From: Deltaproteobacteria bacterium
Lineage (GTDB): Bacteria; Myxococcota; JADLHZ01
Direction of reading: 5' to 3'
Assembly (NCBI GenBank): GCA_020848545.1
Contig: JADLHZ010000084.1
Span: forward strand, 62,001-126,000
Length of the DNA stretch: 64,000 bases
In this document: positions 1-64,000 of the stretch, in pieces
How positions within the stretch are numbered: position 1 is the stretch's first letter
Layout: every line of letters begins with the position of its first letter
Position numbers and translations under genes: made by a program
The notes under the pieces: generated by a model
What the model saw: the letters and a program-made list of their open reading frames with translations, nothing else
Databases searched by the model: none
Told to the model about the DNA's origin: nothing

Positions 1-174
1 GGGCCGCGTGAAGACAATCGTCAACGCGCTTGAAGTGTCGACGTTCTCTTCGCCGTCATGCGGCAACGTCGCCACGATCTCAGGCGGCGGCGGCGCGCCC
101 TGCGAAAAGAGCGGCGCGCTGAAGTCGAGGCAGCCGCCGAAGGTCGCGATCGCGAGGGCAAGTATCAGCCGCAT
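1..174 (-). CDS. Putative lipoprotein with Ig-like domain (partial, C-terminus outside window)
   Basis: Reading the minus strand from an ATG at 174 gives a frame that stays open to the window edge. It begins MRLILALAIATFGGC, a short hydrophobic signal ending in a Cys (lipobox-like), so the product is probably exported and lipidated. A Gly/Pro-rich linker follows, then a stretch running ATLPHDGEENVDTSSALTIVF, which resembles the start of a bacterial Ig-like (Big_5 type) domain found in surface proteins. The sequence AAGGGACG lies just upstream of the ATG and can serve as ribosome binding site; an in-frame ATG at 195 is the alternative start. Function unknown; the domain call rests on about 20 residues and is an inference. 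Confidence 0.55.
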   Translation of the reverse strand, partial: MRLILALAIATFGGCLDFSAPLFSQGAPPPPEIVATLPHDGEENVDTSSALTIVFTRP

Positions 175-209
175 CGTCCCTTGATGATGCCTCATTTGCC
201 GCCCCGGCG

Positions 210-1535
210 TTAGCGAGCGATCCTCGCCCGCTCGACCAAGCGCCGTTGATCGCGCGCCGCGTCGGCCATGAGCGCGGGCAGCGAGACGTCGAGGAGCTCG
301 CCGTCGCTGACGCGCGCGATGCCGTCGACGAACACGTGCCGCACGTTGGCCGCCGTGGCGCCGTGCACCAGCGCTGACACCGGATCCGGCGAGGGCAACG
401 CGAAGCCCGGATCGAGGCAGACGATGTCGGCGCGCTTGCCGGGCTCGAGCGATCCGATCGCGTGCGCGATGCCGAGCGCCGCAGCGCCGCCGATCGTCGC
501 CAAATCGAGGACGGCCTGCGCGCTCAGGCCGGTCGGACCGTGCTGCAGACGATGCAGCAACGCCGCGAGCCGCATTTCGACGCGTTGATCGAGCGTGTTG
601 TCGCAGGCCGCGCCGTCGGCGCCGAGCCCCACGCGCACGCCTTTCTTCAAGAGCCGCGGCACGTCGGCGACGCCGCTCGCGAGCTTCAAGTTCGAGCCCG
701 GGCAGTGGCAGATGGCGGCCCCGCTTGCGACCAGGCACGCTTCTTCGCTCTCGTCGATCCACACGCCGTGCGCGACGACGGTGCCTGCGTGCAGACAGCC
801 GAGCTCATGCAGCGCTCTGAGATTCTGGTGCCCGGTGATCTGCTTGACCACCTCGATCTCACCCTTGTTCTCCGACGCATGCGTGTGGATGAGCACGCGA
901 TCGGCGCGTGAACGCTCGGCCACTTTCCGCATCAAGGCGTCGGTGCACGAGAGGATGAAGCGCGGCGCGTAGACGAAGTTGACGCGGCCGCCGCTCGTGT
1001 CATGCCAGCGCTGCTTCTGCGCTTCGGCCGTGCGCAGGGCGGTGTCGGTGTCTTCGAGTAATTCTTTCGGCGCGCCTTCGCCCTGATCCATCAGCGCCTT
1101 GCCGCCGTAGTAGCGCAGGCCCATGTCGCGCGCGGCTTCGAAGATCGCGTCGTGATGTTGCGTCGTGCCCATGTCGAGGATCGTGGTCGTGCCGGTCGTC
1201 AGCAACTCGGCGATGCCCACGCGCGCGGCGGTGTGGCTCGTCTCGGCAGAGTGCGCGGCCTCGAGCGGCCAGATGCGATCCTTCAGCCAAGGCAGTAGCT
1301 CGCGATCGTCGGCGAGGCCGCGGCACAAGGTCTGCGTCAGGTGGATGTGCGCCTGCACGAAGCCCGGGACCACGAAGAGCCCGCGCGCGTCGATCGCTTT
1401 GACGGCACCGTCGGCCGGGAGGTTCTCGCCGATCGCGGCGATCTTGCCGTCTTTCACCAAGACGTCGGCGGTGACGACCTCGCGCGCGGCGTTTTGCGTG
1501 AAGACGAGCCCGCCTCTGATGACGAGCGGGATCAT
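210..1535 (-). CDS. Amidohydrolase, MTA/SAH deaminase or guanine-deaminase-like (ATZ/TRZ family)
   Basis: A 441-residue metal-dependent aminohydrolase of the cytosolic ATZ/TRZ branch of the amidohydrolase superfamily, which deaminates purine-type rings such as S-adenosylhomocysteine, methylthioadenosine or guanine. The N-terminal beta-sandwich leads into the metal motif HIHL, followed by the family signature CRGLADD. Later come HTHASEN, the His of AHGVWID and the metal Asp of LGADGAACDN. The C-terminal GSLEPGKRADIVCLD closes the sandwich. The frame is open upstream, but ATG 1535 (MIPLVIRGG) is the sensible start because its ATGA overlaps the stop of the cytidine deaminase. It is the last gene of a nucleoside-salvage operon, which supports a nucleoside or nucleobase substrate; the exact substrate cannot be read from sequence. 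Confidence 0.88.
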   Translation of the reverse strand: MIPLVIRGGLVFTQNAAREVVTADVLVKDGKIAAIGENLPADGAVKAIDARGLFVVPGFVQAHIHLTQTLCRGLADDRELLPWLKDRIWPLEAAHSAETSHTAARVGIAELLTTGTTTILDMGTTQHHDAIFEAARDMGLRYYGGKALMDQGEGAPKELLEDTDTALRTAEAQKQRWHDTSGGRVNFVYAPRFILSCTDALMRKVAERSRADRVLIHTHASENKGEIEVVKQITGHQNLRALHELGCLHAGTVVAHGVWIDESEEACLVASGAAICHCPGSNLKLASGVADVPRLLKKGVRVGLGADGAACDNTLDQRVEMRLAALLHRLQHGPTGLSAQAVLDLATIGGAAALGIAHAIGSLEPGKRADIVCLDPGFALPSPDPVSALVHGATAANVRHVFVDGIARVSDGELLDVSLPALMADAARDQRRLVERARIAR

Positions 1536-1981
1536 TTTTTCGAACGCTTCGGGCGATCGGGCGGCTCGAAGACGAAGCGCTCGGGTAAGAGATCGGCCAA
1601 GCGGTGCTCGAAGATCTCGCCGGGGTTGCTGCCGACGAGCACGATGGGCAAGTCGCGCGCGAACTCGGCGAGCACCTCGCGGCAGGCGCCGCACGGAGGC
1701 GCGGGCGGCGACGCGTCGGAGGCGATGGCGATGCACTCGAGCTCGCTCTCGCCGTGCGCGATCGCTTGCGCCACGGCGTTGCGCTCGGCGCAGATCGTCA
1801 GGCCGTAAGAGCGGTTCTCCACGTTGCACCCGGCGAAGACGTGGCCGCTCTTCGTCTTCAGCGCGGCGCCAACGCGAAAGCGCGAGTAGGGCGAGTACGC
1901 GCGCGACTTCGCAGTGACCGCGGCGAGGATCAGAGCTTCGTGGCCGGTCGCAGGCGCGCGCTTCTTGGCGGGGTTCTTCAT
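1532..1981 (-). CDS. cdd: Cytidine deaminase
   Basis: 149 residues, the size of homotetrameric cytidine deaminases, which convert (deoxy)cytidine to (deoxy)uridine in pyrimidine salvage. The zinc and catalytic motifs are complete: CAERNA supplies one zinc Cys and the catalytic Glu, and PPCGACRE supplies the other two Cys ligands. SPYSRFRVGAAL and NVENRSYG are the usual substrate-loop sequences. Start ATG 1981 is preceded by GGAGAGCG. It lies 8 nt after the purine nucleoside phosphorylase and overlaps the aminohydrolase by 4 nt (ATGA), so translation of the operon is coupled. The N-terminus (MKNPAKKRAP) and the Lys/Arg-rich C-terminus add short basic tails. Confidence 0.95.
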   Translation of the reverse strand: MKNPAKKRAPATGHEALILAAVTAKSRAYSPYSRFRVGAALKTKSGHVFAGCNVENRSYGLTICAERNAVAQAIAHGESELECIAIASDASPPAPPCGACREVLAEFARDLPIVLVGSNPGEIFEHRLADLLPERFVFEPPDRPKRSKK

Positions 1982-1989
1982 TCGCTCTC

Positions 1990-2822
1990 CTAACACTCCG
2001 CCATGCGTGGCAGCGCCATCGAGAACAACTTGATCAGCTTGCCGGCCACGCGGTCGGCGACCTCTTTGACCTCTTGGTGGCTCAGCGTGTCGCCCGTGAT
2101 CCCCGCGCCCATGTTCGTGACGCAGGAGACTGCAGCGACGCGCACGCCCATGTGCCTCAGCGCGATCGTCTCGACGACGGTCGACATCCCTACGGCATCG
2201 GCGCCGAGCGCGCGCAGCATGCGGATCTCGGCCGGCGTCTCGTAGTTCGGTCCGGCGAGCGCCGCGTAGACGCCCTCGCGCAGCGTGATCTCTTGCTGCA
2301 GCGCCGCCTGGCGGAGCACGTCCGACATCTTCGGATCGTAGGCGCGCGTCATGTCGACGAAGCGCGGCCCCATGCTCTCTTCGTTGTGGCCGGTCAGCGG
2401 GTTCATGCCCGAGAGGTTCATGTGATCGACGATGAGCATGACGTCGCCCGCCTGGTACGCCAGGTTGACGCCTCCGGCCGCGTTCGTGAGCATGACGCGG
2501 GTGACGCCCCACTTCGCCAGCGCGCGCACGAGGAAGACCACGCGCTCGAGCGGGTGACCTTCGTAGCCGTGCACGCGGCCCGAGAGCGCAACGATTGGCG
2601 TCGTGTCGATGCGGCCGAACACGAGCTTGCCCGCATGGCCGAGCACGTTCGACATCGGCGCGTGCGGGATCTCGGCGTAAGGCAGCGCGCGCGCGCCGGT
2701 CAGCTGCTCTGCGAAGGCGCCGAGGCCGCTGCCGAGCACGATGCCGATCGGCGGCGGCGGGCCGAGGGTCTTCGCGAGAAACTCAGCAGCCTCGCTGAGC
2801 GTCGTTTGGTCGAGGTTCGGCT

Positions 2823-2826
<4 letters not shown>
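1990..2826 (-). CDS. punA: Purine-nucleoside phosphorylase
   Basis: 278 residues, matching trimeric purine-nucleoside phosphorylases, which phosphorolyse inosine, guanosine and their deoxy forms to the base plus (deoxy)ribose-1-phosphate. The phosphate-binding GSGLGAFAE is near residue 31. RVHGYEGH, TNAAGGVN, GPNYETPAEIRM and DAVGMSTV are family landmarks, and the Glu-Asn pair that fixes the purine ring is expected near GPNYET. The start ATG overlaps the stop of the upstream pyrimidine phosphorylase (ATGA at 2823-2826). The order deoA-punA-cdd-aminohydrolase is a classical catabolic or salvage arrangement for all nucleosides. Confidence 0.96.
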
Positions 2827-4130
<1,304 letters not shown>

Positions 4131-4182
4131 CGAAGGGCGTACGTCGTCAGTTTTGCCTACGTAGTCAAGGTTCCGGCCGCGA

Positions 4183-6204
4183 TCAGAACCAGTGAAATTC
4201 GTAGATCGCCGGCAGGGTGAACGGATCGCACGCGTCGCCCTGGCCGTCGCTGTCGCTGTCCGCTTGATCCCGGTTCGCGTCCCACGGGCAGTTGTCCGTG
4301 TTGCTGTCGACCTTGTCGCCGTCGGGATCGCCGGACCACGCTGGGTTGCAGACGTAGGCGTCGAATTCATCGGCCATCGCGTCGTTGTCGGAGTTGCCGT
4401 CGCAGGCGTCCCCGGCGCCGTCGTGATCGCAGTCGGCCTGCGCCGGGTTCGCCGTGTAGCGGCAGTTGTCGCTCCAGTTCGGCACGCCGTCGCCGTCGCG
4501 ATCGATCGAGCGCTCGGCGAAGCCGTCGGGGGCGAAGCGGTTGGTCGAGCGCACGCAGCGGCCGCTGTCGCCCCAATTTTCTTCGAGGCTGGTGCCGTCG
4601 AGCCCGGTCTGCTTGACGCTCTGCCAGCCGGCCGCGCGCGCGTGAATCGAGAAGTGCAAGTGGTCCCACGCCGAGTTGCCGGAGTCGTTGACGAAGCCGA
4701 GCGTCTGGCCTTGGTACACGAACTGCCCGAGTGACACGCGCACCGCGAGCGGCCCGGGACCTTTCAAGTGCCAGTACTCCGTCTGAAAATCGGCGCGCTC
4801 GAGGTCGAAGCTGCCTTCGGCGACGGCGCGAAAGTCGATGTCGCTGCGATTGGCAAAGTGCCGCACTTTGACGAGGTTTGCCCAGTCGGGGTTGCCGGTC
4901 TCGTTGCCGGCCTGCGCGTCGACGACGACGCCCTCTTGTGCGGCGAGCGCGGGCAAGCCGTTGCTCGCCGGGTGCTGGAAGTCGATGGCGAAGTGATCGC
5001 CGAAGCGCGTGGTGTGGGTGATGACGCCGTAGTAGAAGCCGGGCAACGCGCCGAGCGAGCACTCGAAGCCGCCCGGATGCCAGCCCGGAAAATAGATCGA
5101 GATGTTGCCGGCGCGGATCGACATGCCGGCGGGCCACGGCGCCTTGAAGCCGACGTCTTCGGTGCGCCGTCCGGGCCCGTCGCGCGCGGGTGGCGGAGTC
5201 GCGGGCAAGGCTCCCTCCGGTGGCACGAGCTCTGCGATCGCCGCCAGCGCCGCGCCGGAGTTTCCGTCGGCGTGCAGCAAGAGGCCTTCGACGACGTAGC
5301 CGAACGCGCTCTCGACGATGACGAACGAGACGTCGCGCGTCAGCACGTCGCCCGCGAGCCCGGTGACACGCACGTAGCTCTTCGTCTGCCGCGCGTCCTT
5401 CTCGTCGTCGACGACGGTGATCGTCTTGGCGCCGTCGATCGCGCGGGTGAGATGCGGGCGCAGCACCGTCGCGGAAACGTACACGCGCTCCGCGCCAGGC
5501 ACGCCAAGGCTCCAAAGCTCGCTCGGCAAGCGCGCGAGCACCGCCTTCGTGTTCCGCTGCGCCAGCGCATCCGCCAACGCGGTGACGAGCGCCTGCTTCT
5601 TGGCGACGGCGATCGCTTCGTAGGAGAGCATGCGCTTCGCTGCGTTGCTGCCCGCGGCCGCGGCGCCGGTGAGGGCAGCCTTCGCCAGCGCGCGCTCGCC
5701 GGCGAGGCCGTGGTAGCGCGCGCGCTTCGTCGCGAGGTCTTTGCGATCGGCGGCCGCGGTGAAGCGATCTTCACGCGCCTGCAAATACGCGGCGGCGCGG
5801 CCAGGTTCACCCTTGGCGACGGCGAGGCCCGCGAGCTGATCGAGCGCGTGGGCGGCGAGTGACTTGCCGAAGAAGGTCGCGCGCGGATCTTCGTCGACGA
5901 TCCGCAGATAGGCGGCCTCGGCAGCGCTGTCGTCTGCGAGCTTCTTGTCGTCGGCGATCCACAAGCGAAGGAGCGGCCGCGCCGGCGAAGCCGGGTTCTG
6001 CGACAAGTACTTCTCGAGCGACGCGGCGTGCTCTTTGAACGCGCCCTCTTCGCGGCGCACGCTCATCTCGTACGACAGCGCCTCCGCTTCGGCGGCCGCA
6101 GCGGGCTCGACAGCGGCGTTGTCGTGAATCGTCGCGATCGGGGAGACCCGATCATGCGCGTTACAAGCAGCGAAGACGATCGACACACACACGAGCACTC
6201 TCAT
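4183..6204 (-). CDS. Secreted lipoprotein: M23 peptidase domain plus thrombospondin type 3 repeats
   Basis: 673 residues from ATG 6204, which follows AGAGGTG. The start MRVLVCVSIVFAAC is a lipoprotein signal peptide. Residues about 40-330 form an alpha-helical, Ala-rich region of TPR-like character. Residues about 380-530 are an M23 (lysostaphin-type) zinc endopeptidase fold with H404-x3-D408 (GDHFAIDF) and H515-L-H517, so the usual metal ligands are present. The C-terminal hundred residues are Asp-rich calcium-binding thrombospondin type 3 repeats (DRDGDGVPNWSDNC, DSDSDGQGDACDPF). Such proteins cleave peptide cross-bridges in cell walls, either self-remodelling or prey-directed; which applies here is unknown. 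It sits alone, 52 bp beyond the salvage operon. Confidence 0.9.
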   Translation of the reverse strand: MRVLVCVSIVFAACNAHDRVSPIATIHDNAAVEPAAAAEAEALSYEMSVRREEGAFKEHAASLEKYLSQNPASPARPLLRLWIADDKKLADDSAAEAAYLRIVDEDPRATFFGKSLAAHALDQLAGLAVAKGEPGRAAAYLQAREDRFTAAADRKDLATKRARYHGLAGERALAKAALTGAAAAGSNAAKRMLSYEAIAVAKKQALVTALADALAQRNTKAVLARLPSELWSLGVPGAERVYVSATVLRPHLTRAIDGAKTITVVDDEKDARQTKSYVRVTGLAGDVLTRDVSFVIVESAFGYVVEGLLLHADGNSGAALAAIAELVPPEGALPATPPPARDGPGRRTEDVGFKAPWPAGMSIRAGNISIYFPGWHPGGFECSLGALPGFYYGVITHTTRFGDHFAIDFQHPASNGLPALAAQEGVVVDAQAGNETGNPDWANLVKVRHFANRSDIDFRAVAEGSFDLERADFQTEYWHLKGPGPLAVRVSLGQFVYQGQTLGFVNDSGNSAWDHLHFSIHARAAGWQSVKQTGLDGTSLEENWGDSGRCVRSTNRFAPDGFAERSIDRDGDGVPNWSDNCRYTANPAQADCDHDGAGDACDGNSDNDAMADEFDAYVCNPAWSGDPDGDKVDSNTDNCPWDANRDQADSDSDGQGDACDPFTLPAIYEFHWF

Positions 6205-6339
6205 CGCGGCACCTCTGTAGAGCGTTAGCGGATCGCGCGCGCAACGGTTGTGCAGGAAGCGCGGCAACGGCACGCACCTGGCGATGATCGACAGTTGTCG
6301 CTCCGGCGGCGAGTCTCGGATCGTCACGGGCTCGGCTGG

Positions 6340-6540
6340 TAGCGATCCTTGACCCAATAGCCCTGGCCCAAACACCTGGCCTTGGACTTGGCCTGAGACC
6401 TGGCCGCGCTCGCGAGCCTGAGCATGAACCTGGCCCTGGCCCTGGCCCTGGCCGCGGCGGGCGCAGGCGGGAGTCCAAGTCCAAGCTCAGGCTCGCGAGC
6501 GCGGCCATGGCTTTGGGTCAGGGTCAGGGTCAGGGCCAGG
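6340..6540. repeat. Intergenic hairpin region with interleaved inverted repeats and hexamer arrays
   Basis: The 336-bp gap 6205-6540 holds no gene. It contains a perfect 23-bp inverted repeat, 6401-6423 against 6485-6507 (TGGCCGCGCTCGCGAGCCTG and complement). A further 11-bp pair is 6381-6391 (CTTGGACTTGG) with 6475-6485, and TGACCCAA at 6350-6357 pairs with 6513-6520. Between the arms lie four tandem CCTGGC units (6429-6452); outside them lie three GGGTCA units and a variant (6515-6538), which are roughly complementary to the CCTGGC array. The stems interleave rather than nest cleanly. It lies between two genes on the minus strand and may act as a terminator or repeat element; function unknown. 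Confidence 0.8.
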
Positions 6541-7254
6541 TCAATTCAAATACTTCGGCGGCTTCTCTTCGTCGTCGTCATCCTCATCCCCGCCGCCCTT
6601 GACGACGCGGAGGTTCCCAGGATTCGGCCGCTTCGGCCGGCCACCCTGCTTGCCGCCGATGCCCCAGCGCGATGGCCGCCACTTGCCGGTGATGAGCAGC
6701 CAACCGCTGAGCAAGCCGCCGAGCTGGCCCGGGAGCTGATGATTCATGCCCGCGGCCGCGAACACGACCTCGACGAGCACGACGATGTAAATGAGCTGCT
6801 TCGCCTTCACCGGGATCAGGAAGTAGAAGTTGATCGTCGCCTCCGGAAACGCGAGCGCGAACGCCATGAGCAGCGCGTTCAAGGCGCCGCCGATGCCCGA
6901 GTCCGCCACGTTGAAGAAGGGCATGACGATGCCGACCAAAGTCGCGACGATGCCGGAGCCGATGCCCGCGAGCACGACGAAGCGGATGAACGAGCGCGGG
7001 CCCCAGCGCGCCTCGAACTGCGGCCCAAAGAACCACAGAAAGAGCATGTTCAAGAGGAGCTGCAGCGGCGCCACGTGCACCCACATGTACGTGGCCACTT
7101 GCCAGACGCGCCCCTTGAAGACGGCGTCGGTCGGCGTCAGCAGCAGATATTCGGCGAGGACGTGACCGCTGTCCGTTTGCCCCAGGATCATGAACAAGAT
7201 GCCGATCACCGCCATCGCGATCAGCAGGCGCAGCACCATCGGGGTCATCGTCAT
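6541..7254 (-). CDS. Rhomboid-family membrane protein lacking catalytic Ser and His (pseudo-rhomboid)
   Basis: 237 residues with six predicted membrane segments and the rhomboid landmarks: WMHV-type loop (MWVHVAPLQLLLNMLFLWFF), GPQFEARWG, LAGIGSG and FLIPVKAK. Rhomboids are intramembrane serine proteases using a Ser in GxSG and a His in the sixth helix. Here the GxSG position reads GIGG (Gly122 in place of Ser), and the AHLGG position reads GQLGG (Gln177 in place of His). Both catalytic residues are therefore missing, as in iRhom or derlin-type pseudoproteases. The C-terminus is a cytosolic, basic then very acidic tail (GDEDDDDEE). The start ATG overlaps the stop of the upstream LeuA-like gene (ATGA), so the two are co-translated. 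Confidence 0.85.
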   Translation of the reverse strand: MTMTPMVLRLLIAMAVIGILFMILGQTDSGHVLAEYLLLTPTDAVFKGRVWQVATYMWVHVAPLQLLLNMLFLWFFGPQFEARWGPRSFIRFVVLAGIGSGIVATLVGIVMPFFNVADSGIGGALNALLMAFALAFPEATINFYFLIPVKAKQLIYIVVLVEVVFAAAGMNHQLPGQLGGLLSGWLLITGKWRPSRWGIGGKQGGRPKRPNPGNLRVVKGGGDEDDDDEEKPPKYLN

Positions 7255-8474
7255 AGGCGCGAACCCTCGCGCACAATCGACCAGATCTCGTCGTCGCTCA
7301 GCATGTGATCCGAGGCCTTCGCGCGCTCGAAGATCCTCGACGCGAGCTTCTCGTCGAAGGCGACGCCCTTCGCTTCGAACCAGAACGCGATGTTCGACAG
7401 GCCGCTCATGTAGCCGACCTCGATCTCTTGCTCGCGGCCGAACTGCGCGGCTGGCACTGCCGAATAGACGCGATCGGCGAGCCAGCGGTCACCCTTCTTC
7501 AACGCCTTGATGATCGCCGCCGCATGCACGCCGGTGCCGGTGCGAAACGCGTCGCGGCCGACGACCGGATGGTTCGGAGGGATCTCGACGCCGAGCGCTG
7601 TTGCACTCTTCGCGCAGTACTCGGCGAGCGCGCTGACGTCGCGGCCGTGCACGCCGAGCAACCACAAGTTGGCGATGATCTGATCCATCGACGCGTTGCC
7701 CACCCGTTCGCCGACGCCGAGCGCCGAGCCGTGAATGCGTTGCGCGCCGGCCGCCGCGGCGACCAACGCGTTGGCCACGCCGAGCCCGCGATCGTTGTGG
7801 CCATGCCAGTCGAGGCGCACGTCTTCGCGGCCGAGCTGGCGAAGCTGCGCCTGCGCCCAGCCGAGGAGCGCGCGCACGCCTTCAGGGGTGGCGTGGCCGA
7901 CGGTGTCGCAGAGACACAGCGCCGACGCGCCGGCCGCGAGCGCGGTCTCGAAGATCGGCCGCAGGATCTCGGGGGAGCTGCGCGTCGTGTCCTCGGTGAC
8001 CAGGCAGACCTTCAGGCCGTTCGTCGTCGCGAAGCGCACGGCTTCGTCGACGTGCTTCGTCACCCGCTCGAGCGTCCAGTCCTCAGCGAAGAAGCGGATC
8101 GGGCTCGAGCCGATGAAGGCGTACGCTTCGATCTGCACGCCGGTCTTGTGCTGCGCTTCGACGATCGGCTCGATGTCTTTGACCACGGTGCGCGCCGCGC
8201 AGGCCGGCTTGATGCGCAGGCGCTCGTCGCGGATCTTCTCCACGATCTTGATGACGTCCTCCGCTGCGCGCCGCCCGGCGCCCGGGAGGCCCACGTTGGC
8301 GCCGGACACGCCGAGGCGATCCATCAGCCGCAGGATCTCGAGCTTGTCGTCGATCGGAGGATCGACGACCGAAGGCGATTGCAGCCCGTCGCGCAGCGTC
8401 TCGTCGAAGAGCTCGACCGGGCCCGCGATGGGCGCGCTGCCGTTCCAGTCGTGGATCAGATCATCGTGACGCAT
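7251..8474 (-). CDS. HMGL-like (DRE-TIM) acyltransferase, 2-isopropylmalate/homocitrate synthase-like
   Basis: 407 residues of the HMGL-like/DRE-TIM metallolyase superfamily, which condenses an acyl-CoA with a 2-oxoacid (LeuA, homocitrate or citramalate synthase) or performs the reverse cleavage. The metal and base signature reads ELFDETLRDGLQS near residue 22 (DETLRDG). LCDTVGHATP and the metal ligands LDWHGHNDRGLG follow, with GERVGNAS after them. The protein lacks the roughly 120-residue LeuA allosteric domain, so it is a short, probably non-feedback-regulated form; leucine biosynthesis is not proven. It is coupled by ATGA overlap to the downstream pseudo-rhomboid gene, an unusual pairing. 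Confidence 0.87.
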   Translation of the reverse strand: MRHDDLIHDWNGSAPIAGPVELFDETLRDGLQSPSVVDPPIDDKLEILRLMDRLGVSGANVGLPGAGRRAAEDVIKIVEKIRDERLRIKPACAARTVVKDIEPIVEAQHKTGVQIEAYAFIGSSPIRFFAEDWTLERVTKHVDEAVRFATTNGLKVCLVTEDTTRSSPEILRPIFETALAAGASALCLCDTVGHATPEGVRALLGWAQAQLRQLGREDVRLDWHGHNDRGLGVANALVAAAAGAQRIHGSALGVGERVGNASMDQIIANLWLLGVHGRDVSALAEYCAKSATALGVEIPPNHPVVGRDAFRTGTGVHAAAIIKALKKGDRWLADRVYSAVPAAQFGREQEIEVGYMSGLSNIAFWFEAKGVAFDEKLASRIFERAKASDHMLSDDEIWSIVREGSRL

Positions 8475-8510
8475 CGGGACGTCGATCTTACAGCGATCGC
8501 GCGCGATATT

Positions 8511-8972
8511 TCAAAGGGTCTTCATCCAAACTTGTTCATCGACGGTGGCGAGCACGAAGCCCGGCACGTTACCGACCCGGTTGTAACCCCGCGCGGCATA
8601 GAACGCCTGCGCTCGCGCGTTGAAGTCGCTGACCATCAAGAATAGGTGCTTTGCCGTCTTCTTGAAGTCGGCCTCGGCGCGATCGAGCAGCTGCGCGCCG
8701 ATGCCGCGGCTCTGCGCGTTCGGGCTGACGGCGATGAGCCGCAAGTACGGCGAACGGCCAAAGCCGCCCTTCGGCAGGATCCAGGCAAAGCCGATGAGCG
8801 TCTTGTCGAACGCGCCGAGCACGTAGTCGCCGTGGCTCGCGCCGTAGAGCAGATCGCGCGCGGCGGCTTCGGCGGAGTAGTGGTAGGTGTCGCGCCAGAT
8901 CGCGTTTTGGCCGACGATCTCGCCGGCGCTTTGGCAGTCGTTCATGCGCAGCTCGCGCAGCTCGAGGCTCAT
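8511..8972 (-). CDS. GNAT-family N-acetyltransferase
   Basis: 153 residues from ATG 8972 (MSLELRELRMNDC). It has the GNAT fold: motif A is LRLIAVSPNAQSRGIGAQLL, with the acetyl-CoA pyrophosphate loop Q/R-x-x-G-I-G-A. The C-terminal NARAQAFYAARGYNRVG is the usual motif-B region with its conserved Tyr. GNAT enzymes transfer acetyl groups to small-molecule amines or protein N-termini; the acceptor cannot be deduced. The frame is open further upstream, but this ATG overlaps the stop of the polysaccharide deacetylase (ATGA), which makes it the natural start and places the two genes in one transcript. Confidence 0.9.
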   Translation of the reverse strand: MSLELRELRMNDCQSAGEIVGQNAIWRDTYHYSAEAAARDLLYGASHGDYVLGAFDKTLIGFAWILPKGGFGRSPYLRLIAVSPNAQSRGIGAQLLDRAEADFKKTAKHLFLMVSDFNARAQAFYAARGYNRVGNVPGFVLATVDEQVWMKTL

Positions 8973-9826
8973 TTGCTCGCGGCGCTCCCCACGGCGGCGA
9001 TGCGCATCCCGCCGGCCGGCGCCGCCTCGACAATCGGGTCGTACGAGTAGGCGCCGTCGGTGAAGGTCACCGGTTGATCGCGCAGCTCGCTCACGGTCAC
9101 GAGCTCGAAGCCTTTGCTGCGCAGCTCGGCGACCACCTTCGGCAGCGTGTGGCGCGTGTGCACGCCGTTCTTGTTGATGTGGAAGACGACGATAGATCCA
9201 CCGCGTGCGTTGTCGACCACCCAACGCACGATCTTGTCGGGCTTGAGCAGCGGATCCGGATCGCCGCTCGGCAGGTCGTACTGCACCATGGTGACGCCCT
9301 GCTGCTTGGCGACGGCGAGGACGCGCGCGTTGATCTCGCCGAAGGGCGCCCGGAACAAGCGCGGAAACACCGACAGCTCGCGAAACACCGCAGCCTGGCC
9401 CTGGGCGATCTCCCACGCGACCTCGGCGTCGGACAGCTTCGGCAGGTGCGGGTGGTGGTAGCCGTGCGTCGCGACCTCGAACAACGGATTCGCCGCGATC
9501 ATGTGCGCCGTCCGGCGGTTCTTCTCGACCCACTCGCCGCCCAAAAAGATCGTCGCTCGCACCCGCATGGAATCGAGCACATCGTAGACCTCGCGATCGA
9601 AGCGGTACTCGCCGCTCGAGCACGCGTCGAAGGTGAGGGCGACTCGCTTGTACTCGCGCGTCGCGTTTTCGAGCAACGTGTCCGGAGCCTCGCAGCGCAT
9701 GGCCGTGGCGCTCTTCGCGTGGCGCGGTTCCGCACGAGAAATCATGGATTCGCCGTAGATCGACGTGTAGCCGCCGGCGGCCAAGGCGAGGCTGAACAAC
9801 AACGGGAGCACCCTAGGTGTTGCCAT
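8969..9826 (-). CDS. Polysaccharide deacetylase (NodB domain), exported
   Basis: 285 residues with an N-terminal hydrophobic signal or anchor (PRVLPLLFSLALAAGGYTS). Residues about 60-250 form a NodB homology (carbohydrate esterase 4) domain that removes N- or O-acetyl groups from polysaccharides such as peptidoglycan or chitin-like polymers. Motif 1 is LTFDAC, with Asp67 but Ala-Cys in place of the usual Asp-Gly. Motif 2 supplies H121 and H125 (HGYHHPHL), and motif 3 is RAPFGE. VFHINKNGVHT carries the late catalytic His. The altered motif 1 removes the second Asp (the metal ligand in canonical enzymes), so activity or metal use may differ. Coupled to the downstream GNAT gene. Confidence 0.88.
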   Translation of the reverse strand: MATPRVLPLLFSLALAAGGYTSIYGESMISRAEPRHAKSATAMRCEAPDTLLENATREYKRVALTFDACSSGEYRFDREVYDVLDSMRVRATIFLGGEWVEKNRRTAHMIAANPLFEVATHGYHHPHLPKLSDAEVAWEIAQGQAAVFRELSVFPRLFRAPFGEINARVLAVAKQQGVTMVQYDLPSGDPDPLLKPDKIVRWVVDNARGGSIVVFHINKNGVHTRHTLPKVVAELRSKGFELVTVSELRDQPVTFTDGAYSYDPIVEAAPAGGMRIAAVGSAASK

Positions 9827-9888
9827 GGAAAAGTGTCGCTCGCCACGGGGTGTTTGGCGCGTCCTCGCACGGCAAATGTCCTACCTTT

Positions 9889-9912
9889 CCCGCTTAGATT
9901 ATTTTAAGCGGG
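9889..9912. promoter_or_regulatory. Perfect 8-bp inverted repeat in divergent intergenic region
   Basis: CCCGCTTA at 9889-9896 and TAAGCGGG at 9905-9912 are perfect complements around an AT-rich 8-nt loop (GATTATTT). The element is in the 134-bp gap between the divergently transcribed deacetylase and collagen-like lipoprotein genes. It is followed on the plus strand by CCAGCG and a run of six T, so it could be an operator for the divergent promoters or a rho-independent-like hairpin. Which one cannot be decided from sequence. Confidence 0.5.
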
Positions 9913-9960
9913 CCAGCGTTTTTTGGGGCCGTATCCCGCCCTGCAAATCGAGGTGCTCTC

Positions 9961-10383
9961 ATGAAGGTCCTGCTCTTGTCTCTGCTCTGTCTCGCTGCCG
10001 CCGCCTGCGGCATGGCCGGCCGTCAGCTCGGTCAGGTTTGCGTCACCACCACCGATTGCGCGTCCGGGCTCGTCTGCACGGTGAGCGTCTGCGCGTACGA
10101 CTATCGCCTCGTGACGCAAGCCACCGGCTTCACTGGCCTCACTGGCACGACGGGGACGACCGGCAAGACCGGCACCACCGGAAGCACGGGCTCGACCGGC
10201 TCCTTGAGCTGCAAGACGAGCTCGTCCTCCGGCACCTGCAGCGACGACTCCGAATGTTGCAGCGACTACTACTGCGCGAGCACCGACAAGTGCGCGTTCG
10301 GTTGCCGCTCGAAATATTCGCTCTGCAAGAAGGACAGCGACTGCTGCTCCGACAACTGCGGCACCTCCGGCTACTGCCAGTGA
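9961..10383 (+). CDS. Small lipoprotein with collagen-like tract and Cys-rich (knottin-like) domain
   Basis: 140 residues. MKVLLLSLLCLAAAAC is a clear lipoprotein signal. A first Cys-rich segment (CVTTTDCASGLVCTVSVC) is followed by a short collagen-like run of about eight Gly-X-Thr triplets (GFTGLTGTTGTTGKTGTTGS). The C-terminus has a dense Cys pattern including two vicinal pairs (SECCSDYYC and SDCCSDNC), like inhibitor-cystine-knot or dickkopf-type disulfide domains. It is likely displayed on the cell surface as a stalked, disulfide-stabilised head. GAGGTGCTCTC precedes the ATG. It is followed by the next gene after about 25 bp. No enzymatic function can be assigned. Confidence 0.85.
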   Translation: MKVLLLSLLCLAAAACGMAGRQLGQVCVTTTDCASGLVCTVSVCAYDYRLVTQATGFTGLTGTTGTTGKTGTTGSTGSTGSLSCKTSSSSGTCSDDSECCSDYYCASTDKCAFGCRSKYSLCKKDSDCCSDNCGTSGYCQ

Positions 10384-10408
10384 TCATCCGAGAACTTTGG
10401 AGCCCATC

Positions 10409-11659
10409 ATGAACGCCCTCATCCTCACCGCCCTCTTCGCCGCCGCGCCCGCACCCGCCGCCGGCTGGCCGCAAACCTTCTCCGCCGACGCCCTCGCCAC
10501 GCACCTGACGGGCACCGGCCTGCGCGTCGTCGTCATCACCGCCGGCAGCGACTCGCCAGACGCCAAGGCCGCCTCGAGCGCGCTCGAAGCCGCCTTGAAG
10601 GCGACGAAGAAGACGCGCGTCGTCGTGTCGAGCGCGAGCCTCGGCAAGTTCACCGACATGGACGACGAAGCGATCGTCAAGAAGGTCGACAAGCTGCCGC
10701 TCGACCTCGTGATCACCGTCCGCACCTTCGACTCGGACGACGGCGCCACCGTCATCGTCACGATCTACGACAAGAGCGCCGAGGTCTTGAGCGCTTTCTC
10801 GGCCGAGAAGGGCAAGCGCATCGCCGCGCGCTCGGAAGACACCGCGCCGGTCGAGACCTCGAAGGCGAGCCGCACGATCAAGAAGGTGATCGACTCGTCG
10901 GGCGGCGTGAGCGGCGGCACCGCGTCGGCGAAGTCACCGCCGCCAAGCGGCGGCGCGATCACAGGCAGCGGCGCCTTCGAAGCGCCAGTCGACACCGGCA
11001 ACGACGCCTACGACACGAAGTACATCGGCTTCGAGCAGTGGATCGGCATCAACGGTTACGGCCAAGTCGTGGCGAGCTGGTCGCAGCCGTACCAAGGCAA
11101 GTACCGCCGGCAGCTCTCGAACGCCGAGTTCTACGAGATCGTCGAGCGCCAAGATCTCGCCGACCGCTACAAGGCGAAGCAGCGCTTGCGCTTGGGCCTC
11201 GGCCTCGGCGCCGGCCTCGGCGGCTTCGTCGTCGGCACGACGATCATGACCATCGGCGTCGTGCAGATGCTGGGCGCCGCGCGCAGCCTCTACGGCAGCG
11301 GCACCTGCCTCCGCTACAACATCCCGACGCTCACCAACATGACGCCGGGCTGCGCCGCCTACGACTCGAGCGGCGGCGGCCTTGGCTTGGGCCTCGTCGT
11401 CACCGGCTCGATCCTCGGCGTCGCCGGCATCGTCACCGGCATGGTCGCGATGTTCATGAACCCGCACCCGGTGAAGCCGCACGAGGCGTACGCCCTCGCG
11501 GATCAATACAACAAGCGCCTTCGCGATCGCATCGAGAACGGCGAGAGTGCCAAGGCCGAAGAGCGCGAGTCGCCAGACAAGAACGTGAAGATGTCGTTTG
11601 GCGTGACCCCGGCGTTCGGACCGCAAGGCGGCAGCATCGCGCTCGGCGGGACCTTCTGA
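10409..11659 (+). CDS. Exported/membrane protein of unknown function
   Basis: 416 residues from ATG 10409, preceded by TTTGGAG. MNALILTALFAAAPAPAAG is a signal peptide. Residues about 20-140 form an alpha/beta segment with TolB-like character (paralogue-sum or string-type lookup of values; inference only). A Gly/Ser/Pro linker leads to a second part with two strong membrane helices (residues about 268-293 and 325-352, Gly-rich). The cytosolic or periplasmic C-terminus includes PHEAYALADQYNKRL, seen in many uncharacterised myxobacterial membrane proteins. The stop codon overlaps the next start (TGATG), so it forms an operon with the HtrA-like protease and the HprK-like kinase. Confidence 0.75.
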   Translation: MNALILTALFAAAPAPAAGWPQTFSADALATHLTGTGLRVVVITAGSDSPDAKAASSALEAALKATKKTRVVVSSASLGKFTDMDDEAIVKKVDKLPLDLVITVRTFDSDDGATVIVTIYDKSAEVLSAFSAEKGKRIAARSEDTAPVETSKASRTIKKVIDSSGGVSGGTASAKSPPPSGGAITGSGAFEAPVDTGNDAYDTKYIGFEQWIGINGYGQVVASWSQPYQGKYRRQLSNAEFYEIVERQDLADRYKAKQRLRLGLGLGAGLGGFVVGTTIMTIGVVQMLGAARSLYGSGTCLRYNIPTLTNMTPGCAAYDSSGGGLGLGLVVTGSILGVAGIVTGMVAMFMNPHPVKPHEAYALADQYNKRLRDRIENGESAKAEERESPDKNVKMSFGVTPAFGPQGGSIALGGTF

Positions 11660-12501
11660 TGCTCGCTCTCCTCTTTGTCGTCACGGCGGCTTCGCCGAGC
11701 GCGCTCGCCGATCTCGAGCGCGAGCAGACGCAGCTCTTCGACAAGATCGCGCCGAGCGTCGTCTTCATCTTCAGCGGCAGCAAGCCGAAGGTGTCGATCT
11801 CGACGGGTCAGACGCCGAAGGACACCCGCGCGATCGGCTCGGGCTTCTTCGTCGACGACAAAGGCACCATCCTCACGAACGAGCACGTCGTGCACGGCAG
11901 CAAGACGGTGACGGTGGTGCTCTACGACGGCCAGAGCTTCCAAGGCGACGTCCTCGAGGTCGCGCGCGACAAAGTCGATCTCGCGCTGGTGAAGATCGAC
12001 TACGAAAAATCGGCGCCGCTCGCGACCGACGGCGCCGCCGGTTTGCGCATCGGCCAGTGGGCGGGGAGCGTGGGCCACGGCGAAGGCGGCATCTGGACGT
12101 TCACGACCGGCATGGTGACGAACAGCTACGACTTCTCGGGGTTGTCTGTGTTCCAGACGCAGATCCCGGTGAACCCCGGCGCGTCCGGCGGGCCGGTGTT
12201 CGATCGCCAAGGCCGCGTGGCCGGCATCGTCACGAGCGGCATCAAGGACGCGAGCCTCGTCAACTTCGCGATTCGCGTGGACATGGCGCCGAAGTATCTG
12301 ACGAAGCTCGCGAGCGGGCACCTGACCATCGTCGCGCCCGACGGCGTGCCGGTGTTCATCGACGGCGCGCTCGCGGGGAAGGGGCCGCGCGTGGTCGTCG
12401 CCGGCAAGAAGAAGAAGTACGAAGTGTCGGCCGTCATCGGCGGCAAGCTGCAAAAGAAGCAGATCGAGTTTCCAGCCGAGCAAGAGATCGTATTAAAGTA
12501 A
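11659..12501 (+). CDS. HtrA/DegP-like trypsin-fold serine protease (S1C) with C-terminal PEGA-like domain
   Basis: 280 residues with a short signal peptide (MLALLFVVTAASPSALA), so probably periplasmic. The S1C triad is complete: His76 in TNEHVVHG, Asp107 in KVDLALVKID and Ser176 in NPGASGGPVF. In place of a PDZ domain the last 70 residues read GHLTIVAPDGVPVFIDGALA and continue as a small beta domain resembling PEGA, which is common in myxobacterial surface proteins. Absence of PDZ suggests no DegP-type cage regulation. The start overlaps the upstream stop (TGATG), and the kinase gene begins 4 nt after its stop. A role in envelope protein quality control or signalling is inference. Confidence 0.88.
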   Translation: MLALLFVVTAASPSALADLEREQTQLFDKIAPSVVFIFSGSKPKVSISTGQTPKDTRAIGSGFFVDDKGTILTNEHVVHGSKTVTVVLYDGQSFQGDVLEVARDKVDLALVKIDYEKSAPLATDGAAGLRIGQWAGSVGHGEGGIWTFTTGMVTNSYDFSGLSVFQTQIPVNPGASGGPVFDRQGRVAGIVTSGIKDASLVNFAIRVDMAPKYLTKLASGHLTIVAPDGVPVFIDGALAGKGPRVVVAGKKKKYEVSAVIGGKLQKKQIEFPAEQEIVLK

Positions 12502-12505
12502 GCGC

Positions 12506-13336
12506 GTGAAGATCGCGCTCGCCGGCACGTCGTTTGAGCTGCGCTCGTCGTCCGAGCGCATCCTCGCCGCGGCGCGCGATCACTTCCGTGGCTTCGAGAG
12601 CGACGCGCCTGCGTCTTGGACGGTCGATCTCGACGAGCGCGGTCCGCTGACCATCGGCGGCGAAGCCGGGGTGCTCGTTGGGGCGCGTCACGACGGGCGC
12701 TGGACCTTCACGCTGAAGCACGAAATTTCGATGCGCGTCGATCCGATCACACGGACGGCGCACGCGGCGCTCGGTGCGGTGCCCGAGCTCTTTCCTCCGG
12801 GCAGCGTGCAGAACCTGCTGCGCATCCTGCTCGTGCTCGAGCTCGCGCCGAAGGGCGGGGTGCTGCTGCATGCGTCGGCGACGAGCGAAGGCGCCATCGC
12901 GTTCTTCGGTCCGAGCGGCGCCGGCAAGAGCACTTTGGCTCGCGGCTTTGCCGAAGGCACGCTGCTCTCTGACGAGATCGTGTGCGTCGACGGGGCCGGC
13001 TTGGCGCATCGCGCGCCGTTCACCGGTGAGCATCTGCCGCCGCGCGTGCCGCTCGCTGTTCCGCTACGCGCGCTCGTGGCGATCGATCACGGCGATAGCT
13101 TGCGCCTGTCGCGGCTCGCGCCGAACGATGCGCTGCGCCGCTTGCTTCCATGCGTCGTCAACGTCGCGACGGATCGCACGCTGACCGCGCAGATCTTCGA
13201 CAACGCGGCGGCGCTCGTCCGGCGCGTGCCCACGCTCCGTGCGGCGTTGCCGCGCCTGCCTGACGATCCGGGCGCGACACGGGCGCAGTTTTCCGCGCTG
13301 TTGAACCATGTCGCTCAGGCCGTTGCTCTGTGTTGA
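12506..13336 (+). CDS. HPr kinase/phosphorylase-like P-loop protein
   Basis: 276 residues beginning at GTG 12506. The P-loop GPSGAGKST (residues about 135-143) sits in the context LLHASATSEGAIAFFGPSG and is followed by LLSDEIVCVD. This is the arrangement of the HprK C-terminal fold found in HPr kinase and in related serine kinases of peptide-modification loci. The N-terminal half (residues 1-115) is not the HprK regulatory domain. Family members phosphorylate Ser on HPr or on small peptides; no HPr, lasso or PqqD-like gene lies adjacent, so the substrate is unknown. Last gene of the operon with the membrane protein and the HtrA-like protease. Confidence 0.8.
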   Translation: MKIALAGTSFELRSSSERILAAARDHFRGFESDAPASWTVDLDERGPLTIGGEAGVLVGARHDGRWTFTLKHEISMRVDPITRTAHAALGAVPELFPPGSVQNLLRILLVLELAPKGGVLLHASATSEGAIAFFGPSGAGKSTLARGFAEGTLLSDEIVCVDGAGLAHRAPFTGEHLPPRVPLAVPLRALVAIDHGDSLRLSRLAPNDALRRLLPCVVNVATDRTLTAQIFDNAAALVRRVPTLRAALPRLPDDPGATRAQFSALLNHVAQAVALC

Positions 13337-13337
13337 T

Positions 13338-13381
13338 TGGACTCTGCCACTGGATTTCATGAAATTCAGTGGTAGAGTCCA
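13338..13381. promoter_or_regulatory. 44-bp near-perfect palindrome spanning a DUF4143-ATPase start
   Basis: The two 22-nt arms (left arm begins TGGACTCTGCCACTGGATTT) match as inverted repeats at 20 of 22 positions and are centred between 13359 and 13360 on TTTCATGAAA. The palindrome begins 2 bp after the upstream kinase stop. It contains the ATG at 13359, a candidate start for the ATPase. Such length and symmetry exceed a typical operator half-site pair and would also form a stable RNA hairpin hiding the start codon. It may be an autoregulatory operator, a translational lock or a recognition site for the ATPase/nuclease-like protein; no experiment is implied. Confidence 0.85.
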
Positions 13382-14543
13382 TGTGGTGTTTAGACGGCAG
13401 CTCGACATTGCCGAGGTCGTCAACGGAAAGTCGGTCTTCCTCCTGGGGCCGAGGCAAACCGGCAAGTCCACGTTGATCCGCGGCGCCTTTCCCTCGGCCT
13501 TGGTGATCGACCTCTTGGACGCAGGAACCTTCACGACGCTGAGCCAGAACCCTGGCCACTTGGCCGAGCGCGTCGCAGCGGCTCACAGCCGCATCGTCGT
13601 CATCGACGAGATCCAGAAGCTGCCGCAGCTCTTGGATGAGGTTCACCGCCTGATGGAGCGCGACAAGCAGCTCCGCTTCGTTCTCACCGGCAGCAGCGCT
13701 CGCAAGCTCAAGCGACAAGGGACCAACCTGCTCGGTGGCCGCGCACGAACGCTCGCGCTGCATCCGATTGTCTCGGCTGAGCTCGACGGCTCGGATCTCG
13801 CTCCCGAAATCATGTGGCAGCGCGGCGCTTTGCCGTCGGTGCTGACGAGCAAGACGCCCGCGCTCGACCTGCGCGACTATGTCGGGACGTACCTCCAACA
13901 AGAGATCGCGGCCGAAGGCCTGACCCGCTCGATCGGAGCGTTCTCGCGTTTCTTGCAGACTGTCGCCGTCTGCAACGCTCAGCAGCTCGTCTACACCAGC
14001 ATCGGCAGCGATGCTGGTGTGCCTGCGCGTACAGTGAAAGACTATGTCGAGGTGTTGAAGGACACGCTGCTCGGCTTCGAGCTCGAGAGCTTCCGCCTCA
14101 CGAAGAGCCGCAAGGCTGTCGCAAGCAGCAAGCTCTACCTCTTCGACATCGGCGTCGTGCATGCCTTGCTGGAGCGAGAATCCGTCAGCACCGTGAGCAC
14201 CGACTTCGGCGCTGTGTTCGAGCACTTCATCTTCATGGAGCTGAGAGCTGCGATCGACTACTTGGATCCGCTGCAAGCGCTCACCTACTGGCGCTCGCTT
14301 TCTCAGCTCGAGGTCGACTTCATCGTGCGGCGAGGTGATCGCCTGATTGCGATCGAAGCAAAAGCGACGAAGCGCGCGAGCAAGAAAGACTTTGCCGGTT
14401 TACGCGCGTTCGCTGAGGACTTTCCCAAAGCCCGTAAGCTCTGTGTGTGCCGCGAGGATGTAGCGCGGACCACAGACGATGGTGTCGAAGTGTTGCCGTA
14501 TCGGGCGTTTCTGCAGCAGCTCTGGAGTGGTTCCTGCTTCTGA
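13359..14543 (+). CDS. AAA ATPase with C-terminal DUF4143 (PD-(D/E)XK-like), copy 1
   Basis: 394 residues from ATG 13359. Walker A is GPRQTGKST near residue 30, Walker B IVVIDEIQKLP, and sensor-like VLTGSSARKLKR follows; then comes a winged-helix region. The C-terminal DUF4143 part carries LEVDFIV (E318, D320) and IEAKA (E333, K335), a PD-(D/E)XK nuclease-like signature. Such proteins are widespread, often mobile, and of unproven function; links to toxin-antitoxin or selfish elements have been suggested. The ATG sits in the centre of a 44-bp palindrome and lacks a ribosome binding site. GTG 13383, just beyond the palindrome, is an alternative start. A GCACCG/CGGTGC hairpin lies beyond the stop. 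Confidence 0.88.
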   Translation: MKFSGRVHVVFRRQLDIAEVVNGKSVFLLGPRQTGKSTLIRGAFPSALVIDLLDAGTFTTLSQNPGHLAERVAAAHSRIVVIDEIQKLPQLLDEVHRLMERDKQLRFVLTGSSARKLKRQGTNLLGGRARTLALHPIVSAELDGSDLAPEIMWQRGALPSVLTSKTPALDLRDYVGTYLQQEIAAEGLTRSIGAFSRFLQTVAVCNAQQLVYTSIGSDAGVPARTVKDYVEVLKDTLLGFELESFRLTKSRKAVASSKLYLFDIGVVHALLERESVSTVSTDFGAVFEHFIFMELRAAIDYLDPLQALTYWRSLSQLEVDFIVRRGDRLIAIEAKATKRASKKDFAGLRAFAEDFPKARKLCVCREDVARTTDDGVEVLPYRAFLQQLWSGSCF

Positions 14544-14547
14544 CGCA

Positions 14548-14575
14548 GCACCGATTTTGTCGCTGTTGACGGTGC
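14548..14575 (+). terminator. Short hairpin after DUF4143 ATPase copy 1
   Basis: GCACCG at 14548-14553 pairs with CGGTGC at 14570-14575 around a 16-nt loop containing TTTTG. It starts a few bases after the ATPase stop. There is no T-tract after the stem, so it is at best a weak terminator. The rest of the 229-bp gap to the next gene holds GATAATACGG around 14685, a possible -10 region for the downstream gene, and a short direct repeat (TCACCAAGGCCTCACCAAGG) just before it. Confidence 0.3.
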
Positions 14576-14772
14576 GCACTGGTCACGTTTTCGATACTTC
14601 GTTTGCCGCCCGCCCTGGCCTGCGCACACTCATAGAATGCGCTTTCAAGCGGTGATTGCCTCCAAGTAGAGTCGCTCTGGCGCGATAATACGGACATCTG
14701 TCGTTGCTTCGCCAGCGTCGGGCATGGCATCTGCGCCGCGTTTTCACCAAGGCCTCACCAAGGGGAGTTCCG

Positions 14773-15582
14773 ATGAAACGCAGCGTTTTGTTTCTTGTTC
14801 TGTCCTCCATCGCCTACGCCGGCGTGGCGCACGCCGACGCGCTCGAAGACGCCGTCGTGCAGCAAGCCAAGCAGCAAGAGAAGGGCGCCAACCAAGTCGG
14901 CGAGTTCTTCAAGGGCAGCGGCAAGAAGACCGACTACCAAGTGCTGCTCGAAGCCGGGCAATGCTACTGGTTCTCGGGCGCGTCCGAAGGCTTGAAGAAG
15001 CTCTACATGTACCTCTGGCCGCCGAACAGCAATCCGTTCACGATGCGCGTCGCCGACGTGAAGACCGACGGCAAGGGCACGATGGCCCACTGCGCGACGA
15101 CGAGCGGCATGTTCAAGTTCCAAGTGAAGGCCGACGGCAGCGGCAACTACGTCATCGGCGTGTTCTCGAAGGTGGCGCCAAAGCAGCCACCGCCGCCGCC
15201 GGTCGAGGTCGTCAAAGGTCCGGACCTCGGGCCGCTCTGCGACAAGGTGGCCTCGGCCGCGGCGAAGGGCGCCAAGCGCGAAGGCGAGTTCTTCGACGGC
15301 AAGGGCAACTCGATCGGCCACGACGATCGCATCGACTATTCGATCCAGATGGACGCCGGTAAGTGCTACTGGGTCATCGGCTGCGGCGAGCCGGAGAAGG
15401 TGAAGTCGCTGTACTTGTACCTCTGGGGCCCGGACAACAAGCGCATCTCCGAGGCGAAGAGCGACACGCACACGCCGATGATCGGCCACTGCGCCAAAGA
15501 GACCGGCATGTTCAAGGTGCAGGCGAAGATGAACAGCGGCAACGGCTCGTATAAGGTCGCCGTGTATACGAAGGGCAAGTAG
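14773..15582 (+). CDS. Secreted protein with two tandem ~105-residue repeats
   Basis: 269 residues; ATG 14773 is preceded by AGGGGAG. MKRSVLFLVLSSIAYAGVAHA is a cleavable signal peptide. The mature protein consists of two homologous modules separated by a Pro-rich linker (PPPPPVEVV). Each module runs from a GEFF element through a CYW element (GQCYWFSG, GKCYWVIG), a LY-Y-LW element (KLYMYLWPP, SLYLYLWGP), an HCA element and GMFK. The paired Cys in each module suggest one disulfide per module. The family is unknown to me but similar architectures are common among myxobacterial periplasmic or outer-surface proteins. No enzymatic motif was seen. It stands 42 bp ahead of accC. Confidence 0.85.
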   Translation: MKRSVLFLVLSSIAYAGVAHADALEDAVVQQAKQQEKGANQVGEFFKGSGKKTDYQVLLEAGQCYWFSGASEGLKKLYMYLWPPNSNPFTMRVADVKTDGKGTMAHCATTSGMFKFQVKADGSGNYVIGVFSKVAPKQPPPPPVEVVKGPDLGPLCDKVASAAAKGAKREGEFFDGKGNSIGHDDRIDYSIQMDAGKCYWVIGCGEPEKVKSLYLYLWGPDNKRISEAKSDTHTPMIGHCAKETGMFKVQAKMNSGNGSYKVAVYTKGK

Positions 15583-15624
15583 GCCTCTGGACTCCGCCGA
15601 AGCTTTCGGGCAACCGCCCGGGGC

Positions 15625-18277
<2,653 letters not shown>

Positions 18278-18296
18278 GTGCTTTCGTGAGCTGTTC

Positions 18297-20717
18297 ATGA
18301 AAGGCAATCTCGCCGAGGTCGAGGCGGCCGACATCGACGTCAACGACGACGGCAAGAAGAAGCCAGGCAGCAAGGGCCTGATCAAGCTCGACGAGACGCC
18401 GGCGATCTTGCCGGTGTTCTTGCTCGGCGATCTCGTGCCCTTTCCGGGGGTGGTGTTTCCGCTCGTGCTCGAGAACGATCAAGAGCGATCGTTCTTCGAC
18501 TACGTGCAAGCGAACGGCAGCAACGTCGCGTTCTTTAACCGGCGCCTCCTCTACAAGGTCGACAGCCGGCACAAGACCGACAAGGGCGCGCAGGTGGCGA
18601 AGGTGGGCATCTACGCGAAGGTGCTGAAGAGCCTGCGCCTGCCAGACGGCCGCTCGAGCGTCGTCGTGCAGTGCCAGCGCCGCATCGTGATGCTGAAGAA
18701 GCTGAAGACGAAGCCGCACCTCATCGTGCGTGTGAGCTATCCGGCGGACGTCTACGAAGGGCCAGAGGCCGCGCTCGAACCGCTCGTGCGGCAGGTGAAG
18801 AACAAGCTCGAAGAGCTCGTGAAGAACCACCCGCAGGTGCCCGAGGAGCTGCAGCTCGCGGCGCTGAACATCGACGAGCCGGCGAAGATCTCGGACTTCG
18901 TGGCGCAGAACTTCGTGCAAGATCCGGTGGAGCGCCTGCAGTTCCTCGGCACGCTCTCGGTCGAGGCGCGGCTGACGAGCGCGTTGGAACGGCTGATCAA
19001 AGAGCTCGAGGTGATGCGCGTCGGCAACAAGATCTCCGACGACATCCAGAAGAAGGTCGAGACGACGCAACGCCAGTACTACCTGCGCGAGCAGATGCGG
19101 GCGATCCGAAAAGAGCTCGGCGAAGAGGCGGATCCGAAGACGCTGCAGATCGAAGACCTGCAGAAGCGGCTCTCGGCGCAGCAGCTCCCAGAGCAGGCCA
19201 AGGCGCGGGCGGACGACGAGATGCGCCGGCTGAACCTGGTGCCGGTCGAGTCGCCCGAGCACGGCGTCATTCGCAGCTACTTGGAGTGGATCGCGGACCT
19301 GCCCTGGTCGAAGAAGAGCGAGGACAAGAACGACCTGCGCTACGCCGAGAAGGTGCTGCGCGAGGATCACTTCGGGCTCGAAGAGATCAAAGAGCGCATC
19401 TTGGAGTTCTTGGCCGTGCGCCAGCTGAACCCGAACAGGAAGGGCGGCATCATTTGCTTCGCCGGGCCGCCGGGCGTGGGCAAGACCTCGCTCGGCAAGT
19501 CGATCGCGCGCGCGTTGGATCGCAAGTTCTATCGCTTCTCGCTCGGCGGCATGCGCGACGAGGCCGAGATCAAAGGGCACCGGCGCACCTACGTAGGCGC
19601 GATGCCCGGGCGGATCCTGCAGGGGCTGCGGCAGCTCACGGTGCGCAACCCGGTGTTCATGCTCGACGAGATCGACAAGATGGGCCACGACTTTCGCGGC
19701 GATCCGGCGAGCGCGATGTTGGAGGTGCTCGACCCGGAGCAGAACCCCGCGTTCCTCGATCATTACTTGGATCTGCCCTTCGATCTCTCGCAGGTCTTGT
19801 TCATTTGTACCGCGAACGTGAAGACCGAGATCCCGGGGCCGCTGCTCGATCGCATGGAGGTGATCGATCTGTCGGGCTACATCCCGGAAGAGAAGGCGCA
19901 GATCGCCGCGCAGTACCTGTTGCCGAAGCAGCTCGAAGAGCACGGGCTCAAGAAGGGCCAAGTGCAGATCCCGGTGAACACCTTGAACGCGATGATCGAT
20001 CGCTACACGCGCGAGGCTGGCGTGCGCGAGCTCGAGCGGCAGATCGCCAAGGTGTGCAGGAAGGCCGCGTACAAGGTCGCGCGTGGAGAGAAGCCCTTCG
20101 GCGTCGTGAAGGAGAAGCAGCTCGACGATCTACTCGGCGCGCCGAAGTACGATCACGATCGCTACCAGCAGCGGCCCGAAGTGGGCGTCGCGGTCGGGCT
20201 CGCGTGGACGCCGGTCGGCGGTGACGTCTTGTTCATCGAGACGAGCAAGGTGCGCGGCACGGGAAAGCTCGTGCTGACGGGCCAGATCGGCAGCGTGATG
20301 AACGAGTCGGCGCAGCTCGCGCTGTCGTTGGTCCGTGCACGGCAGAGCGAGCTGAAGCTGCCCGAGAAGTTCTTCGGCGAGCAGGATCTGCACGTGCACT
20401 TTCCGGCGGGCAGCGTGCCGAAGGACGGGCCGAGCGCCGGCGTGACGATCACCTGCGCGCTCGTGTCGCTGTTGACGAAGCTGCGCGTGAAGCCGCGCCT
20501 CGCGATGACCGGCGAGGTGACCTTGCGCGGCGAGGTGCTGCCGGTCGGCGGCATTCGCGAGAAGGTCGTGGCGGCGCGGCGGGCGGGGATTAAGACGATC
20601 GTGCTGCCGGAGAAGAACATGAAGGACGTCGCCGAGATCCCGGCGTACGTGCGGAAGGGGCTCACGTTCGTCCCCGTTGAACACATCGATGACGTCTTGA
20701 AAGCGGCATTGTCCTAG
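18297..20717 (+). CDS. lon: ATP-dependent Lon protease
   Basis: 806 residues from ATG 18297; the frame continues upstream into enolase, but the LonA-type N-domain ([20 protein letters not shown]) begins soon after this ATG. Residues about 45-250 are the substrate-binding N-domain and coiled coil. The AAA+ module has Walker [10 protein letters not shown] at about 390-398 and Walker [11 protein letters not shown]. The C-terminal peptidase has the Ser-Lys dyad S713 (KDGPSAGVT) and K756 ([12 protein letters not shown]). Lon degrades misfolded and regulatory proteins in the cytosol. Myxobacteria have two Lon proteins of this type; which paralogue this is cannot be told. The ribosome binding site is weak. 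Confidence 0.96.
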
Positions 20718-20720
20718 ATC

Positions 20721-20803
20721 GTGGCGGTGGCCGTGGCCGTGGCCGTGGTCGAGAGTCGGAGCGCCACAAACCGGCCACGGCCACGGCCACGTTCACGGCC
20801 ACG
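20721..20803. repeat. Intergenic GGCCGT-type hexamer arrays forming a hairpin
   Basis: Left arm: about three and a half tandem GGCCGT units at 20729-20748, preceded by GTGGCGGTGG. Right arm: the complementary units at 20773-20791, followed by a degenerate continuation to 20803. The arms can form a stem of about 20 bp with a 24-nt loop. The element lies immediately after the lon stop and 9 bp before the next gene. There is no T-tract. It may terminate the accC-eno-lon transcript or simply be an expandable simple repeat; arm lengths likely vary among strains. Confidence 0.75.
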
Positions 20804-20811
20804 AAGGTTGA

Positions 20812-20985
20812 ATGCGTCTCCCGATCGGTCCACTCGCAGCGACAGCGTTGATCCTCGTGCCGATCCTCACGGCTGCCGGATCCTTCCTGCGCGCCGGCGC
20901 CGTCAAAATGCTCGTCCTCGAAGCCGGCTTCGTCGTGCTCTGCGCTGCGCTCGGCCTCGTCTACGCGCTCAAGTTGGACAAGTGA
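20812..20985 (+). CDS. 57-residue membrane protein, first of overlapping trio
   Basis: A short open frame beginning ATG 20812 and ending TGA 20985, overlapping the next start (TGATG). The product has two hydrophobic helices (LAATALILVPILTAAGSFL and MLVLEAGFVVLCAALGLVYA) and a short polar tail (LKLDK). The acidic Glu inside the second helix is notable because complex-I antiporter-type subunits carry such buried Glu. GAAGGTTGA precedes the start and provides a weak ribosome binding site. The tight overlap with two downstream membrane genes and codon use like its neighbours argue that it is real. Function not recognised. Confidence 0.6.
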   Translation: MRLPIGPLAATALILVPILTAAGSFLRAGAVKMLVLEAGFVVLCAALGLVYALKLDK

Positions 20986-21248
20986 TGCTCGAACAAATCG
21001 GCCAAGCGATGCTGACCGACTTCGCCGCGCTCACCGGCATCGCCGCGATCCTCGTCCTCACCGGCCTGCTCACGCGCAAGAAACGCGAGCAGACGCCGCG
21101 CGCGTTCGTGCTCTTGCGCCGCGCGCTCGTCACCTTCGCGGCCGTCGGTTGCATGCTGGCGCCGCGCTTCGGCTCCGAGATCACGCCGGCGCACGGCATG
21201 ATGCTCGCGCTCTTCATCCTCGTCGCCGAGCTCGGTGCGTGGCCGTGA
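20985..21248 (+). CDS. 87-residue membrane protein, NuoK-like in pattern
   Basis: Starts at ATG 20985 inside the TGATG overlap with the preceding stop. It has three predicted membrane helices: TGIAAILVLTGLLT, then a basic RKKREQTPR loop, LRRALVTFAAVGCML, and AHGMMLALFILVAELGAW. The order of a first helix, basic loop, middle helix and a last helix with an internal Glu resembles NuoK/MrpC/HyfE-type subunits (family length about 100). The level of identity is low by eye, so this is a suggestion, not an assignment. Its stop overlaps the next GTG start (GTGA at 21245-21248). Confidence 0.6.
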   Translation: MLEQIGQAMLTDFAALTGIAAILVLTGLLTRKKREQTPRAFVLLRRALVTFAAVGCMLAPRFGSEITPAHGMMLALFILVAELGAWP

Positions 21249-21949
21249 CCTACTTCATCACGCCCGAGTACATGTGGAAGCTCTCGGCGGAGTTCTTGCT
21301 CGTCGTCGGCGTCTCGCTGCGCCTCCTCGTGCAGATCGCGAATCGCAGCGCCGCCGAGAAGTTCGCGCGCGCGACCGCCGGCTTCGCCCTGTTCCTCGCG
21401 GCGCTCCTGCTTTGGTACACCTTCCCGCAAGGCGCCTCGGAGGTCTTGTCGCGAGCCTTCGCGGCCGACGTGCCGAGCTGGATCGCCAAGGGCTTCCTCT
21501 TGCTCGCGGCGATGGCGGCGCTGCGCGCGACGATGACGCCGGAGCAGCCGCAGCTCTTCATGGCCACCGTCGCGGCGATGCTGCTCGCGGCGAGCAATGA
21601 CCTCTTCACCGCGTGGCTCGCGCTCGAAGCGTTGCTCCTGGCCGCGCTCGCACGACCGGCGGCGCGCGCGTGGTCCGCGGGCTTTGCGCTAGCCGCGACG
21701 GTCTTCATCGTGCACTACGGCGCGAGCGAGCTGTCGCTCTTGTCGACCTTCGTCGCGAAGAAGGTCGAGACCGCCGTCCTCGCGTTGCCGCCGGCGTTGA
21801 TGACGATGGTCTTCATCGCCTACTTGTTCAAGCCGCAGGGCCGCTTCGTCGCGCTCGTCTTCTTCGCGATCTTGGCGTTCGTCCTACGCTACGTGTGGGT
21901 CGTGTTCATCGGCGCCGACATCGCGCGCAAGCTCGGCTTTCTGGTCTGA
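21245..21949 (+). CDS. Membrane protein with NuoN-like segment
   Basis: 234 residues from GTG 21245 (GTGA overlap). It has about seven hydrophobic helices: EFLLVVGVSLRLLVQIA, TAGFALFLAALLLWYTF, IAKGFLLLAAMAALRA, LFMATVAAMLLAASNDLF, AWLALEALLLAALARP, FALAATVFIVHYG and two near the C-terminus. The stretch ATVAAMLLAASNDLFTAWLA is reminiscent of the NuoN/antiporter signature in which a helix ends in (A/S)NDL followed by a helix with a central Glu. At 234 residues it would be less than half of a NuoN. Together with the two upstream genes it forms a co-translated membrane unit of unknown role. Confidence 0.6.
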   Translation: MTYFITPEYMWKLSAEFLLVVGVSLRLLVQIANRSAAEKFARATAGFALFLAALLLWYTFPQGASEVLSRAFAADVPSWIAKGFLLLAAMAALRATMTPEQPQLFMATVAAMLLAASNDLFTAWLALEALLLAALARPAARAWSAGFALAATVFIVHYGASELSLLSTFVAKKVETAVLALPPALMTMVFIAYLFKPQGRFVALVFFAILAFVLRYVWVVFIGADIARKLGFLV

Positions 21950-21968
21950 GCTGTTTCGTCCAACCGCG

Positions 21969-22283
21969 TCACTGCAAGAACAGCGCGAGATCGTCGATCG
22001 ACGCCGCGAGCTGCGGCAGCGCGACCATCAGCTTCGTGTCGCGCTTCGGCTTGTAGCCCGGTGGATATTCGGCCTTCAGCACGCGCGCTTCGATCAACGC
22101 CTTCGACGAGCCTTTGATCGCCGGCCCGACGGTGCCGTCTTTCGTCGGATCGGCCGAATGGCAGGCGATGCAGCTCGCAAAGTACACCTGCTTGCCCTTA
22201 TCGGCGGACGGCCCGGTGGTCTCGGGCTTCTTGTCGCACGCGCTCACGAAGAGGAGCAGAAAGGCGAAAACGCTGGTCTTCAT
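21969..22283 (-). CDS. Monohaem c-type cytochrome lipoprotein
   Basis: 104 residues from ATG 22283. MKTSVFAFLLLFVSAC is a lipoprotein signal. The haem-binding motif is CIACH, preceded by GKQVYFASC as in class I cytochromes c, and GTVGPAIKG follows. A Met that could be the sixth ligand lies in KLMVALPQL. It probably carries electrons at the outer face of the inner membrane or in the periplasm. The gene is convergent with the small membrane trio (20-bp gap) and starts 81 bp away from a divergent lipoprotein gene. The longer frame upstream is antisense to that lipoprotein and was not used. Confidence 0.88.
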   Translation of the reverse strand: MKTSVFAFLLLFVSACDKKPETTGPSADKGKQVYFASCIACHSADPTKDGTVGPAIKGSSKALIEARVLKAEYPPGYKPKRDTKLMVALPQLAASIDDLALFLQ

Positions 22284-22364
22284 GCCCCCTTTTTGACGCA
22301 CCCCGGCGCCCGCCGCAACAGGAGCACCGCAACCGCAGCGACGGGCGTCCCGATAACCCACCGG

Positions 22365-24206
22365 ATGCGATTCGGCGTACCTTCGCTCACCTTCGTGCTC
22401 GCGCCTGTGCTCATGCTCGGTGCGTGCACCCCGCCGGCAGCGAACGAAGAGCTGCAAACCCAGTCGCAGCCGAAGGGCACGCTGCTCTTGAAGCCCTTGG
22501 GCAGCGCCCGCATCGAGGCCGACAAGAACGCCGACATCACGCTCAATCTGGTCGCCACATATATAGAGGTGGGGCCGGCGGCCGACATCGAGGTCGACGT
22601 GCAGTTCTCGGGCGCGGCGCAGGGCGAGCTGCGGACGGGCAGCTACAGGACGACCGAGCAGGGCTTCCTCGCCATCCCGTACCACACACCCGAGGCCGAG
22701 AACCTCACGGTCATCATCCGCTGCAAGTCCGGCAACGCGCCGACGATCAACTTCACGGTCGTCGTCGCCAAAGACACGGTGAAGCTCGACTGGGCCGGCA
22801 AGAAGCCGCACTTGATCAAGAAAGAGACCGACGACGAGTTGCGCGTCAACGCCACCAATCAACGCGGCGCGCCGGTGAGCGGCGTCGAGGTCGTGGTCGA
22901 GCTCATCGGGAAAAGCGACTTTGGCGCCGGCTTCTTCGCGCATACGACGGCGTGGACCGACGGCTCCGGCATGGCGCGCTTTCCCTTCGCCGCCGGCACC
23001 GCGATCACGTCGTATCAAGTCCGCGCCACGAGCCCGCGCTTGAACGAAGCCAAGCTCGAGGTCGTCGTCGCCGAGTCCTTGCCGTCGACGATGGCGTGCA
23101 GCTTCACCAGCGACTGCGCGCCGGGCGACGTCTGCACGAACGGCTTGTGCCAAGCGGGCTCGCGCCGGTGCCGCGGCGGTCATCCGGAAGATTGCCCAGA
23201 AGGCTACAGCTGCAGCACGGCGAACATCTGCGAGTACGGCGGCTGCAGCGGCGCCTCGTGCGTGCCGCCGGGCGCGTCGATCGACGTCAGCGGCCGCTGG
23301 CGCACGCAGTACCTCTTCGACTTCAGCGAGACGCTCGGCTTTTTGACCAAGCTCGCCGATCCGATCGCGAAGATCGACACGCTGCTGCAAGGGAAGCTCC
23401 CGGTCGACATCCCGATCTTCGGGCCGGTCATCGAGCTGATGCTGACCGAGCTCATCCGCGCGTACGTGCCGGACTGGGCGCCGAAGCTCGCGACGGCGCT
23501 GAACGATCTCTTCACCGCGCTCGGCGACGTCAACATCTTCGGGCGCATGGATCTGAAGCCGCAGGCGATGGGCGGCAACGTGCTCGACGGCGAAGAAGTG
23601 TGGGAGTACGTCGAGGTGAAGATCGCCTCGTTCTGCCCGCGCCGCCAGAGCGATCCGCAGTGGCCGACGTGCGCGAAGGTGAACATTCAGCTCTCGCCGA
23701 ACCTCGGCAGCGACGTGACGGCGAAGGCGACGGCGAAGCCGTTCACGGCGAAGATCGAAGGCGTCACGCTGACGATGAACCACAGAGAGGCCGAGCTCGA
23801 GATGCGCAAGTTCATCTCGGTGCTCGTCGATCTCATCGGCAACATCGCCTCGAACGGCCGCGCCAAGACCACCGAAGAGATGGTGGTGCTCATCGTCGAC
23901 TGCCCGGGCTTGCAGGAAGCCGCCGACGAGATCGCGTGCGACGTGACGAACGGCTCAACGTGTCACCTCACGTGGTGGAACACCGTCTGCACGGCGCTCG
24001 CCGGCGCGCTCGGAACGTTCATCGCCAACGAGATCGACAAGGTGCCGCTCACCTGGACGCTCGTCGACTTCACGCAGGTGTCGACCGCCAAAGACACGCG
24101 GCCGCCGGCGACGAAGGCGGACGTGCTCGAGAACGGAACGATCAGCGGGACGACGAACTTCTTCGTGGGGCGCCCGATGACCGGGACGTTCAAAGCCGTG
24201 CGCTGA
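22365..24206 (+). CDS. Large lipoprotein with Ig-like N-half and Cys-rich linker
   Basis: 613 residues from ATG 22365. MRFGVPSLTFVLAPVLMLGAC is a lipoprotein signal. Residues about 30-220 form beta-rich modules, including a Big_1-like segment with APVSGVEVVVELIG and TDGSGMARFPFAAG. A Cys-rich hinge (SDCAPGDVCTNGLCQAG, then CPEGYSCSTANICEYGGC) separates it from a C-terminal domain of about 330 residues without recognisable family motif. The hinge resembles the Cys-rich modules in other lipoproteins of this window (9961, 34877, 45087, 60209). Its end overlaps by 17 bp the 3' end of the convergent broken ATPase gene. Function unknown; surface exposed by inference. Confidence 0.85.
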   Translation: MRFGVPSLTFVLAPVLMLGACTPPAANEELQTQSQPKGTLLLKPLGSARIEADKNADITLNLVATYIEVGPAADIEVDVQFSGAAQGELRTGSYRTTEQGFLAIPYHTPEAENLTVIIRCKSGNAPTINFTVVVAKDTVKLDWAGKKPHLIKKETDDELRVNATNQRGAPVSGVEVVVELIGKSDFGAGFFAHTTAWTDGSGMARFPFAAGTAITSYQVRATSPRLNEAKLEVVVAESLPSTMACSFTSDCAPGDVCTNGLCQAGSRRCRGGHPEDCPEGYSCSTANICEYGGCSGASCVPPGASIDVSGRWRTQYLFDFSETLGFLTKLADPIAKIDTLLQGKLPVDIPIFGPVIELMLTELIRAYVPDWAPKLATALNDLFTALGDVNIFGRMDLKPQAMGGNVLDGEEVWEYVEVKIASFCPRRQSDPQWPTCAKVNIQLSPNLGSDVTAKATAKPFTAKIEGVTLTMNHREAELEMRKFISVLVDLIGNIASNGRAKTTEEMVVLIVDCPGLQEAADEIACDVTNGSTCHLTWWNTVCTALAGALGTFIANEIDKVPLTWTLVDFTQVSTAKDTRPPATKADVLENGTISGTTNFFVGRPMTGTFKAVR

Positions 24207-25105
24207 CGCCGCGCGCGGGGAGTGCGCCAGGCAGCGCCGTCAGTGGCACGAAGCTCACACCCACTCCGCCAAAGGTCTTCTCGAAGCGCTCGGTCTCGCG
24301 CAGCGTCACGACGATGTTGTCGCCGGCGGGGTGACGGCGCCGAAACGCTTGCATCCCTGCCGGATTGAACTTGCTCGCGCTGGCCTTGCACTCGATCGCG
24401 AGCGGCTGCTTGGCGCGTCCCGCTTGCAGCACGAAGTCGACCTCGTGCTGTTGCTTGTCGCGCCAATGGTAGACGTGCGCTGCGCCGTAGCGTGCGAGCA
24501 GCTCATTGAGGACGAGGTGCTCGAGGAGCATGCCCCGATCGTCGTCGCGCAGGCGGTCGATGCCCTTGAAGTACGAGACAAAGCCGGTGTCGAAGGCATA
24601 GACCTTGGGTTGGCTGCGGATCTCCGCCGCGGCCCCGGCATGATAGGGGCGCACGACGGCGGCGACGAGCGTCGTCTCGAGGATGGAGAGGTATTGCTGG
24701 ACCGTGGGTCGAGAAATTTCGCACGGGGCCGCGAACGATTGGGCCTCGAAGAGCGAGCCGCTCTGGGCGAAGAGCAGCTCGACGAACTTGAAGAACGCCG
24801 CTTTCTTCTCGATCACAAAGAGCTCGGTGAGGTCTTTCGCCCAGAACGAGTCCATCCATTCTTCGTAGACGTAGTCATCGACGGTGTCGGCGAGGAACAT
24901 GGGGGGCAGGCCGCCATGGAGCATGCGCCGATCGAGGTTCGTGTCTCCGAGGTCTTGGAGATCGTCGAGGATCATCGGCGAGAGCCAGACCTCGCGCTTT
25001 CTGCCTGTGAGCGTGTCCTTGAACTTGTTCTTCGCCGCCAGGGTCGAAGATCCGGTAGAGAGCGCGCGCGAGCGTGGTCTTGCCGGCGCGTTTTCTTAAA
25101 GTATG
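24190..25105 (-). pseudogene. Broken AAA ATPase-DUF4143 gene, copy 4
   Basis: The intact 3' part (24190-24975, 261 residues) is a DUF4143 region with HEVDFVLQAG and AIECKAS, the PD-(D/E)XK-like signature. About 100 bp upstream, in a different frame, the sequence RKRAGKTTLARALYRIFDP is a Walker A motif of the same family. The segment in between, which should hold Walker B and the sensor region (about 80-100 residues), is missing, and a frameshift separates the parts. No start codon is evident before the Walker A. I read this as an internally deleted, decaying copy. An AT-rich inverted repeat (TTTTCTT/AAGAAAA at 25091-25117) marks its 5' end. Confidence 0.75.
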
Positions 25106-25117
25106 ACCAAAAGAAAA
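25091..25117. promoter_or_regulatory. AT-rich inverted repeat at 5' end of broken DUF4143 ATPase
   Basis: TTTTCTT at 25091-25097 and AAGAAAA at 25111-25117 are perfect complements with a 13-nt spacer. The surrounding 50 bp are much more AT-rich than the flanking genes. It sits where the other three DUF4143 genes have their palindromes. It could equally be a residual promoter region. Confidence 0.4.
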
Positions 25118-25151
25118 TCAACTTTCATGTATTGGACCGTCGCCGACCTTC

Positions 25152-25889
25152 TCAAAGGGCCCGCGCCGCTTCGTCGTACTCGGCGTCGCTGATCCGGCCG
25201 AGTCCCTTCAACGCGTCGAGCAGCCGCTTCGCGCGCCGCTTGAGCCACCGCGACGGCGTGCGCGGATCGGTCTTCAGCGGCATCGGCACCATCGCCGCGA
25301 GCAGCACTGCCTGCGCCGGGCTCAGGGTGAACGCCGATTCGTTGAACCAAGTGCGCGCCGCCTCTTCGATGCCGAAGACGCCGTCGCCCCACTCGATGAG
25401 GTTCAAGTACAGCTCGAGGATGCGGTTCTTCTCGACGTTCTCTTCGAGGCGGTAGGTGAGGATCGCTTCGCTCAGCTTGCGGACGGGGTTGCGCGAGGGT
25501 GACAGGTACACGTTCTTCACGAGCTGCTGGCTGATCGTCGACGCGCCGCGGAAGTGACCTTCGCGCACGCCTTGGGTGAAGGCGTCTTGGATCTCTTCGA
25601 AGTCGAAGCCGTCGTGGGTGTAGAAGTCGGCGTCTTCGGACACGCGGATGGCGTCGCGCAGGAGCGGCGAAATAGCGCGCAGCGGCACCCAGCGCTTACG
25701 AACGCGGTATTTCTTTCCGGCGTCCTTCGCCTCTTCCATGCGCAGCTGCATCAGCGCGGTGAGATCCGGCGTCGTGCGCGCGAGCTCGGACGGGTTCGGC
25801 AGCGTGGCGACGTAGAGGATCGTCAGCGCGGTCAAAGCCGCGACGACGACCCACGGGAGCCAGCGTTTTTTCTGCGGACGGCGCGGCAT
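25152..25889 (-). CDS. mtgA: Monofunctional peptidoglycan glycosyltransferase (GT51)
   Basis: 245 residues with a single N-terminal membrane helix (WLPWVVVAALTALTILYVA). The GT51 domain polymerises lipid II into glycan strands. Its motifs are RVSEDADFYTHDGFD (catalytic Glu), RGASTISQQLVKNVYL and the region of KLSEAILTYRLEENVEKN. No transpeptidase domain follows, so it is MtgA-type rather than a bifunctional PBP1. The gene is divergent from acylphosphatase with a 45-bp spacer, and the broken ATPase gene follows downstream on the same strand. Start ATG at 25889 gives the conventional basic N-terminus (MPRRPQKKR). Confidence 0.93.
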   Translation of the reverse strand: MPRRPQKKRWLPWVVVAALTALTILYVATLPNPSELARTTPDLTALMQLRMEEAKDAGKKYRVRKRWVPLRAISPLLRDAIRVSEDADFYTHDGFDFEEIQDAFTQGVREGHFRGASTISQQLVKNVYLSPSRNPVRKLSEAILTYRLEENVEKNRILELYLNLIEWGDGVFGIEEAARTWFNESAFTLSPAQAVLLAAMVPMPLKTDPRTPSRWLKRRAKRLLDALKGLGRISDAEYDEAARAL

Positions 25890-25934
25890 GCTCGGGGCGG
25901 CTATATGCGCTACACTTCAGGGATGGAAGAAGAG

Positions 25935-26204
25935 ATGGTGCGCGCCAACGTCATCGTCACCGGCAAGGTGCAGGGCGTGTTCTTTCGCGCGTCGACGATG
26001 GAGCAAGCGCAGAGCATGCGGGTGACCGGCTGGGTGATGAACCTGCCGGACGGCACGGTCGAGATGATGCTCGAAGGATCGCGCTTCGGCGTCGAGGAAG
26101 TGATCAAGTGGGCGAAGAACGGCCCGCCGGATGCGCGCGTCGAAGACGTGATCGTGCGCTTCGGAAAGTACACGGACGAGTTTCGAACGTTCGTGGTACG
26201 GTGA
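25935..26204 (+). CDS. acyP: Acylphosphatase
   Basis: 89 residues, the normal length of acylphosphatase, which hydrolyses carboxyl-phosphate mixed anhydrides such as carbamoyl phosphate or 1,3-bisphosphoglycerate. The active-site signature GKVQGVFFRAST holds the catalytic Arg. GWVMNLPDGTVEMMLEGS is the second signature, carrying the catalytic Asn. ATG 25935 has GGAAG five bases upstream and matches the family's N-terminus; an earlier in-frame ATG at 25923 has only a weak ribosome binding site. The gene is followed closely by the MNT-HEPN pair (7-nt gap), though a functional link is unlikely. Confidence 0.93.
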   Translation: MVRANVIVTGKVQGVFFRASTMEQAQSMRVTGWVMNLPDGTVEMMLEGSRFGVEEVIKWAKNGPPDARVEDVIVRFGKYTDEFRTFVVR

Positions 26205-26211
26205 CGTCGCC

Positions 26212-26559
26212 ATGCCCGCCGCCGACCACGAGCAGCGCACCCGCGAAGCGAAAGACGCTTTGGGTCGCTTTTGCGCCGCGCTGCGCGGACGTTTTGGTGC
26301 ACGTGTCCGGGATCTGCGGCTCTTTGGTTCGTTCGCGCGCGGAGATCACCACGAAGAGTCCGACGTAGACGTTCTCGTCGTCATCGCCGAGATGCAGGAA
26401 CGAGAGCGGCGCGAGATATTCGACGTGGCGGAGGAGGAGTTCTTCGTGAGCCTCGTGCGCATCATGCCGCTGGCGCTCTCGGACAAAGAGTACGACGAGC
26501 TCGTGCGCCGTGAACGGTTGATCGCCAAGGAGATCGCCGCGGACGGTGTTGCCTTGTGA
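26212..26559 (+). CDS. mntA: MNT-type minimal nucleotidyltransferase (antitoxin)
   Basis: 115 residues. The nucleotidyltransferase signature GSFARGDHHEESDVDV is at residues 39-54, with metal Asp residues D51 and D53 and the GS pair that binds nucleotide. In MNT-HEPN modules this enzyme neutralises its HEPN partner by AMPylating or oligo-adenylating a Tyr near the HEPN active site. The stop overlaps the GTG start of the HEPN gene, the typical order and coupling for the pair. The upstream gene is unrelated acylphosphatase. Identification as antitoxin relies on this genomic pairing. Confidence 0.88.
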   Translation: MPAADHEQRTREAKDALGRFCAALRGRFGARVRDLRLFGSFARGDHHEESDVDVLVVIAEMQERERREIFDVAEEEFFVSLVRIMPLALSDKEYDELVRRERLIAKEIAADGVAL

Positions 26560-26972
26560 CTGAAGAAAATTCGAGGCAAAACCTGCAGGCCGAGATGGCG
26601 ATGGCCCGCGAGAGCTTGCAGGCGTCGCGCTTGTGTTTCCAGGCGCAGCTCTTCAATGAGTCCGTGAGTCGCGCCTACTACGCCGTCTTTCATTGCGTAC
26701 AGGCCGTGCTCTTTACGCGCGGGCTCGAGGCGAAGACTCACGGTGGCACGCACGACCTTCTGTACACACACTTCGTCAAGGCGGGCGTGTTTCCCCCCGA
26801 GGTCGCCAAAGCGTACGCTGGCTTGCAGCGCTACCGTCAGATCGCGGACTACTCTCGCACCATGCGCTTCGAGTCGGCGAACGCCAAAGCCGAGATCGAC
26901 GCCGCCGAGCGTTTGTTTTCAGCGTTCGAATCCTGGCTCGGTGCCGGTGGATGGCTCACGACCGGCCATTGA
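26556..26972 (+). CDS. HEPN-domain protein (toxin partner)
   Basis: 138 residues starting at GTG 26556, overlapping the MNT stop (GTGA). It is all alpha-helical with HEPN landmarks: ESVSRAYYAVFHCVQAVLF in the first half and a late RYRQIADYS motif, where R94 and Y99 fit the R-x4-Y pattern of HEPN partners of MNT proteins. Other members use R-x4-6-H to cut RNA. Here the Tyr would be the site modified by the partner enzyme. The module probably functions as a toxin-antitoxin or stress-response pair. Adenosine deaminase begins 30 bp downstream. Confidence 0.87.
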   Translation: MTEENSRQNLQAEMAMARESLQASRLCFQAQLFNESVSRAYYAVFHCVQAVLFTRGLEAKTHGGTHDLLYTHFVKAGVFPPEVAKAYAGLQRYRQIADYSRTMRFESANAKAEIDAAERLFSAFESWLGAGGWLTTGH

Positions 26973-27002
26973 CCGCGGCGCCACTTCCAAGGATGCGAGC
27001 GC

Positions 27003-28034
27003 ATGCCTCGTGACATTTCTTTCTACCGTAGGCTCCCGAAGGCGGAGCTGCACTGCCACCTCGATGGAAGCCTGCGCCCGGAGACGATGCTCGCGCTCGC
27101 GGCCAAAGACGGCGTGCACCTTCCGTTTCACGACGTGCCCGCGCTGAAGAAGGCGGTCCGCGCTGGTGAGATCCGCACCTCACTCGAAGATTACTTGTCG
27201 GCGTTCACGCTGACCTTGAGCGTGCTGCAGACGGCGCCGGCCATCGAGCGCGCGGCGTTCGAGCTCGTCGAGGACTGCGCGGCCGAGAACGTGGTGCGGC
27301 TCGAGGCGCGCTTCTCTCCGCTCTTGCACCAGACGCACAAGCTCGCGCTCGAAGCGATCACCGAAGCGGCGCTCGCCGGATTGAAGCGCGGCGCCGAGAA
27401 GACCGGCGTGTCCGTTGGCTTGATCCTGTGCGGCATTCGCAACTTGTCGCCGGACAGCTCGCTTGCGGTGGCGAAGATCGCCGCGAAGTACAAAGCGCGC
27501 GGCGTGTGCGGCTTCGATCTCGCCGGGCCGGAGGTCGGCTACGCGGCGTCGCTGCACGCCGATGCGTTCGCCGCGGCGCGCGACGGCGGTGTGCAGATCA
27601 CCGTGCACGCCGGCGAAGCGGAGGGCGCGTGGTCGGTGGCCGAAGCGATGGACGCGCTACAGGCGAAGCGCGTGGGCCACGGCACGCACCTCATCGACGA
27701 CGACGCGTTGCTCGTTCGCGCGAAGGAATATGGGCTCGCGTTGGAAGTGTGCCTGTCGTCGAATCTCGAGACGCAGTCGGTGCAGTCGATCGCCGAGCAT
27801 CCGTTCGCGCGATTTTTGCGCGCGGGCGTGCGGGCAACGCTCAACACCGACAATCGGCTGATGTCGGACACCGACTTGAGCGCCGAATATCAGCGCGCCG
27901 CCGAAATCTTTCGCCTGAGCGACGAAGAGCTTCGCCGCGTTTGCTTGAACGGCATCGATGCGGCGTTCGTCGACAAGGAAACGCGCACGGCTTTGCGCGC
28001 GAGCACCGAGCGAGCGCTCGCCGCCGCGATGTAA
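27003..28034 (+). CDS. add: Adenosine deaminase
   Basis: 343 residues. Zinc-dependent deamination of (deoxy)adenosine to (deoxy)inosine in purine salvage. Motifs: KAELHCHLDGSLRP (H17, H19), HAGEAEGAWSV (H202 and catalytic E205), RVGHGTHL (H226), CLSSNLETQSV and TLNTDNRLMS (zinc Asp D283). The second Asp of the usual NTDDP motif is Asn, as is common in actinobacterial-type enzymes with NTDNRLMS. The product feeds the purine-nucleoside phosphorylase encoded at 1990-2826, although the two genes are 24 kb apart. It stands after the MNT-HEPN pair and is followed by a 292-bp gap. Confidence 0.95.
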   Translation: MPRDISFYRRLPKAELHCHLDGSLRPETMLALAAKDGVHLPFHDVPALKKAVRAGEIRTSLEDYLSAFTLTLSVLQTAPAIERAAFELVEDCAAENVVRLEARFSPLLHQTHKLALEAITEAALAGLKRGAEKTGVSVGLILCGIRNLSPDSSLAVAKIAAKYKARGVCGFDLAGPEVGYAASLHADAFAAARDGGVQITVHAGEAEGAWSVAEAMDALQAKRVGHGTHLIDDDALLVRAKEYGLALEVCLSSNLETQSVQSIAEHPFARFLRAGVRATLNTDNRLMSDTDLSAEYQRAAEIFRLSDEELRRVCLNGIDAAFVDKETRTALRASTERALAAAM

Positions 28035-28117
28035 GTGCCGTGTCATGGCTGGCCCAAAAAACTTGCGAGCGCTCTTGGCGTGTGAATGTTCACCCACTCG
28101 TGAATTCAGATCGCGCA

Positions 28118-28147
28118 AATCGATGTTTTAGTTTTCATACATCGATT
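28118..28147. promoter_or_regulatory. Inverted repeat AATCGATG / CATCGATT in 292-bp intergenic gap
   Basis: AATCGATG at 28118-28125 and CATCGATT at 28140-28147 are perfect complements around a 14-nt AT-rich spacer. The gap between add and the beta-barrel-like gene contains no gene I can support. The flanks are also less GC-rich than the genes. Either the add terminator or an operator for the downstream envelope genes is possible. GAGCGAGGAC just before 28324 is the ribosome binding site of the next gene. Confidence 0.45.
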
Positions 28148-28326
28148 GACCTCACTCCGAGGCTGTGTCTTTTTGCGACCGTTTGCGTCGCATTGAGTCC
28201 GCGAAGCCGACGGGGCGGGGCGTTTCTGCAGGTGAGTGCGGCGAGTTTGTAAGGAACTGAGTCATTCGAGTGAGTGGATCGACGGTTTTGACGGCACGTT
28301 TTGATGGCATGGAGAGCGAGGACATG

Positions 28327-29094
28327 ATGCGAAAAAGAGTTTCTGGAGCGATGACTCTGTTGAGTTGCGCGACGCTGGCGTTGGCCAGTGTGGCGGCGAC
28401 TCCGTCGGCGTACGCCGATGATCCACCAAAGGGCGAGGTGAAGGCGCAAGAGGAGCTCAAGCCCTCTGCTGGCGTCACCGATCGCTGGGGCACCCTCGGC
28501 GGCACCACGCTCGGTGAGGGCATGGCTCTGCGCGCGCAAATCGGCGGCGGGTCGATGTTGAACCACAACAACGGCTACTTGAACCTCGACGCCGGCTTGC
28601 TCATCGCGCTCGGCCAATCGTTCGACCTCGTGGTCGACTTGAAGCTGCCGCTGCTCGGCAACTTCGGCGTCATCCCGGCGATTGGCATCCGCTTCAACCT
28701 CGTCGATGACAAAGTCTTCCACCTCGCGCTCGTTGCGAACGTGGGCGTGCCGATCATCTTCTCGCCGGGCGTCTCGGTCGGCTTGAACGTCGAGCCCGGT
28801 CTCGTCGTCTCGTACTTCTTCAGCGAGCGCGTCGAGCTCTTCTCGGGCTTGCTCTTCCGTTACTCGCCGCTGTTCATGAGCCCCTTTTTGACGGGCTCGG
28901 GCCATGCGGCGTTTCACGGCATCTTCCGCCTCGGCCTCGCCTACACGCTCTCGTCGAGCAACATGGGCTTCTTCATCAACGGCGACGCGCAGGCGGGCTA
29001 CGAGCCGCAGCGCCGCTTCATCAACATCGGCGATCGCGCGTCGGGGCTCTCACTGAACTTCGCAGTGAACGCCGGCACGCAATTCAAGTTCTGA
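28327..29094 (+). CDS. Exported beta-barrel-like outer-membrane protein
   Basis: 255 residues from the second of two tandem ATG codons (GAGG at 28318-28321 favours 28327). MRKRVSGAMTLLSCATLAL and the following ASVAATPSAYA form a signal peptide. The mature chain consists of alternating amphipathic strands of about 10 residues (FDLVVDLKLPLLG, FHLALVANVGVPII, LVVSYFFSERVELFSGLLFR), with terminal Phe (TQFKF) as in outer-membrane beta-barrels. No enzymatic motif was seen. It precedes two large lipoprotein genes on the same strand with short gaps (31 and 73 bp), and the three may form a cell-surface assembly. Confidence 0.8.
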   Translation: MRKRVSGAMTLLSCATLALASVAATPSAYADDPPKGEVKAQEELKPSAGVTDRWGTLGGTTLGEGMALRAQIGGGSMLNHNNGYLNLDAGLLIALGQSFDLVVDLKLPLLGNFGVIPAIGIRFNLVDDKVFHLALVANVGVPIIFSPGVSVGLNVEPGLVVSYFFSERVELFSGLLFRYSPLFMSPFLTGSGHAAFHGIFRLGLAYTLSSSNMGFFINGDAQAGYEPQRRFINIGDRASGLSLNFAVNAGTQFKF

Positions 29095-29125
29095 ACGACA
29101 TGGCGAACTCTGAGGGTATTTTCCA

Positions 29126-32100
29126 ATGAATAAACGTTCTCTACTCCTGTGCCTCGGCGCGCTGGCCAGCTACTCGGCCTGCACGCTGTTTCAGGCGAAA
29201 CCGCAGAACCCTGCGTACGGACCTGGCACCTCTACGGCTGCCCCCTCCCCAACGACCGGCGTCTTGACGTCGATGAACACCGCGCCCCCGACCCCGGCCG
29301 GCGCCGTTCCTCCGGTGGCCTTAATTACGGCTGCGAAGAACGTCACCCAAGACGACACCTTCCTCGTCTCGGGTCTCGGCTCGAGCGTCGGCAGCGGCGT
29401 GGGCTTGACGTATCAGTGGTCGATCTCGGTTGGCGCCAGCATCATCGATGACTGCGGCAAGCCGATGCAGATGAACCAGCCGGCGATCGAGCTCTGCTCG
29501 AAGCAGTCGACCGGCGACTTCACGATCACCTTGACCGTGAACAACGGCACCGCTTCGGCGACGACAACGCACAGCGGGAAGGTCGTCCTGACCTCGACGA
29601 TGACGACGCTCGGCAACAACGGCACAACTGGCGGCACCATCACCATCGACGCGGCGAATGCTATCGATAACCGCGAGACCGAGCTGCCTGGCATCCCGCC
29701 GCAGATGACCGGCACGGGCGTCATTCTCGAGATCGCCAAGTCGTTCAACAACGACTTTCAGATCAACGACGACGACGTGTGCCGCTTGGCGCAGAAGTTC
29801 GCCTCGAACGACACGACGCGCGTATGCATCCCGGCGAACTCGCCGCCGAGCATCAAGGCGATCCACATCCGCGATCCGCTGGTCAACTCGATCGGCCTTG
29901 GTGTCAAGCTCAACCTCAACAACTTCATCAACCCGGAGACGGGGCTCAAGATCGAGGAAGTGCGCTTCGTGACGAAGGTGACGAAGACCGATCAGCCGGT
30001 TGAGATCGAAAACGCCGATCGCGTCGTCATCGAAGACAACATTGTCGCTTCGAGAATTATCATCGGCAGCCACGCGATAGGCGGTTGCACTACGGTGCCT
30101 TCTAACTTCCCGACGGCAGTGATGGGTGACGTCGCGCAAGTCTACGCGGCCTCCGTGCAGGGCGGTCTCATCTTTACGACCGCCAACGGCGGCGCGGTGT
30201 GCGTCAAGACGACGACGATTCCGGCCGACGTCGTAGCCCCCATTTTGCGCCCGGTCGCGATTCCGGGTGGGGACCTCCAGATCCTCGGCGGCGTCGACAC
30301 CTCGACGTCGACCGCGGCCCAGGCCGGCGGCGTCATCAAGATCAACTCCGCTGCTCGCGCCGTGCTCTCCGGCGAATACAAGGCGAACGGCGAAGGCGGC
30401 GGTAACATCACGATCAATGCGGCAACCCGCGTCGAGCTGCGGCGCTTCCGCCAAATGAGCGTGAGCGGCGGTACGGCTTCCGCAGCGTTCATCGGCGCCG
30501 ACGCAGGCAAGATCGACATTGGCCAGACGACCGCTCCGACCAACATCTTCCTCGAGAACATGGTGTTCACCGCCAAGGGCGGCCAAGCTGGCCTCGGGGC
30601 GGACGCGGGCGCGGGCAATCGCGCCGGTGGCGACGGTGGCACGGTCAAGCTCAAGGCTGTAGAAGGTATCATCGTCGGCGCCTCGCAAAAGATCACGAAG
30701 ACGATCATCGACACGACCGGCGGCGCCAGCCTCTCGGACGCGGGGTCGGGCGGCGGCAAGGCCGGAAACGGTGCCGCCGTCGAGCTCGAGACCACCGCGA
30801 ACACGGGAACACAGACCGCCGGCATCTTCGGCATCGGTGGCGTCATCCGCACCGACGGCGGTCACAACAAGGTCGCGGCGGTCCCGGGCGGCCCACAACG
30901 TGCCACTGGCGGAAACGCCGGCGCGATCGATCTGAAGACCGACGCTGCTGCTGGCGAGAACTCGATCTTCTGGGTAGGTGACATGAGCGCACGCGGCGGT
31001 GATTCGAAGATCGCCGGTACGAGCGGCGCGATCATCACGGCGGCTCCGGGCGCGCCGAGCACGATCAAGATCACGGCGGATGCGGATCGTGACTCGAGCA
31101 TCTTCGTCAAGGGCAATTTGTTTGCGCGCTTTGGCCGAGGCATCGCCGGCGCGGCGACTTGCTCTGTCTCGGGCAACATTACGCTCAGCGCCAAATCGAG
31201 TGGCGCCCTCGGCGCGGCCACGGCGGGCACCTCTTCGATCAAGATCGAGGGCGCCGTTGACACCCAAGGCTCGTTCCTCACCGGCGACGCCAACGAAGCG
31301 CCGACCAGCATTCCGCCGAACGACACCGCGGTGGCCAACCCCGGCGCGCTCCAAGGCACGCCGGCTGGTGGCAGCGTGTCCGTCGACTTCGGTGGCTCGC
31401 GCTCTTCCGACCTCTCGATCTCCGAGGTCAATCTGAAGGGCGGCGCGGGCGAAGCAGGCGCCGAGGGGTGCAGCTTCACCGCCACATTCATTCAGACCGC
31501 CGACACCGTGGCGGACCCCGAAGGTCCCGTGGTCGTACAGCTCCCGTCAGTGAACCTGTCGGGCGGGGCCTCGACCGAAGCGGCGGCGGCGCCGAAGTCA
31601 GGTGACTTCAAGCTCCTCATCGACTACGCGAACAAGGCCCACCCGTCGCGCTTCGACGTGCGCATGCCGGGCGGCATCAATGCGTTCGGCGGCGAGCAGG
31701 TGCTCTGTGGTCCCTCGATCGGCGAAGCCGGCAACACCACCGCCGGTAACGGCGGCGACGTCGAGTTCGACTTGCGCGAAGCGCAGGAAGTCCTTGGTGA
31801 CATCGGCGTCGTGAACATGTACGGTGGCGACAGCGGCGCCAAGGAAGTGGCGACGAAGGCGCGCACGGCCGGCACCGGCGGTACCTTCAAGGCGCAGCTC
31901 GGCGACGGCGAGAGCACGCGCATCGGTTGGAAGAACGCCAACGTCAACGCCCAAGGCGGCAGCGGCAAGCTCTGCTCCGGCGGCCTGGCCTCGGTGCGCG
32001 GCGGTGGCACTGGCATCACCTCGGCCGTGGCCACGGCGAACAACTTGCCGACCGGGAACGACAACGACGTGGCCTTGGATCCGACGACGGCCACCACCGA

Positions 32101-32722
32101 GAAGTTCACGCTGAATGTTGGTGGCAAGCGTTACTTCAACGTCGATGTGCAGTTCGCCGACGTGAACACCAACGCCGGTGCCTCTGTCGCCGGCGGCGCG
32201 GCGGACGCTACAGAAGGCGCCGGCAACTCGGGCGGCAGCGCAGTCCTGAGGCTCCTGGGCCAGGGCTCCTACACCTTCGCGAACTTCAACCTGAACGGAT
32301 CGAATGCGACGGCTGGCTCGGGCACGAACCGACAGGACGGCGCTCCCGGGGGCTCGTTCTTCGTGACCACGAAAGCCGGTCGTCCCGTGACGTTCAAGGT
32401 GACGGGCACCGTCAAGACCCAAGCCGGCGCGGGCGTGAACGCCAACGCCGACGGCGGCGCGGGTGGTCGCGTGCTCTTCCGTATCCCGACGCCGATCGAC
32501 GCGACGGTGGCGTCGTTCAACACGAGCTCGGGCTTGCAAGGTACAGGCGGCACCGCGCGCATCGCCGGCTCCATCCATCACCGCGTGGGCTCGACCGAGA
32601 TCACCATCAACAAGGTGAAGTGCACGACTGTGGCCAGCCTCGGCGTCACCGGCAGCATGCCGCCTTGCGTGGACGACGTCTTCGAATGCGCGCCGGCGGG
32701 GAATATCTGTTTGTATCCCTAA
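29126..32722 (+). CDS. Giant Gly/Ala-rich surface lipoprotein
   Basis: 1198 residues. MNKRSLLLCLGALASYSAC is a lipoprotein signal, followed by a Pro/Thr-rich linker. Residues about 60-150 resemble a PKD-like beta-sandwich (VSGLGSSVGSGVGLTYQWSI). The remaining roughly 1000 residues are repetitive, very rich in Gly, Ala, Thr and Asn, with recurring turns such as GGTITIDAAN, GGNITINAATR and GGDGGTVKLKA, consistent with a right-handed beta-helix or similar fibre. The Cys-containing tail (CTTVASLGVTGSMPPCVDDV) may close the fibre by disulfides. Likely an extracellular adhesin or sheath-type protein. The next lipoprotein gene begins 73 bp on. Confidence 0.85.
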   Translation: MNKRSLLLCLGALASYSACTLFQAKPQNPAYGPGTSTAAPSPTTGVLTSMNTAPPTPAGAVPPVALITAAKNVTQDDTFLVSGLGSSVGSGVGLTYQWSISVGASIIDDCGKPMQMNQPAIELCSKQSTGDFTITLTVNNGTASATTTHSGKVVLTSTMTTLGNNGTTGGTITIDAANAIDNRETELPGIPPQMTGTGVILEIAKSFNNDFQINDDDVCRLAQKFASNDTTRVCIPANSPPSIKAIHIRDPLVNSIGLGVKLNLNNFINPETGLKIEEVRFVTKVTKTDQPVEIENADRVVIEDNIVASRIIIGSHAIGGCTTVPSNFPTAVMGDVAQVYAASVQGGLIFTTANGGAVCVKTTTIPADVVAPILRPVAIPGGDLQILGGVDTSTSTAAQAGGVIKINSAARAVLSGEYKANGEGGGNITINAATRVELRRFRQMSVSGGTASAAFIGADAGKIDIGQTTAPTNIFLENMVFTAKGGQAGLGADAGAGNRAGGDGGTVKLKAVEGIIVGASQKITKTIIDTTGGASLSDAGSGGGKAGNGAAVELETTANTGTQTAGIFGIGGVIRTDGGHNKVAAVPGGPQRATGGNAGAIDLKTDAAAGENSIFWVGDMSARGGDSKIAGTSGAIITAAPGAPSTIKITADADRDSSIFVKGNLFARFGRGIAGAATCSVSGNITLSAKSSGALGAATAGTSSIKIEGAVDTQGSFLTGDANEAPTSIPPNDTAVANPGALQGTPAGGSVSVDFGGSRSSDLSISEVNLKGGAGEAGAEGCSFTATFIQTADTVADPEGPVVVQLPSVNLSGGASTEAAAAPKSGDFKLLIDYANKAHPSRFDVRMPGGINAFGGEQVLCGPSIGEAGNTTAGNGGDVEFDLREAQEVLGDIGVVNMYGGDSGAKEVATKARTAGTGGTFKAQLGDGESTRIGWKNANVNAQGGSGKLCSGGLASVRGGGTGITSAVATANNLPTGNDNDVALDPTTATTEKFTLNVGGKRYFNVDVQFADVNTNAGASVAGGAADATEGAGNSGGSAVLRLLGQGSYTFANFNLNGSNATAGSGTNRQDGAPGGSFFVTTKAGRPVTFKVTGTVKTQAGAGVNANADGGAGGRVLFRIPTPIDATVASFNTSSGLQGTGGTARIAGSIHHRVGSTEITINKVKCTTVASLGVTGSMPPCVDDVFECAPAGNICLYP

Positions 32723-32795
32723 CGTGCGACCCAAGAACCGAACCATAAACAACGCTTAAAACAACGTTTCGAGACACGAGAGAACGAGAACAAAA

Positions 32796-34811
32796 ATGAA
32801 ACTTCGATTCAGCTCCTTCGCATACATGGTCGCTGCTGCCGGATTCGCGGCGTGCCTTCCCGGTGCCGGTGATCCCACGGTCGATCGCAACAAAGACGGC
32901 ATCGCCGACAACTCGGTGGGCGGTGTCCGCAGCATCGATACGATCATGCAGTTCGCGCCGACGAGCCCGACGGTCAACGTCTTTGGCGCGCTGCACAACG
33001 GCTACACCGGCGATCCCATCGCCAATGTGACCGTGACCATCTTGACCTCGAAAGACGTCAAGTTCACGGTCGCCACGAACGAGTCCGGCGGCTTCCAAGT
33101 CGCTGGCGTTTCGCCGGGCGCCTTCGTCCTCGAGGCGAGCCCGGACGGCATGATGCCGGTGCGCGCAGTGCTCGCCGCGGCGGCCCCTGGCGGCAACACC
33201 GACAACACGAATCAATACCTCGGCAAGATCTACGCGCTGCCGACCGACGGCACGTGGAGCTTCTCGGTGTACTCGGAAGACGGCCGCCCGGTGGCGAACG
33301 CACCCGTGTACGTCGACGTTCCGTCGATGCTCATCGACGGCCGCACGCACAACGGCGCCGGTGGCATCGACCTCGGAAACGGCGCGCAAGCGACCGGCTT
33401 TCGCACGGTCGTTGCGACGACCAATGCAGCGGGCGTGGCGCAGGTGCCGAACGTGCCTGACGTGAAGAAGCTCTTCTACTTCTTCGATGGTCGCAGCGTC
33501 GGTCCGGCGCCCGTCACTCGCTTCACGGCGGCGTGGGTGGGCTCGGTCGACTTCGACAACGACGGCACGATGGATGCCGGCGGCTCGTTCAACCAATGGG
33601 CGGTGGCTGCGTTCTTCAACGCGAACGGCAAGGTGGCGCTGACGCCGCTGTCGACCTTCCTCGACGGCACGAAGGCTCTGATTCCGGTCGTCGTCAACGG
33701 CGCGATGTCGGGTAACGTCACGATCGACGGCGGTCCGGCGAATGCCACACAGAACGCGATCACGCGCTACGTGGGCACCAGTGAAGCGCTGGTCATCATC
33801 TTCAACCAGCCGATCGACCCGGCGATGGTCGCCATCTCGGTGCTCAACGACTGGGCGAACAACCGCAACAACACGACCGGAACGCTCGGTGGGGGCGGCG
33901 TGCTCGACAACTCGACGCCGGCGATCAACGGCCAAGGCTTCCCGATCGCCAAAGCGCAGTACGAGACCAAGCCCGCGGCCGGCGGCGCTGCGACCCTGGT
34001 GGCGGCCGTCGATCCGAGCGGAACGATCTTGACCTTGACCCCGACGATCCCGTGGCAGGCCGGCGCCGAGTACATCATCAGCGGCCAAGTCTCGTCGCTC
34101 CGCCACAGCCAAAGCGGCGGCACGGGCGCTGGCTCAACCAGCCCGCGCACGTACGTCTTCTCGTCGCGTTCGACGGGCTTCCACACTGCGCCCGCAGCGG
34201 CGGCTCTCTCGATCGCCAAGGTGTTCATCGAGCGCAACGACGGCGGGGATAACTACGGCAACATCGTCATCCAGCTCTCGGAAGTCGTGCAGTCGTACAC
34301 GGACGATCCGCTGAACACGGGCAACCGCTACATCCTCGTTTGCGCCGATCAGGACTTCGGCGTGAACGGCCGCGTGACCACGGGCGCGAACGGCTTCCAG
34401 GCGCTCGACACCGGCGAGTGCCCGCCAGCCGGCTACCAGCTCCGCGCGACCGACATCGGCGGCCCGACGGGCGGCATGCGCCGCGCGACCTTGCGCACGA
34501 ACTCGGCGCAGGTGAAGAACAAGGCGGGCCGCTTCTTCGAGATCGCGCCCTCGGCGATCAACGCAGCGCTTTCTGGGAAGAGCGCTGTCAACCTGCGCGT
34601 CTACGTGAACCCGCTCGTCGACGGCCAAATGTTCGCCGGCATCCTCAGCGGCGTGAACCCGACGACGCCGGGTCAGAACCTGCTCTCGAACATGGTCGGC
34701 AACTCGTACCCGACGGCCGTCCTCTCGGCCGACGTGACGATCGCCCCGGTGTCGACGACGCCGACGGTTCAGCTCGAGCTGCCGACGAACAACCCGCCGC
34801 AGTTCCAGTAA
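32796..34811 (+). CDS. Lipoprotein with carboxypeptidase-regulatory-like and Ig-like domains
   Basis: 671 residues. MKLRFSSFAYMVAAAGFAAC is a lipoprotein signal, followed by a Ca-binding-like DRNKDGIADNS. Residues about 60-140 form a carboxypeptidase-regulatory-like beta-sandwich (YTGDPIANVTVTILTSKDVK, NESGGFQVAGVSPGAFVLEA). A second related module follows (SEDGRPVANAPVYVDVPS). The C-terminal half has Big_5-like features (EALVIIFNQPIDPAMV). No catalytic motif is visible. Downstream lies the convergent Cys-rich-repeat lipoprotein. Together with the two upstream genes this is a block of surface proteins on one strand. Confidence 0.85.
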   Translation: MKLRFSSFAYMVAAAGFAACLPGAGDPTVDRNKDGIADNSVGGVRSIDTIMQFAPTSPTVNVFGALHNGYTGDPIANVTVTILTSKDVKFTVATNESGGFQVAGVSPGAFVLEASPDGMMPVRAVLAAAAPGGNTDNTNQYLGKIYALPTDGTWSFSVYSEDGRPVANAPVYVDVPSMLIDGRTHNGAGGIDLGNGAQATGFRTVVATTNAAGVAQVPNVPDVKKLFYFFDGRSVGPAPVTRFTAAWVGSVDFDNDGTMDAGGSFNQWAVAAFFNANGKVALTPLSTFLDGTKALIPVVVNGAMSGNVTIDGGPANATQNAITRYVGTSEALVIIFNQPIDPAMVAISVLNDWANNRNNTTGTLGGGGVLDNSTPAINGQGFPIAKAQYETKPAAGGAATLVAAVDPSGTILTLTPTIPWQAGAEYIISGQVSSLRHSQSGGTGAGSTSPRTYVFSSRSTGFHTAPAAAALSIAKVFIERNDGGDNYGNIVIQLSEVVQSYTDDPLNTGNRYILVCADQDFGVNGRVTTGANGFQALDTGECPPAGYQLRATDIGGPTGGMRRATLRTNSAQVKNKAGRFFEIAPSAINAALSGKSAVNLRVYVNPLVDGQMFAGILSGVNPTTPGQNLLSNMVGNSYPTAVLSADVTIAPVSTTPTVQLELPTNNPPQFQ

Positions 34812-34876
34812 GCGCGCCCGCGCTGCTCCCCTCGGGCTGACGTTCTGTTAGCCCTGCTTCCTCGTAAAAAGAACGC

Positions 34877-36319
34877 TTAAGGCTCGCACACGGGGCCGAA
34901 ACCGTCGAACACATCGCCGGAGCGGAGCTTCATTCCGACGATCGCCTTTCCCTGCGGACAAATGAAGTCGATCGCGGGAGAGCTCACCTCGGTTGGATTC
35001 GGATTCGTGTCGCCCACGCTCGTCGTCGTGGTCAGCGGCGCCGACAAGTTCCCCTGGCACCGCGCCGTCAGCGCTCCGCCCACCGTGCGCGCCCCCACGT
35101 TGCTGTACCAAGTGTCGAAACCGCGGCCCCCGACCATGAATGTTCCGTCCGGGCAGCGTATCGTCACCGTCGGCAAGTTGTGGCTCGACGGATTCGCATA
35201 GGTGTAGTCGGTGCCGCCGCAGCAGAAGCCTGGCAGATTCGAAAAATAGTCCGGCGCGGCGCCGAACGCCGGCGCGTTAATCGTGCCGCCGCCGTTACAA
35301 AAGATCCGGAAGCCGACGATCGGCCGAAACGCAAGCCCGGTGTAGCGGTTCCAACTGTACTCGAACCCGATCATCCGCTGTCCGGCCGGGCATTGAATGG
35401 TGCCACGGTTGCCGCCGCCGGTGCTGCTCCCGAGGTAGCCGTCCGACTCGTTGGCGCCGCTCCGGCACATCGTGAGGCCTGCGGACGCCACGCTGCCGTC
35501 GCACTGCTCGTTCGGTTGCACGATGCCATCGTTCGCGCTGCCGGCGGCGCCGAGGCAGTTTCCCGGGCAGTAGTCGCCGTCTGTCGTATTTCCGTCGTCG
35601 CACGCTTCGTTGTTCTGAACGTTGGCGTCGCCGCAGTAGCCGAGCACTTGCTGGCACGTGCTCGCGCAGTAGTCGCCGTTCAGTTGGTTGCCGTCGTCGC
35701 ACGCCTCGTTCGCTTGCTTCGAGCCGTCGCCGCAGAAGTGAACCAGCGTACAGTCCGCGCTGCAGGAGTCGGTGTCGCTCGTGTTGCCGTCGTCGCAAAC
35801 TTCGTTCGATTGCTGGGTGAGATCGCCGCAGCGACCCGTGACCATGGTGCAATCGGCCGAACAATAATCGCTGCCGCTCGTGTCGCCGTCGTCACACGTC
35901 TCGTTGCCTTCGAGCTTGCCGTTGCCGCAGACGGGTGCCGTTGAGCGGCCGCTGCCGCCGGTGCTGCCGCTCGGCGGCGCGATGGTGCAAACGGAGGTCG
36001 CACAGACGAGGCCGGCCTCGCACTCGTAGCTCGCGAAGCACGCCTCGGTGAGCTTCTTCGCGACGCTCGCCGAGATGCAGTAGTGGTCCGCGTTGCACAC
36101 TTGGCCTGTGTCGCAGTCGGTCTTCGTGGTGCAGCCGCGCACGCAGAAGCGCTGCTGGCAGACGTAGCCGGCGAGGCACTCTTCCTTCGATGCGCACGTC
36201 TGCTGTTGCAGCCCGGTGATCGGGTTGAGCTTGATGACGCTGGCCTTGTCGCAGGCCACGACCGTGATGGCGATGGCCACTGTCGCGAAGGTACGGATGG
36301 GAGCACACCCCATGGTCAT
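34877..36319 (-). CDS. Lipoprotein with Myxococcus-type Cys-rich repeats
   Basis: 480 residues from ATG 36319. GCAPIRTFATVAIAITVVAC is a lipoprotein signal. Residues about 40-110 contain two Cys-rich EGF-like pieces. Residues about 130-270 hold five or so repeats of the Myxococcus cysteine-rich type, CGDG...E.CDDGN..D.DYC...C (for example NEACDDGNQLNGDYC), a family largely confined to myxobacteria and some eukaryotes. The C-terminal 190 residues (GTIQCPAGQRMIGFEYSWNR, CPDGTFMVGGRGFD, CPQGKAIVGMKLRSGD) repeat a C-P-x-G motif three times. It is probably an exposed, disulfide-stabilised surface protein. It stands opposite the neighbouring lipoprotein genes. Confidence 0.88.
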   Translation of the reverse strand: MTMGCAPIRTFATVAIAITVVACDKASVIKLNPITGLQQQTCASKEECLAGYVCQQRFCVRGCTTKTDCDTGQVCNADHYCISASVAKKLTEACFASYECEAGLVCATSVCTIAPPSGSTGGSGRSTAPVCGNGKLEGNETCDDGDTSGSDYCSADCTMVTGRCGDLTQQSNEVCDDGNTSDTDSCSADCTLVHFCGDGSKQANEACDDGNQLNGDYCASTCQQVLGYCGDANVQNNEACDDGNTTDGDYCPGNCLGAAGSANDGIVQPNEQCDGSVASAGLTMCRSGANESDGYLGSSTGGGNRGTIQCPAGQRMIGFEYSWNRYTGLAFRPIVGFRIFCNGGGTINAPAFGAAPDYFSNLPGFCCGGTDYTYANPSSHNLPTVTIRCPDGTFMVGGRGFDTWYSNVGARTVGGALTARCQGNLSAPLTTTTSVGDTNPNPTEVSSPAIDFICPQGKAIVGMKLRSGDVFDGFGPVCEP

Positions 36320-36376
36320 ACACCCCGATGAGAGTATGAACCTGATCGGTGAAAGCAGCCAATATCCGCGCTACCC

Positions 36377-37546
36377 TCACACCCACGCCGAGAAAAAGCG
36401 CTCATACGACACAACCCGCACGCCGAGCCCTGGGTGCCGCCGATCGTAACCCTCGATATCCACGAGCTGAATCGCGTGCTCTGGAGCGAGCAGCGAGCGG
36501 AAGTAAAGAAGGTGCGGGCTCGGTTCGGTCTCGGTCGTCTTGCACTCGACGAGCAGCCACGGCTTGCCATTGCGGAGCACGAGGAAGTCGACCTCGCGCT
36601 TCTCCTTGTCGCGCACGTAGCGCAGTTCGGTCTCGGCGATCGCGCAGTCCGTCCAATACTGCGTCGCTTTCAACAGATGAAGCGCGGCCAGGTTCTCGAG
36701 GCGACGGCCACGTTCGTTTTCCGGCACGAGCATCTGATCGAAGAGGTAGAGCTTCGGCTCGGCCGTCAGCGCGCGTGCGATCCGTCGCGAGTACGGCCGC
36801 ACTGCAAACCACACGTAAAGCGCTTCGAGCACTTGCATCCACGCTCGCACGCTTGCGTAGCTGGCGCCCACGTCCTCACGCAGCGCATTCACGGAGAGCA
36901 GGCCAGCGGCGCGCGTTGGCAGCAGATCCATGAGCAAGCGCACGGCCTGCAAATCCATGACGGCCATGATGTCGCGAACGTCCTCTTGTACGACGCGCTC
37001 CCGCCGCAGCCGGCTCCATCGTCGCGCCTTCGCTTCGTTCGCTCCGAGCAACGGTTCCGGGAAGCCACCAAGCCGCAACAGATCGCGCCAAGGAAAGCGC
37101 GGCTTCGTCGGGGTGAAGACGGCGTCAGGAAGCGGGGGCGCAGCGCGCTCGCCACAGGTGAACGGGTGAAGTCGGTACGGAATGTAGCGCCCCTGCATGC
37201 TGTCGCCGCCGCGGCGATATAAATCGAGGCGCGCGCTTCCGGTCACCACGATCGCTTGATCGTGGCCGAGCTCGTCGTAGACGCCTTTCAGGCGGTTCTT
37301 CCACCGTCGATCCTTGTGGATTTCGTCGAGGACGATGGGCCCTTCGCGACGATTGACGAGCGCGTCCCGCGGAGACCGCGACCACTGGCGACGGAACGCT
37401 TCCGTGTCCCAGCTGTAGTAGTTCGCGGGCTCCGACAGAAACGTCTTTGCCAGAGTCGTCTTGCCGACTTGGCGAGGGCCGGAGATGAACGCCATCTTGC
37501 GTGTCGCGAGCGCGTCTTCCGCGATGGGGTTCTGAAGATAGCGCAC
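36377..37546 (-). CDS. AAA ATPase with C-terminal DUF4143, copy 2
   Basis: 389 residues from GTG 37546, where the family's conserved start (RYLQNPIAEDAL) begins; a longer TTG start at 37582 is possible. Walker A is SGPRQVGKTTL, Walker B PIVLDEIHKD and the sensor VVTGSARLDLYRRGGDS. The C-terminal part has REVDFLVLRNGK and LLVECKTTE, the nuclease-like signature. It is only distantly similar to copies 1 and 3, so they are not recent duplicates. No ribosome binding site precedes either start; an inverted repeat TTATCG/CGATAA lies at 37589-37606. It is in tandem with copy 3 (upstream). Confidence 0.85.
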   Translation of the reverse strand: MRYLQNPIAEDALATRKMAFISGPRQVGKTTLAKTFLSEPANYYSWDTEAFRRQWSRSPRDALVNRREGPIVLDEIHKDRRWKNRLKGVYDELGHDQAIVVTGSARLDLYRRGGDSMQGRYIPYRLHPFTCGERAAPPLPDAVFTPTKPRFPWRDLLRLGGFPEPLLGANEAKARRWSRLRRERVVQEDVRDIMAVMDLQAVRLLMDLLPTRAAGLLSVNALREDVGASYASVRAWMQVLEALYVWFAVRPYSRRIARALTAEPKLYLFDQMLVPENERGRRLENLAALHLLKATQYWTDCAIAETELRYVRDKEKREVDFLVLRNGKPWLLVECKTTETEPSPHLLYFRSLLAPEHAIQLVDIEGYDRRHPGLGVRVVSYERFFSAWV

Positions 37547-37588
37547 GTCTGACAAGTTATCGGTCGACCAATAGATCGTCAAGACGAG

Positions 37589-37606
37589 TTATCGAAACAG
37601 CGATAA
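37589..37606. promoter_or_regulatory. TTATCG-N6-CGATAA inverted repeat before DUF4143 ATPase copy 2
   Basis: The 6-bp arms are perfect complements, TTATCG at 37589-37594 and CGATAA at 37601-37606. A second element nearby, the palindrome GGTCGACC at 37562-37569, is preceded by TTAT. It lies between the two tandem ATPase genes, 43 bp before GTG 37546. Its sequence shares the TTAT/ATAA ends with the element before copy 3. Confidence 0.45.
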
Positions 37607-37636
37607 AAGGTCGATATGGAAAAAACCGCGAGCGCT

Positions 37637-38785
37637 TCAGTCGAGCCTCAATCCGTTCGCCAACGCCGCGCAGTAGAGCCGCCAGGGCACAACCTCGACG
37701 CCGTTCGCCAACGTCCGCGGCTGCGACTCGGTACAGACCACCCAGCGTCGCTTCAACTTCACGTCCTCTGACAGCGCGATGAGCCCACGCGTATCCGACT
37801 CGTGCACGCGACCGGTCTTGAACTCTATCGCCGTGTGATCGTCGAGCACGAGGTCGACCTCGTAGCCGCTCGCCGATCGGAAGTAGCGCGCTTGCCCGAA
37901 GGTCTTGTCGTAGTGCTGCGCCGCGAGCGCTTCGAGCACGCAAAACTGCTCGAAGCTCTGACCGTACTCCGGCGTGCGATCGCTCAGGATACGCCGCAAC
38001 AACGTATTCGGCAGGCCGCAGTCGAAAAAGTAGAGCTTCGGTGTGCGAATGGCCCGGCGCTTCTTCGTCTTCACGAACGGCTCGAGCGTGTAGGCGAGCA
38101 AGGTGTCTTCGAGGATCTGAAAGTACTCTTGCACCGTCTTCGCCGAGACGCCGACGTCGCGCGCGACCGAGGCGAAGTTCAGCAGGGCGGTGTTCGACAG
38201 CGCCGCGATCTCGAGAAAGCGCGTGAAGTTGCCGACATTGCGCACGAGCCCTTCGGCGCGCACCTCCTCGCGCAGATACTCGCCGCAGTAGTCGTCGAGC
38301 GTACCCTGCTTGTCGGCGTCGCTGGCGTCGAGGACGACGGGTGGCAGCGTCCCGAACTGTAGCAGCGTCCGCAAATCGATCGTCATCCCAGCGTCGTTGA
38401 GCTCGCGCCAAGTCAGAGGGAACAGCCGCGCGGAGCGGAGCCGGCCCGCGAGATTCGTGACCCCGCCGCGTCGAAGCGTGCGCGCGCTCGATCCGGAGAC
38501 GACGACGCGCACGCGCGTATTCTCGATGAGCCAGTGGACCTCGTAAATGAGGTCAGGGATTCGCTGCACCTCGTCGATGATGAGCGTGCCTTTGAGGCTG
38601 GCGAAACGCTCGCGCAACAAGGACGGTGAACGGACGTACTCGTAGTAGGTGTCCGTCTGCAGAAGGTCGACGAAGTGCGCCGAAGGCAGCGTGGTCTTGA
38701 GCAGAGTGCTCTTACCCACCCGCCGCGGTCCGAGAAGCAGGTAGTGCTTGGCCTCCAGCAGGGCGAGCCGACGATGGATGACCAT
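37637..38785 (-). CDS. AAA ATPase with C-terminal DUF4143, copy 3
   Basis: 382 residues from ATG 38785. Walker A is LGPRRVGKSTLL (about residues 18-29), Walker B TLIIDEVQRIP and sensor VVSGSSARTLRRGG. A winged-helix part follows, and the C-terminus contains GYEVDLVLDDH and AIEFKTGRV, the PD-(D/E)XK-like motif. It resembles copy 1 more than copy 2 (shared GSSARxLxRxG and EVxAEGL-type text). There is no ribosome binding site; TTATCATGATAA, a perfect 12-bp palindrome, lies 9 bp upstream of the ATG and may double as the -10 region of a leaderless transcript. Confidence 0.87.
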   Translation of the reverse strand: MVIHRRLALLEAKHYLLLGPRRVGKSTLLKTTLPSAHFVDLLQTDTYYEYVRSPSLLRERFASLKGTLIIDEVQRIPDLIYEVHWLIENTRVRVVVSGSSARTLRRGGVTNLAGRLRSARLFPLTWRELNDAGMTIDLRTLLQFGTLPPVVLDASDADKQGTLDDYCGEYLREEVRAEGLVRNVGNFTRFLEIAALSNTALLNFASVARDVGVSAKTVQEYFQILEDTLLAYTLEPFVKTKKRRAIRTPKLYFFDCGLPNTLLRRILSDRTPEYGQSFEQFCVLEALAAQHYDKTFGQARYFRSASGYEVDLVLDDHTAIEFKTGRVHESDTRGLIALSEDVKLKRRWVVCTESQPRTLANGVEVVPWRLYCAALANGLRLD

Positions 38786-38794
38786 GACGGCACT

Positions 38795-38806
38795 TTATCA
38801 TGATAA
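38795..38806. promoter_or_regulatory. 12-bp perfect palindrome TTATCATGATAA before DUF4143 ATPase copy 3
   Basis: TTATCA at 38795-38800 and TGATAA at 38801-38806 are perfect complements, in a locally AT-rich patch. The distance of 9 bp to the ATG leaves no room for a leader, so a promoter here would yield a leaderless or nearly leaderless mRNA. The sequence is compatible with an autoregulatory operator overlapping the promoter. Confidence 0.55.
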
Positions 38807-38831
38807 TCGGAAGTTGTCCTTCCGCTTGATG

Positions 38832-40043
38832 CTAGGGCTTCGGCTGGGCCGGGGCAGGGGCCGGAGCGGGCGCTGCGGTCGGAGCGGGAGCCGGGGCCGC
38901 GGGCGTCGGCGTCGGCGTCGGAGCGCCACCGGGCGGCGGCATGACGATCTTCGCGCCGGAACCACCCGGCGGAACCTGAATCGGAACCGGCGGCGCGCCC
39001 GGTTGGCCCGGCATCTTCGCCGGCGGCGGCGGCACTTCGAACTTGACGAACTCTTCGACCTTCGCCTCGTCCTTGATCTTCTTCAGCACGTCGCGGCGAA
39101 GATCGCTGCGCTTCCTCGCCAACAACGAGGCGCGGATCGACTCTTTGACCTCCTCCAACGGCCGCTCGCGCGCCGCCTTGTGCTCTTCCACCTTGATGAT
39201 GTGGTAGCCGAAGCTCGTCTCGACGATGCCGCTCGTCTCGCCCGGCTTCATCTTGAACGCCGCCTCTTCGAACGGCGGCACCATGCGGCCCTTCGAGAAC
39301 AGCCCGAGGTCGCCGCCGTTGTTCTTGGTGACGTCGTCCGACATCTCCTTGGCCACGTCCTCGAACTTCGCGCCGCCCTTCAGCTTCTTCTGCGCGTCTT
39401 CGATCTTCTTCTTGGCCTTCTTCTTTGCCTCGTCGAGCGCCTTCTTGTTCTGATCGGCGTTCGGCGTGCCGGCCGTCGGCGGCGGCACTTCGACGCGGGC
39501 CAGGATGTGCCGCGCCTTCACCTGCTCTTGCTCTTTGAAGTTGTCCTTGTGCTCGTTGAAGTAGGTCGTGACCTCTTCGTCGGTGACGGCCGGGGCCGCC
39601 GCCATCTTCTCGAGCACGCGCTCGCGCAGCATCTGCATCTCGAGCGAGGCCTTCACCTGCTCTTCGGTGCTCTTCGAGCGCGTGAGGAAGTCGCGAAACT
39701 CCTGGTCCGAGCCGAAGCGCGACTTGTGCTCGGTGAACTTCGCTTCCATCTCTTGCGGCGTCAGCGCCACGCCGAGCGACTTCGCTTTGTCGCGGATGAC
39801 GGCGTCGTCGATCATGCGCTTCAAGGTCGAGTCCTTGATGCGCGATTCCAACTGCGGCGGCACTTGGCCGGTCGGGCCCTTGAAGCGGCTCAAGGTGCGG
39901 TCGACCTCGGCGTCGAAGTCCGCCTTGGTGATGACGGTCGAGTTGACCTTGGCCACCTGGTCGGCCGGCGGGCTGCCGGGGCCGCCCGGGCAGGCCGTCG
40001 CGAGCGCGGCGATTCCAAAGAGAGAGAGGACTTGTTTTCGCAT
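38832..40043 (-). CDS. PpiC-type (parvulin) peptidyl-prolyl isomerase lipoprotein
   Basis: 403 residues from ATG 40043. MRKQVLSLFGIAALATAC is a lipoprotein signal. Residues about 30-170 form a SurA/PrsA-type helical chaperone region (DAVIRDKAKSLGVALTPQEM). The parvulin domain runs from about 185 (VKARHILARV) through GGDLGLFSKGRMVPPFEEAA to SFGYHIIKVEEH and is interrupted by a Lys-rich helical insertion (residues about 215-240). The C-terminus is a long Pro/Ala-rich tail of PAPAPTA repeats. It probably assists folding of exported or outer-membrane proteins. AAGGAG lies about 11 bp before the start. It is divergent from the M16 protease gene. Confidence 0.93.
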   Translation of the reverse strand: MRKQVLSLFGIAALATACPGGPGSPPADQVAKVNSTVITKADFDAEVDRTLSRFKGPTGQVPPQLESRIKDSTLKRMIDDAVIRDKAKSLGVALTPQEMEAKFTEHKSRFGSDQEFRDFLTRSKSTEEQVKASLEMQMLRERVLEKMAAAPAVTDEEVTTYFNEHKDNFKEQEQVKARHILARVEVPPPTAGTPNADQNKKALDEAKKKAKKKIEDAQKKLKGGAKFEDVAKEMSDDVTKNNGGDLGLFSKGRMVPPFEEAAFKMKPGETSGIVETSFGYHIIKVEEHKAARERPLEEVKESIRASLLARKRSDLRRDVLKKIKDEAKVEEFVKFEVPPPPAKMPGQPGAPPVPIQVPPGGSGAKIVMPPPGGAPTPTPTPAAPAPAPTAAPAPAPAPAQPKP

Positions 40044-40116
40044 CGTAGAGAAGTCTCCTTGCTGTGCGCCGTGCATATAGCGGCACTCACCCGCGATCAA
40101 CGTTGCCGTAGACGTT

Positions 40117-40137
40117 GACGTCGCCGTCGCCGTCGCC
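40117..40137 (+). repeat. Short CGTCGC tandem array before M16 protease gene
   Basis: After GACGTTGACG the sequence GACGTCGCCGTCGCCGTCGCC consists of about three tandem CGTCGC units, 12 bp before the M16 start. It lies in the 105-bp divergent promoter region shared with the PpiC gene. It resembles, in unit length and location, the hexamer arrays at 6429-6452 and 20729-20748. Confidence 0.5.
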
Positions 40138-40148
40138 GAAGAAACGCC

Positions 40149-42890
40149 ATGCTCGTCGCGCTGCTTGCAACGCTTACCGCCGCCGTTTCAATCCCCACCA
40201 TCCCCTTCGAAAAGTACACCCTCGACAACGGCCTCGAGGTCATCCTCCACGAAGACCACCGCTTGCCGATCGTCGCGGTGAACGTCGTCTACCATGTGGG
40301 CGCCGTCGACGAGCCGCGCGACAGGACCGGCTTCGCGCACCTCTTCGAGCACCTGATGTTCCAGGGCAGCAAGCACGTGGACGAGCACATCGCGATCGTC
40401 GAGGACGCCGGCGCGCTCACGTTCAATGGCTTCACCGACTTCGACTACACGGAGTACATCGAGACCTTGCCGGCCTCGGAGCTCGAGCTCGGGCTCTGGC
40501 TCGAGTCCGATCGCATGGGCTTTCTGCTCGACGCGCTCGACCAAGCGAAGTTCGACAACCAGCGCGAGGTCGTGAAGAACGAGCGCCGCCAGAGCTTCGA
40601 CGACGCGCCCTACGGCAACGTGGAAGAAGCGGTGCTCAAGGCCGCATACCCAAAGACCCACCCCTATGCGGACGGCGTCATCGGCTCGATGGCGCACTTG
40701 GACAGCGCCACCGTCACTGACGCCAAGCAGTTCTTCTCGCGCCACTACGCGCCGGCGAACGCCACGCTGACGATCGCCGGCGACCTCGACGTGGCGAAGA
40801 CGAAGCAGCACATCGCACGCTACTTCGGCACGCTGCCGAAGCGCGAGAAGCCGAAGCGCACGAAGCCCGCGATGCCGGAGAAGCCCGTCACGCCACGGGT
40901 GGTGCTCGACGAAGCGCTCGGCGTGCTGCCGCAAATCGCCGTCGCGTTCGTGACTCCGGCCGCGCTCGAGCCAGGCGACGCCGAGATGGACGTGTGGGCC
41001 CAAGTGCTCGCCGGCGGCAAAGCGAGCCGCTTGCACCAAGCGCTCGTCATCGAAGCCGGCGTCGCCGAGAGCGTGTCGGCCGAGGTGCAGAACCTCCAGG
41101 GCGGCTCGCTCTTTCAGATCACCGCCGTCGCGCTCGACGCCAAGGATGCCGCAGGCTTCGAAGCCGCGGTCGACGAGGCGCTCACCGCGGCGCTGAAAGA
41201 TCCGGTGCGCCAGGACGAGCTGCAGCGCATCGCCGCGAAGTGGCAGACCGGCACGCTCGTAGAGCTCGAAGCGGTGGGCGGCGAGCATGGAAAGGCGAAT
41301 GCGCTCCAGTTCTACAACCACTACGCGGGCGATCCGGGAGCGTTCAGCAAAGACATCGAGCGTCACCTGGCGATCACGCCGGACGCGATGACGAAGGCGG
41401 CGCAGCGCTGGCTCGGCAGAGACCGCCGCGTGACCGTCGTGTCGATCCCGAAGCCGAGCGCCGAAGCGAAAGAGCCGCCCAAGAGCTCGCCGGTCGCGCA
41501 GAAGACGAAGGCGCAGCGCGATCCAAACGATCCGGAAGCGTTTCGCTGGGAGCGGCCGCAGAAGAGCGAGGCGAAGGCGCTCGCGCTCGGCAAGATCGAG
41601 ACCGCCACGCTGGACAACGGCCTCACCGTGCTCGTGCACGAATCGCACGCGGTGCCGCTGGTCGCGATCCACGCGGTGACCGCGGTCGGCGCCGCGGCCG
41701 ATCCCAAGAACGCGCCGGGCGTCGTCGCCGCGCTCGTCGATTGGCTCGATGAAGGCGCTGGCGATCGCGACGCGAAGGCGCTCGACGAAGCGTTCGCGAC
41801 CCTCGGCACGGAGCTCAGCGAGAGCACCTCCGAGGACGGCAGCGCGCTCAGGACGATCGTCTTGAAAGAACACGCGGCGAAGGCGACCGCGCTCGTGGCC
41901 GACGTGCTCCTGCGGCCGGCGCTCAAAGACGCCGAGCTCGAAGGCGTCATCGAGCGGCACGTGGCGGCGGTGCTCGACGCTGACGCGCAGCCCTTTTCGC
42001 TCGCCTTCGACCGTCTGCGCGAGCGGCTCTTCGGCGCCGCGCATCCTTATGGGCACTCGCCGCAAGGCACGGCCAAAGCACTGCAAGCGATGAAGCCGGA
42101 GGCCCTCCGCCGCTTCTACAAAGAGCGCTTCGGCCCAAAGGCGAGCGCGCTCGTCTTCAGCGGCGACCTCACGCTCGCCGAGGCGACGGCGATCGCGAAG
42201 GCGTCGTTCGGCGAGTGGAAGGGCGCGAGCGCGAAGCCGGCGCCGTTCACCACGAGCGATCAGAAGCGCGCGGGCGTCCTCATGTACGAAAAACCGAACA
42301 TCGGCCAGACCACGCTGGCGCTCGGAGCGTTGGCCGTGCCCTTCGCGCATGCGGACGCGGCGGCGCTCCGTCTCTTGAGCGACATCTTCGGTGGCCTCTT
42401 TCACTCGCGGCTGAACATGCGCCTGCGCGAAGAGCTCGGCATCACCTACGGCGCCTACGCCGAGGCCCAGCGCATGCGATCGTCCGGCGCCGTGTTCGTC
42501 GGGACGCAAGTGCGCGCCGACGCCACGGGCCAGGCGGTGAAGGAGACGCTCGCGTTGCTCGACGGCTTGCGCACGAAGCCGGTCACGGACGCCGAGCTGC
42601 AAGCGGCGAAGAACGCGATCGTCAAGGCGCTCCCGGGCCTCTTCGAGCACGCGTCGAACGTGGCCGCGCTCGGCGAGCAGCTCTACGTCGCCGACTTGCC
42701 GCTCGATTGGATGAACGAGGCCGAGCGCCGTATCGAGCGCGTGACGGCGAAGGATCTGCAGCGCGTGGCGAAGCAGTATCTGCGCAGCGATCGCCTGCAC
42801 ATCGCGGTCGTCGGCGACAAGCAGGTGGTCAGCAAGCAGGTCGGGCCGCTCGGCATCGGTAAGATTGTCGTCGCGCCGATGCCGCGGTAA
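40149..42890 (+). CDS. M16-family zinc metallopeptidase, two-domain (insulinase/pitrilysin type)
   Basis: 913 residues with a short hydrophobic N-terminus (MLVALLATLTAAVSIPT), probably a signal peptide. The first half carries the inverted zinc motif H64-L-F-E67-H68 and the distal Glu in VVKNERRQ, so it is catalytically complete. The second half begins near residue 485 (TLDNGLTVLVHESHAVPLVA) and lacks HxxEH, as expected for the non-catalytic regulatory half that closes the chamber; it retains the Arg/Tyr region LGITYGAYAEAQRM. Such proteins degrade peptides in the periplasm. A probable operon partner is the kinase gene, which starts 14 bp after its stop. Confidence 0.93.
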   Translation: MLVALLATLTAAVSIPTIPFEKYTLDNGLEVILHEDHRLPIVAVNVVYHVGAVDEPRDRTGFAHLFEHLMFQGSKHVDEHIAIVEDAGALTFNGFTDFDYTEYIETLPASELELGLWLESDRMGFLLDALDQAKFDNQREVVKNERRQSFDDAPYGNVEEAVLKAAYPKTHPYADGVIGSMAHLDSATVTDAKQFFSRHYAPANATLTIAGDLDVAKTKQHIARYFGTLPKREKPKRTKPAMPEKPVTPRVVLDEALGVLPQIAVAFVTPAALEPGDAEMDVWAQVLAGGKASRLHQALVIEAGVAESVSAEVQNLQGGSLFQITAVALDAKDAAGFEAAVDEALTAALKDPVRQDELQRIAAKWQTGTLVELEAVGGEHGKANALQFYNHYAGDPGAFSKDIERHLAITPDAMTKAAQRWLGRDRRVTVVSIPKPSAEAKEPPKSSPVAQKTKAQRDPNDPEAFRWERPQKSEAKALALGKIETATLDNGLTVLVHESHAVPLVAIHAVTAVGAAADPKNAPGVVAALVDWLDEGAGDRDAKALDEAFATLGTELSESTSEDGSALRTIVLKEHAAKATALVADVLLRPALKDAELEGVIERHVAAVLDADAQPFSLAFDRLRERLFGAAHPYGHSPQGTAKALQAMKPEALRRFYKERFGPKASALVFSGDLTLAEATAIAKASFGEWKGASAKPAPFTTSDQKRAGVLMYEKPNIGQTTLALGALAVPFAHADAAALRLLSDIFGGLFHSRLNMRLREELGITYGAYAEAQRMRSSGAVFVGTQVRADATGQAVKETLALLDGLRTKPVTDAELQAAKNAIVKALPGLFEHASNVAALGEQLYVADLPLDWMNEAERRIERVTAKDLQRVAKQYLRSDRLHIAVVGDKQVVSKQVGPLGIGKIVVAPMPR

Positions 42891-42904
42891 AAACCGACCG
42901 CTCC

Positions 42905-45082
42905 ATGGAAACCTTCGGCCGCTATCAGCTCGATCGTCGCATCGCCGCGGGCGGCATGGCCGAGATCTTTTTGTCGTCGACGGTGTCGATCGAAGGCTTC
43001 AAGAAGCAGCTGATCATCAAGCGCATGTTGCCGAAGTGGTCGAAGGAGAAGGGCTTCATCGCCAAGTTCATCGACGAGGCGAAGCTGTCATCGAAGCTGC
43101 ACCACTCGAACATCGTGCAGGTCTTCGACTTCGGGCGCCAAGGCGATCACTATTATATCGCCGCCGAGTACGTGCCCGGGCTCGATCTCTCCGAGCTCAT
43201 CCGCGAGCTGCGGCCGAAGAAGGCGCACGTCCCGGACACGCTCGCCGCCTACGTCATCGAGCAAGTGTGCGCCGGCCTCGATTACGCGCACGACTTCAAG
43301 GACAACGACGGCACGCCCATGCGCATCGTGCATCGCGACGTGAGCCCGGGCAACGTGCTCGTCACGTGGGCCGGTCAAGTGAAGGTGGCGGACTTCGGCA
43401 TCGCCATCGCCGAGCAACGGCTGAGCGAGACGCAGCCTGGCACGATTCACGGCAAGGTCGCGTACATGTCGCCTGAGCAAGCGCGGGGCGAGCCTTTGGA
43501 CCGGCGCACCGACGTTTATTCGGTGGGCCTCATGCTCTACGAGCTCATCACCGGCGTGCGCGCGCTGCAGGCGTCCAACACGCGCGACCTCTTGCGCACC
43601 GCGCAGCAGCCGAAGCTGAATCCGCCCGAGACGCACAGGGAAGATCTCGATCTCGAGCTGAGCGCGATCGTGACGCAGGCGCTGGCGGTCGATCGCAAGC
43701 AGCGCTTTCAGTCGTGCAACGAAGTGGCCGAGGCGCTGCAGCGGTTTCGCGTCCGGGTGACGGCGTTGGAGAGCGCAGCCACGGTGGCGCGCTACCTGAA
43801 GCAGATCTTCCCGAGCGGCACGACGAAGAAGGATCAAGCAGGCGACGCCGGGGCGATGGCGGCGCGCAAAGAGACGAAGATCCTCGAAGAGCAGCGGAAC
43901 GAAGCGAAGCGCGCCGCGAGCGAGAGCCTGCAGAAGAGCAGCGTACAGACCGCGTGGGAGCGGCAGGCCGCGCACTATCTTCGCGCCGTCATCGACGAGC
44001 CGAACGTGTGGAAGCTCATCGAGCTCGCGGAGAAAGCGCGCGGCCGCGGGTTGGACGACGTGGCGAAGGGCTTGTTCCGCGCGAGCGCGGCGAAGTTCGC
44101 GCAGCAGGGGCTCATGCTGCAGGCGCTGACCACGTACCACAACTTGATCGAAGGGCAGACGCTTGGGCCGGGCATGGAGCGCGAGATCATCTCGCTGCGC
44201 GGCCTGCGCGAGAAGCCCAACGAAGCGCTGGCGAAGTACGCGAGCATCGGCGATTCGTTGATCGATCCGGTGCTCGAGAAGATCTTCTTCGATCCGGAAG
44301 ATCGCACGCCGATTCAAGCGATGCCGGAGCCGCCGCTGCTCGCCGGGCTGTCGGATCGCGAGCTCGCCGCGCTCGTGCGGATCATTCGGCCGAAGCACGT
44401 GGCGGCGGGCACCGTGCTCCTGCGCAACGGCGAGAAGGGCAAGAGCATCTGCCTCATCTCGCGCGGGCGCATTCTGCTGACGGCGAAGAACAAGAAGAAC
44501 GAGAGCGTCACCATCGAGTCGCTCACCCACGGCGACGTCTTCGGCGAAGCCACGTACTTTGGCGGCGTGTCGAAGACGAACGTCTTCGCGTTCGACGACG
44601 TCGCATTCTTCGAGATCAAAAAAACAGACCTCGACGCGCTCGCGCAGGAGCTGCCGAACCTGCAGAAGCAGCTCGAGCAATTGTACAAGACGCGCGTCGT
44701 CGATGCGCTGCTCTGGGAGTCCGAGATCTTCGGCGTGTTGAGCGCGAAGGAGCGCCGCCGCTTGGTCGAGGACGCAGACATCAAGAAGTTCAACCAGAGC
44801 GGCCGCATCTACCAAGAGGGCGACACCTCGGACGAGTTCTACATCGTCAAGTCCGGCGAGGTGCACTCATTCAAGGACGGCCTCTTCGAGGGCAAGCTCA
44901 CCGTGAACGACTTCTTCGGCGAGATCTCGGCGCTGCAGCGGGTGCCCCGGCCGCACACGATCAAGGCCGGCCCCGGCGGCGTCGAGTGCGTCGTGTTGAA
45001 CGGCGGCACCTTGTGGAAGATCGCGCGCAAGAACGCCGAGGTCTCGAAGCTGCTCGAAGCGGTCATCGAGCAGCGATCGTAA
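42905..45082 (+). CDS. Ser/Thr protein kinase fused to two cyclic-nucleotide-binding domains
   Basis: 725 residues. Residues 7-280 are a Hanks-type kinase with glycine loop IAAGGMAEIF, catalytic HRDVSPGN (D145), DFGIA (D163) and YMSPEQARG; myxobacterial kinases frequently have the HRDVSP variant. Residues about 300-470 are helical, possibly a TPR-like spacer. Two cyclic-nucleotide-binding-type domains follow at about 481-600 and 608-725 (GEKGKSICLISRGRIL and DTSDEFYIVKSGEVHSF), each with FGE-type phosphate cassette (DVFGEATYF, DFFGEISAL); the canonical Arg that contacts the cyclic phosphate is not evident. No membrane helix. It may couple cAMP/cGMP-like sensing to protein phosphorylation. Confidence 0.92.
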   Translation: METFGRYQLDRRIAAGGMAEIFLSSTVSIEGFKKQLIIKRMLPKWSKEKGFIAKFIDEAKLSSKLHHSNIVQVFDFGRQGDHYYIAAEYVPGLDLSELIRELRPKKAHVPDTLAAYVIEQVCAGLDYAHDFKDNDGTPMRIVHRDVSPGNVLVTWAGQVKVADFGIAIAEQRLSETQPGTIHGKVAYMSPEQARGEPLDRRTDVYSVGLMLYELITGVRALQASNTRDLLRTAQQPKLNPPETHREDLDLELSAIVTQALAVDRKQRFQSCNEVAEALQRFRVRVTALESAATVARYLKQIFPSGTTKKDQAGDAGAMAARKETKILEEQRNEAKRAASESLQKSSVQTAWERQAAHYLRAVIDEPNVWKLIELAEKARGRGLDDVAKGLFRASAAKFAQQGLMLQALTTYHNLIEGQTLGPGMEREIISLRGLREKPNEALAKYASIGDSLIDPVLEKIFFDPEDRTPIQAMPEPPLLAGLSDRELAALVRIIRPKHVAAGTVLLRNGEKGKSICLISRGRILLTAKNKKNESVTIESLTHGDVFGEATYFGGVSKTNVFAFDDVAFFEIKKTDLDALAQELPNLQKQLEQLYKTRVVDALLWESEIFGVLSAKERRRLVEDADIKKFNQSGRIYQEGDTSDEFYIVKSGEVHSFKDGLFEGKLTVNDFFGEISALQRVPRPHTIKAGPGGVECVVLNGGTLWKIARKNAEVSKLLEAVIEQRS

Positions 45083-45086
45083 GGCG

Positions 45087-48000
45087 ATGTGTTACCCTTT
45101 TTCGATGTGGCTCGCGGTGAGGGTGGTGCTGCTCGGTGCTCTCGTCGCTGGCGCGAGCGCCTGTCGGGTGAACCTCGCCGTGGATACGCAGGCGCGAATC
45201 ACTTGCAGGGATGAGGGCGACTGTCCCTCGAAGTTCACTTGCCGGACGACGATCGGCTTTTGCGTCGTGGCGAACGATCCGAACGATCGGCCGCCGGAGC
45301 TCGCCGGCGCCAAGTGGAGCCGCACCGTCGGCCGTCAAGGCGATGACTTCGTCGTCACCTTCACGGTGAGCGAGCCGCTGCTCTTTGCGCCGGACGTACG
45401 CCTGGCCGACGGCGGCGCCGCGTTCGAGCTCGTCGCAGAAGGCGACCCGGAGTACGCGTTTCGCTTGATCGCCGCGCCTCCGCTGCCCGAAGCCCGCGAG
45501 CTCGAGGTCGTCGCGATCGCGACCGACCAAAACGGCAACGTCGCACAGCTGTCGCTCGGCGCCATCCGCTTCGACTTCGGCGCGCCGCGCATCTACGACG
45601 TCGCGTGGGTATTGCCGGCGGGCCTTTCGGCCGTCAACGGCACGCAGCCCCTCGCGCTGACCGCGCAGATCGAGAGCGGCGCGGACCTGGTTTCTCTGCA
45701 CGTCATCGCGCTGCCGGCGCAGACGGTGCTCGCCGACGTGAGCGCCGCCGCGATCCGCGTGCCGCACCCGACCCATGACGCGTTCGAAGCGCCCGTGACG
45801 CTTGATCCGGCCGCGCTCGCCGGCGCGCAATCGATCGCGATTGAGCTCGTCGCCGTCGACGCCGTAGGCAACGCGACGAACCCGCCACACCGCGGGCCGA
45901 GCCTCCCGGTCGACGGCGATCCGCCGGCGATCGATGCAGTGCTGCTCGACAACGGCGCGGTGACGACGACGAGCTTCTTGGTCATCGCGCACATCGCCGC
46001 CACCGGCGCGACCGCCATCTTCGTCGATGGTGATCTGGCGAACAGCCCGAGCGTGCGCGTGTGGCTTCCCTTCTCCAACGTCGCCGAGCTGCCGCTCTTC
46101 TTGAGCCCTTTGGCCGGCGACAAGCACATCACCGTGCTCGCGCGCGACGCCGCGTTCAACGTCAGCGCCGTGTTTCCGGTCGACATCACGCTCGCGCCGG
46201 ACACAATCCCGCCCTCCGTCGACACCTTCGCGATCACCACGCCGAGCCCGACACAGAGCCTCACGGTCGATCTGAACATCGTCGCGAGCGACAACCGCAA
46301 CGTCATCGCTGGCTACCTCGTACGGGAGAGCAGCGTGGCGCCGACCCCGAGCGAAGTGAACGTCATGCCGGTGCCGACGAGCTTCACGTTCACGCCGGGT
46401 GAAGGGGAGCGCTCACTCTGGGCGTGGGCGAAGGACCCCTCCGATGTTCGCAGCGGTGCGCGGCCAGAAGCGAAGGTGATCATCGATCAGACGCCGCCGG
46501 GCAGCATCGCTTTCGACTACGGCCAAGTGGTCCCGTCGCCGCCTCTGTATACGAACATCGCCAGCGTGCCGGTCACGGCGTCGGCCGTCGACACGAACGC
46601 GATGGAGCGTTTCGTCATCCGTGAAGACGCGCTGACACCCGCGCTCATGGACTATCAGGCGGTGCCCCCAACGATGCACACGCTCTTCGGCGGACCGAGC
46701 CAAGGCTTGCACACGTTGCGGCTCTGGGCGCGCGACTTCGCCGGCAACTATGCGCAGGCTGCGAGCACCCTCGGCGTGTTCTTCGACAACGTCGCGCCGG
46801 CCGTCACGGCGTTCAACGTGCCGGTGCGGCCGCAGACTTCGCCGGCAAATAGCCTTGTTCTCACCGACAGCGACCTGGCGCCGTCGAGCACGGTGTACCG
46901 CTGGCGCATGACGACCGACAACGCCGCGCCGCCGACGGCCGCACAAATGAACCTGGTCGCGCGGCCGACGTCGGTGACGTTCAGCGCGGGGCTGCACACC
47001 GTCTATGTGTGGGCGATGGATCAAGCCGGCAACATCAGCGCCGCCCTCGCGCGCTCCTATGCCTATCAAGAGCTCCCCCTCGGTCCGACTGGCCAGCAGA
47101 ACGAGCGCGACGTGGCGCTCTCGGCCAACGGAAACTTCGTCACGTGCTGGACCGCTGCAGACGCGAGCAGCAACGGCGTGTCATGCCAGCTTCTTGCCGG
47201 CGACGGTTCCGCGCCAGGCTCGCCGTTCTTGGTCAACTCCGGCGCGACGAGCGGCGATCAATCGGCGCCCGCGGTCGCCATCGACGCGCTCGGTCGCTTC
47301 GCCGTCGCGTACTGCGACAAGGCCGCCGCGAGCGGGCAGCAACACAAGGTCCGGCTGTACGACGCGCTCGGCGCAGCGCGCACGCCGATCCTGACGTTGC
47401 CCTTCGCGGGCAGTTGCACTGGGCCGGATCTGGCGGTCTTCCCGAGCGGCTACTTGTACCTCGGCAGCGACAGCGTGATTCGCTTGGATCTCGACGGCGT
47501 CACGGTGGGTAGCCCGCTAGCGGGGAGCGGCTCTGGCGCCCGTATCGCTGCGCGTGCTGACGGCGGCTATGTGGTGGCGTACGGCGACTTCGGACACGTG
47601 TACTTTCAGCAATACACCGCCGCGGGCGCCACTTTGGGTGCGAATGGCGACTTGGGGCCCACCCCCATGGACAGCAACCAGTTTCACGACGTGGCGATGG
47701 ACGACGCCGGCAACTACGTCATCGCCTGGTCCTTGGTGGATAACTCGTCGCCGTTCGTCTCCGACCAGCTGAGCGTCGCATGCTTCACCGCCGGCAGTGT
47801 GACGCCGGCGCCGGCCCCGCTGACGGGCGGTTATGCCGGGTCGCCCACGCGGCTCGCCAAGGATCCGGCGACGGGAGCATTCACGGCCACCTACATGTTG
47901 AGCCCGGCGACGAGCGTGAACGTGCGCCACTTCGACGCCGCCTGTACGCCGAACGGTGGCTCCACGGTCGTCACGAGCACCGCGAACGGGCCCGCCAACG

Positions 48001-48089
48001 CCGTCATCGCCCGCGCCGGCACGAGCTTCGTGGTCGCTTGGCATGCCTCGGATCTGTCCACGCATGGGCGCTTCTACGTCGCCCCCTGA
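45087..48089 (+). CDS. Large lipoprotein with repeated Ig-like modules
   Basis: 1000 residues. ATG 45087 has AAGGCG just upstream, overlapping the kinase stop region; ATG 45105 is an alternative. [22 protein letters not shown] is a lipoprotein signal. A short Cys-rich piece ([20 protein letters not shown]) follows. Residues about 70-640 comprise five or six Ig-like beta modules typified by [30 protein letters not shown]-type and [17 protein letters not shown] (Big-like, often calcium linked). The C-terminal 330 residues read like a six- or seven-strand propeller-type or sialidase-like domain ([36 protein letters not shown]). Likely surface exposed. Confidence 0.85.
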
Positions 48090-48142
48090 ATCGCGAGCTT
48101 TATTCGCAACTCGCCCCGGCTTTTGTCGCGATAACGCACACA

Positions 48143-49171
48143 GTGCCGCTGCTTCCCTCCATCGGGCGAACCCTCGCCGTGATCGCGCCCATGCTCGTCC
48201 TTGGGTGCGAAGTGCCACGCCCGCAACCGACGAGCTTCATCCCGACCGGGACACCCCCGGCCGCGACGGGGGCGACGGGACCGACGGCGCCAACTTCGCC
48301 GACCGGGCCCACGGGTCCGACCGCGCCGACGTCGCCCACGGGCCCGACCGGACCCACGTCGCCCACCGGTCCGACAGGGCCAACGTCACCCACGGGGCCC
48401 ACCGGGCCGACGGGGCCGTTCAACCCGAGCACGTGGGACCCGCCGGCGAAGGGCTTGTGGATCTGGCGCTTCGACTACATCGGCAAGACGGCGCAGGAAG
48501 TGGCGGCGATCGCGCGCGATGCCGGCGTGGCGTGGGTGCTCATCAAGAGCGGCCAAGACGCGAGCTACTGGAGCACGCGCTACACCGCCGACGCGGTCAA
48601 AGCGTTCACTGATCAGGGCATGCGCGTCTTCGCGTGGCCCTACATCACGCCCAACAACATTGCGGGGTCGATCGACGCTGCGGTGGCGGCGGCGAACGTG
48701 CCCGGCACCGACGGCGTCGTGCTCGACGTCGAGGTCGAGTGGGAACAGAACGGCGATCACAAGGCGGCGGCGATTCAGTTGTGTGACGGCATCCGCGCGA
48801 AGAAGCCTGGCGTGTGGCTCGGCTTCACGTCCTTCGGTTGGGTGAACTACCACCCGGGCTTTCCATGGAAGGAGTTCGACGGCCACTGCGGCGACGGGCA
48901 CTTTCCGCAGGTGTACTGGAGCGACCGCGGCATCGGCTGGAAGAAGGGGTACGACGACGCGGTCGCCGCGATCACGGCGCTCGGGCTGAAGGCGCCGCTG
49001 TGGATCGTGCAGTCGAACGACGACATCTATAATACGACCGACGGCCCTTCGACCGCTGACCTGAACGCGTTCTTCGGCATCTCCGGGCCGCGCTCGTCGC
49101 TCTGGGTCTTCCCGCAGAAACAGTGGCCGGAGAAGGTCACCCAGCTCTACGATCTCGCGTGGCCCAATTGA
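48143..49171 (+). CDS. Lipoprotein with collagen-like stalk and glycosidase-like TIM-barrel domain
   Basis: 342 residues from GTG 48143, giving the signal [22 protein letters not shown] collagen-like stalk of about 17 Gly/Thr/Pro-rich triplets follows ([15 protein letters not shown] pattern, residues about 41-92, encoded at 48265-48420). The rest resembles a small TIM-barrel hydrolase: [41 protein letters not shown] (acidic pair) and FPQVYWSD. This is similar to GH25-like or DUF-type glycosidases; the family cannot be named with certainty. Placed as a stalked, surface-displayed cell-wall or polysaccharide-acting enzyme. It overlaps the next gene start. Confidence 0.82.
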
Positions 49172-49680
49172 TCCTGCGCCGCCTCCTCCTGCTCGCCGCG
49201 TGCGCCGTCCTCTTCTGGCTCCTCTGGGCCGTCTTCTCCGCCCCACCCACCGAAAAGGGACCGGGGAGCGCCGCGCGAAAAGGGACCGGGGAGGAATTCG
49301 CCGAAAAGGGACCGGGGAGCGTCCCGGGGAGCGTCGCGCGAAAAGGGACCGGGGAAGAATTCGCCGAAAAGGGACCGGGGGCGCTTTCGATGGTGAGCCC
49401 GCAGGACACGATGGCGGCGCAGATCGCGATGCTCGCGCGGGACGACGTCGCGGCGTTTCGCGCGTCGTTCACGGTGCCGGTGAGCGACGAGCAATTCGCC
49501 GCGTGCAAGAAGCGAATGAAGAACGCGCACCTCGACCCCGACTGGGAGATGGCCGAGACGACGATCGAAGACGGCCACAAGGTCGTGCGCGTCAGCATCT
49601 TCGGCAAAGGCATGACCGGCTTTCACGAAAAGAGCGGCCGCTACCTCGCCGACACCGTTTGGTGCGTGCCGATCTGGTGA
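49159..49680 (+). CDS. Small membrane-anchored protein containing an in-frame REP-like array
   Basis: 173 residues from GTG 49159 (13-bp overlap with the preceding gene; TTG 49168 is an alternative). [20 protein letters not shown] is a membrane helix. Residues about 32-76 are low-complexity text derived from a DNA repeat: alternating EKGPGS and RKGTGEEFA. The C-terminal 95 residues form a compact alpha/beta segment ([40 protein letters not shown]) with two Cys. The function is unknown. The inserted repeat keeps the frame open and makes a flexible linker, which suggests tolerated repeat expansion within the gene. Confidence 0.7.
49253..49380 (+). repeat. Five-copy AAAAGGGACCGGGG repeat array inside a coding region
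   Basis: The 14-mer AAAAGGGACCGGGG occurs at 49253, 49278, 49304, 49341 and 49367. Spacers of 11-23 bp include GAATTCGCCG twice and GAGCGTCCCGGGGAGC once. Copy order alternates between GAGCG- and GAGGAATTC-type followers. GGGACC is half of the GGTCCC/GGGACC core that also forms the hairpin at 63839-63910. The array resembles clustered REP-type palindromic repeats associated with RAYT transposases in other bacteria, though no transposase lies in this window. Confidence 0.85.
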
Positions 49681-49739
49681 CGCGATCTGCGCCGTCTTCT
49701 CTGAGAAACGTTCTAGACAAAACCCGCGCGCTAACACAT

Positions 49740-49772
49740 ATGCCGTCCGCGATTTTCATCGGAGGCAAATGA
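49740..49772 (+). CDS. Possible 10-codon leader ORF upstream of speA
   Basis: ATG 49740 opens MPSAIFIGGK and stops at TGA 49772, 2 bp before the speA TTG start. Its last codons (GGA GGC) contain the GGAGG ribosome binding site for speA, so leader translation would pass over and could couple to speA. A second overlapping ATG-AAT-TGA at 49769 is also present. Leader peptides sensing basic amino acids or polyamines are known for other decarboxylase genes. This could be chance; the ORF itself has no clear ribosome binding site. Confidence 0.3.
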   Translation: MPSAIFIGGK

Positions 49773-49773
49773 A

Positions 49774-51699
49774 TTGAGCAAAGTGCATGCGATGCCACGC
49801 ACCTGGACCGTGGCGGATTCTCTCGAGACGTACGGCGTCAAGAATTGGGGTCGCGGCTATTTTTCGGCGAATGACAAAGGCGAGCTCATCGTCACGCCGA
49901 GCAAGAACGAAAACGACAAGGTCAACCTGCCGGAGCTCGTCGACGAAGTGCGCCGCCGCGGCATCGCGCTCCCGCTGCTCATTCGTTTCTCCGACATTCT
50001 GCGCGTACGCATCACCGAGCTCAACGAAGCGTTCCGCAACGCCATCCAAGAGTACGGCTACAAGAACGCGTACAAGGGCGTCTATCCGATCAAGGTCAAC
50101 CAAGATCGCTACGTCGTCGAAGAGATCGTGCAGTTCGGCCGGCCGTACAACTACGGGCTCGAGGCCGGCAGCAAGCCCGAGTTGCTCGCCGTCCTCGCCA
50201 TGCTCACCGACGAGGAAGCGCTCATCGTCTGCAACGGCTACAAGGACGAAGAGTACGTCGAGACCGCGCTCATCGGCAGCAAGCTCGGCCGCACGGTGAT
50301 CCTCGTCGTCGAGAAGCCGAGCGAGCTCGCGTTGATCGCGCAGGTCGCCAAGCGCGTCGGCGTGAAGCCGCGCATCGGCGTGCGCGCGAAGCTCTCGGCG
50401 CGCGGCTCGGGCAAGTGGGAAGCTTCGGGCGGCGATCGCAGCAAGTTCGGCCTGTCGTCGCACGAGATGATGGAGATGCTGAAGTTCCTGCGCGAGAACA
50501 ACATGCTCGATTGCTTGGAGCTCATGCACTTCCACTTGGGCTCGCAGATCTCCGCGATCAAAAGCGTGAAGACCGCGCTCAGAGAAGCCGTGCGCTTCTA
50601 CGTCGAGCTCTTCCGCCAGGGCGCGAACTTGAAATACTTGGACGTCGGCGGCGGCCTCGGCATCGACTACGACGGCTCGCAGACGAACTTCAGCTCGTCG
50701 ATCAACTACACGATGCAGGAGTACGCCAACGACATCGTCTACGGCGTCATGGACGTCTGCGATCAAGCGCAGGTGCCGCACCCGATCCTGGTCAGCGAGT
50801 CCGGTCGCGCCGTGGTCGCGCACTCGTCGATGCTCGTCCTCGACGTGCTCGGCGTCAGCGAGTTCGACGACGTCGGCAAGCTGCCCGATCACATGTCGAA
50901 GGAAGACAACGCGCTCGTCATCGTGAAGATGTTCGCCACCTTCCGCGACACGACGCGAAAGAACTTGCTCGAAAGCTACCACGACGCGCTCGAGTACAAG
51001 GACGAGTGCGTCAACCTGTTCACGCTCGGCCACCTCTCGCTGCAGGATCGCGTGCTGACGGAGAACCTGTTCTGGGCCACGTGCATGAAGATCCTGCGCT
51101 TCGTGCGCGAGATGGACGAAGTGCCGGAAGAGCTCGAGAGCCTCGAGCGCACGCTGTCCGACACCTACTTCGTGAACTTCTCGATGTTCCAATCGCTGCC
51201 GGACAGCTGGGCCGTCGATCAGCTCTTTCCGATCGTGCCGATCCACCGCTTGAACGAAGAGCCCACGCGCCGCGCGGTGCTCGCCGACATCACCTGCGAC
51301 AGTGACGGCAAGATCGATCAGTTCATCGACAAGCGCGACGTGAAGGCCGTGCTCGAGCTGCATCCGTTCAAGAGCGCGGACTACTTGCTCGGCATCTTCC
51401 TCGTCGGCGCCTACCAAGAGATCTTGGGCGACCTGCACAACCTCTTCGGCGACACGAACACCGTGCACGTGTCGCTCGGGCCGGACTCGACCTACCACAT
51501 CGATCACGTGGTCGCCGGCGACACCGTGACCGACGTCTTGCAGTACGTGAGCTACACGCGCGACGGCCTCATCGCGCGCGCGCGCCAGGCCGTCGAGCAA
51601 GCGCTGCGCACGAAGAAGCTCACCTTCGAAGAGTCGCGCGACTTTTTGCGCCTCTACGAGCAGGGCCTCTCGGGCTACACCTACCTCGAACGCGAGTGA
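49774..51699 (+). CDS. speA: Biosynthetic arginine decarboxylase
   Basis: 641 residues, the length of SpeA, which makes agmatine for putrescine and spermidine synthesis. The fold-III PLP-dependent start is TADSLETYGVKNWGRGYFSA-like (VADSLETYGVKNWGRGYFSA). The PLP Lys is K107 in GVYPIKVNQ, and HFHLGSQIS, DVGGGLGIDYDG and ESGRAVVAHS are further family motifs. The start is TTG 49774 with GGAGG 8 bp upstream; an in-frame ATG follows at 49789. A GT39-like gene overlaps its stop (GTGA). No speB-like gene is adjacent. Confidence 0.95.
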   Translation: MSKVHAMPRTWTVADSLETYGVKNWGRGYFSANDKGELIVTPSKNENDKVNLPELVDEVRRRGIALPLLIRFSDILRVRITELNEAFRNAIQEYGYKNAYKGVYPIKVNQDRYVVEEIVQFGRPYNYGLEAGSKPELLAVLAMLTDEEALIVCNGYKDEEYVETALIGSKLGRTVILVVEKPSELALIAQVAKRVGVKPRIGVRAKLSARGSGKWEASGGDRSKFGLSSHEMMEMLKFLRENNMLDCLELMHFHLGSQISAIKSVKTALREAVRFYVELFRQGANLKYLDVGGGLGIDYDGSQTNFSSSINYTMQEYANDIVYGVMDVCDQAQVPHPILVSESGRAVVAHSSMLVLDVLGVSEFDDVGKLPDHMSKEDNALVIVKMFATFRDTTRKNLLESYHDALEYKDECVNLFTLGHLSLQDRVLTENLFWATCMKILRFVREMDEVPEELESLERTLSDTYFVNFSMFQSLPDSWAVDQLFPIVPIHRLNEEPTRRAVLADITCDSDGKIDQFIDKRDVKAVLELHPFKSADYLLGIFLVGAYQEILGDLHNLFGDTNTVHVSLGPDSTYHIDHVVAGDTVTDVLQYVSYTRDGLIARARQAVEQALRTKKLTFEESRDFLRLYEQGLSGYTYLERE

Positions 51700-52979
51700 C
51701 CACACCTCACCGCTGGACCCTCGCCGCCGGCGTCCTCGTCTTCGCCACGATCTGGGCGCGGCCCGAGCCCGTGGGCCTGTGGGGCGTCGACGCCGGCTGC
51801 TACGCGCGCATCGCCAAGGAGATCGCGGAGCGACCGCTCAGCGACTGGCCGAACATCACCTGGGGCGGTGAGCGCTACTACGAGCATCCTCCGCTCGCGC
51901 TGTGGATCGAGAGCGTCGCGTTTCGCGTGGCCGGCCCGAGCGCGCGCACGGCGGTGACGCTCGCCCGAATGTGGGCCACGCTCGCGGCGCTGCTGACGGC
52001 GCTCGTCGCCTTCAGGCTCGCGGGCGATCGCGTGGCCGGGCTCTCGCTCATCGCGCTCGTCACCTTCGGCGGCTTCTTGAACGAGTCGCAGAACCCGATG
52101 TTCGAGATCGCGCTCACGGCGTGCATGGCGTTGTGCTTCGTCGCCGTCACGCAACGCCGCGGCCGCGCGCCGTTGTTCGCGCTCGGCTTCGTCGCGGCGT
52201 TCTTCATCAAGGGCCCGCCAGCGCTGGCAGTCTTCGCGCCGCTCGTGTGGCACGTAGGCGTGCGCGAGAAGCAGTGGCGATCCGTCTTCGCCGCGGCGGG
52301 GCTCGCTCTGACCACGGTGGCGATCGCCGTCTACGGCTTCGAGCACGCGCGCGCCGTCCGCGGGCTCGATCCTTACTTCGCCACCTATCTCGAGCGGCAG
52401 GTCCTCGCGTCGTTCACCGCGGGCCGTCACAATCCAGACAGCAACCCGCTCTTCTACCTCGGCGTCCTCGCGACGTCGTACGGACCCTTCGTCGTCGCGC
52501 TGCCGTTCGCGATCTGGAAAATGCGCCGGCATCGCCTCTTCGAGCTCGGCGCGCTGTGGGTGCTCGCGATTGTCTGCGGGTTCTCGCTGGCGAAGCAGAA
52601 GTACGGTTGGTACGTGCACCCCGCGATGTTCGGCGCCGCGTGGGTTTGCGCGCTCGCCGCCGACGCATTCTTCGATCGTCTGCCCGAGCGGCTGCGCGCT
52701 CGCGTTCCTGCTGTGCTCGCGATCGTCGGCGCGCTCTGGCTCGCCGTCACGCCGTGGATCGACGCGCCGTCGTCACCCACGCGCGGGCACACGGCGGCGC
52801 TCGCCCGCATCGCGTGGCCCGAGGCCGCCGCGCCGCGCATCGTCGCCGACTGCGCTGCGCTCGGCGAGTGGCGCGCGATTCACCTGTTCGCCTTTCACTG
52901 GGGCGCCAAGCCGCGGCCGTGCGATGACACGAGCGCGCCCTTTCGCTTCGACGGTGAGCGTCTCACGCCAGCGCGTTGA
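51696..52979 (+). CDS. Membrane glycosyltransferase (ArnT/PMT-like, GT39/GT83 fold)
   Basis: 427 residues with about eleven membrane helices. It starts at GTG 51696, overlapping speA (GTGA). The first periplasmic loop has the GT-C features, GVDAGCYARIAKEIAERPLS with an Asp after the first helix, and YYEHPPLALWIESVAF (an E-H-P-P-L motif typical of ArnT/PMT-2 family enzymes using lipid-linked sugars). The lower-case C-terminal domain is short. It probably transfers sugars from polyprenyl phosphates to lipid A, proteins or other envelope targets; the substrate is unknown. Convergent with the next gene (3-bp gap). Confidence 0.87.
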   Translation: MTTPHRWTLAAGVLVFATIWARPEPVGLWGVDAGCYARIAKEIAERPLSDWPNITWGGERYYEHPPLALWIESVAFRVAGPSARTAVTLARMWATLAALLTALVAFRLAGDRVAGLSLIALVTFGGFLNESQNPMFEIALTACMALCFVAVTQRRGRAPLFALGFVAAFFIKGPPALAVFAPLVWHVGVREKQWRSVFAAAGLALTTVAIAVYGFEHARAVRGLDPYFATYLERQVLASFTAGRHNPDSNPLFYLGVLATSYGPFVVALPFAIWKMRRHRLFELGALWVLAIVCGFSLAKQKYGWYVHPAMFGAAWVCALAADAFFDRLPERLRARVPAVLAIVGALWLAVTPWIDAPSSPTRGHTAALARIAWPEAAAPRIVADCAALGEWRAIHLFAFHWGAKPRPCDDTSAPFRFDGERLTPAR

Positions 52980-52982
52980 AGG

Positions 52983-54587
52983 TCACTTGCCGCCGAAGAG
53001 CCGCGAGAGCAGGCCGCGCTTCTCCGGCGGATTGGGCTCAGCGTCCTCTTCAGGCACGGGCGCGGGCGCCCTCGGCCGCGGCGGCGGGAGCTCGGCGTGC
53101 GCTTGGTCCGGCGGCGCACCCGCACCAAATACGGCGTCGCTCACCCCGAGCCGATGCGCGAGCGAGACGCACGCCTGACAGGGATCGACGATCGTCCCCG
53201 GCGGAAAGTAGGCGGTGTCGCTGCTCGCGACGCGCACCGACGCTTCGCCCAAGTGGCCGGCGAGCGACGGCGGCGCGTCGTTCGGCAGACTGTCGAGCGA
53301 AGCCAAGAGCTGCGAGAACAAGCCGGGCGGCGCGCAGCACCGGGCGTCCCACTGGCAAAAGTCGGCGACGTCGCGGACGGCGGCGTCGAGCCACCCGCGG
53401 TACCACGCGTCGAACGAAGCAAACGCGCGGCGCGTCTTCAGATCCGATCCGGCGCCGTCGATCCATACTTCGCCGGCGCGTGCGCCGCGGATGCCGAGCA
53501 GCCACATGTTGCCGCAGCCGGCGTGCGCCAGCGCGAGCGCGCCGCGCGGTGGGACCGCAGACGATCCGCCTTCGGCCCACGCGAGCTCTCCCGCTGCGAG
53601 CGCGCGCTGCGGAGCTCCGAGCGGCGACAAGAGACCGTAGCCTGGCCCAGCGCCACCGCCGCTCACGTCGCGCAAGTACGCGCGATAGTCGCTCGGCAGC
53701 GGCGCGCCGATCTGCGCTTCGAGCGCCGCGATCTCCGCCTCGCCGAGCGGCGGCAAGAGACGCCCGCCGTGCGCTCGAAAGCCGCGCCACGCGATCGCGC
53801 GCCGGCTGTGCCCTTCGGTCATGAGGTCGAGGCCGCGCACCGTGCCTTCGATCGCTCCCCGCGTGAGCGGCGGCGCTTCGCTCATCGGGATCAACACCGC
53901 GAGCTCGCGCAAGAGCGTGACGCCGCCGTGCTCGTCGTCCGACACGTCGGCGAAGATCTCGTCGGCGCCGGGCCAATTCCTCCCGTTCACCTTGATCTCG
54001 ACGACGCGGCGGCGCGGCGCATCGAAGATGAAGACGCCGATGACGCTCGCCCCCTTTGCCGGAATCAGCGGCAAGCGGCCGGACGCGATGAGGCGCGAGA
54101 TCAGCCACGGCCTCGCGCCGAAGCGTGCGCGTGCGGCGGCGGTGCGGATGCCTGGCTGTTCGCGCTCGGGATCCGCCTCGGTGAGCACCGCGCGGTCGAG
54201 CCCGTCGATGAAGATGCGAAACGCTTGGCCGTGGATCTCTTCGTCGACGGTGGGAACGTCTTTCTCCGGCTCGCCGCCGAGGCTCGCGCGCAGCACGGGG
54301 CCGAAGCTGCACGCCCAGTTGCAGCCGCCGCTGGTGATCGCCTCTTCGGCGCTGCTGCCGTAGCCGTTCACGGACGCGAAGATCGGATCCGGTCCGAGCT
54401 CGCCGCCGTAGAGCTCGAAGAAGAGGCTCGCGCTCGTCTGCTGGCCACCCGCGGCCTGCACGCCGTTCACGCGGCAGCGGATGTGCACGCCGGCGACGCC
54501 GAGGTCGACGTCGGTGCCGACGACGCTCGCCTGCGCGAAGTGGCGCGCGATCGTCTCGGTGAGCTGCTTGTCGTGCGCGTCGGGCAT
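52983..54587 (-). CDS. Protein with SMI1/KNR4 domain (DUF6348-like N-terminus)
   Basis: 534 residues, no signal peptide. Residues about 1-150 resemble the uncharacterised DUF6348-type region (SLFFELYGGELGPDPIFASV, NGYGSSAEEAITSGGCNWA). Residues about 290-400 form a SMI1/KNR4 (SUKH) domain: LGEAEIAALEAQIGAPLPSD, YRAYLRDVSGGG and a later WIDGAGSDLK. SUKH domains are common in immunity proteins of polymorphic toxin systems, and in cell-wall regulators. The C-terminus is a Pro-rich stretch ending in KRGLLSRLFGGK, a short amphipathic tail. No toxin gene is adjacent. It is followed, at a distance of 6 bp, by the LolA-like gene on the same strand. Confidence 0.75.
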   Translation of the reverse strand: MPDAHDKQLTETIARHFAQASVVGTDVDLGVAGVHIRCRVNGVQAAGGQQTSASLFFELYGGELGPDPIFASVNGYGSSAEEAITSGGCNWACSFGPVLRASLGGEPEKDVPTVDEEIHGQAFRIFIDGLDRAVLTEADPEREQPGIRTAAARARFGARPWLISRLIASGRLPLIPAKGASVIGVFIFDAPRRRVVEIKVNGRNWPGADEIFADVSDDEHGGVTLLRELAVLIPMSEAPPLTRGAIEGTVRGLDLMTEGHSRRAIAWRGFRAHGGRLLPPLGEAEIAALEAQIGAPLPSDYRAYLRDVSGGGAGPGYGLLSPLGAPQRALAAGELAWAEGGSSAVPPRGALALAHAGCGNMWLLGIRGARAGEVWIDGAGSDLKTRRAFASFDAWYRGWLDAAVRDVADFCQWDARCCAPPGLFSQLLASLDSLPNDAPPSLAGHLGEASVRVASSDTAYFPPGTIVDPCQACVSLAHRLGVSDAVFGAGAPPDQAHAELPPPRPRAPAPVPEEDAEPNPPEKRGLLSRLFGGK

Positions 54588-54593
54588 GCGCGT

Positions 54594-55316
54594 CTACTGA
54601 GCGCGCTCCAGCTGCTGCTTGGTGAACAGATTGTCCGGGATGCCCGTGTTGATCTTGACCTCGTCGAGCGTCATCGTCGTCTTGTGCGCCTTCGTCAGGT
54701 TCTCCATCGTGATCACCGTCGGCCGCACGAACTGGCCGAAGGTCTTGATGTTCGCGCGCGTCTGCCGGCGGATCGCCTTGCCGCCCGCCAGGTAGTCGAT
54801 CTGCAGCACGATGAGGCTCTGCTTGTCGATCGTCAGCTCGGCGGCTTCGATGCCGACGTCGGCGCCCGGCTTCGGCGTGAGCTTCAGCTTGTATGCCTTG
54901 TCGGTTTCCGGGAGCGTCTCGGCGGTGAAGGCGCTCGACCAAGTGATCGAGCCCATGTCGTCGTTCGTGAAGTCCGAGTCCATGAAGCCCTGCTGCTTCG
55001 CATGGCTGGCCACGCGGCGGACTTTTTGGAACTGCGGCATGTAGACGTACATCGCTTGGCCATCCATCAAGATCGTGGTGCCTTTGACGTCGCCCGGCGC
55101 CAGGAAGCGGATCAGCCGCTTTTCGCCGCCTTTTTCGAGCGTTTCGAGCTTGGCGACCTTGGTGGCGCCGCTGCCTTCGATCGTCATGGTGATCAAGAAG
55201 CGCTGATCTTTGCAGTTGTTGGCGGCGGCATCGGCGCGCTTCAATAGCTCGTCGCCGGTCTCGGCGAACGCAGCCGATGTAAAGAAAATGATACAGAGGA
55301 AGAATGCGCGGTTCAT
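54594..55316 (-). CDS. LolA-like outer-membrane lipoprotein-sorting protein
   Basis: 240 residues with signal peptide MNRAFFLCIIFFTSAAFA. The mature protein has the LolA/LppX half-barrel text DQRFLITMTIEGSGATKV, RLIRFLAPGDVKGTTILMDG, MYVYMPQFQKVRRVASHAK and GFMDSDFTNDDM. This matches the outer-membrane lipoprotein-sorting protein family (PF17131-like), which is usually encoded beside RND-type exporters. Indeed its start overlaps the stop of the neighbouring RND-like gene by 4 bp (ATGA at 55313-55316), and the two are co-translated. It probably carries lipids or lipid-linked substrates across the periplasm. Confidence 0.9.
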   Translation of the reverse strand: MNRAFFLCIIFFTSAAFAETGDELLKRADAAANNCKDQRFLITMTIEGSGATKVAKLETLEKGGEKRLIRFLAPGDVKGTTILMDGQAMYVYMPQFQKVRRVASHAKQQGFMDSDFTNDDMGSITWSSAFTAETLPETDKAYKLKLTPKPGADVGIEAAELTIDKQSLIVLQIDYLAGGKAIRRQTRANIKTFGQFVRPTVITMENLTKAHKTTMTLDEVKINTGIPDNLFTKQQLERAQ

Positions 55317-56764
55317 GAGGGCTCCTTCGTGGCAGCGCGTTTAGCAAGGCCGCCGACGCTTGCAAACAGGACGAGCAGGCCGAGGACTAAGAGCACGCGC
55401 GAGACGACGCCGATCTTCACGAGCAGGGCCGGCGCCAACCAGGCTTCGCCCAGGCTGACGTTCGCCCACCTGAGCGCCCGGCCGATGAAGAACGCGCCAG
55501 CGAGCAGGAGCGTCACGATCGCGAAGACCCACGCCCGCGCGCGCGAAAAGAACGCGTCGACCATCGGCATGCCGCCGACCTCGATGCTGCCGACCTCGAT
55601 GCTGCCAACCGCGACGGCGCCGCCGCTGAACGCCGCGGCGATGCGCGCGTCGAGCCCGCTGGCGTCGGCGCCCTCGGCGAGCGACAAACGGACGAGCGTG
55701 GCGCTGCGATCGGGCGTGAAGATCAAAGACAGCTCCGGTCGATCGCCCGCGAAGAACCACAGCGCCTTCAGCTGATCGTCGTTCGCCGGCAGCTTCTTCT
55801 CGCCCGTGAGCGCACCGGCCATCGTGACGAGCACGTCGGTGGGGCACGAGATCTTGCCGCCGCGAAGCGCGGGATCCTCGCGCAGCGTGATGCATCCCTT
55901 CGCCACAGCCTCGGCGGCGCTCGCCTTCTGTAGATCCGCCGTCACCGACACGAGCACGAGGCGGGAGACGGCGGTCACCTCGTCGAGCTCGCGCTGCGTG
56001 CGGTCGAAGGAGGGGCCGAGCATGCGGGAGAGCGCGCCGTCGCCGATCGGCCAAATGATCGGATGCGCCAAGTACACGAGCGCGGCTTGAAAGAGCACGA
56101 TCTCGGCGAGCAGCACCGGGCGCATGCGCGCGAGCGGCCGCCCGGTGATCGAGATGACCAGCGCCAGCACCACGAAGAAGAGCGCCGAGTCGACGAGGTC
56201 GTTCGCGAGCGAGGTGGCGAGCCCGCTCGGGCCCACGCGCGTGAGCTGCAGGTGCGGGTAACGATCGGCGGCGAGGGCGGTGTCGAGCGGCGCCGGCGCG
56301 TCGAGCGGCTGGCAGACGAAGAGCGCGCGCTTCAAGTCGGGGGAGACCAGCTCACCGATGGCGTTCTCGTGGCCCGTGATGCGGCGCCGCAGGTCCTCGC
56401 GCTCCGTTTCGTTCGCCGGCAGCTTCTCGACCATGTTGCGAATCTCGGTCTCTTCTTCGCCGACGACCATCTGCGGCAGCGCGAAGAACGAGAGCACGTT
56501 CTTGCACGCGCCCGATCGGCTGAGCGCGTTGTTCAGCGCGTCGAGCTCTTTGAGCGGCGGCGCGTCGACGATCGTCCCTTCGCGCGCGCGGGCCACGAGC
56601 ATGACAGCGCGCGTTTGCCCGAAGCGCGCAGCGATCGCGTTCGTGGCGTCGAGCGCCGCGGCGCCTGTGTGCGCGCCGAGCAGCTCCGGATGCGAACCGA
56701 GATAGTAGCCGGCGCCAGCGAGGGCGGCGCTTGTCAGCACGACGACGAACATGGTCAAACGCAT
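55313..56764 (-). CDS. Reduced RND/MMPL-like membrane protein
   Basis: 483 residues. One N-terminal helix (MFVVVLTSAALAGAGYYLG), a periplasmic domain of about 160 residues, a pair of helices around residues 185-235, a second periplasmic domain, and two helices near the C-terminus. The layout recalls RND/MMPL permeases (predicted exporters), but only about half of the usual 12 helices are present. The pattern DLVDSALFFVVLALVISITG is the only stretch typical of the family, and the classic GxxxD motif is absent. VGSIEVGSIEVGG is encoded by a 15-bp tandem duplication at 55578-55607. It pairs with the LolA-like gene. Whether functional is unknown. Confidence 0.65.
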   Translation of the reverse strand: MRLTMFVVVLTSAALAGAGYYLGSHPELLGAHTGAAALDATNAIAARFGQTRAVMLVARAREGTIVDAPPLKELDALNNALSRSGACKNVLSFFALPQMVVGEEETEIRNMVEKLPANETEREDLRRRITGHENAIGELVSPDLKRALFVCQPLDAPAPLDTALAADRYPHLQLTRVGPSGLATSLANDLVDSALFFVVLALVISITGRPLARMRPVLLAEIVLFQAALVYLAHPIIWPIGDGALSRMLGPSFDRTQRELDEVTAVSRLVLVSVTADLQKASAAEAVAKGCITLREDPALRGGKISCPTDVLVTMAGALTGEKKLPANDDQLKALWFFAGDRPELSLIFTPDRSATLVRLSLAEGADASGLDARIAAAFSGGAVAVGSIEVGSIEVGGMPMVDAFFSRARAWVFAIVTLLLAGAFFIGRALRWANVSLGEAWLAPALLVKIGVVSRVLLVLGLLVLFASVGGLAKRAATKEPS

Positions 56765-56783
56765 GCGCCGTGGAACCTATGTG

Positions 56784-58115
56784 ATGAACGCACGCGAATA
56801 CAACTTTGACGGACTCGTTGGGCCGACCCATAACTACGGTGGCCTCAGCTTCGGCAACGTCGCGAGCACTTCGCACGGTGGGCAAGCGTCGAACCCGAAG
56901 GGCGCGGCGAAGCAGGGCCTCGCCAAGATGCGCTTCGTGCACGGCCTCGGGGTGGCGCAAGCGGTCTTGCCGCCGCAGCCGCGGCCGTCGCTGCGCACCT
57001 TGCGGCAGCTCGGCTTTCACGGCAGCGACGCCGAGGTGCTCGCGCAGGCGGCCAAAGAGCACGAGCAGCTCCTGCGCCTGTGCTCCAGCGCGTCGAGCAT
57101 GTGGACCGCGAACGCCGCCACGGTGGCGCCGTCGAGCGACACGGCCGATCAGCGCTTGCACCTGACCCCGGCGAACCTGAGCTCGATGTTTCACCGCGCG
57201 CTCGAAGCCGACACGACGGCGCGCGTGCTGAAGGCGATCTTCAAGGACGAAGCGCGCTTCGCCGTGCACGATCCCTTGCCGGGCGGTGAGCACTTCGCCG
57301 ACGAAGGCGCGGCGAATCACACGCGGCTCTTCGTGCCGGGGCGCGCGGCCGTGCACGTCTTCGGCTTCGGCCGCACGAGCTACCTGCCGGCGCCCGGCGA
57401 GTCGCCGAAGAAGTTTCCGGCGCGGCAAACCCTCGAAGCCAGCCAAGCGATCGCGCGCTTGCATCGGCTGCCGCGCGAACAAGTGCTCTTCGCGCGCCAG
57501 CATCCGAACGGGATCGACGCCGGCGCGTTTCACACCGACGTCCTTGCGGTCGGCAACGGCGCGCTGCTCTTGATCCACGAGCTCGCGTTCTCGGCACAAA
57601 AGTCCCTGATCGGCGAGCTGCAGCGCTTGCTCGGCGACGCCTTCCAGTACGTCGTCGCGAGCGAGAAGGATCTGCCTGCGGGCGTCGCGGTGAAGGCGTA
57701 CCCGTTCAACTCGCAGCTCGTCACGTTGCCCGACGGCGCCATGGCGATCGTCGCGCCCGAGGACAGCAAGGAAGCTCCAGAGGCGCACGCCTTCCTGGAA
57801 GGGCTCGTCGGCAAGACGCCGGTGAAGGCCGTCCACTACTTGGACGTGCGCCAGTCGATGCACAACGGCGGCGGCCCGGCGTGCCTCAGGCAGCGCGTCG
57901 TGCTCAGCGACCAAGAGCGACAGGCCGTCAAAGCGAAGGTGTTCTTCGACCCAGCGCTCGATCAAGCGCTCGACGCGTGGATCGAGCAGCACTATCGCGA
58001 TCGCGTCTCAGCCGATGATCTGCGCGATCCCAAGCTCGCCGAAGAGTCGATGCGCGCGCTCGATGTGCTGACGCAGATCCTCGCGCTCGGCAGCGTCTAC
58101 GATTTTCAGCGATGA
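56784..58115 (+). CDS. astB: N-succinylarginine dihydrolase
   Basis: 443 residues, matching AstB (about 445). It hydrolyses N2-succinylarginine to succinylornithine, CO2 and 2 NH3 in the arginine succinyltransferase pathway. REYNFDGLVGPTHNYGGLSF is the family start, and catalytic Cys367 in GGPACLRQRVVLS matches E. coli Cys365. ANHTRLF and GNGALLLIHE are conserved. Start ATG 56784; the frame is open upstream but would overlap the divergent RND-like gene. No other ast gene is adjacent, so the pathway is not shown here; succinylation could be encoded elsewhere. Note that speA in this window uses the same substrate, arginine. Confidence 0.94.
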   Translation: MNAREYNFDGLVGPTHNYGGLSFGNVASTSHGGQASNPKGAAKQGLAKMRFVHGLGVAQAVLPPQPRPSLRTLRQLGFHGSDAEVLAQAAKEHEQLLRLCSSASSMWTANAATVAPSSDTADQRLHLTPANLSSMFHRALEADTTARVLKAIFKDEARFAVHDPLPGGEHFADEGAANHTRLFVPGRAAVHVFGFGRTSYLPAPGESPKKFPARQTLEASQAIARLHRLPREQVLFARQHPNGIDAGAFHTDVLAVGNGALLLIHELAFSAQKSLIGELQRLLGDAFQYVVASEKDLPAGVAVKAYPFNSQLVTLPDGAMAIVAPEDSKEAPEAHAFLEGLVGKTPVKAVHYLDVRQSMHNGGGPACLRQRVVLSDQERQAVKAKVFFDPALDQALDAWIEQHYRDRVSADDLRDPKLAEESMRALDVLTQILALGSVYDFQR

Positions 58116-58120
58116 ACGGA

Positions 58121-58140
58121 GCGCCGCCGCGCGGAGGCGC
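58121..58140. terminator. Near-palindromic hairpin between convergent genes
   Basis: GCGCCGCCGCGCGGAGGCGC is palindromic at 18 of 20 positions and lies between the stops of astB and the convergent small gene. It could fold on either strand as a bidirectional terminator. No T-tract follows. Confidence 0.45.
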
Positions 58141-58142
58141 GA

Positions 58143-58499
58143 TCAGCGTTTCTTCTTGAAGCCGACCCCGGACGATGTGCTCGTGGAAAGCGGCGAGGCC
58201 TTCTTCTTCTCTTTCGGCGGCGCGCTGTCCTTGATCATCTTCGCCGCCTCTTCCGGGCTCATCGTCTTCATCTTCTTGGTGGCGATGTTGTCTTGCTCTT
58301 TCGGATCGCGCGGAAGCGGGAAGACGTCCACGCTGAGCTCGTCGCCTTTTTCGTTGCGCGCGATGAGGAAGCGCGAGTGCTTGCCCTTCAGCTTCCTCAG
58401 CTCGACGTCGAAGGTCTCGATCTCGGTGTCGAGGGAAGGACTCTTGCGCGAGAACTTGGCGCTCAGGAGGGCGCCCTTTTTCGCTTTTTGTAAGATCAT
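58143..58499 (-). CDS. Small basic protein of unknown function
   Basis: 118 residues from ATG 58499 (MILQKAKKGALLSAKFSRKS), whose ATG overlaps the upstream stop (ATGA). The N-terminal 60 residues form a beta-rich, charged segment (DTEIETFDVELRKLKGKHSR, NEKGDELSVDVFPLP). The rest is a Lys-rich helix (NIATKKMKTMSPEEAAKMIKD) with a Lys/Ser tail ending KKKR. It lacks a signal peptide. Possibly nucleic-acid or protein binding by charge, but no family is recognised. It is co-translated with the preceding small gene. Confidence 0.75.
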   Translation of the reverse strand: MILQKAKKGALLSAKFSRKSPSLDTEIETFDVELRKLKGKHSRFLIARNEKGDELSVDVFPLPRDPKEQDNIATKKMKTMSPEEAAKMIKDSAPPKEKKKASPLSTSTSSGVGFKKKR

Positions 58500-58819
58500 G
58501 GCACGGGGTTCTGTTGCGGTGGTTTCGCCCACGACGCGAGCCATCCCATGAAGCCGCCCGGGTCTGTCGTGACGGTGAAGCCGGAGACGCCGCCGCCCGA
58601 GCTCGCGATGAGCGCTTGCACGTCCGTGACCGTCTTCGGATCGACGAACACCGGGCTCACCGCGTTCCCGGCGGCGTCGTGGAACGACACGCCGGGCAGC
58701 GACGCCGTGATGTCGACGAGGCCGCCCGTGTTCGTGGAGCTCGAATCGAACTGGGTGAGCGCCGCCCCCATGTTGTGAATGCTTCCGTTGATGTTCGTCT
58801 CTAAGCGCGTGTCGCCCAT
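58496..58819 (-). CDS. Small protein of unknown function (Gly/Ser/Thr-rich)
   Basis: 107 residues from ATG 58819, preceded by AAGGGAGGCG, an excellent ribosome binding site. The sequence (MGDTRLETNINGSIHNMGAA, then LVDITASLPGVSF, DPKTVTDVQALIASSGGGVS) has the look of a small extracellular or cytosolic beta domain without Cys or membrane helix. No family was recognised. It is coupled by ATGA to the basic small protein at 58143-58499. Confidence 0.7.
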   Translation of the reverse strand: MGDTRLETNINGSIHNMGAALTQFDSSSTNTGGLVDITASLPGVSFHDAAGNAVSPVFVDPKTVTDVQALIASSGGGVSGFTVTTDPGGFMGWLASWAKPPQQNPVP

Positions 58820-58952
58820 CGTCCGCCTCCCTTGTGAAGTATTACCCAGCACCCCTCGGACCGGGAGTAAAGCGTGACTGGTCCGTCGAATTCTCTTTAC
58901 CGATGACTATGCTTTCGCTAAGCGCGCGACGCTTTTCTGACGGAGGCTCGCT

Positions 58953-60173
58953 TTGAAACGCTCTCTCTTCCTTGCATCCGCTTTGTGCGTCGCCTGCCAA
59001 GCTGCGCCGCTCGAGGGTCCGACCACGGGCACCCCGCAGGCGTCCGGCCGCGGCTCGGCGCCGACCGCGCACCACGACCTGCACGATCCGGGCAACATGC
59101 CGGACTTGAACGAGCGCCCCGGCTTGACGACGCCCTGCGAACCGTCGGCCGAAGACATGCCGGAAGAGTACACCCCGCCGGAAGCGTCGGATGAGATCAT
59201 CCCGATCGACGACGTGCAGAAGTTCAGCCTGAAGACCATCGTGCAATCGAGCGGTCTCGGCGGCGCCGCCGATCTCGACTTCCATCCGACGCGCGACGAG
59301 CTGTGGGTCATCTCGTACGACAAGGACGCGGTCATTACCGTCGAGCACCCGGGGAAGGCGAACCAGACGGCGTCGGTGCGCGTCGATCCGGCACACATGC
59401 ACTTCATGCACTTCCCGACCGGCCTCTCGATGGGCCCGAACGACACCTGGGCGACGTGCGGCGACAACACGAACGGCGGCAACCTGTTCATGGGGCCGAC
59501 CTTGTACTCTGGCGACCCGGACATCTTCGGCTACGAGTTCACCGAGCTTGGCTCGCACTTGGATATGCTGCACGCCACGCCGAACTGTATGGGCATCGAT
59601 CACGTGAGCGCCAACAAGTACTGGGTGTTCAACGGCTACTACAGCTCGCTCGACCTCTACGACTTCGCCAAGGATCACGGCCCGGGCAACGACGATCACT
59701 CGGACGGCTCGATGTATCGCTACGCCGAAGGCCTCGTGAAGCGCGTCAAGGGCGTGCCGAGCCACGTCGCGTGGGATCCGTCGGCGAAGGTGCTCTATGT
59801 CGCCGACACTGGCAACGGCCGCATCGTTCGCTTCGATCCTTCTGGCGCGTCGAAGAGCACGAACCTCGCGCAGACGATCGGCATGGAGCCCGTCGTCGAG
59901 TACCGCAAGATGAACGGCGGCACGCTCACCGAGATCGTCGCGCCCGGCAAGCTCACGCGCCCGTCCGGCATCGAGATCAAAGGCAGCGAGCTGTGGGTGA
60001 CCGACAACGCGACGAGCGTGATCTACGTCTTCAACAAGCAGGGCAAAGAGCTGAAGACCTACAAGACGAAGCTCTCGGCCGGCTCGCTCTCGGGCTTGAA
60101 GCAAGGCCCAGACGGCAAGATGTACCTCGTCGACATGAACCGTTTCCGCGTTTACCGCCTCGAAATCCAGTAG
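58953..60173 (+). CDS. Lipoprotein with NHL/beta-propeller domain
   Basis: 406 residues from TTG 58953, preceded by GACGGAGG. MKRSLFLASALCVAC is a lipoprotein signal. A linker of about 70 residues leads to repeats typical of NHL/SMP-30-type propellers: AADLDFHPTRDELWVISYDK, PSHVAWDPSAKVLYVADTGN, GRIVRFDPSG, RPSGIEIKGSELWVTDNATS and LSGLKQGPDGKMYLVDMNRF. The HMHFMHFP stretch is His-rich and could bind metal. It is probably a surface or periplasmic binding or enzyme protein. The next gene, a collagen-like lipoprotein, starts 35 bp later on the same strand. Confidence 0.86.
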   Translation: MKRSLFLASALCVACQAAPLEGPTTGTPQASGRGSAPTAHHDLHDPGNMPDLNERPGLTTPCEPSAEDMPEEYTPPEASDEIIPIDDVQKFSLKTIVQSSGLGGAADLDFHPTRDELWVISYDKDAVITVEHPGKANQTASVRVDPAHMHFMHFPTGLSMGPNDTWATCGDNTNGGNLFMGPTLYSGDPDIFGYEFTELGSHLDMLHATPNCMGIDHVSANKYWVFNGYYSSLDLYDFAKDHGPGNDDHSDGSMYRYAEGLVKRVKGVPSHVAWDPSAKVLYVADTGNGRIVRFDPSGASKSTNLAQTIGMEPVVEYRKMNGGTLTEIVAPGKLTRPSGIEIKGSELWVTDNATSVIYVFNKQGKELKTYKTKLSAGSLSGLKQGPDGKMYLVDMNRFRVYRLEIQ

Positions 60174-60208
60174 CGTCTCGGGTATCCCTCTGAGTGAGGG
60201 GTGCCCAC

Positions 60209-61288
60209 ATGCGCACATTCTTCGTTCTCTCGTTGGCGCTCTTGGCTTGCCAGCAGCGCACCGCAACACTCGGCGCGCAGTGCAGCGAAAACCGCGAATG
60301 CCCGATCAATGCGATCTGCGCGAGCGGGCGGTGCTCGGCCGTCGACGGCGACATGGCGATCGGCAGCGTGGCGCCGGACTCTACCTCGACGCTCGCGAAC
60401 TTGGTGATCGAAGGCGCCGGGCTCGAGCAAGTCACGAAGGCGACGCTCATCGGCGCCGGCCAGAGCTACAACTTGGTGGTGCCGCTGAAGCTGACGCCTG
60501 ACGGCAAGCTCGTGATCCCGTTGCCTGCGGGCATCACCGCGACGAGCGTTGGCACGACGTACACGCTGACCGTGAGCTCGCCGGTGCGCAGCGCGACGCG
60601 CGACGTGACGATCATCAAGGGCGACCCGGGCGCTGCGGGACCCACCGGAAATACCGGACCGACGGGCGCGAATGGGACGAACGGCGGCAACGGCGGTCCG
60701 GGGCCCACGGGTCCGACCGGGCCGAACGCCGGGCCGCGCCGGGCCGAAATGGTGATCCCGCCCTTCTCGACTTGGGCTTCGCCCTTCGCGTTCGCCGGCG
60801 ACACGAACTTGGCCGACGGGCTGCTCGGCGTCGCCAACCTTCAGCCGAACACGACGATCATGCAGCAATACGCCAACGCAGCGGCGGGCGGGCACTTCGG
60901 CCAATTCATCTTCACCCTACCGACGACCTACAAGCTCGGCGCCAGCGGCGGCAAGTGGCAGTTCAAGGCGACGCTCTACGAATTCCCGCCGGGCTCGGCC
61001 ACGGTGACCACGCTCGTCTTGCGCCTGCGCTGCCTCGTCACCCCGCAGTCGACCGCGAGCATCAACGCCGAGCTCAACGGCGCGTCGGCGTTCACCGCGG
61101 TGCCGCTCGGCACCCCTGCGGCTTTGGTCGCGGATACGTATCGCAGCACTCAGTCAGCGCTGTTCACCGCGCCAGCGTTAGACAGCGAAACGATCTGCGT
61201 CGTGGCGGCGCACCAAGAGCCGGTGACGAGCTCGTCGGTCGGCATCATCGGGCTGTCTTTGATCTACGACGTCGACCCTTTGAAGTGA
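60209..61288 (+). CDS. Lipoprotein with collagen-like tract and C-terminal beta domain
   Basis: 359 residues from ATG 60209 (GAGGGG upstream). MRTFFVLSLALLAC is the lipoprotein signal. A Cys-rich segment (CSENRECPINAICASGRC) and an IPT/TIG-like beta module (NLVIEGAGLEQVTKATLIGA) precede a collagen-like tract of about twelve Gly-X-Y triplets (GDPGAAGPTGNTGPTGANGT and onward). The C-terminal 180 residues are beta-rich (WQFKATLYEFPPGSATVTTL) and look like a globular head, as in trimeric collagen-like surface proteins. It is the third collagen-like lipoprotein in the window. Its stop abuts the convergent metalloprotease gene. Confidence 0.86.
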   Translation: MRTFFVLSLALLACQQRTATLGAQCSENRECPINAICASGRCSAVDGDMAIGSVAPDSTSTLANLVIEGAGLEQVTKATLIGAGQSYNLVVPLKLTPDGKLVIPLPAGITATSVGTTYTLTVSSPVRSATRDVTIIKGDPGAAGPTGNTGPTGANGTNGGNGGPGPTGPTGPNAGPRRAEMVIPPFSTWASPFAFAGDTNLADGLLGVANLQPNTTIMQQYANAAAGGHFGQFIFTLPTTYKLGASGGKWQFKATLYEFPPGSATVTTLVLRLRCLVTPQSTASINAELNGASAFTAVPLGTPAALVADTYRSTQSALFTAPALDSETICVVAAHQEPVTSSSVGIIGLSLIYDVDPLK

Positions 61289-62152
61289 CTACTGCACGGT
61301 CTGCGCGTCGGCGAGATCCTGCAAGCACGCGGCGTCGAAGCTCGGAATGCTGCTGTTGCCGCCGAGCAAGCGGTTCAAGAGCATGCTGACGCCGCTGTCG
61401 GTCTCGATCGCCCAGTACATCAAGCACTGATCGTTCACGTCGTGGCCAGCGTGCGCGGCGTCCTGATGCGCCGCGTGCATCGACATGCCGTTGTTGACGA
61501 GGCCCAAGAGGTGCCCGAACTCATGCATCAGCACCGACGCTTCGGTGAGCCGGCAGATGTCGGCCGCGAACAGGCCGCCGTTGTTCTCGCAGACCTCGGT
61601 GATCGTCTTCTTGAAGATGACGATCTTGTCGCTGTCGTAGGCGAAGCCGAGCACCTTGCTCGCGCCGTTGTCGTCGGCCGAGTGACCGTCGACATAGAGG
61701 ACGTAGGCGCTCGCGTAGCGGCCGTTGCTGCGCGTGTTCTTGTTGCCGTTCACCATGTTTTGCAGCTCTTCGAAGGTGTAGGCGTGGTTCGGATCGGCGT
61801 GCGCCGGCACGGTGTCGTCGACGAGGTACTCGACGCCTTCGGGCTTCTTCACGTGGCCGCTGCCGTGCATCTCGCGCAGGCGTTGCAGCATGGCGTCGAT
61901 CGAAGCTTGGTTCGGGAGCTGGCCCTGCACGTAGTCGATCTCGAACGAGAGGCGCTTGGCGATCTTGTCAGTGGCGTAGAGGTAGGGCGGCGTTTGCGCT
62001 TTGCAGGTGCCGTCGGCGCCGCAGTAGAGGCCGCTGGTGCACGGCTCGGACTGCGAGCAGCTCGCGCCGGGTTTGTTCGGATCGCACGCGTCGCAATCCG
62101 TGAAGCCAGAAAACACACCCACCAAGAGGACGCCCACCACCACGTGCCGCAT
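61289..62152 (-). CDS. Exported metzincin-like zinc metalloprotease
   Basis: 287 residues from ATG 62152. MRHVVVGVLLVGVFSG is a signal or anchor, followed by a Cys-rich piece (CDACDPNKPGASCSQSEPCT). The zinc site is H210-E211-F-G-H214-LLG-L-V-N220, a metzincin-type HExxHxxGxx motif with Asn rather than His/Asp in the third position, then a His-rich loop (MSMHAAHQDAAHAGHD) that may supply a ligand. A Met-turn-like CLMYW follows. The upstream part contains FDSDKIVIFKK-type strands. Likely secreted or surface-anchored. The longer frame upstream is antisense to the lytic transglycosylase gene. Divergent from it by 115 bp. Confidence 0.8.
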   Translation of the reverse strand: MRHVVVGVLLVGVFSGFTDCDACDPNKPGASCSQSEPCTSGLYCGADGTCKAQTPPYLYATDKIAKRLSFEIDYVQGQLPNQASIDAMLQRLREMHGSGHVKKPEGVEYLVDDTVPAHADPNHAYTFEELQNMVNGNKNTRSNGRYASAYVLYVDGHSADDNGASKVLGFAYDSDKIVIFKKTITEVCENNGGLFAADICRLTEASVLMHEFGHLLGLVNNGMSMHAAHQDAAHAGHDVNDQCLMYWAIETDSGVSMLLNRLLGGNSSIPSFDAACLQDLADAQTVQ

Positions 62153-62266
62153 GGTCTCGTTTTCGGACCCGGCCGGAGGCGAGTTGCGTGCGATCGCTCT
62201 TTCTTTGGCGACGCCCGCTCTTTCTTTTGCGGCGCCCCGAGGTTTGTCTAAACTCGAACGGTCATT

Positions 62267-63838
62267 ATGCTTTTCCTGCAGCTCATGATGCTCATCACGG
62301 CTCCGGCGCCGGCCTCGCAACCCGTGGCTCCGGCGGCCGCGAGTCAGCCGGCCGATGACGACGACACGGACGCCGAGGACGACGGCGACGCGGTCGACGA
62401 CGAGGCCGCCGAGCTGTGGAAGCTGCAGGAGCTCGACGCCCAGAACGCCGTGGTCATCGACGAGGACGACTGGCTGCCCATCGACGACATCGACGCAGCG
62501 CGGCGACAGACTTTGCGCCTGCGCCGCACACATCCGGAAGAAGTCGCGGCCCTGCTCGAGAGCGACCCGGCGGCGCTGCTCGGCCGGCGCTTGGCGTTGC
62601 CCGCGGCGGAGACGCTGTGGCCGATGTTCGTCGAGTACGATGGCAAGAGCGGCCTGTACGACCCGAAGAGCTACGACATCCCGCTGCAGATGCACCCCTT
62701 GGTCGAGCAGTGGATCGCGTTCTTCACCGGCCGCGGCCGTGAGTACTTCAACCGCTGGCTCGCGCGCTCGACGCGCTACATCCCGATCTTTCGCGACATC
62801 CTAAAAGAGCACAACATGCCGCAGGACACGGTCTACCTCTCGATGATCGAGAGCGGCTTCAACGTGCGGGCGTTCTCGCGCGCGAAGGCCGCTGGGCCGT
62901 GGCAGTTCATGAAGGGCACCGGGGTGCGCTTCGGCTTGAAGGTGGACAACTGGGTCGACGATCGCCGCGACTGGATCAAAGCGACGCACGCCGCCGCGAA
63001 GTACCTCCGTGAGCTGCACGGCCAGCTCGGCCACTGGTTCTTGGCGTGGGCGGGCTACAACGCGGGCGGCGGGCGCATCAGCCGCGCGATCAACAAGTTC
63101 GACACGCGCGACTTCTTCGAGATGATCAAGGGCCGCGGCCTGCACCCCGAGACGAAGAACTACGTGCCGAAGCTCATCGCTGCCGCGATCGTCGCCAAGA
63201 GCCCGCGCCGCTTCGGCTTCACCGACGTCGAGTGGCTGCAGCCCTTCGACTTCGAGATCGTCTCCGTCGAGGGCGGGATCGATCTGCGCTACGCGGCCAA
63301 AGCGTGCGGCGTCGATCACGAGACGATGCTCGAGATGAACCCGTCGTTGAAGTTCGGGATCACGCCGCCGGATCGCAAGTGGGACCTGCGTATTCCGAAG
63401 GGGACGAAGCCCGGGTTCGTCGAGAAGCTCGCCGCGCTCGTGCCGAAGACGAAGCCGCAGTACCGCATTCACCAAGCGCGGCGCGGCGAGACGCTCGCGG
63501 GCATCGCGGCGATCTACGGCTCGTTGCCGGAGCTCATCCGCGAGCAGAACCGGCTCGGCGCCGACAACCGCTTGCCGCGCGGGATCGATCTCTTGGTGCC
63601 GCTCGTGCCGGGGATGAAGCCACAGCCGCGGCCGCCGGAGCCGGTGCGCGTGGCGACGCCAAAGCCGGCAGGGACGCCCGTCGTCGCGAAGGGCGGCGTG
63701 TACGTGGTGCAGTCGGGTGACTCATTGTGGTCGATCTCGCAAGCGTACGGCTGCACCGTCGCCGACTTGAAGCAGTTGAACGGCATCAGCAACCACCGCG
63801 GCTTGCAGGCGGGGCAGTCGATCAAGATCCCTCAATAA
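62267..63838 (+). CDS. Membrane-bound lytic murein transglycosylase with LysM (MltD-like)
   Basis: 523 residues. MLFLQLMMLITAPAPA is a short signal. An acidic linker (DDDDTDAEDDGD) is followed by the SLT domain: DTVYLSMIESGFNVRAFSRA (catalytic Glu in MIES), AAGPWQFMKGTGVRFGL and LAWAGYNAGGGRISRAI. Three LysM-type pieces follow: VEGGIDLRYAAKACGVDHET (degenerate), HQARRGETLAGIAAIYGSL and VVQSGDSLWSISQAYGC. It cleaves the glycan strand to 1,6-anhydro-muropeptides in the envelope, taking part in cell-wall turnover. Very similar architecture to MltD but without lipobox Cys at the signal end. Confidence 0.93.
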   Translation: MLFLQLMMLITAPAPASQPVAPAAASQPADDDDTDAEDDGDAVDDEAAELWKLQELDAQNAVVIDEDDWLPIDDIDAARRQTLRLRRTHPEEVAALLESDPAALLGRRLALPAAETLWPMFVEYDGKSGLYDPKSYDIPLQMHPLVEQWIAFFTGRGREYFNRWLARSTRYIPIFRDILKEHNMPQDTVYLSMIESGFNVRAFSRAKAAGPWQFMKGTGVRFGLKVDNWVDDRRDWIKATHAAAKYLRELHGQLGHWFLAWAGYNAGGGRISRAINKFDTRDFFEMIKGRGLHPETKNYVPKLIAAAIVAKSPRRFGFTDVEWLQPFDFEIVSVEGGIDLRYAAKACGVDHETMLEMNPSLKFGITPPDRKWDLRIPKGTKPGFVEKLAALVPKTKPQYRIHQARRGETLAGIAAIYGSLPELIREQNRLGADNRLPRGIDLLVPLVPGMKPQPRPPEPVRVATPKPAGTPVVAKGGVYVVQSGDSLWSISQAYGCTVADLKQLNGISNHRGLQAGQSIKIPQ

Positions 63839-63910
63839 GGGACCTGGGACCATTTCAAACGCACCGCAACCAAGCGACGCACACCACGGAAACGAAATGG
63901 TCCCTGGTCC
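63839..63910. repeat. REP-like hairpin with GGGACC/GGTCCC arms
   Basis: Left arm 63840-63856 (GGACCTGGGACCATTTC) and right arm 63894-63910 (GAAATGGTCCCTGGTCC) are complementary at 16 of 17 positions, separated by a 37-nt loop. The hairpin begins at the stop of the lytic transglycosylase gene and could act as its terminator. Long hairpins with GGTCCC cores are found as REP-type repeats in other genomes, and the GGGACC core is shared with the array at 49253-49380. Confidence 0.75.
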
Positions 63911-63931
63911 GGTGATGATGCTGGTTCCGTG

Positions 63932-64000
63932 ATGAAGTCCGTGACGACCCCGATTGCAGGCGTCGATCGCGGCGTGGGAGACGTGGCGCGCCGGCCGGGC
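63932..64000 (+). CDS. Possible start of a CDS running off the window
   Basis: ATG 63932 opens a frame (MKSVTTPIAGVDRGVGDVAR) without stop to the window end. Only 23 residues are visible. Codon composition is high-GC like its neighbours. No ribosome binding site is obvious, so the call is weak, and no product can be named. Confidence 0.3.
   Translation, partial: MKSVTTPIAGVDRGVGDVARRPG

Follow-up and report, generated by a model that had tools for sequence, protein, structure and literature searches.

A gene-specific palindrome as the probable operator of a PDC-S01-family ATPase-nuclease gene

What a 44-bp, almost perfect palindrome does immediately upstream of a gene for a putative ATPase-nuclease is the question raised by this locus, which lies in a 64-kb window (the whole stretch of DNA analysed, 64,000 nucleotides) of an 8.0-Mb, 66% G+C genome whose nearest genomes in our collection share only its phylum. 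The palindrome, TGGACTCTGCCACTGGATTTCATGAAATTCAGTGGTAGAGTCCA (13338-13381), had been described from the sequence as near-perfect, and this description held: 20 of the 22 pairs match, there is no loop, the dyad falls between 13359 and 13360, and both mismatches set a G opposite a T. It begins one base after the TGA (13334-13336) that ends an upstream ORF (12506-13336), which encodes a Walker-type ATP-binding motif and gave no family match. It is the top-scoring palindrome of the whole window, with a probability of 7.8e-10 per centre, equivalent to 5e-5 expected per 64 kb and 0.006 per 8 Mb; this expectation, together with the recurrence of such sites across the gene family, already refutes a chance origin, whose probability we consider negligible. 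No second copy of the 44-mer was found in its own 8-Mb genome, the 66-bp stretch around it is single-copy in the 8.0 Mb, and its inner 26-mer occurred only once when up to 3 mismatches were allowed. A 34-base pattern of the palindrome found nothing in viral contigs, and a search of plasmid DNA with the site returned a single match, at chance level only.

The ATPase gene lies within a longer ORF (13308-14543), in which an ATG at 13359 sits at the dyad, in frame with the gene, as the sequence-only reading had pointed out. That this ATG is the start codon, as had also been proposed, is improbable. Translation more likely begins at GTG 13383 or GTG 13386, just 3' of the palindrome, because the initiation codon of many homologues (L042, L048, L049, L052, L056, L060 and others) corresponds in position to 13383; the ATG at the dyad probably reflects no more than the conserved TCATGA in the middle of the site. 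The central ATG does appear to serve as the start in one clade (L094, L102 and L106). The encoded protein scored above the cut-offs of Pfam AAA_14 and DUF4143 and was matched over its full length by the PADLOC models of PDC-S01, with E values down to 1.2e-62, while NCBIfam, searched with four proteins, yielded no match for any of them. Nine residues (G22, R24, G27, K28, D75, E76, D312, E325 and K327) are invariant in 74 sequences including that of the window, leaving the Walker A/B and PD-(D/E)XK motifs intact. An AlphaFold model built on 74 homologues (mean pLDDT 94) placed an ATPase domain at approximately residues 1-135, a winged helix at approximately 185-256 with its recognition helix at 215-227, and a PD-(D/E)XK-type domain at 257-386 (Table 1). 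The gene has a G+C content of 0.615, a little below that of the window (0.659). A second inverted repeat, ACACCAGCATCGGCAGCGATGCTGGTGT, with perfect 12-bp arms and a 4-base loop, is found at 13993-14020, within the sequence coding for the winged helix.

Table 1 Features of the palindrome and of the gene that follows it (window coordinates).
Feature	Position	Strand	Basis
44-bp palindrome, proposed operator for the protein of the next gene	13338-13381		Sequence; family-wide counterparts
Left variable hexamer V, CAGTGG reading outward from the dyad	13347-13352	-	Half-site register, covariation
Inner core GATTTCA/TGAAATT (ATTTCATGAAAT), counterpart of the family ATTATCA/TGATAAT	13353-13366		Register of cores
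Right variable hexamer V, CAGTGG, with a G at position 3 that goes with Arg216	13367-13372	+	Register, covariation
Spacer of 7 bases (GTAGAGT), then a degenerate third half-site (CCATG)	13372-13383	+	Family spacing rule; match read from sequence
AAA_14-DUF4143 protein (PDC-S01 family): ATPase / winged helix / PD-(D/E)XK, 386 aa from the likely start GTG 13383	13383-14543	+	Profiles, alignment, model
Winged helix (residues 185-256), including the turn and N-terminal half of the recognition helix (residues 209-219; 14007-14039)	13935-14150	+	Structure model, covariation
PD-(D/E)XK nuclease-fold domain, residues 257-386; invariant D312, E325, K327	14151-14540	+	Alignment, model

Homologues of the gene were collected from 80 genome contigs, 58 relatives, the phylum, seven other genomes and 241 genomes around one of those seven, and the region from -105 to +15 of each gene was scored for palindromes against a threshold. 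An upstream palindrome was present in 46% of 134 non-redundant family copies, compared to 5.6% of the remaining ORFs at these loci, and in 52% of a set of 242 copies; about half of the family copies showed no palindrome above the threshold. Palindromes downstream of the same genes stayed at the background rate (3.7%). Among distant family members (28-33% identity), inverted repeats were found upstream in 6 of 20 and inside the gene in 0 of 20, but their architectures were not that of the sites described here. Once placed in register, the sites of the family share a core reading TGATAAT outward from the dyad, most commonly as TTATCATGATAA, flanked by a variable hexamer. In most sites the hexamers of the two sides are identical or almost so, yet they differ from gene to gene: more than 20 different ones were seen, among them CGGCAA, TGACGG, CCGCAG, CAGCAA, TGGTGG, ATAAAG and CCACGA, the window having CAGTGG. 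A third half-site, arranged tail to tail, recurs at a single spacing, a gap of 7 bases being found in 57 instances against 4.0 expected from swapped flanks, and the resulting arrays of half-sites have a period of about 31 bp, that is, three helical turns. The third half-site of the window (CCATG, 13379-13383) stands at this fixed spacing and matches CACTG at 3 of 5 positions. The most array-like site that we saw in the family is a tandem array of a unit of about 31 bases upstream of the gene at locus L045.

The palindrome could also belong to some other, general regulator of the host, and the 12-bp core with its even dyad does resemble a typical regulator site. However, when the 58 genomes were scanned blindly with the bare TTATCATGATAA core, 11 of the 16 sites retrieved lay directly 5' of family genes; the core therefore marks the family and not a general regulator site. 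The other five comprised one site 68 bases from a contig end (L298), one extended palindrome lacking a neighbouring family gene (L301) and three that look incidental. The same palindrome standing at unrelated genes, which the sequence-only reading had named as the sign of a common regulator site, did not turn up in the searches of the window's own genome and of the 58 genomes. The genome of the window itself contains two TTATCATGATAA sites, both at family genes, and this, along with the uniqueness of the 44-mer and of the 26-mer and the fact that the arms follow the encoded protein rather than the host, makes a general host regulator a highly improbable owner of the site. The palindrome at L301 (G003:C69:50297-50308), TTTGCTTTTATCATGATAATCGCAAA, is of the family type and lies near a gene for a restriction-endonuclease-like protein; it may represent a remnant or a target standing alone.

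Paralogues within one genome bear different palindromes. The hexamers of same-genome paralogues showed no extra difference (0.340 against 0.332 expected), so that there is no excess supporting selection for insulation. The window holds one such paralogue at 37652-38779 on the minus strand (41% identity), with a TTATCATGATAA site of its own directly 5' (core 38795-38806), and it is followed in tandem by a more distant family member (36497-37507, minus strand). A partial, distant relative of the ATPase family, covering query residues 97-362 at 25% identity, was located at 24286-25071 on the minus strand and is possibly a decayed copy.

If the variable hexamers are read by the proteins encoded next to them, hexamer and protein should vary together. 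Pairwise similarity between hexamers was compared with pairwise similarity between protein segments, after removal of overall identity by regression. A first run without register gave only a weak signal in the winged helix, which became clear after the half-sites had been aligned in register: the hexamer covaried with residues 209-219, corresponding to the turn and the recognition helix (r = 0.177; 0 of 2000 permutations, p < 0.0005, the tree being not fully modelled). The best nine-residue stretch of the whole protein was 211-219 (r = 0.186, the 99% family-wise limit being 0.183), and no covariation signal was detected in the wing, the ATPase or the nuclease parts. The correlation between hexamer and helix persisted when only pairs below 60, 50 or 45% identity were used. 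At the level of single residues, 14 of 17 proteins with Arg216 had a G as the third hexamer base, compared to 7 of 37 lacking it (p = 1.4e-5, the top of 3268 tests on 54 representatives). Arginine-guanine is a classic pairing in DNA recognition, and the window conforms to the rule, its protein having Arg216 and its hexamer being CAGTGG. These results provide strong statistical evidence that the protein encoded by each gene would read its own palindrome.

The position of the site relative to the promoter was also informative. A -35 box started exactly 25 bases 5' of the dyad (N17 spacing) in 15% of the even-centred sites, compared to 1.2% of the background, an arrangement which places a CATGAT -10 box at the dyad. 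Of the 34 copies in which a good promoter could be scored, 18 had the palindrome overlapping the -10 box and 8 had it wholly 5' of the -35 box, where it would therefore be untranscribed. Since the position of the site relative to the promoter varies, repression by promoter occlusion is not universal. No sigma-70-like promoter was recognisable at the window's own site.

These data also bear on the possibility that the palindrome acts as RNA, as a leader hairpin that either keeps ribosomes off or stops transcripts entering from the upstream gene. The window site does have features that would suit such a function: it folds at -37.1 kcal/mol (z -7.4), both of its mismatches are G-U in the sense strand, it follows so closely on the upstream stop, and it received a weak terminator-like prediction, albeit without a real T tract. 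Across the family, however, arm mismatches are mostly unable to pair in RNA (among those of transition type, sense G-U against A-C was 32 against 18, p = 0.065), eight copies have the site 5' of the -35 box, the three-turn phasing of the extra half-sites fits DNA, and the arms covary with a DNA-binding helix. A function as RNA thus appears improbable, and the earlier suggestion of a cruciform or an mRNA hairpin burying the start is not borne out, given the lack of a significant G-U preference, the 8 of 34 sites upstream of the promoter and the covariation of the arms with the DNA-reading helix. At the window site, where the RNA could fold strongly, the palindrome may nevertheless also affect, secondarily, read-through out of the upstream gene.

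The sequence-only reading had further supposed that the palindrome might be the left boundary of an inserted module, and comparison of the relatives agreed with this, since their DNA homology begins at or just before the palindrome. For 41 cross-genome gene pairs (L130/L132 and L029/L030 are examples), homology started at a median of -74, with 33 of the 41 starting between -140 and +20, and it ended at the stop codon, within 60 bases in 34 of the 41. Among the 58 relatives, the upstream neighbour of the window gene had weak relatives only and the downstream neighbour almost none, and none were syntenic. The best reading is that operator and gene would form a mobile cassette; as the two seem to move between genomes as a unit, the palindrome would also be the left edge of this cassette.

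Such behaviour brings in another explanation, namely that the palindrome primarily serves a mobile element as its site of recognition or processing, at which the ATPase-nuclease inserts or homes, with autoregulation being secondary. Operator and gene are indeed common to genomes with unrelated flanks, the PD-(D/E)XK fold retains its invariant D, E and K, the family is often found on plasmids (169 records), the L301 palindrome stands without a family gene, and single genomes may harbour 29-33 copies. Yet the 3' end has no partner repeat (3.7%), the window palindrome occurs just once in 8 Mb, many relatives show a linkage of the site to the promoter, and the copies within a genome are divergent, each with its own palindrome, and are not recent duplicates. 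We consider this explanation unlikely on balance, but the cassette behaviour and the nuclease fold lend it some weight. The highest copy numbers were those of genomes G010 and G013, with 33 and 29 ATPase-family copies, respectively; the copies examined were mutually divergent and their palindromes different. On the conjugative plasmid pSn of Simkania negevensis, a family copy (L276, 37% identity) is flanked by two site-specific integrase genes. An insertion sequence with terminal inverted repeats was considered and rejected, with downstream palindromes at the background rate and no near-identical copies per genome. Palindromes beside a nuclease gene in a mobile unit are familiar from REP elements with their RAYT transposases and from the ends of IS200/IS605 elements. 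The palindrome described here likewise adjoins a nuclease gene in a mobile unit; it differs from them in its single copy per genome and in lacking a 3' partner and a Y1/HUH nuclease. Membership of the REP/RAYT class was rejected, the palindrome not being repeated through the genome.

Taken as a whole, the evidence favours the palindrome being a cis operator for the ATPase-nuclease encoded directly downstream, which would bind it, repress its own gene and travel with it in a shared cassette; we assign this reading a probability of roughly 0.72. Two observations typical of an operator underlie it: relatives have the site at the gene's own promoter, and its specificity tracks, statistically, the DNA-reading helix that the gene encodes. 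An autoregulatory role is the most likely one for such an operator and the most economical reading, because the site lies over or beside the promoter. According to sequence statistics, the proposed mechanism would start from family genes with a 5' palindrome whose AT core is fairly constant, whose symmetric hexamer is gene-specific and which often has additional half-sites in 31-bp phase. The hexamer would be read, as the statistical association indicates, by the turn and the N-terminal half of the recognition helix. Two subunits would then bind head to head over the core, to be joined on that face of the DNA by others in tail-to-tail arrangement, covering the promoter and repressing the gene, so that the protein level would be self-limiting and the copies in a genome would not cross-regulate. 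In the last and weakest step, occupancy might be lost by titration on incoming DNA or by an ATP-driven rearrangement, and the ATPase-nuclease would be derepressed. Cooperative binding, autorepression and the link to defence are all inferred from sequence.

The proposed operator has both parallels and differences with known systems. Autoregulated toxin-antitoxin modules and the controller (C) proteins of restriction-modification systems have gene-proximal palindromic operators that overlap the promoter, are read by a protein belonging to the same small, mobile cassette and diversify between cassettes. The palindromes of the window family are likewise gene-proximal, specific to their own cassette and diversified, whereas here the reader would be the ATPase-nuclease itself, in one polypeptide, and the operator can be extended to a 31-bp-phased array. 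Archaeal Cdc6/Orc1 proteins, in which an AAA+ ATPase is followed by a winged helix and which sit on inverted repeats at origins, were the nearest structural neighbours, the best whole-chain match being Cdc6/Orc1 on origin DNA (2qby), followed by clamp loaders, RuvB and STAND proteins. The superposition was weak (TM 0.3) and domain-wise only, a search of solved structures in the PDB with the window sequence gave no match, and here a PD-(D/E)XK domain is added and the repeats are gene-specific instead of shared.

By its profile matches the window protein belongs to PDC-S01, as defined in PADLOC (AAA_14 plus DUF4143, COG1373-type ATPases). This family, an ATPase fused to PD-(D/E)XK, has been ranked fourth in frequency among the defence candidates of prokaryotes, and most such candidates still await validation (PMC12988326); an antiviral role is accordingly a candidate one. 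Our literature search for PDC-S01 and DUF4143 found no description of the palindrome, of a winged helix reading one or of self-recognition, and the palindrome and its probable winged-helix reader set the present case apart from the published descriptions found. A more speculative idea, which we think rather unlikely, is that every cassette has its own identity tag in the DNA: the ATPase-nuclease would assemble on its palindrome as a phased oligomer and use the site as a self-marker or sensor, and foreign DNA or that of a rival cassette would displace or titrate it, releasing active nuclease. If this were true, competition between cassettes would drive the joint diversification of arms and recognition helix, much as with restriction specificities.

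For the probable operator, the consequence is that sequences alone would predict the DNA target of each PDC-S01 member, the residues that read it and the spacing of its subunits. No mechanism for PDC-S01 was found in the literature searched, and a family known by association would thereby gain a testable molecular behaviour, while offering a natural catalogue of matched winged-helix/operator pairs.
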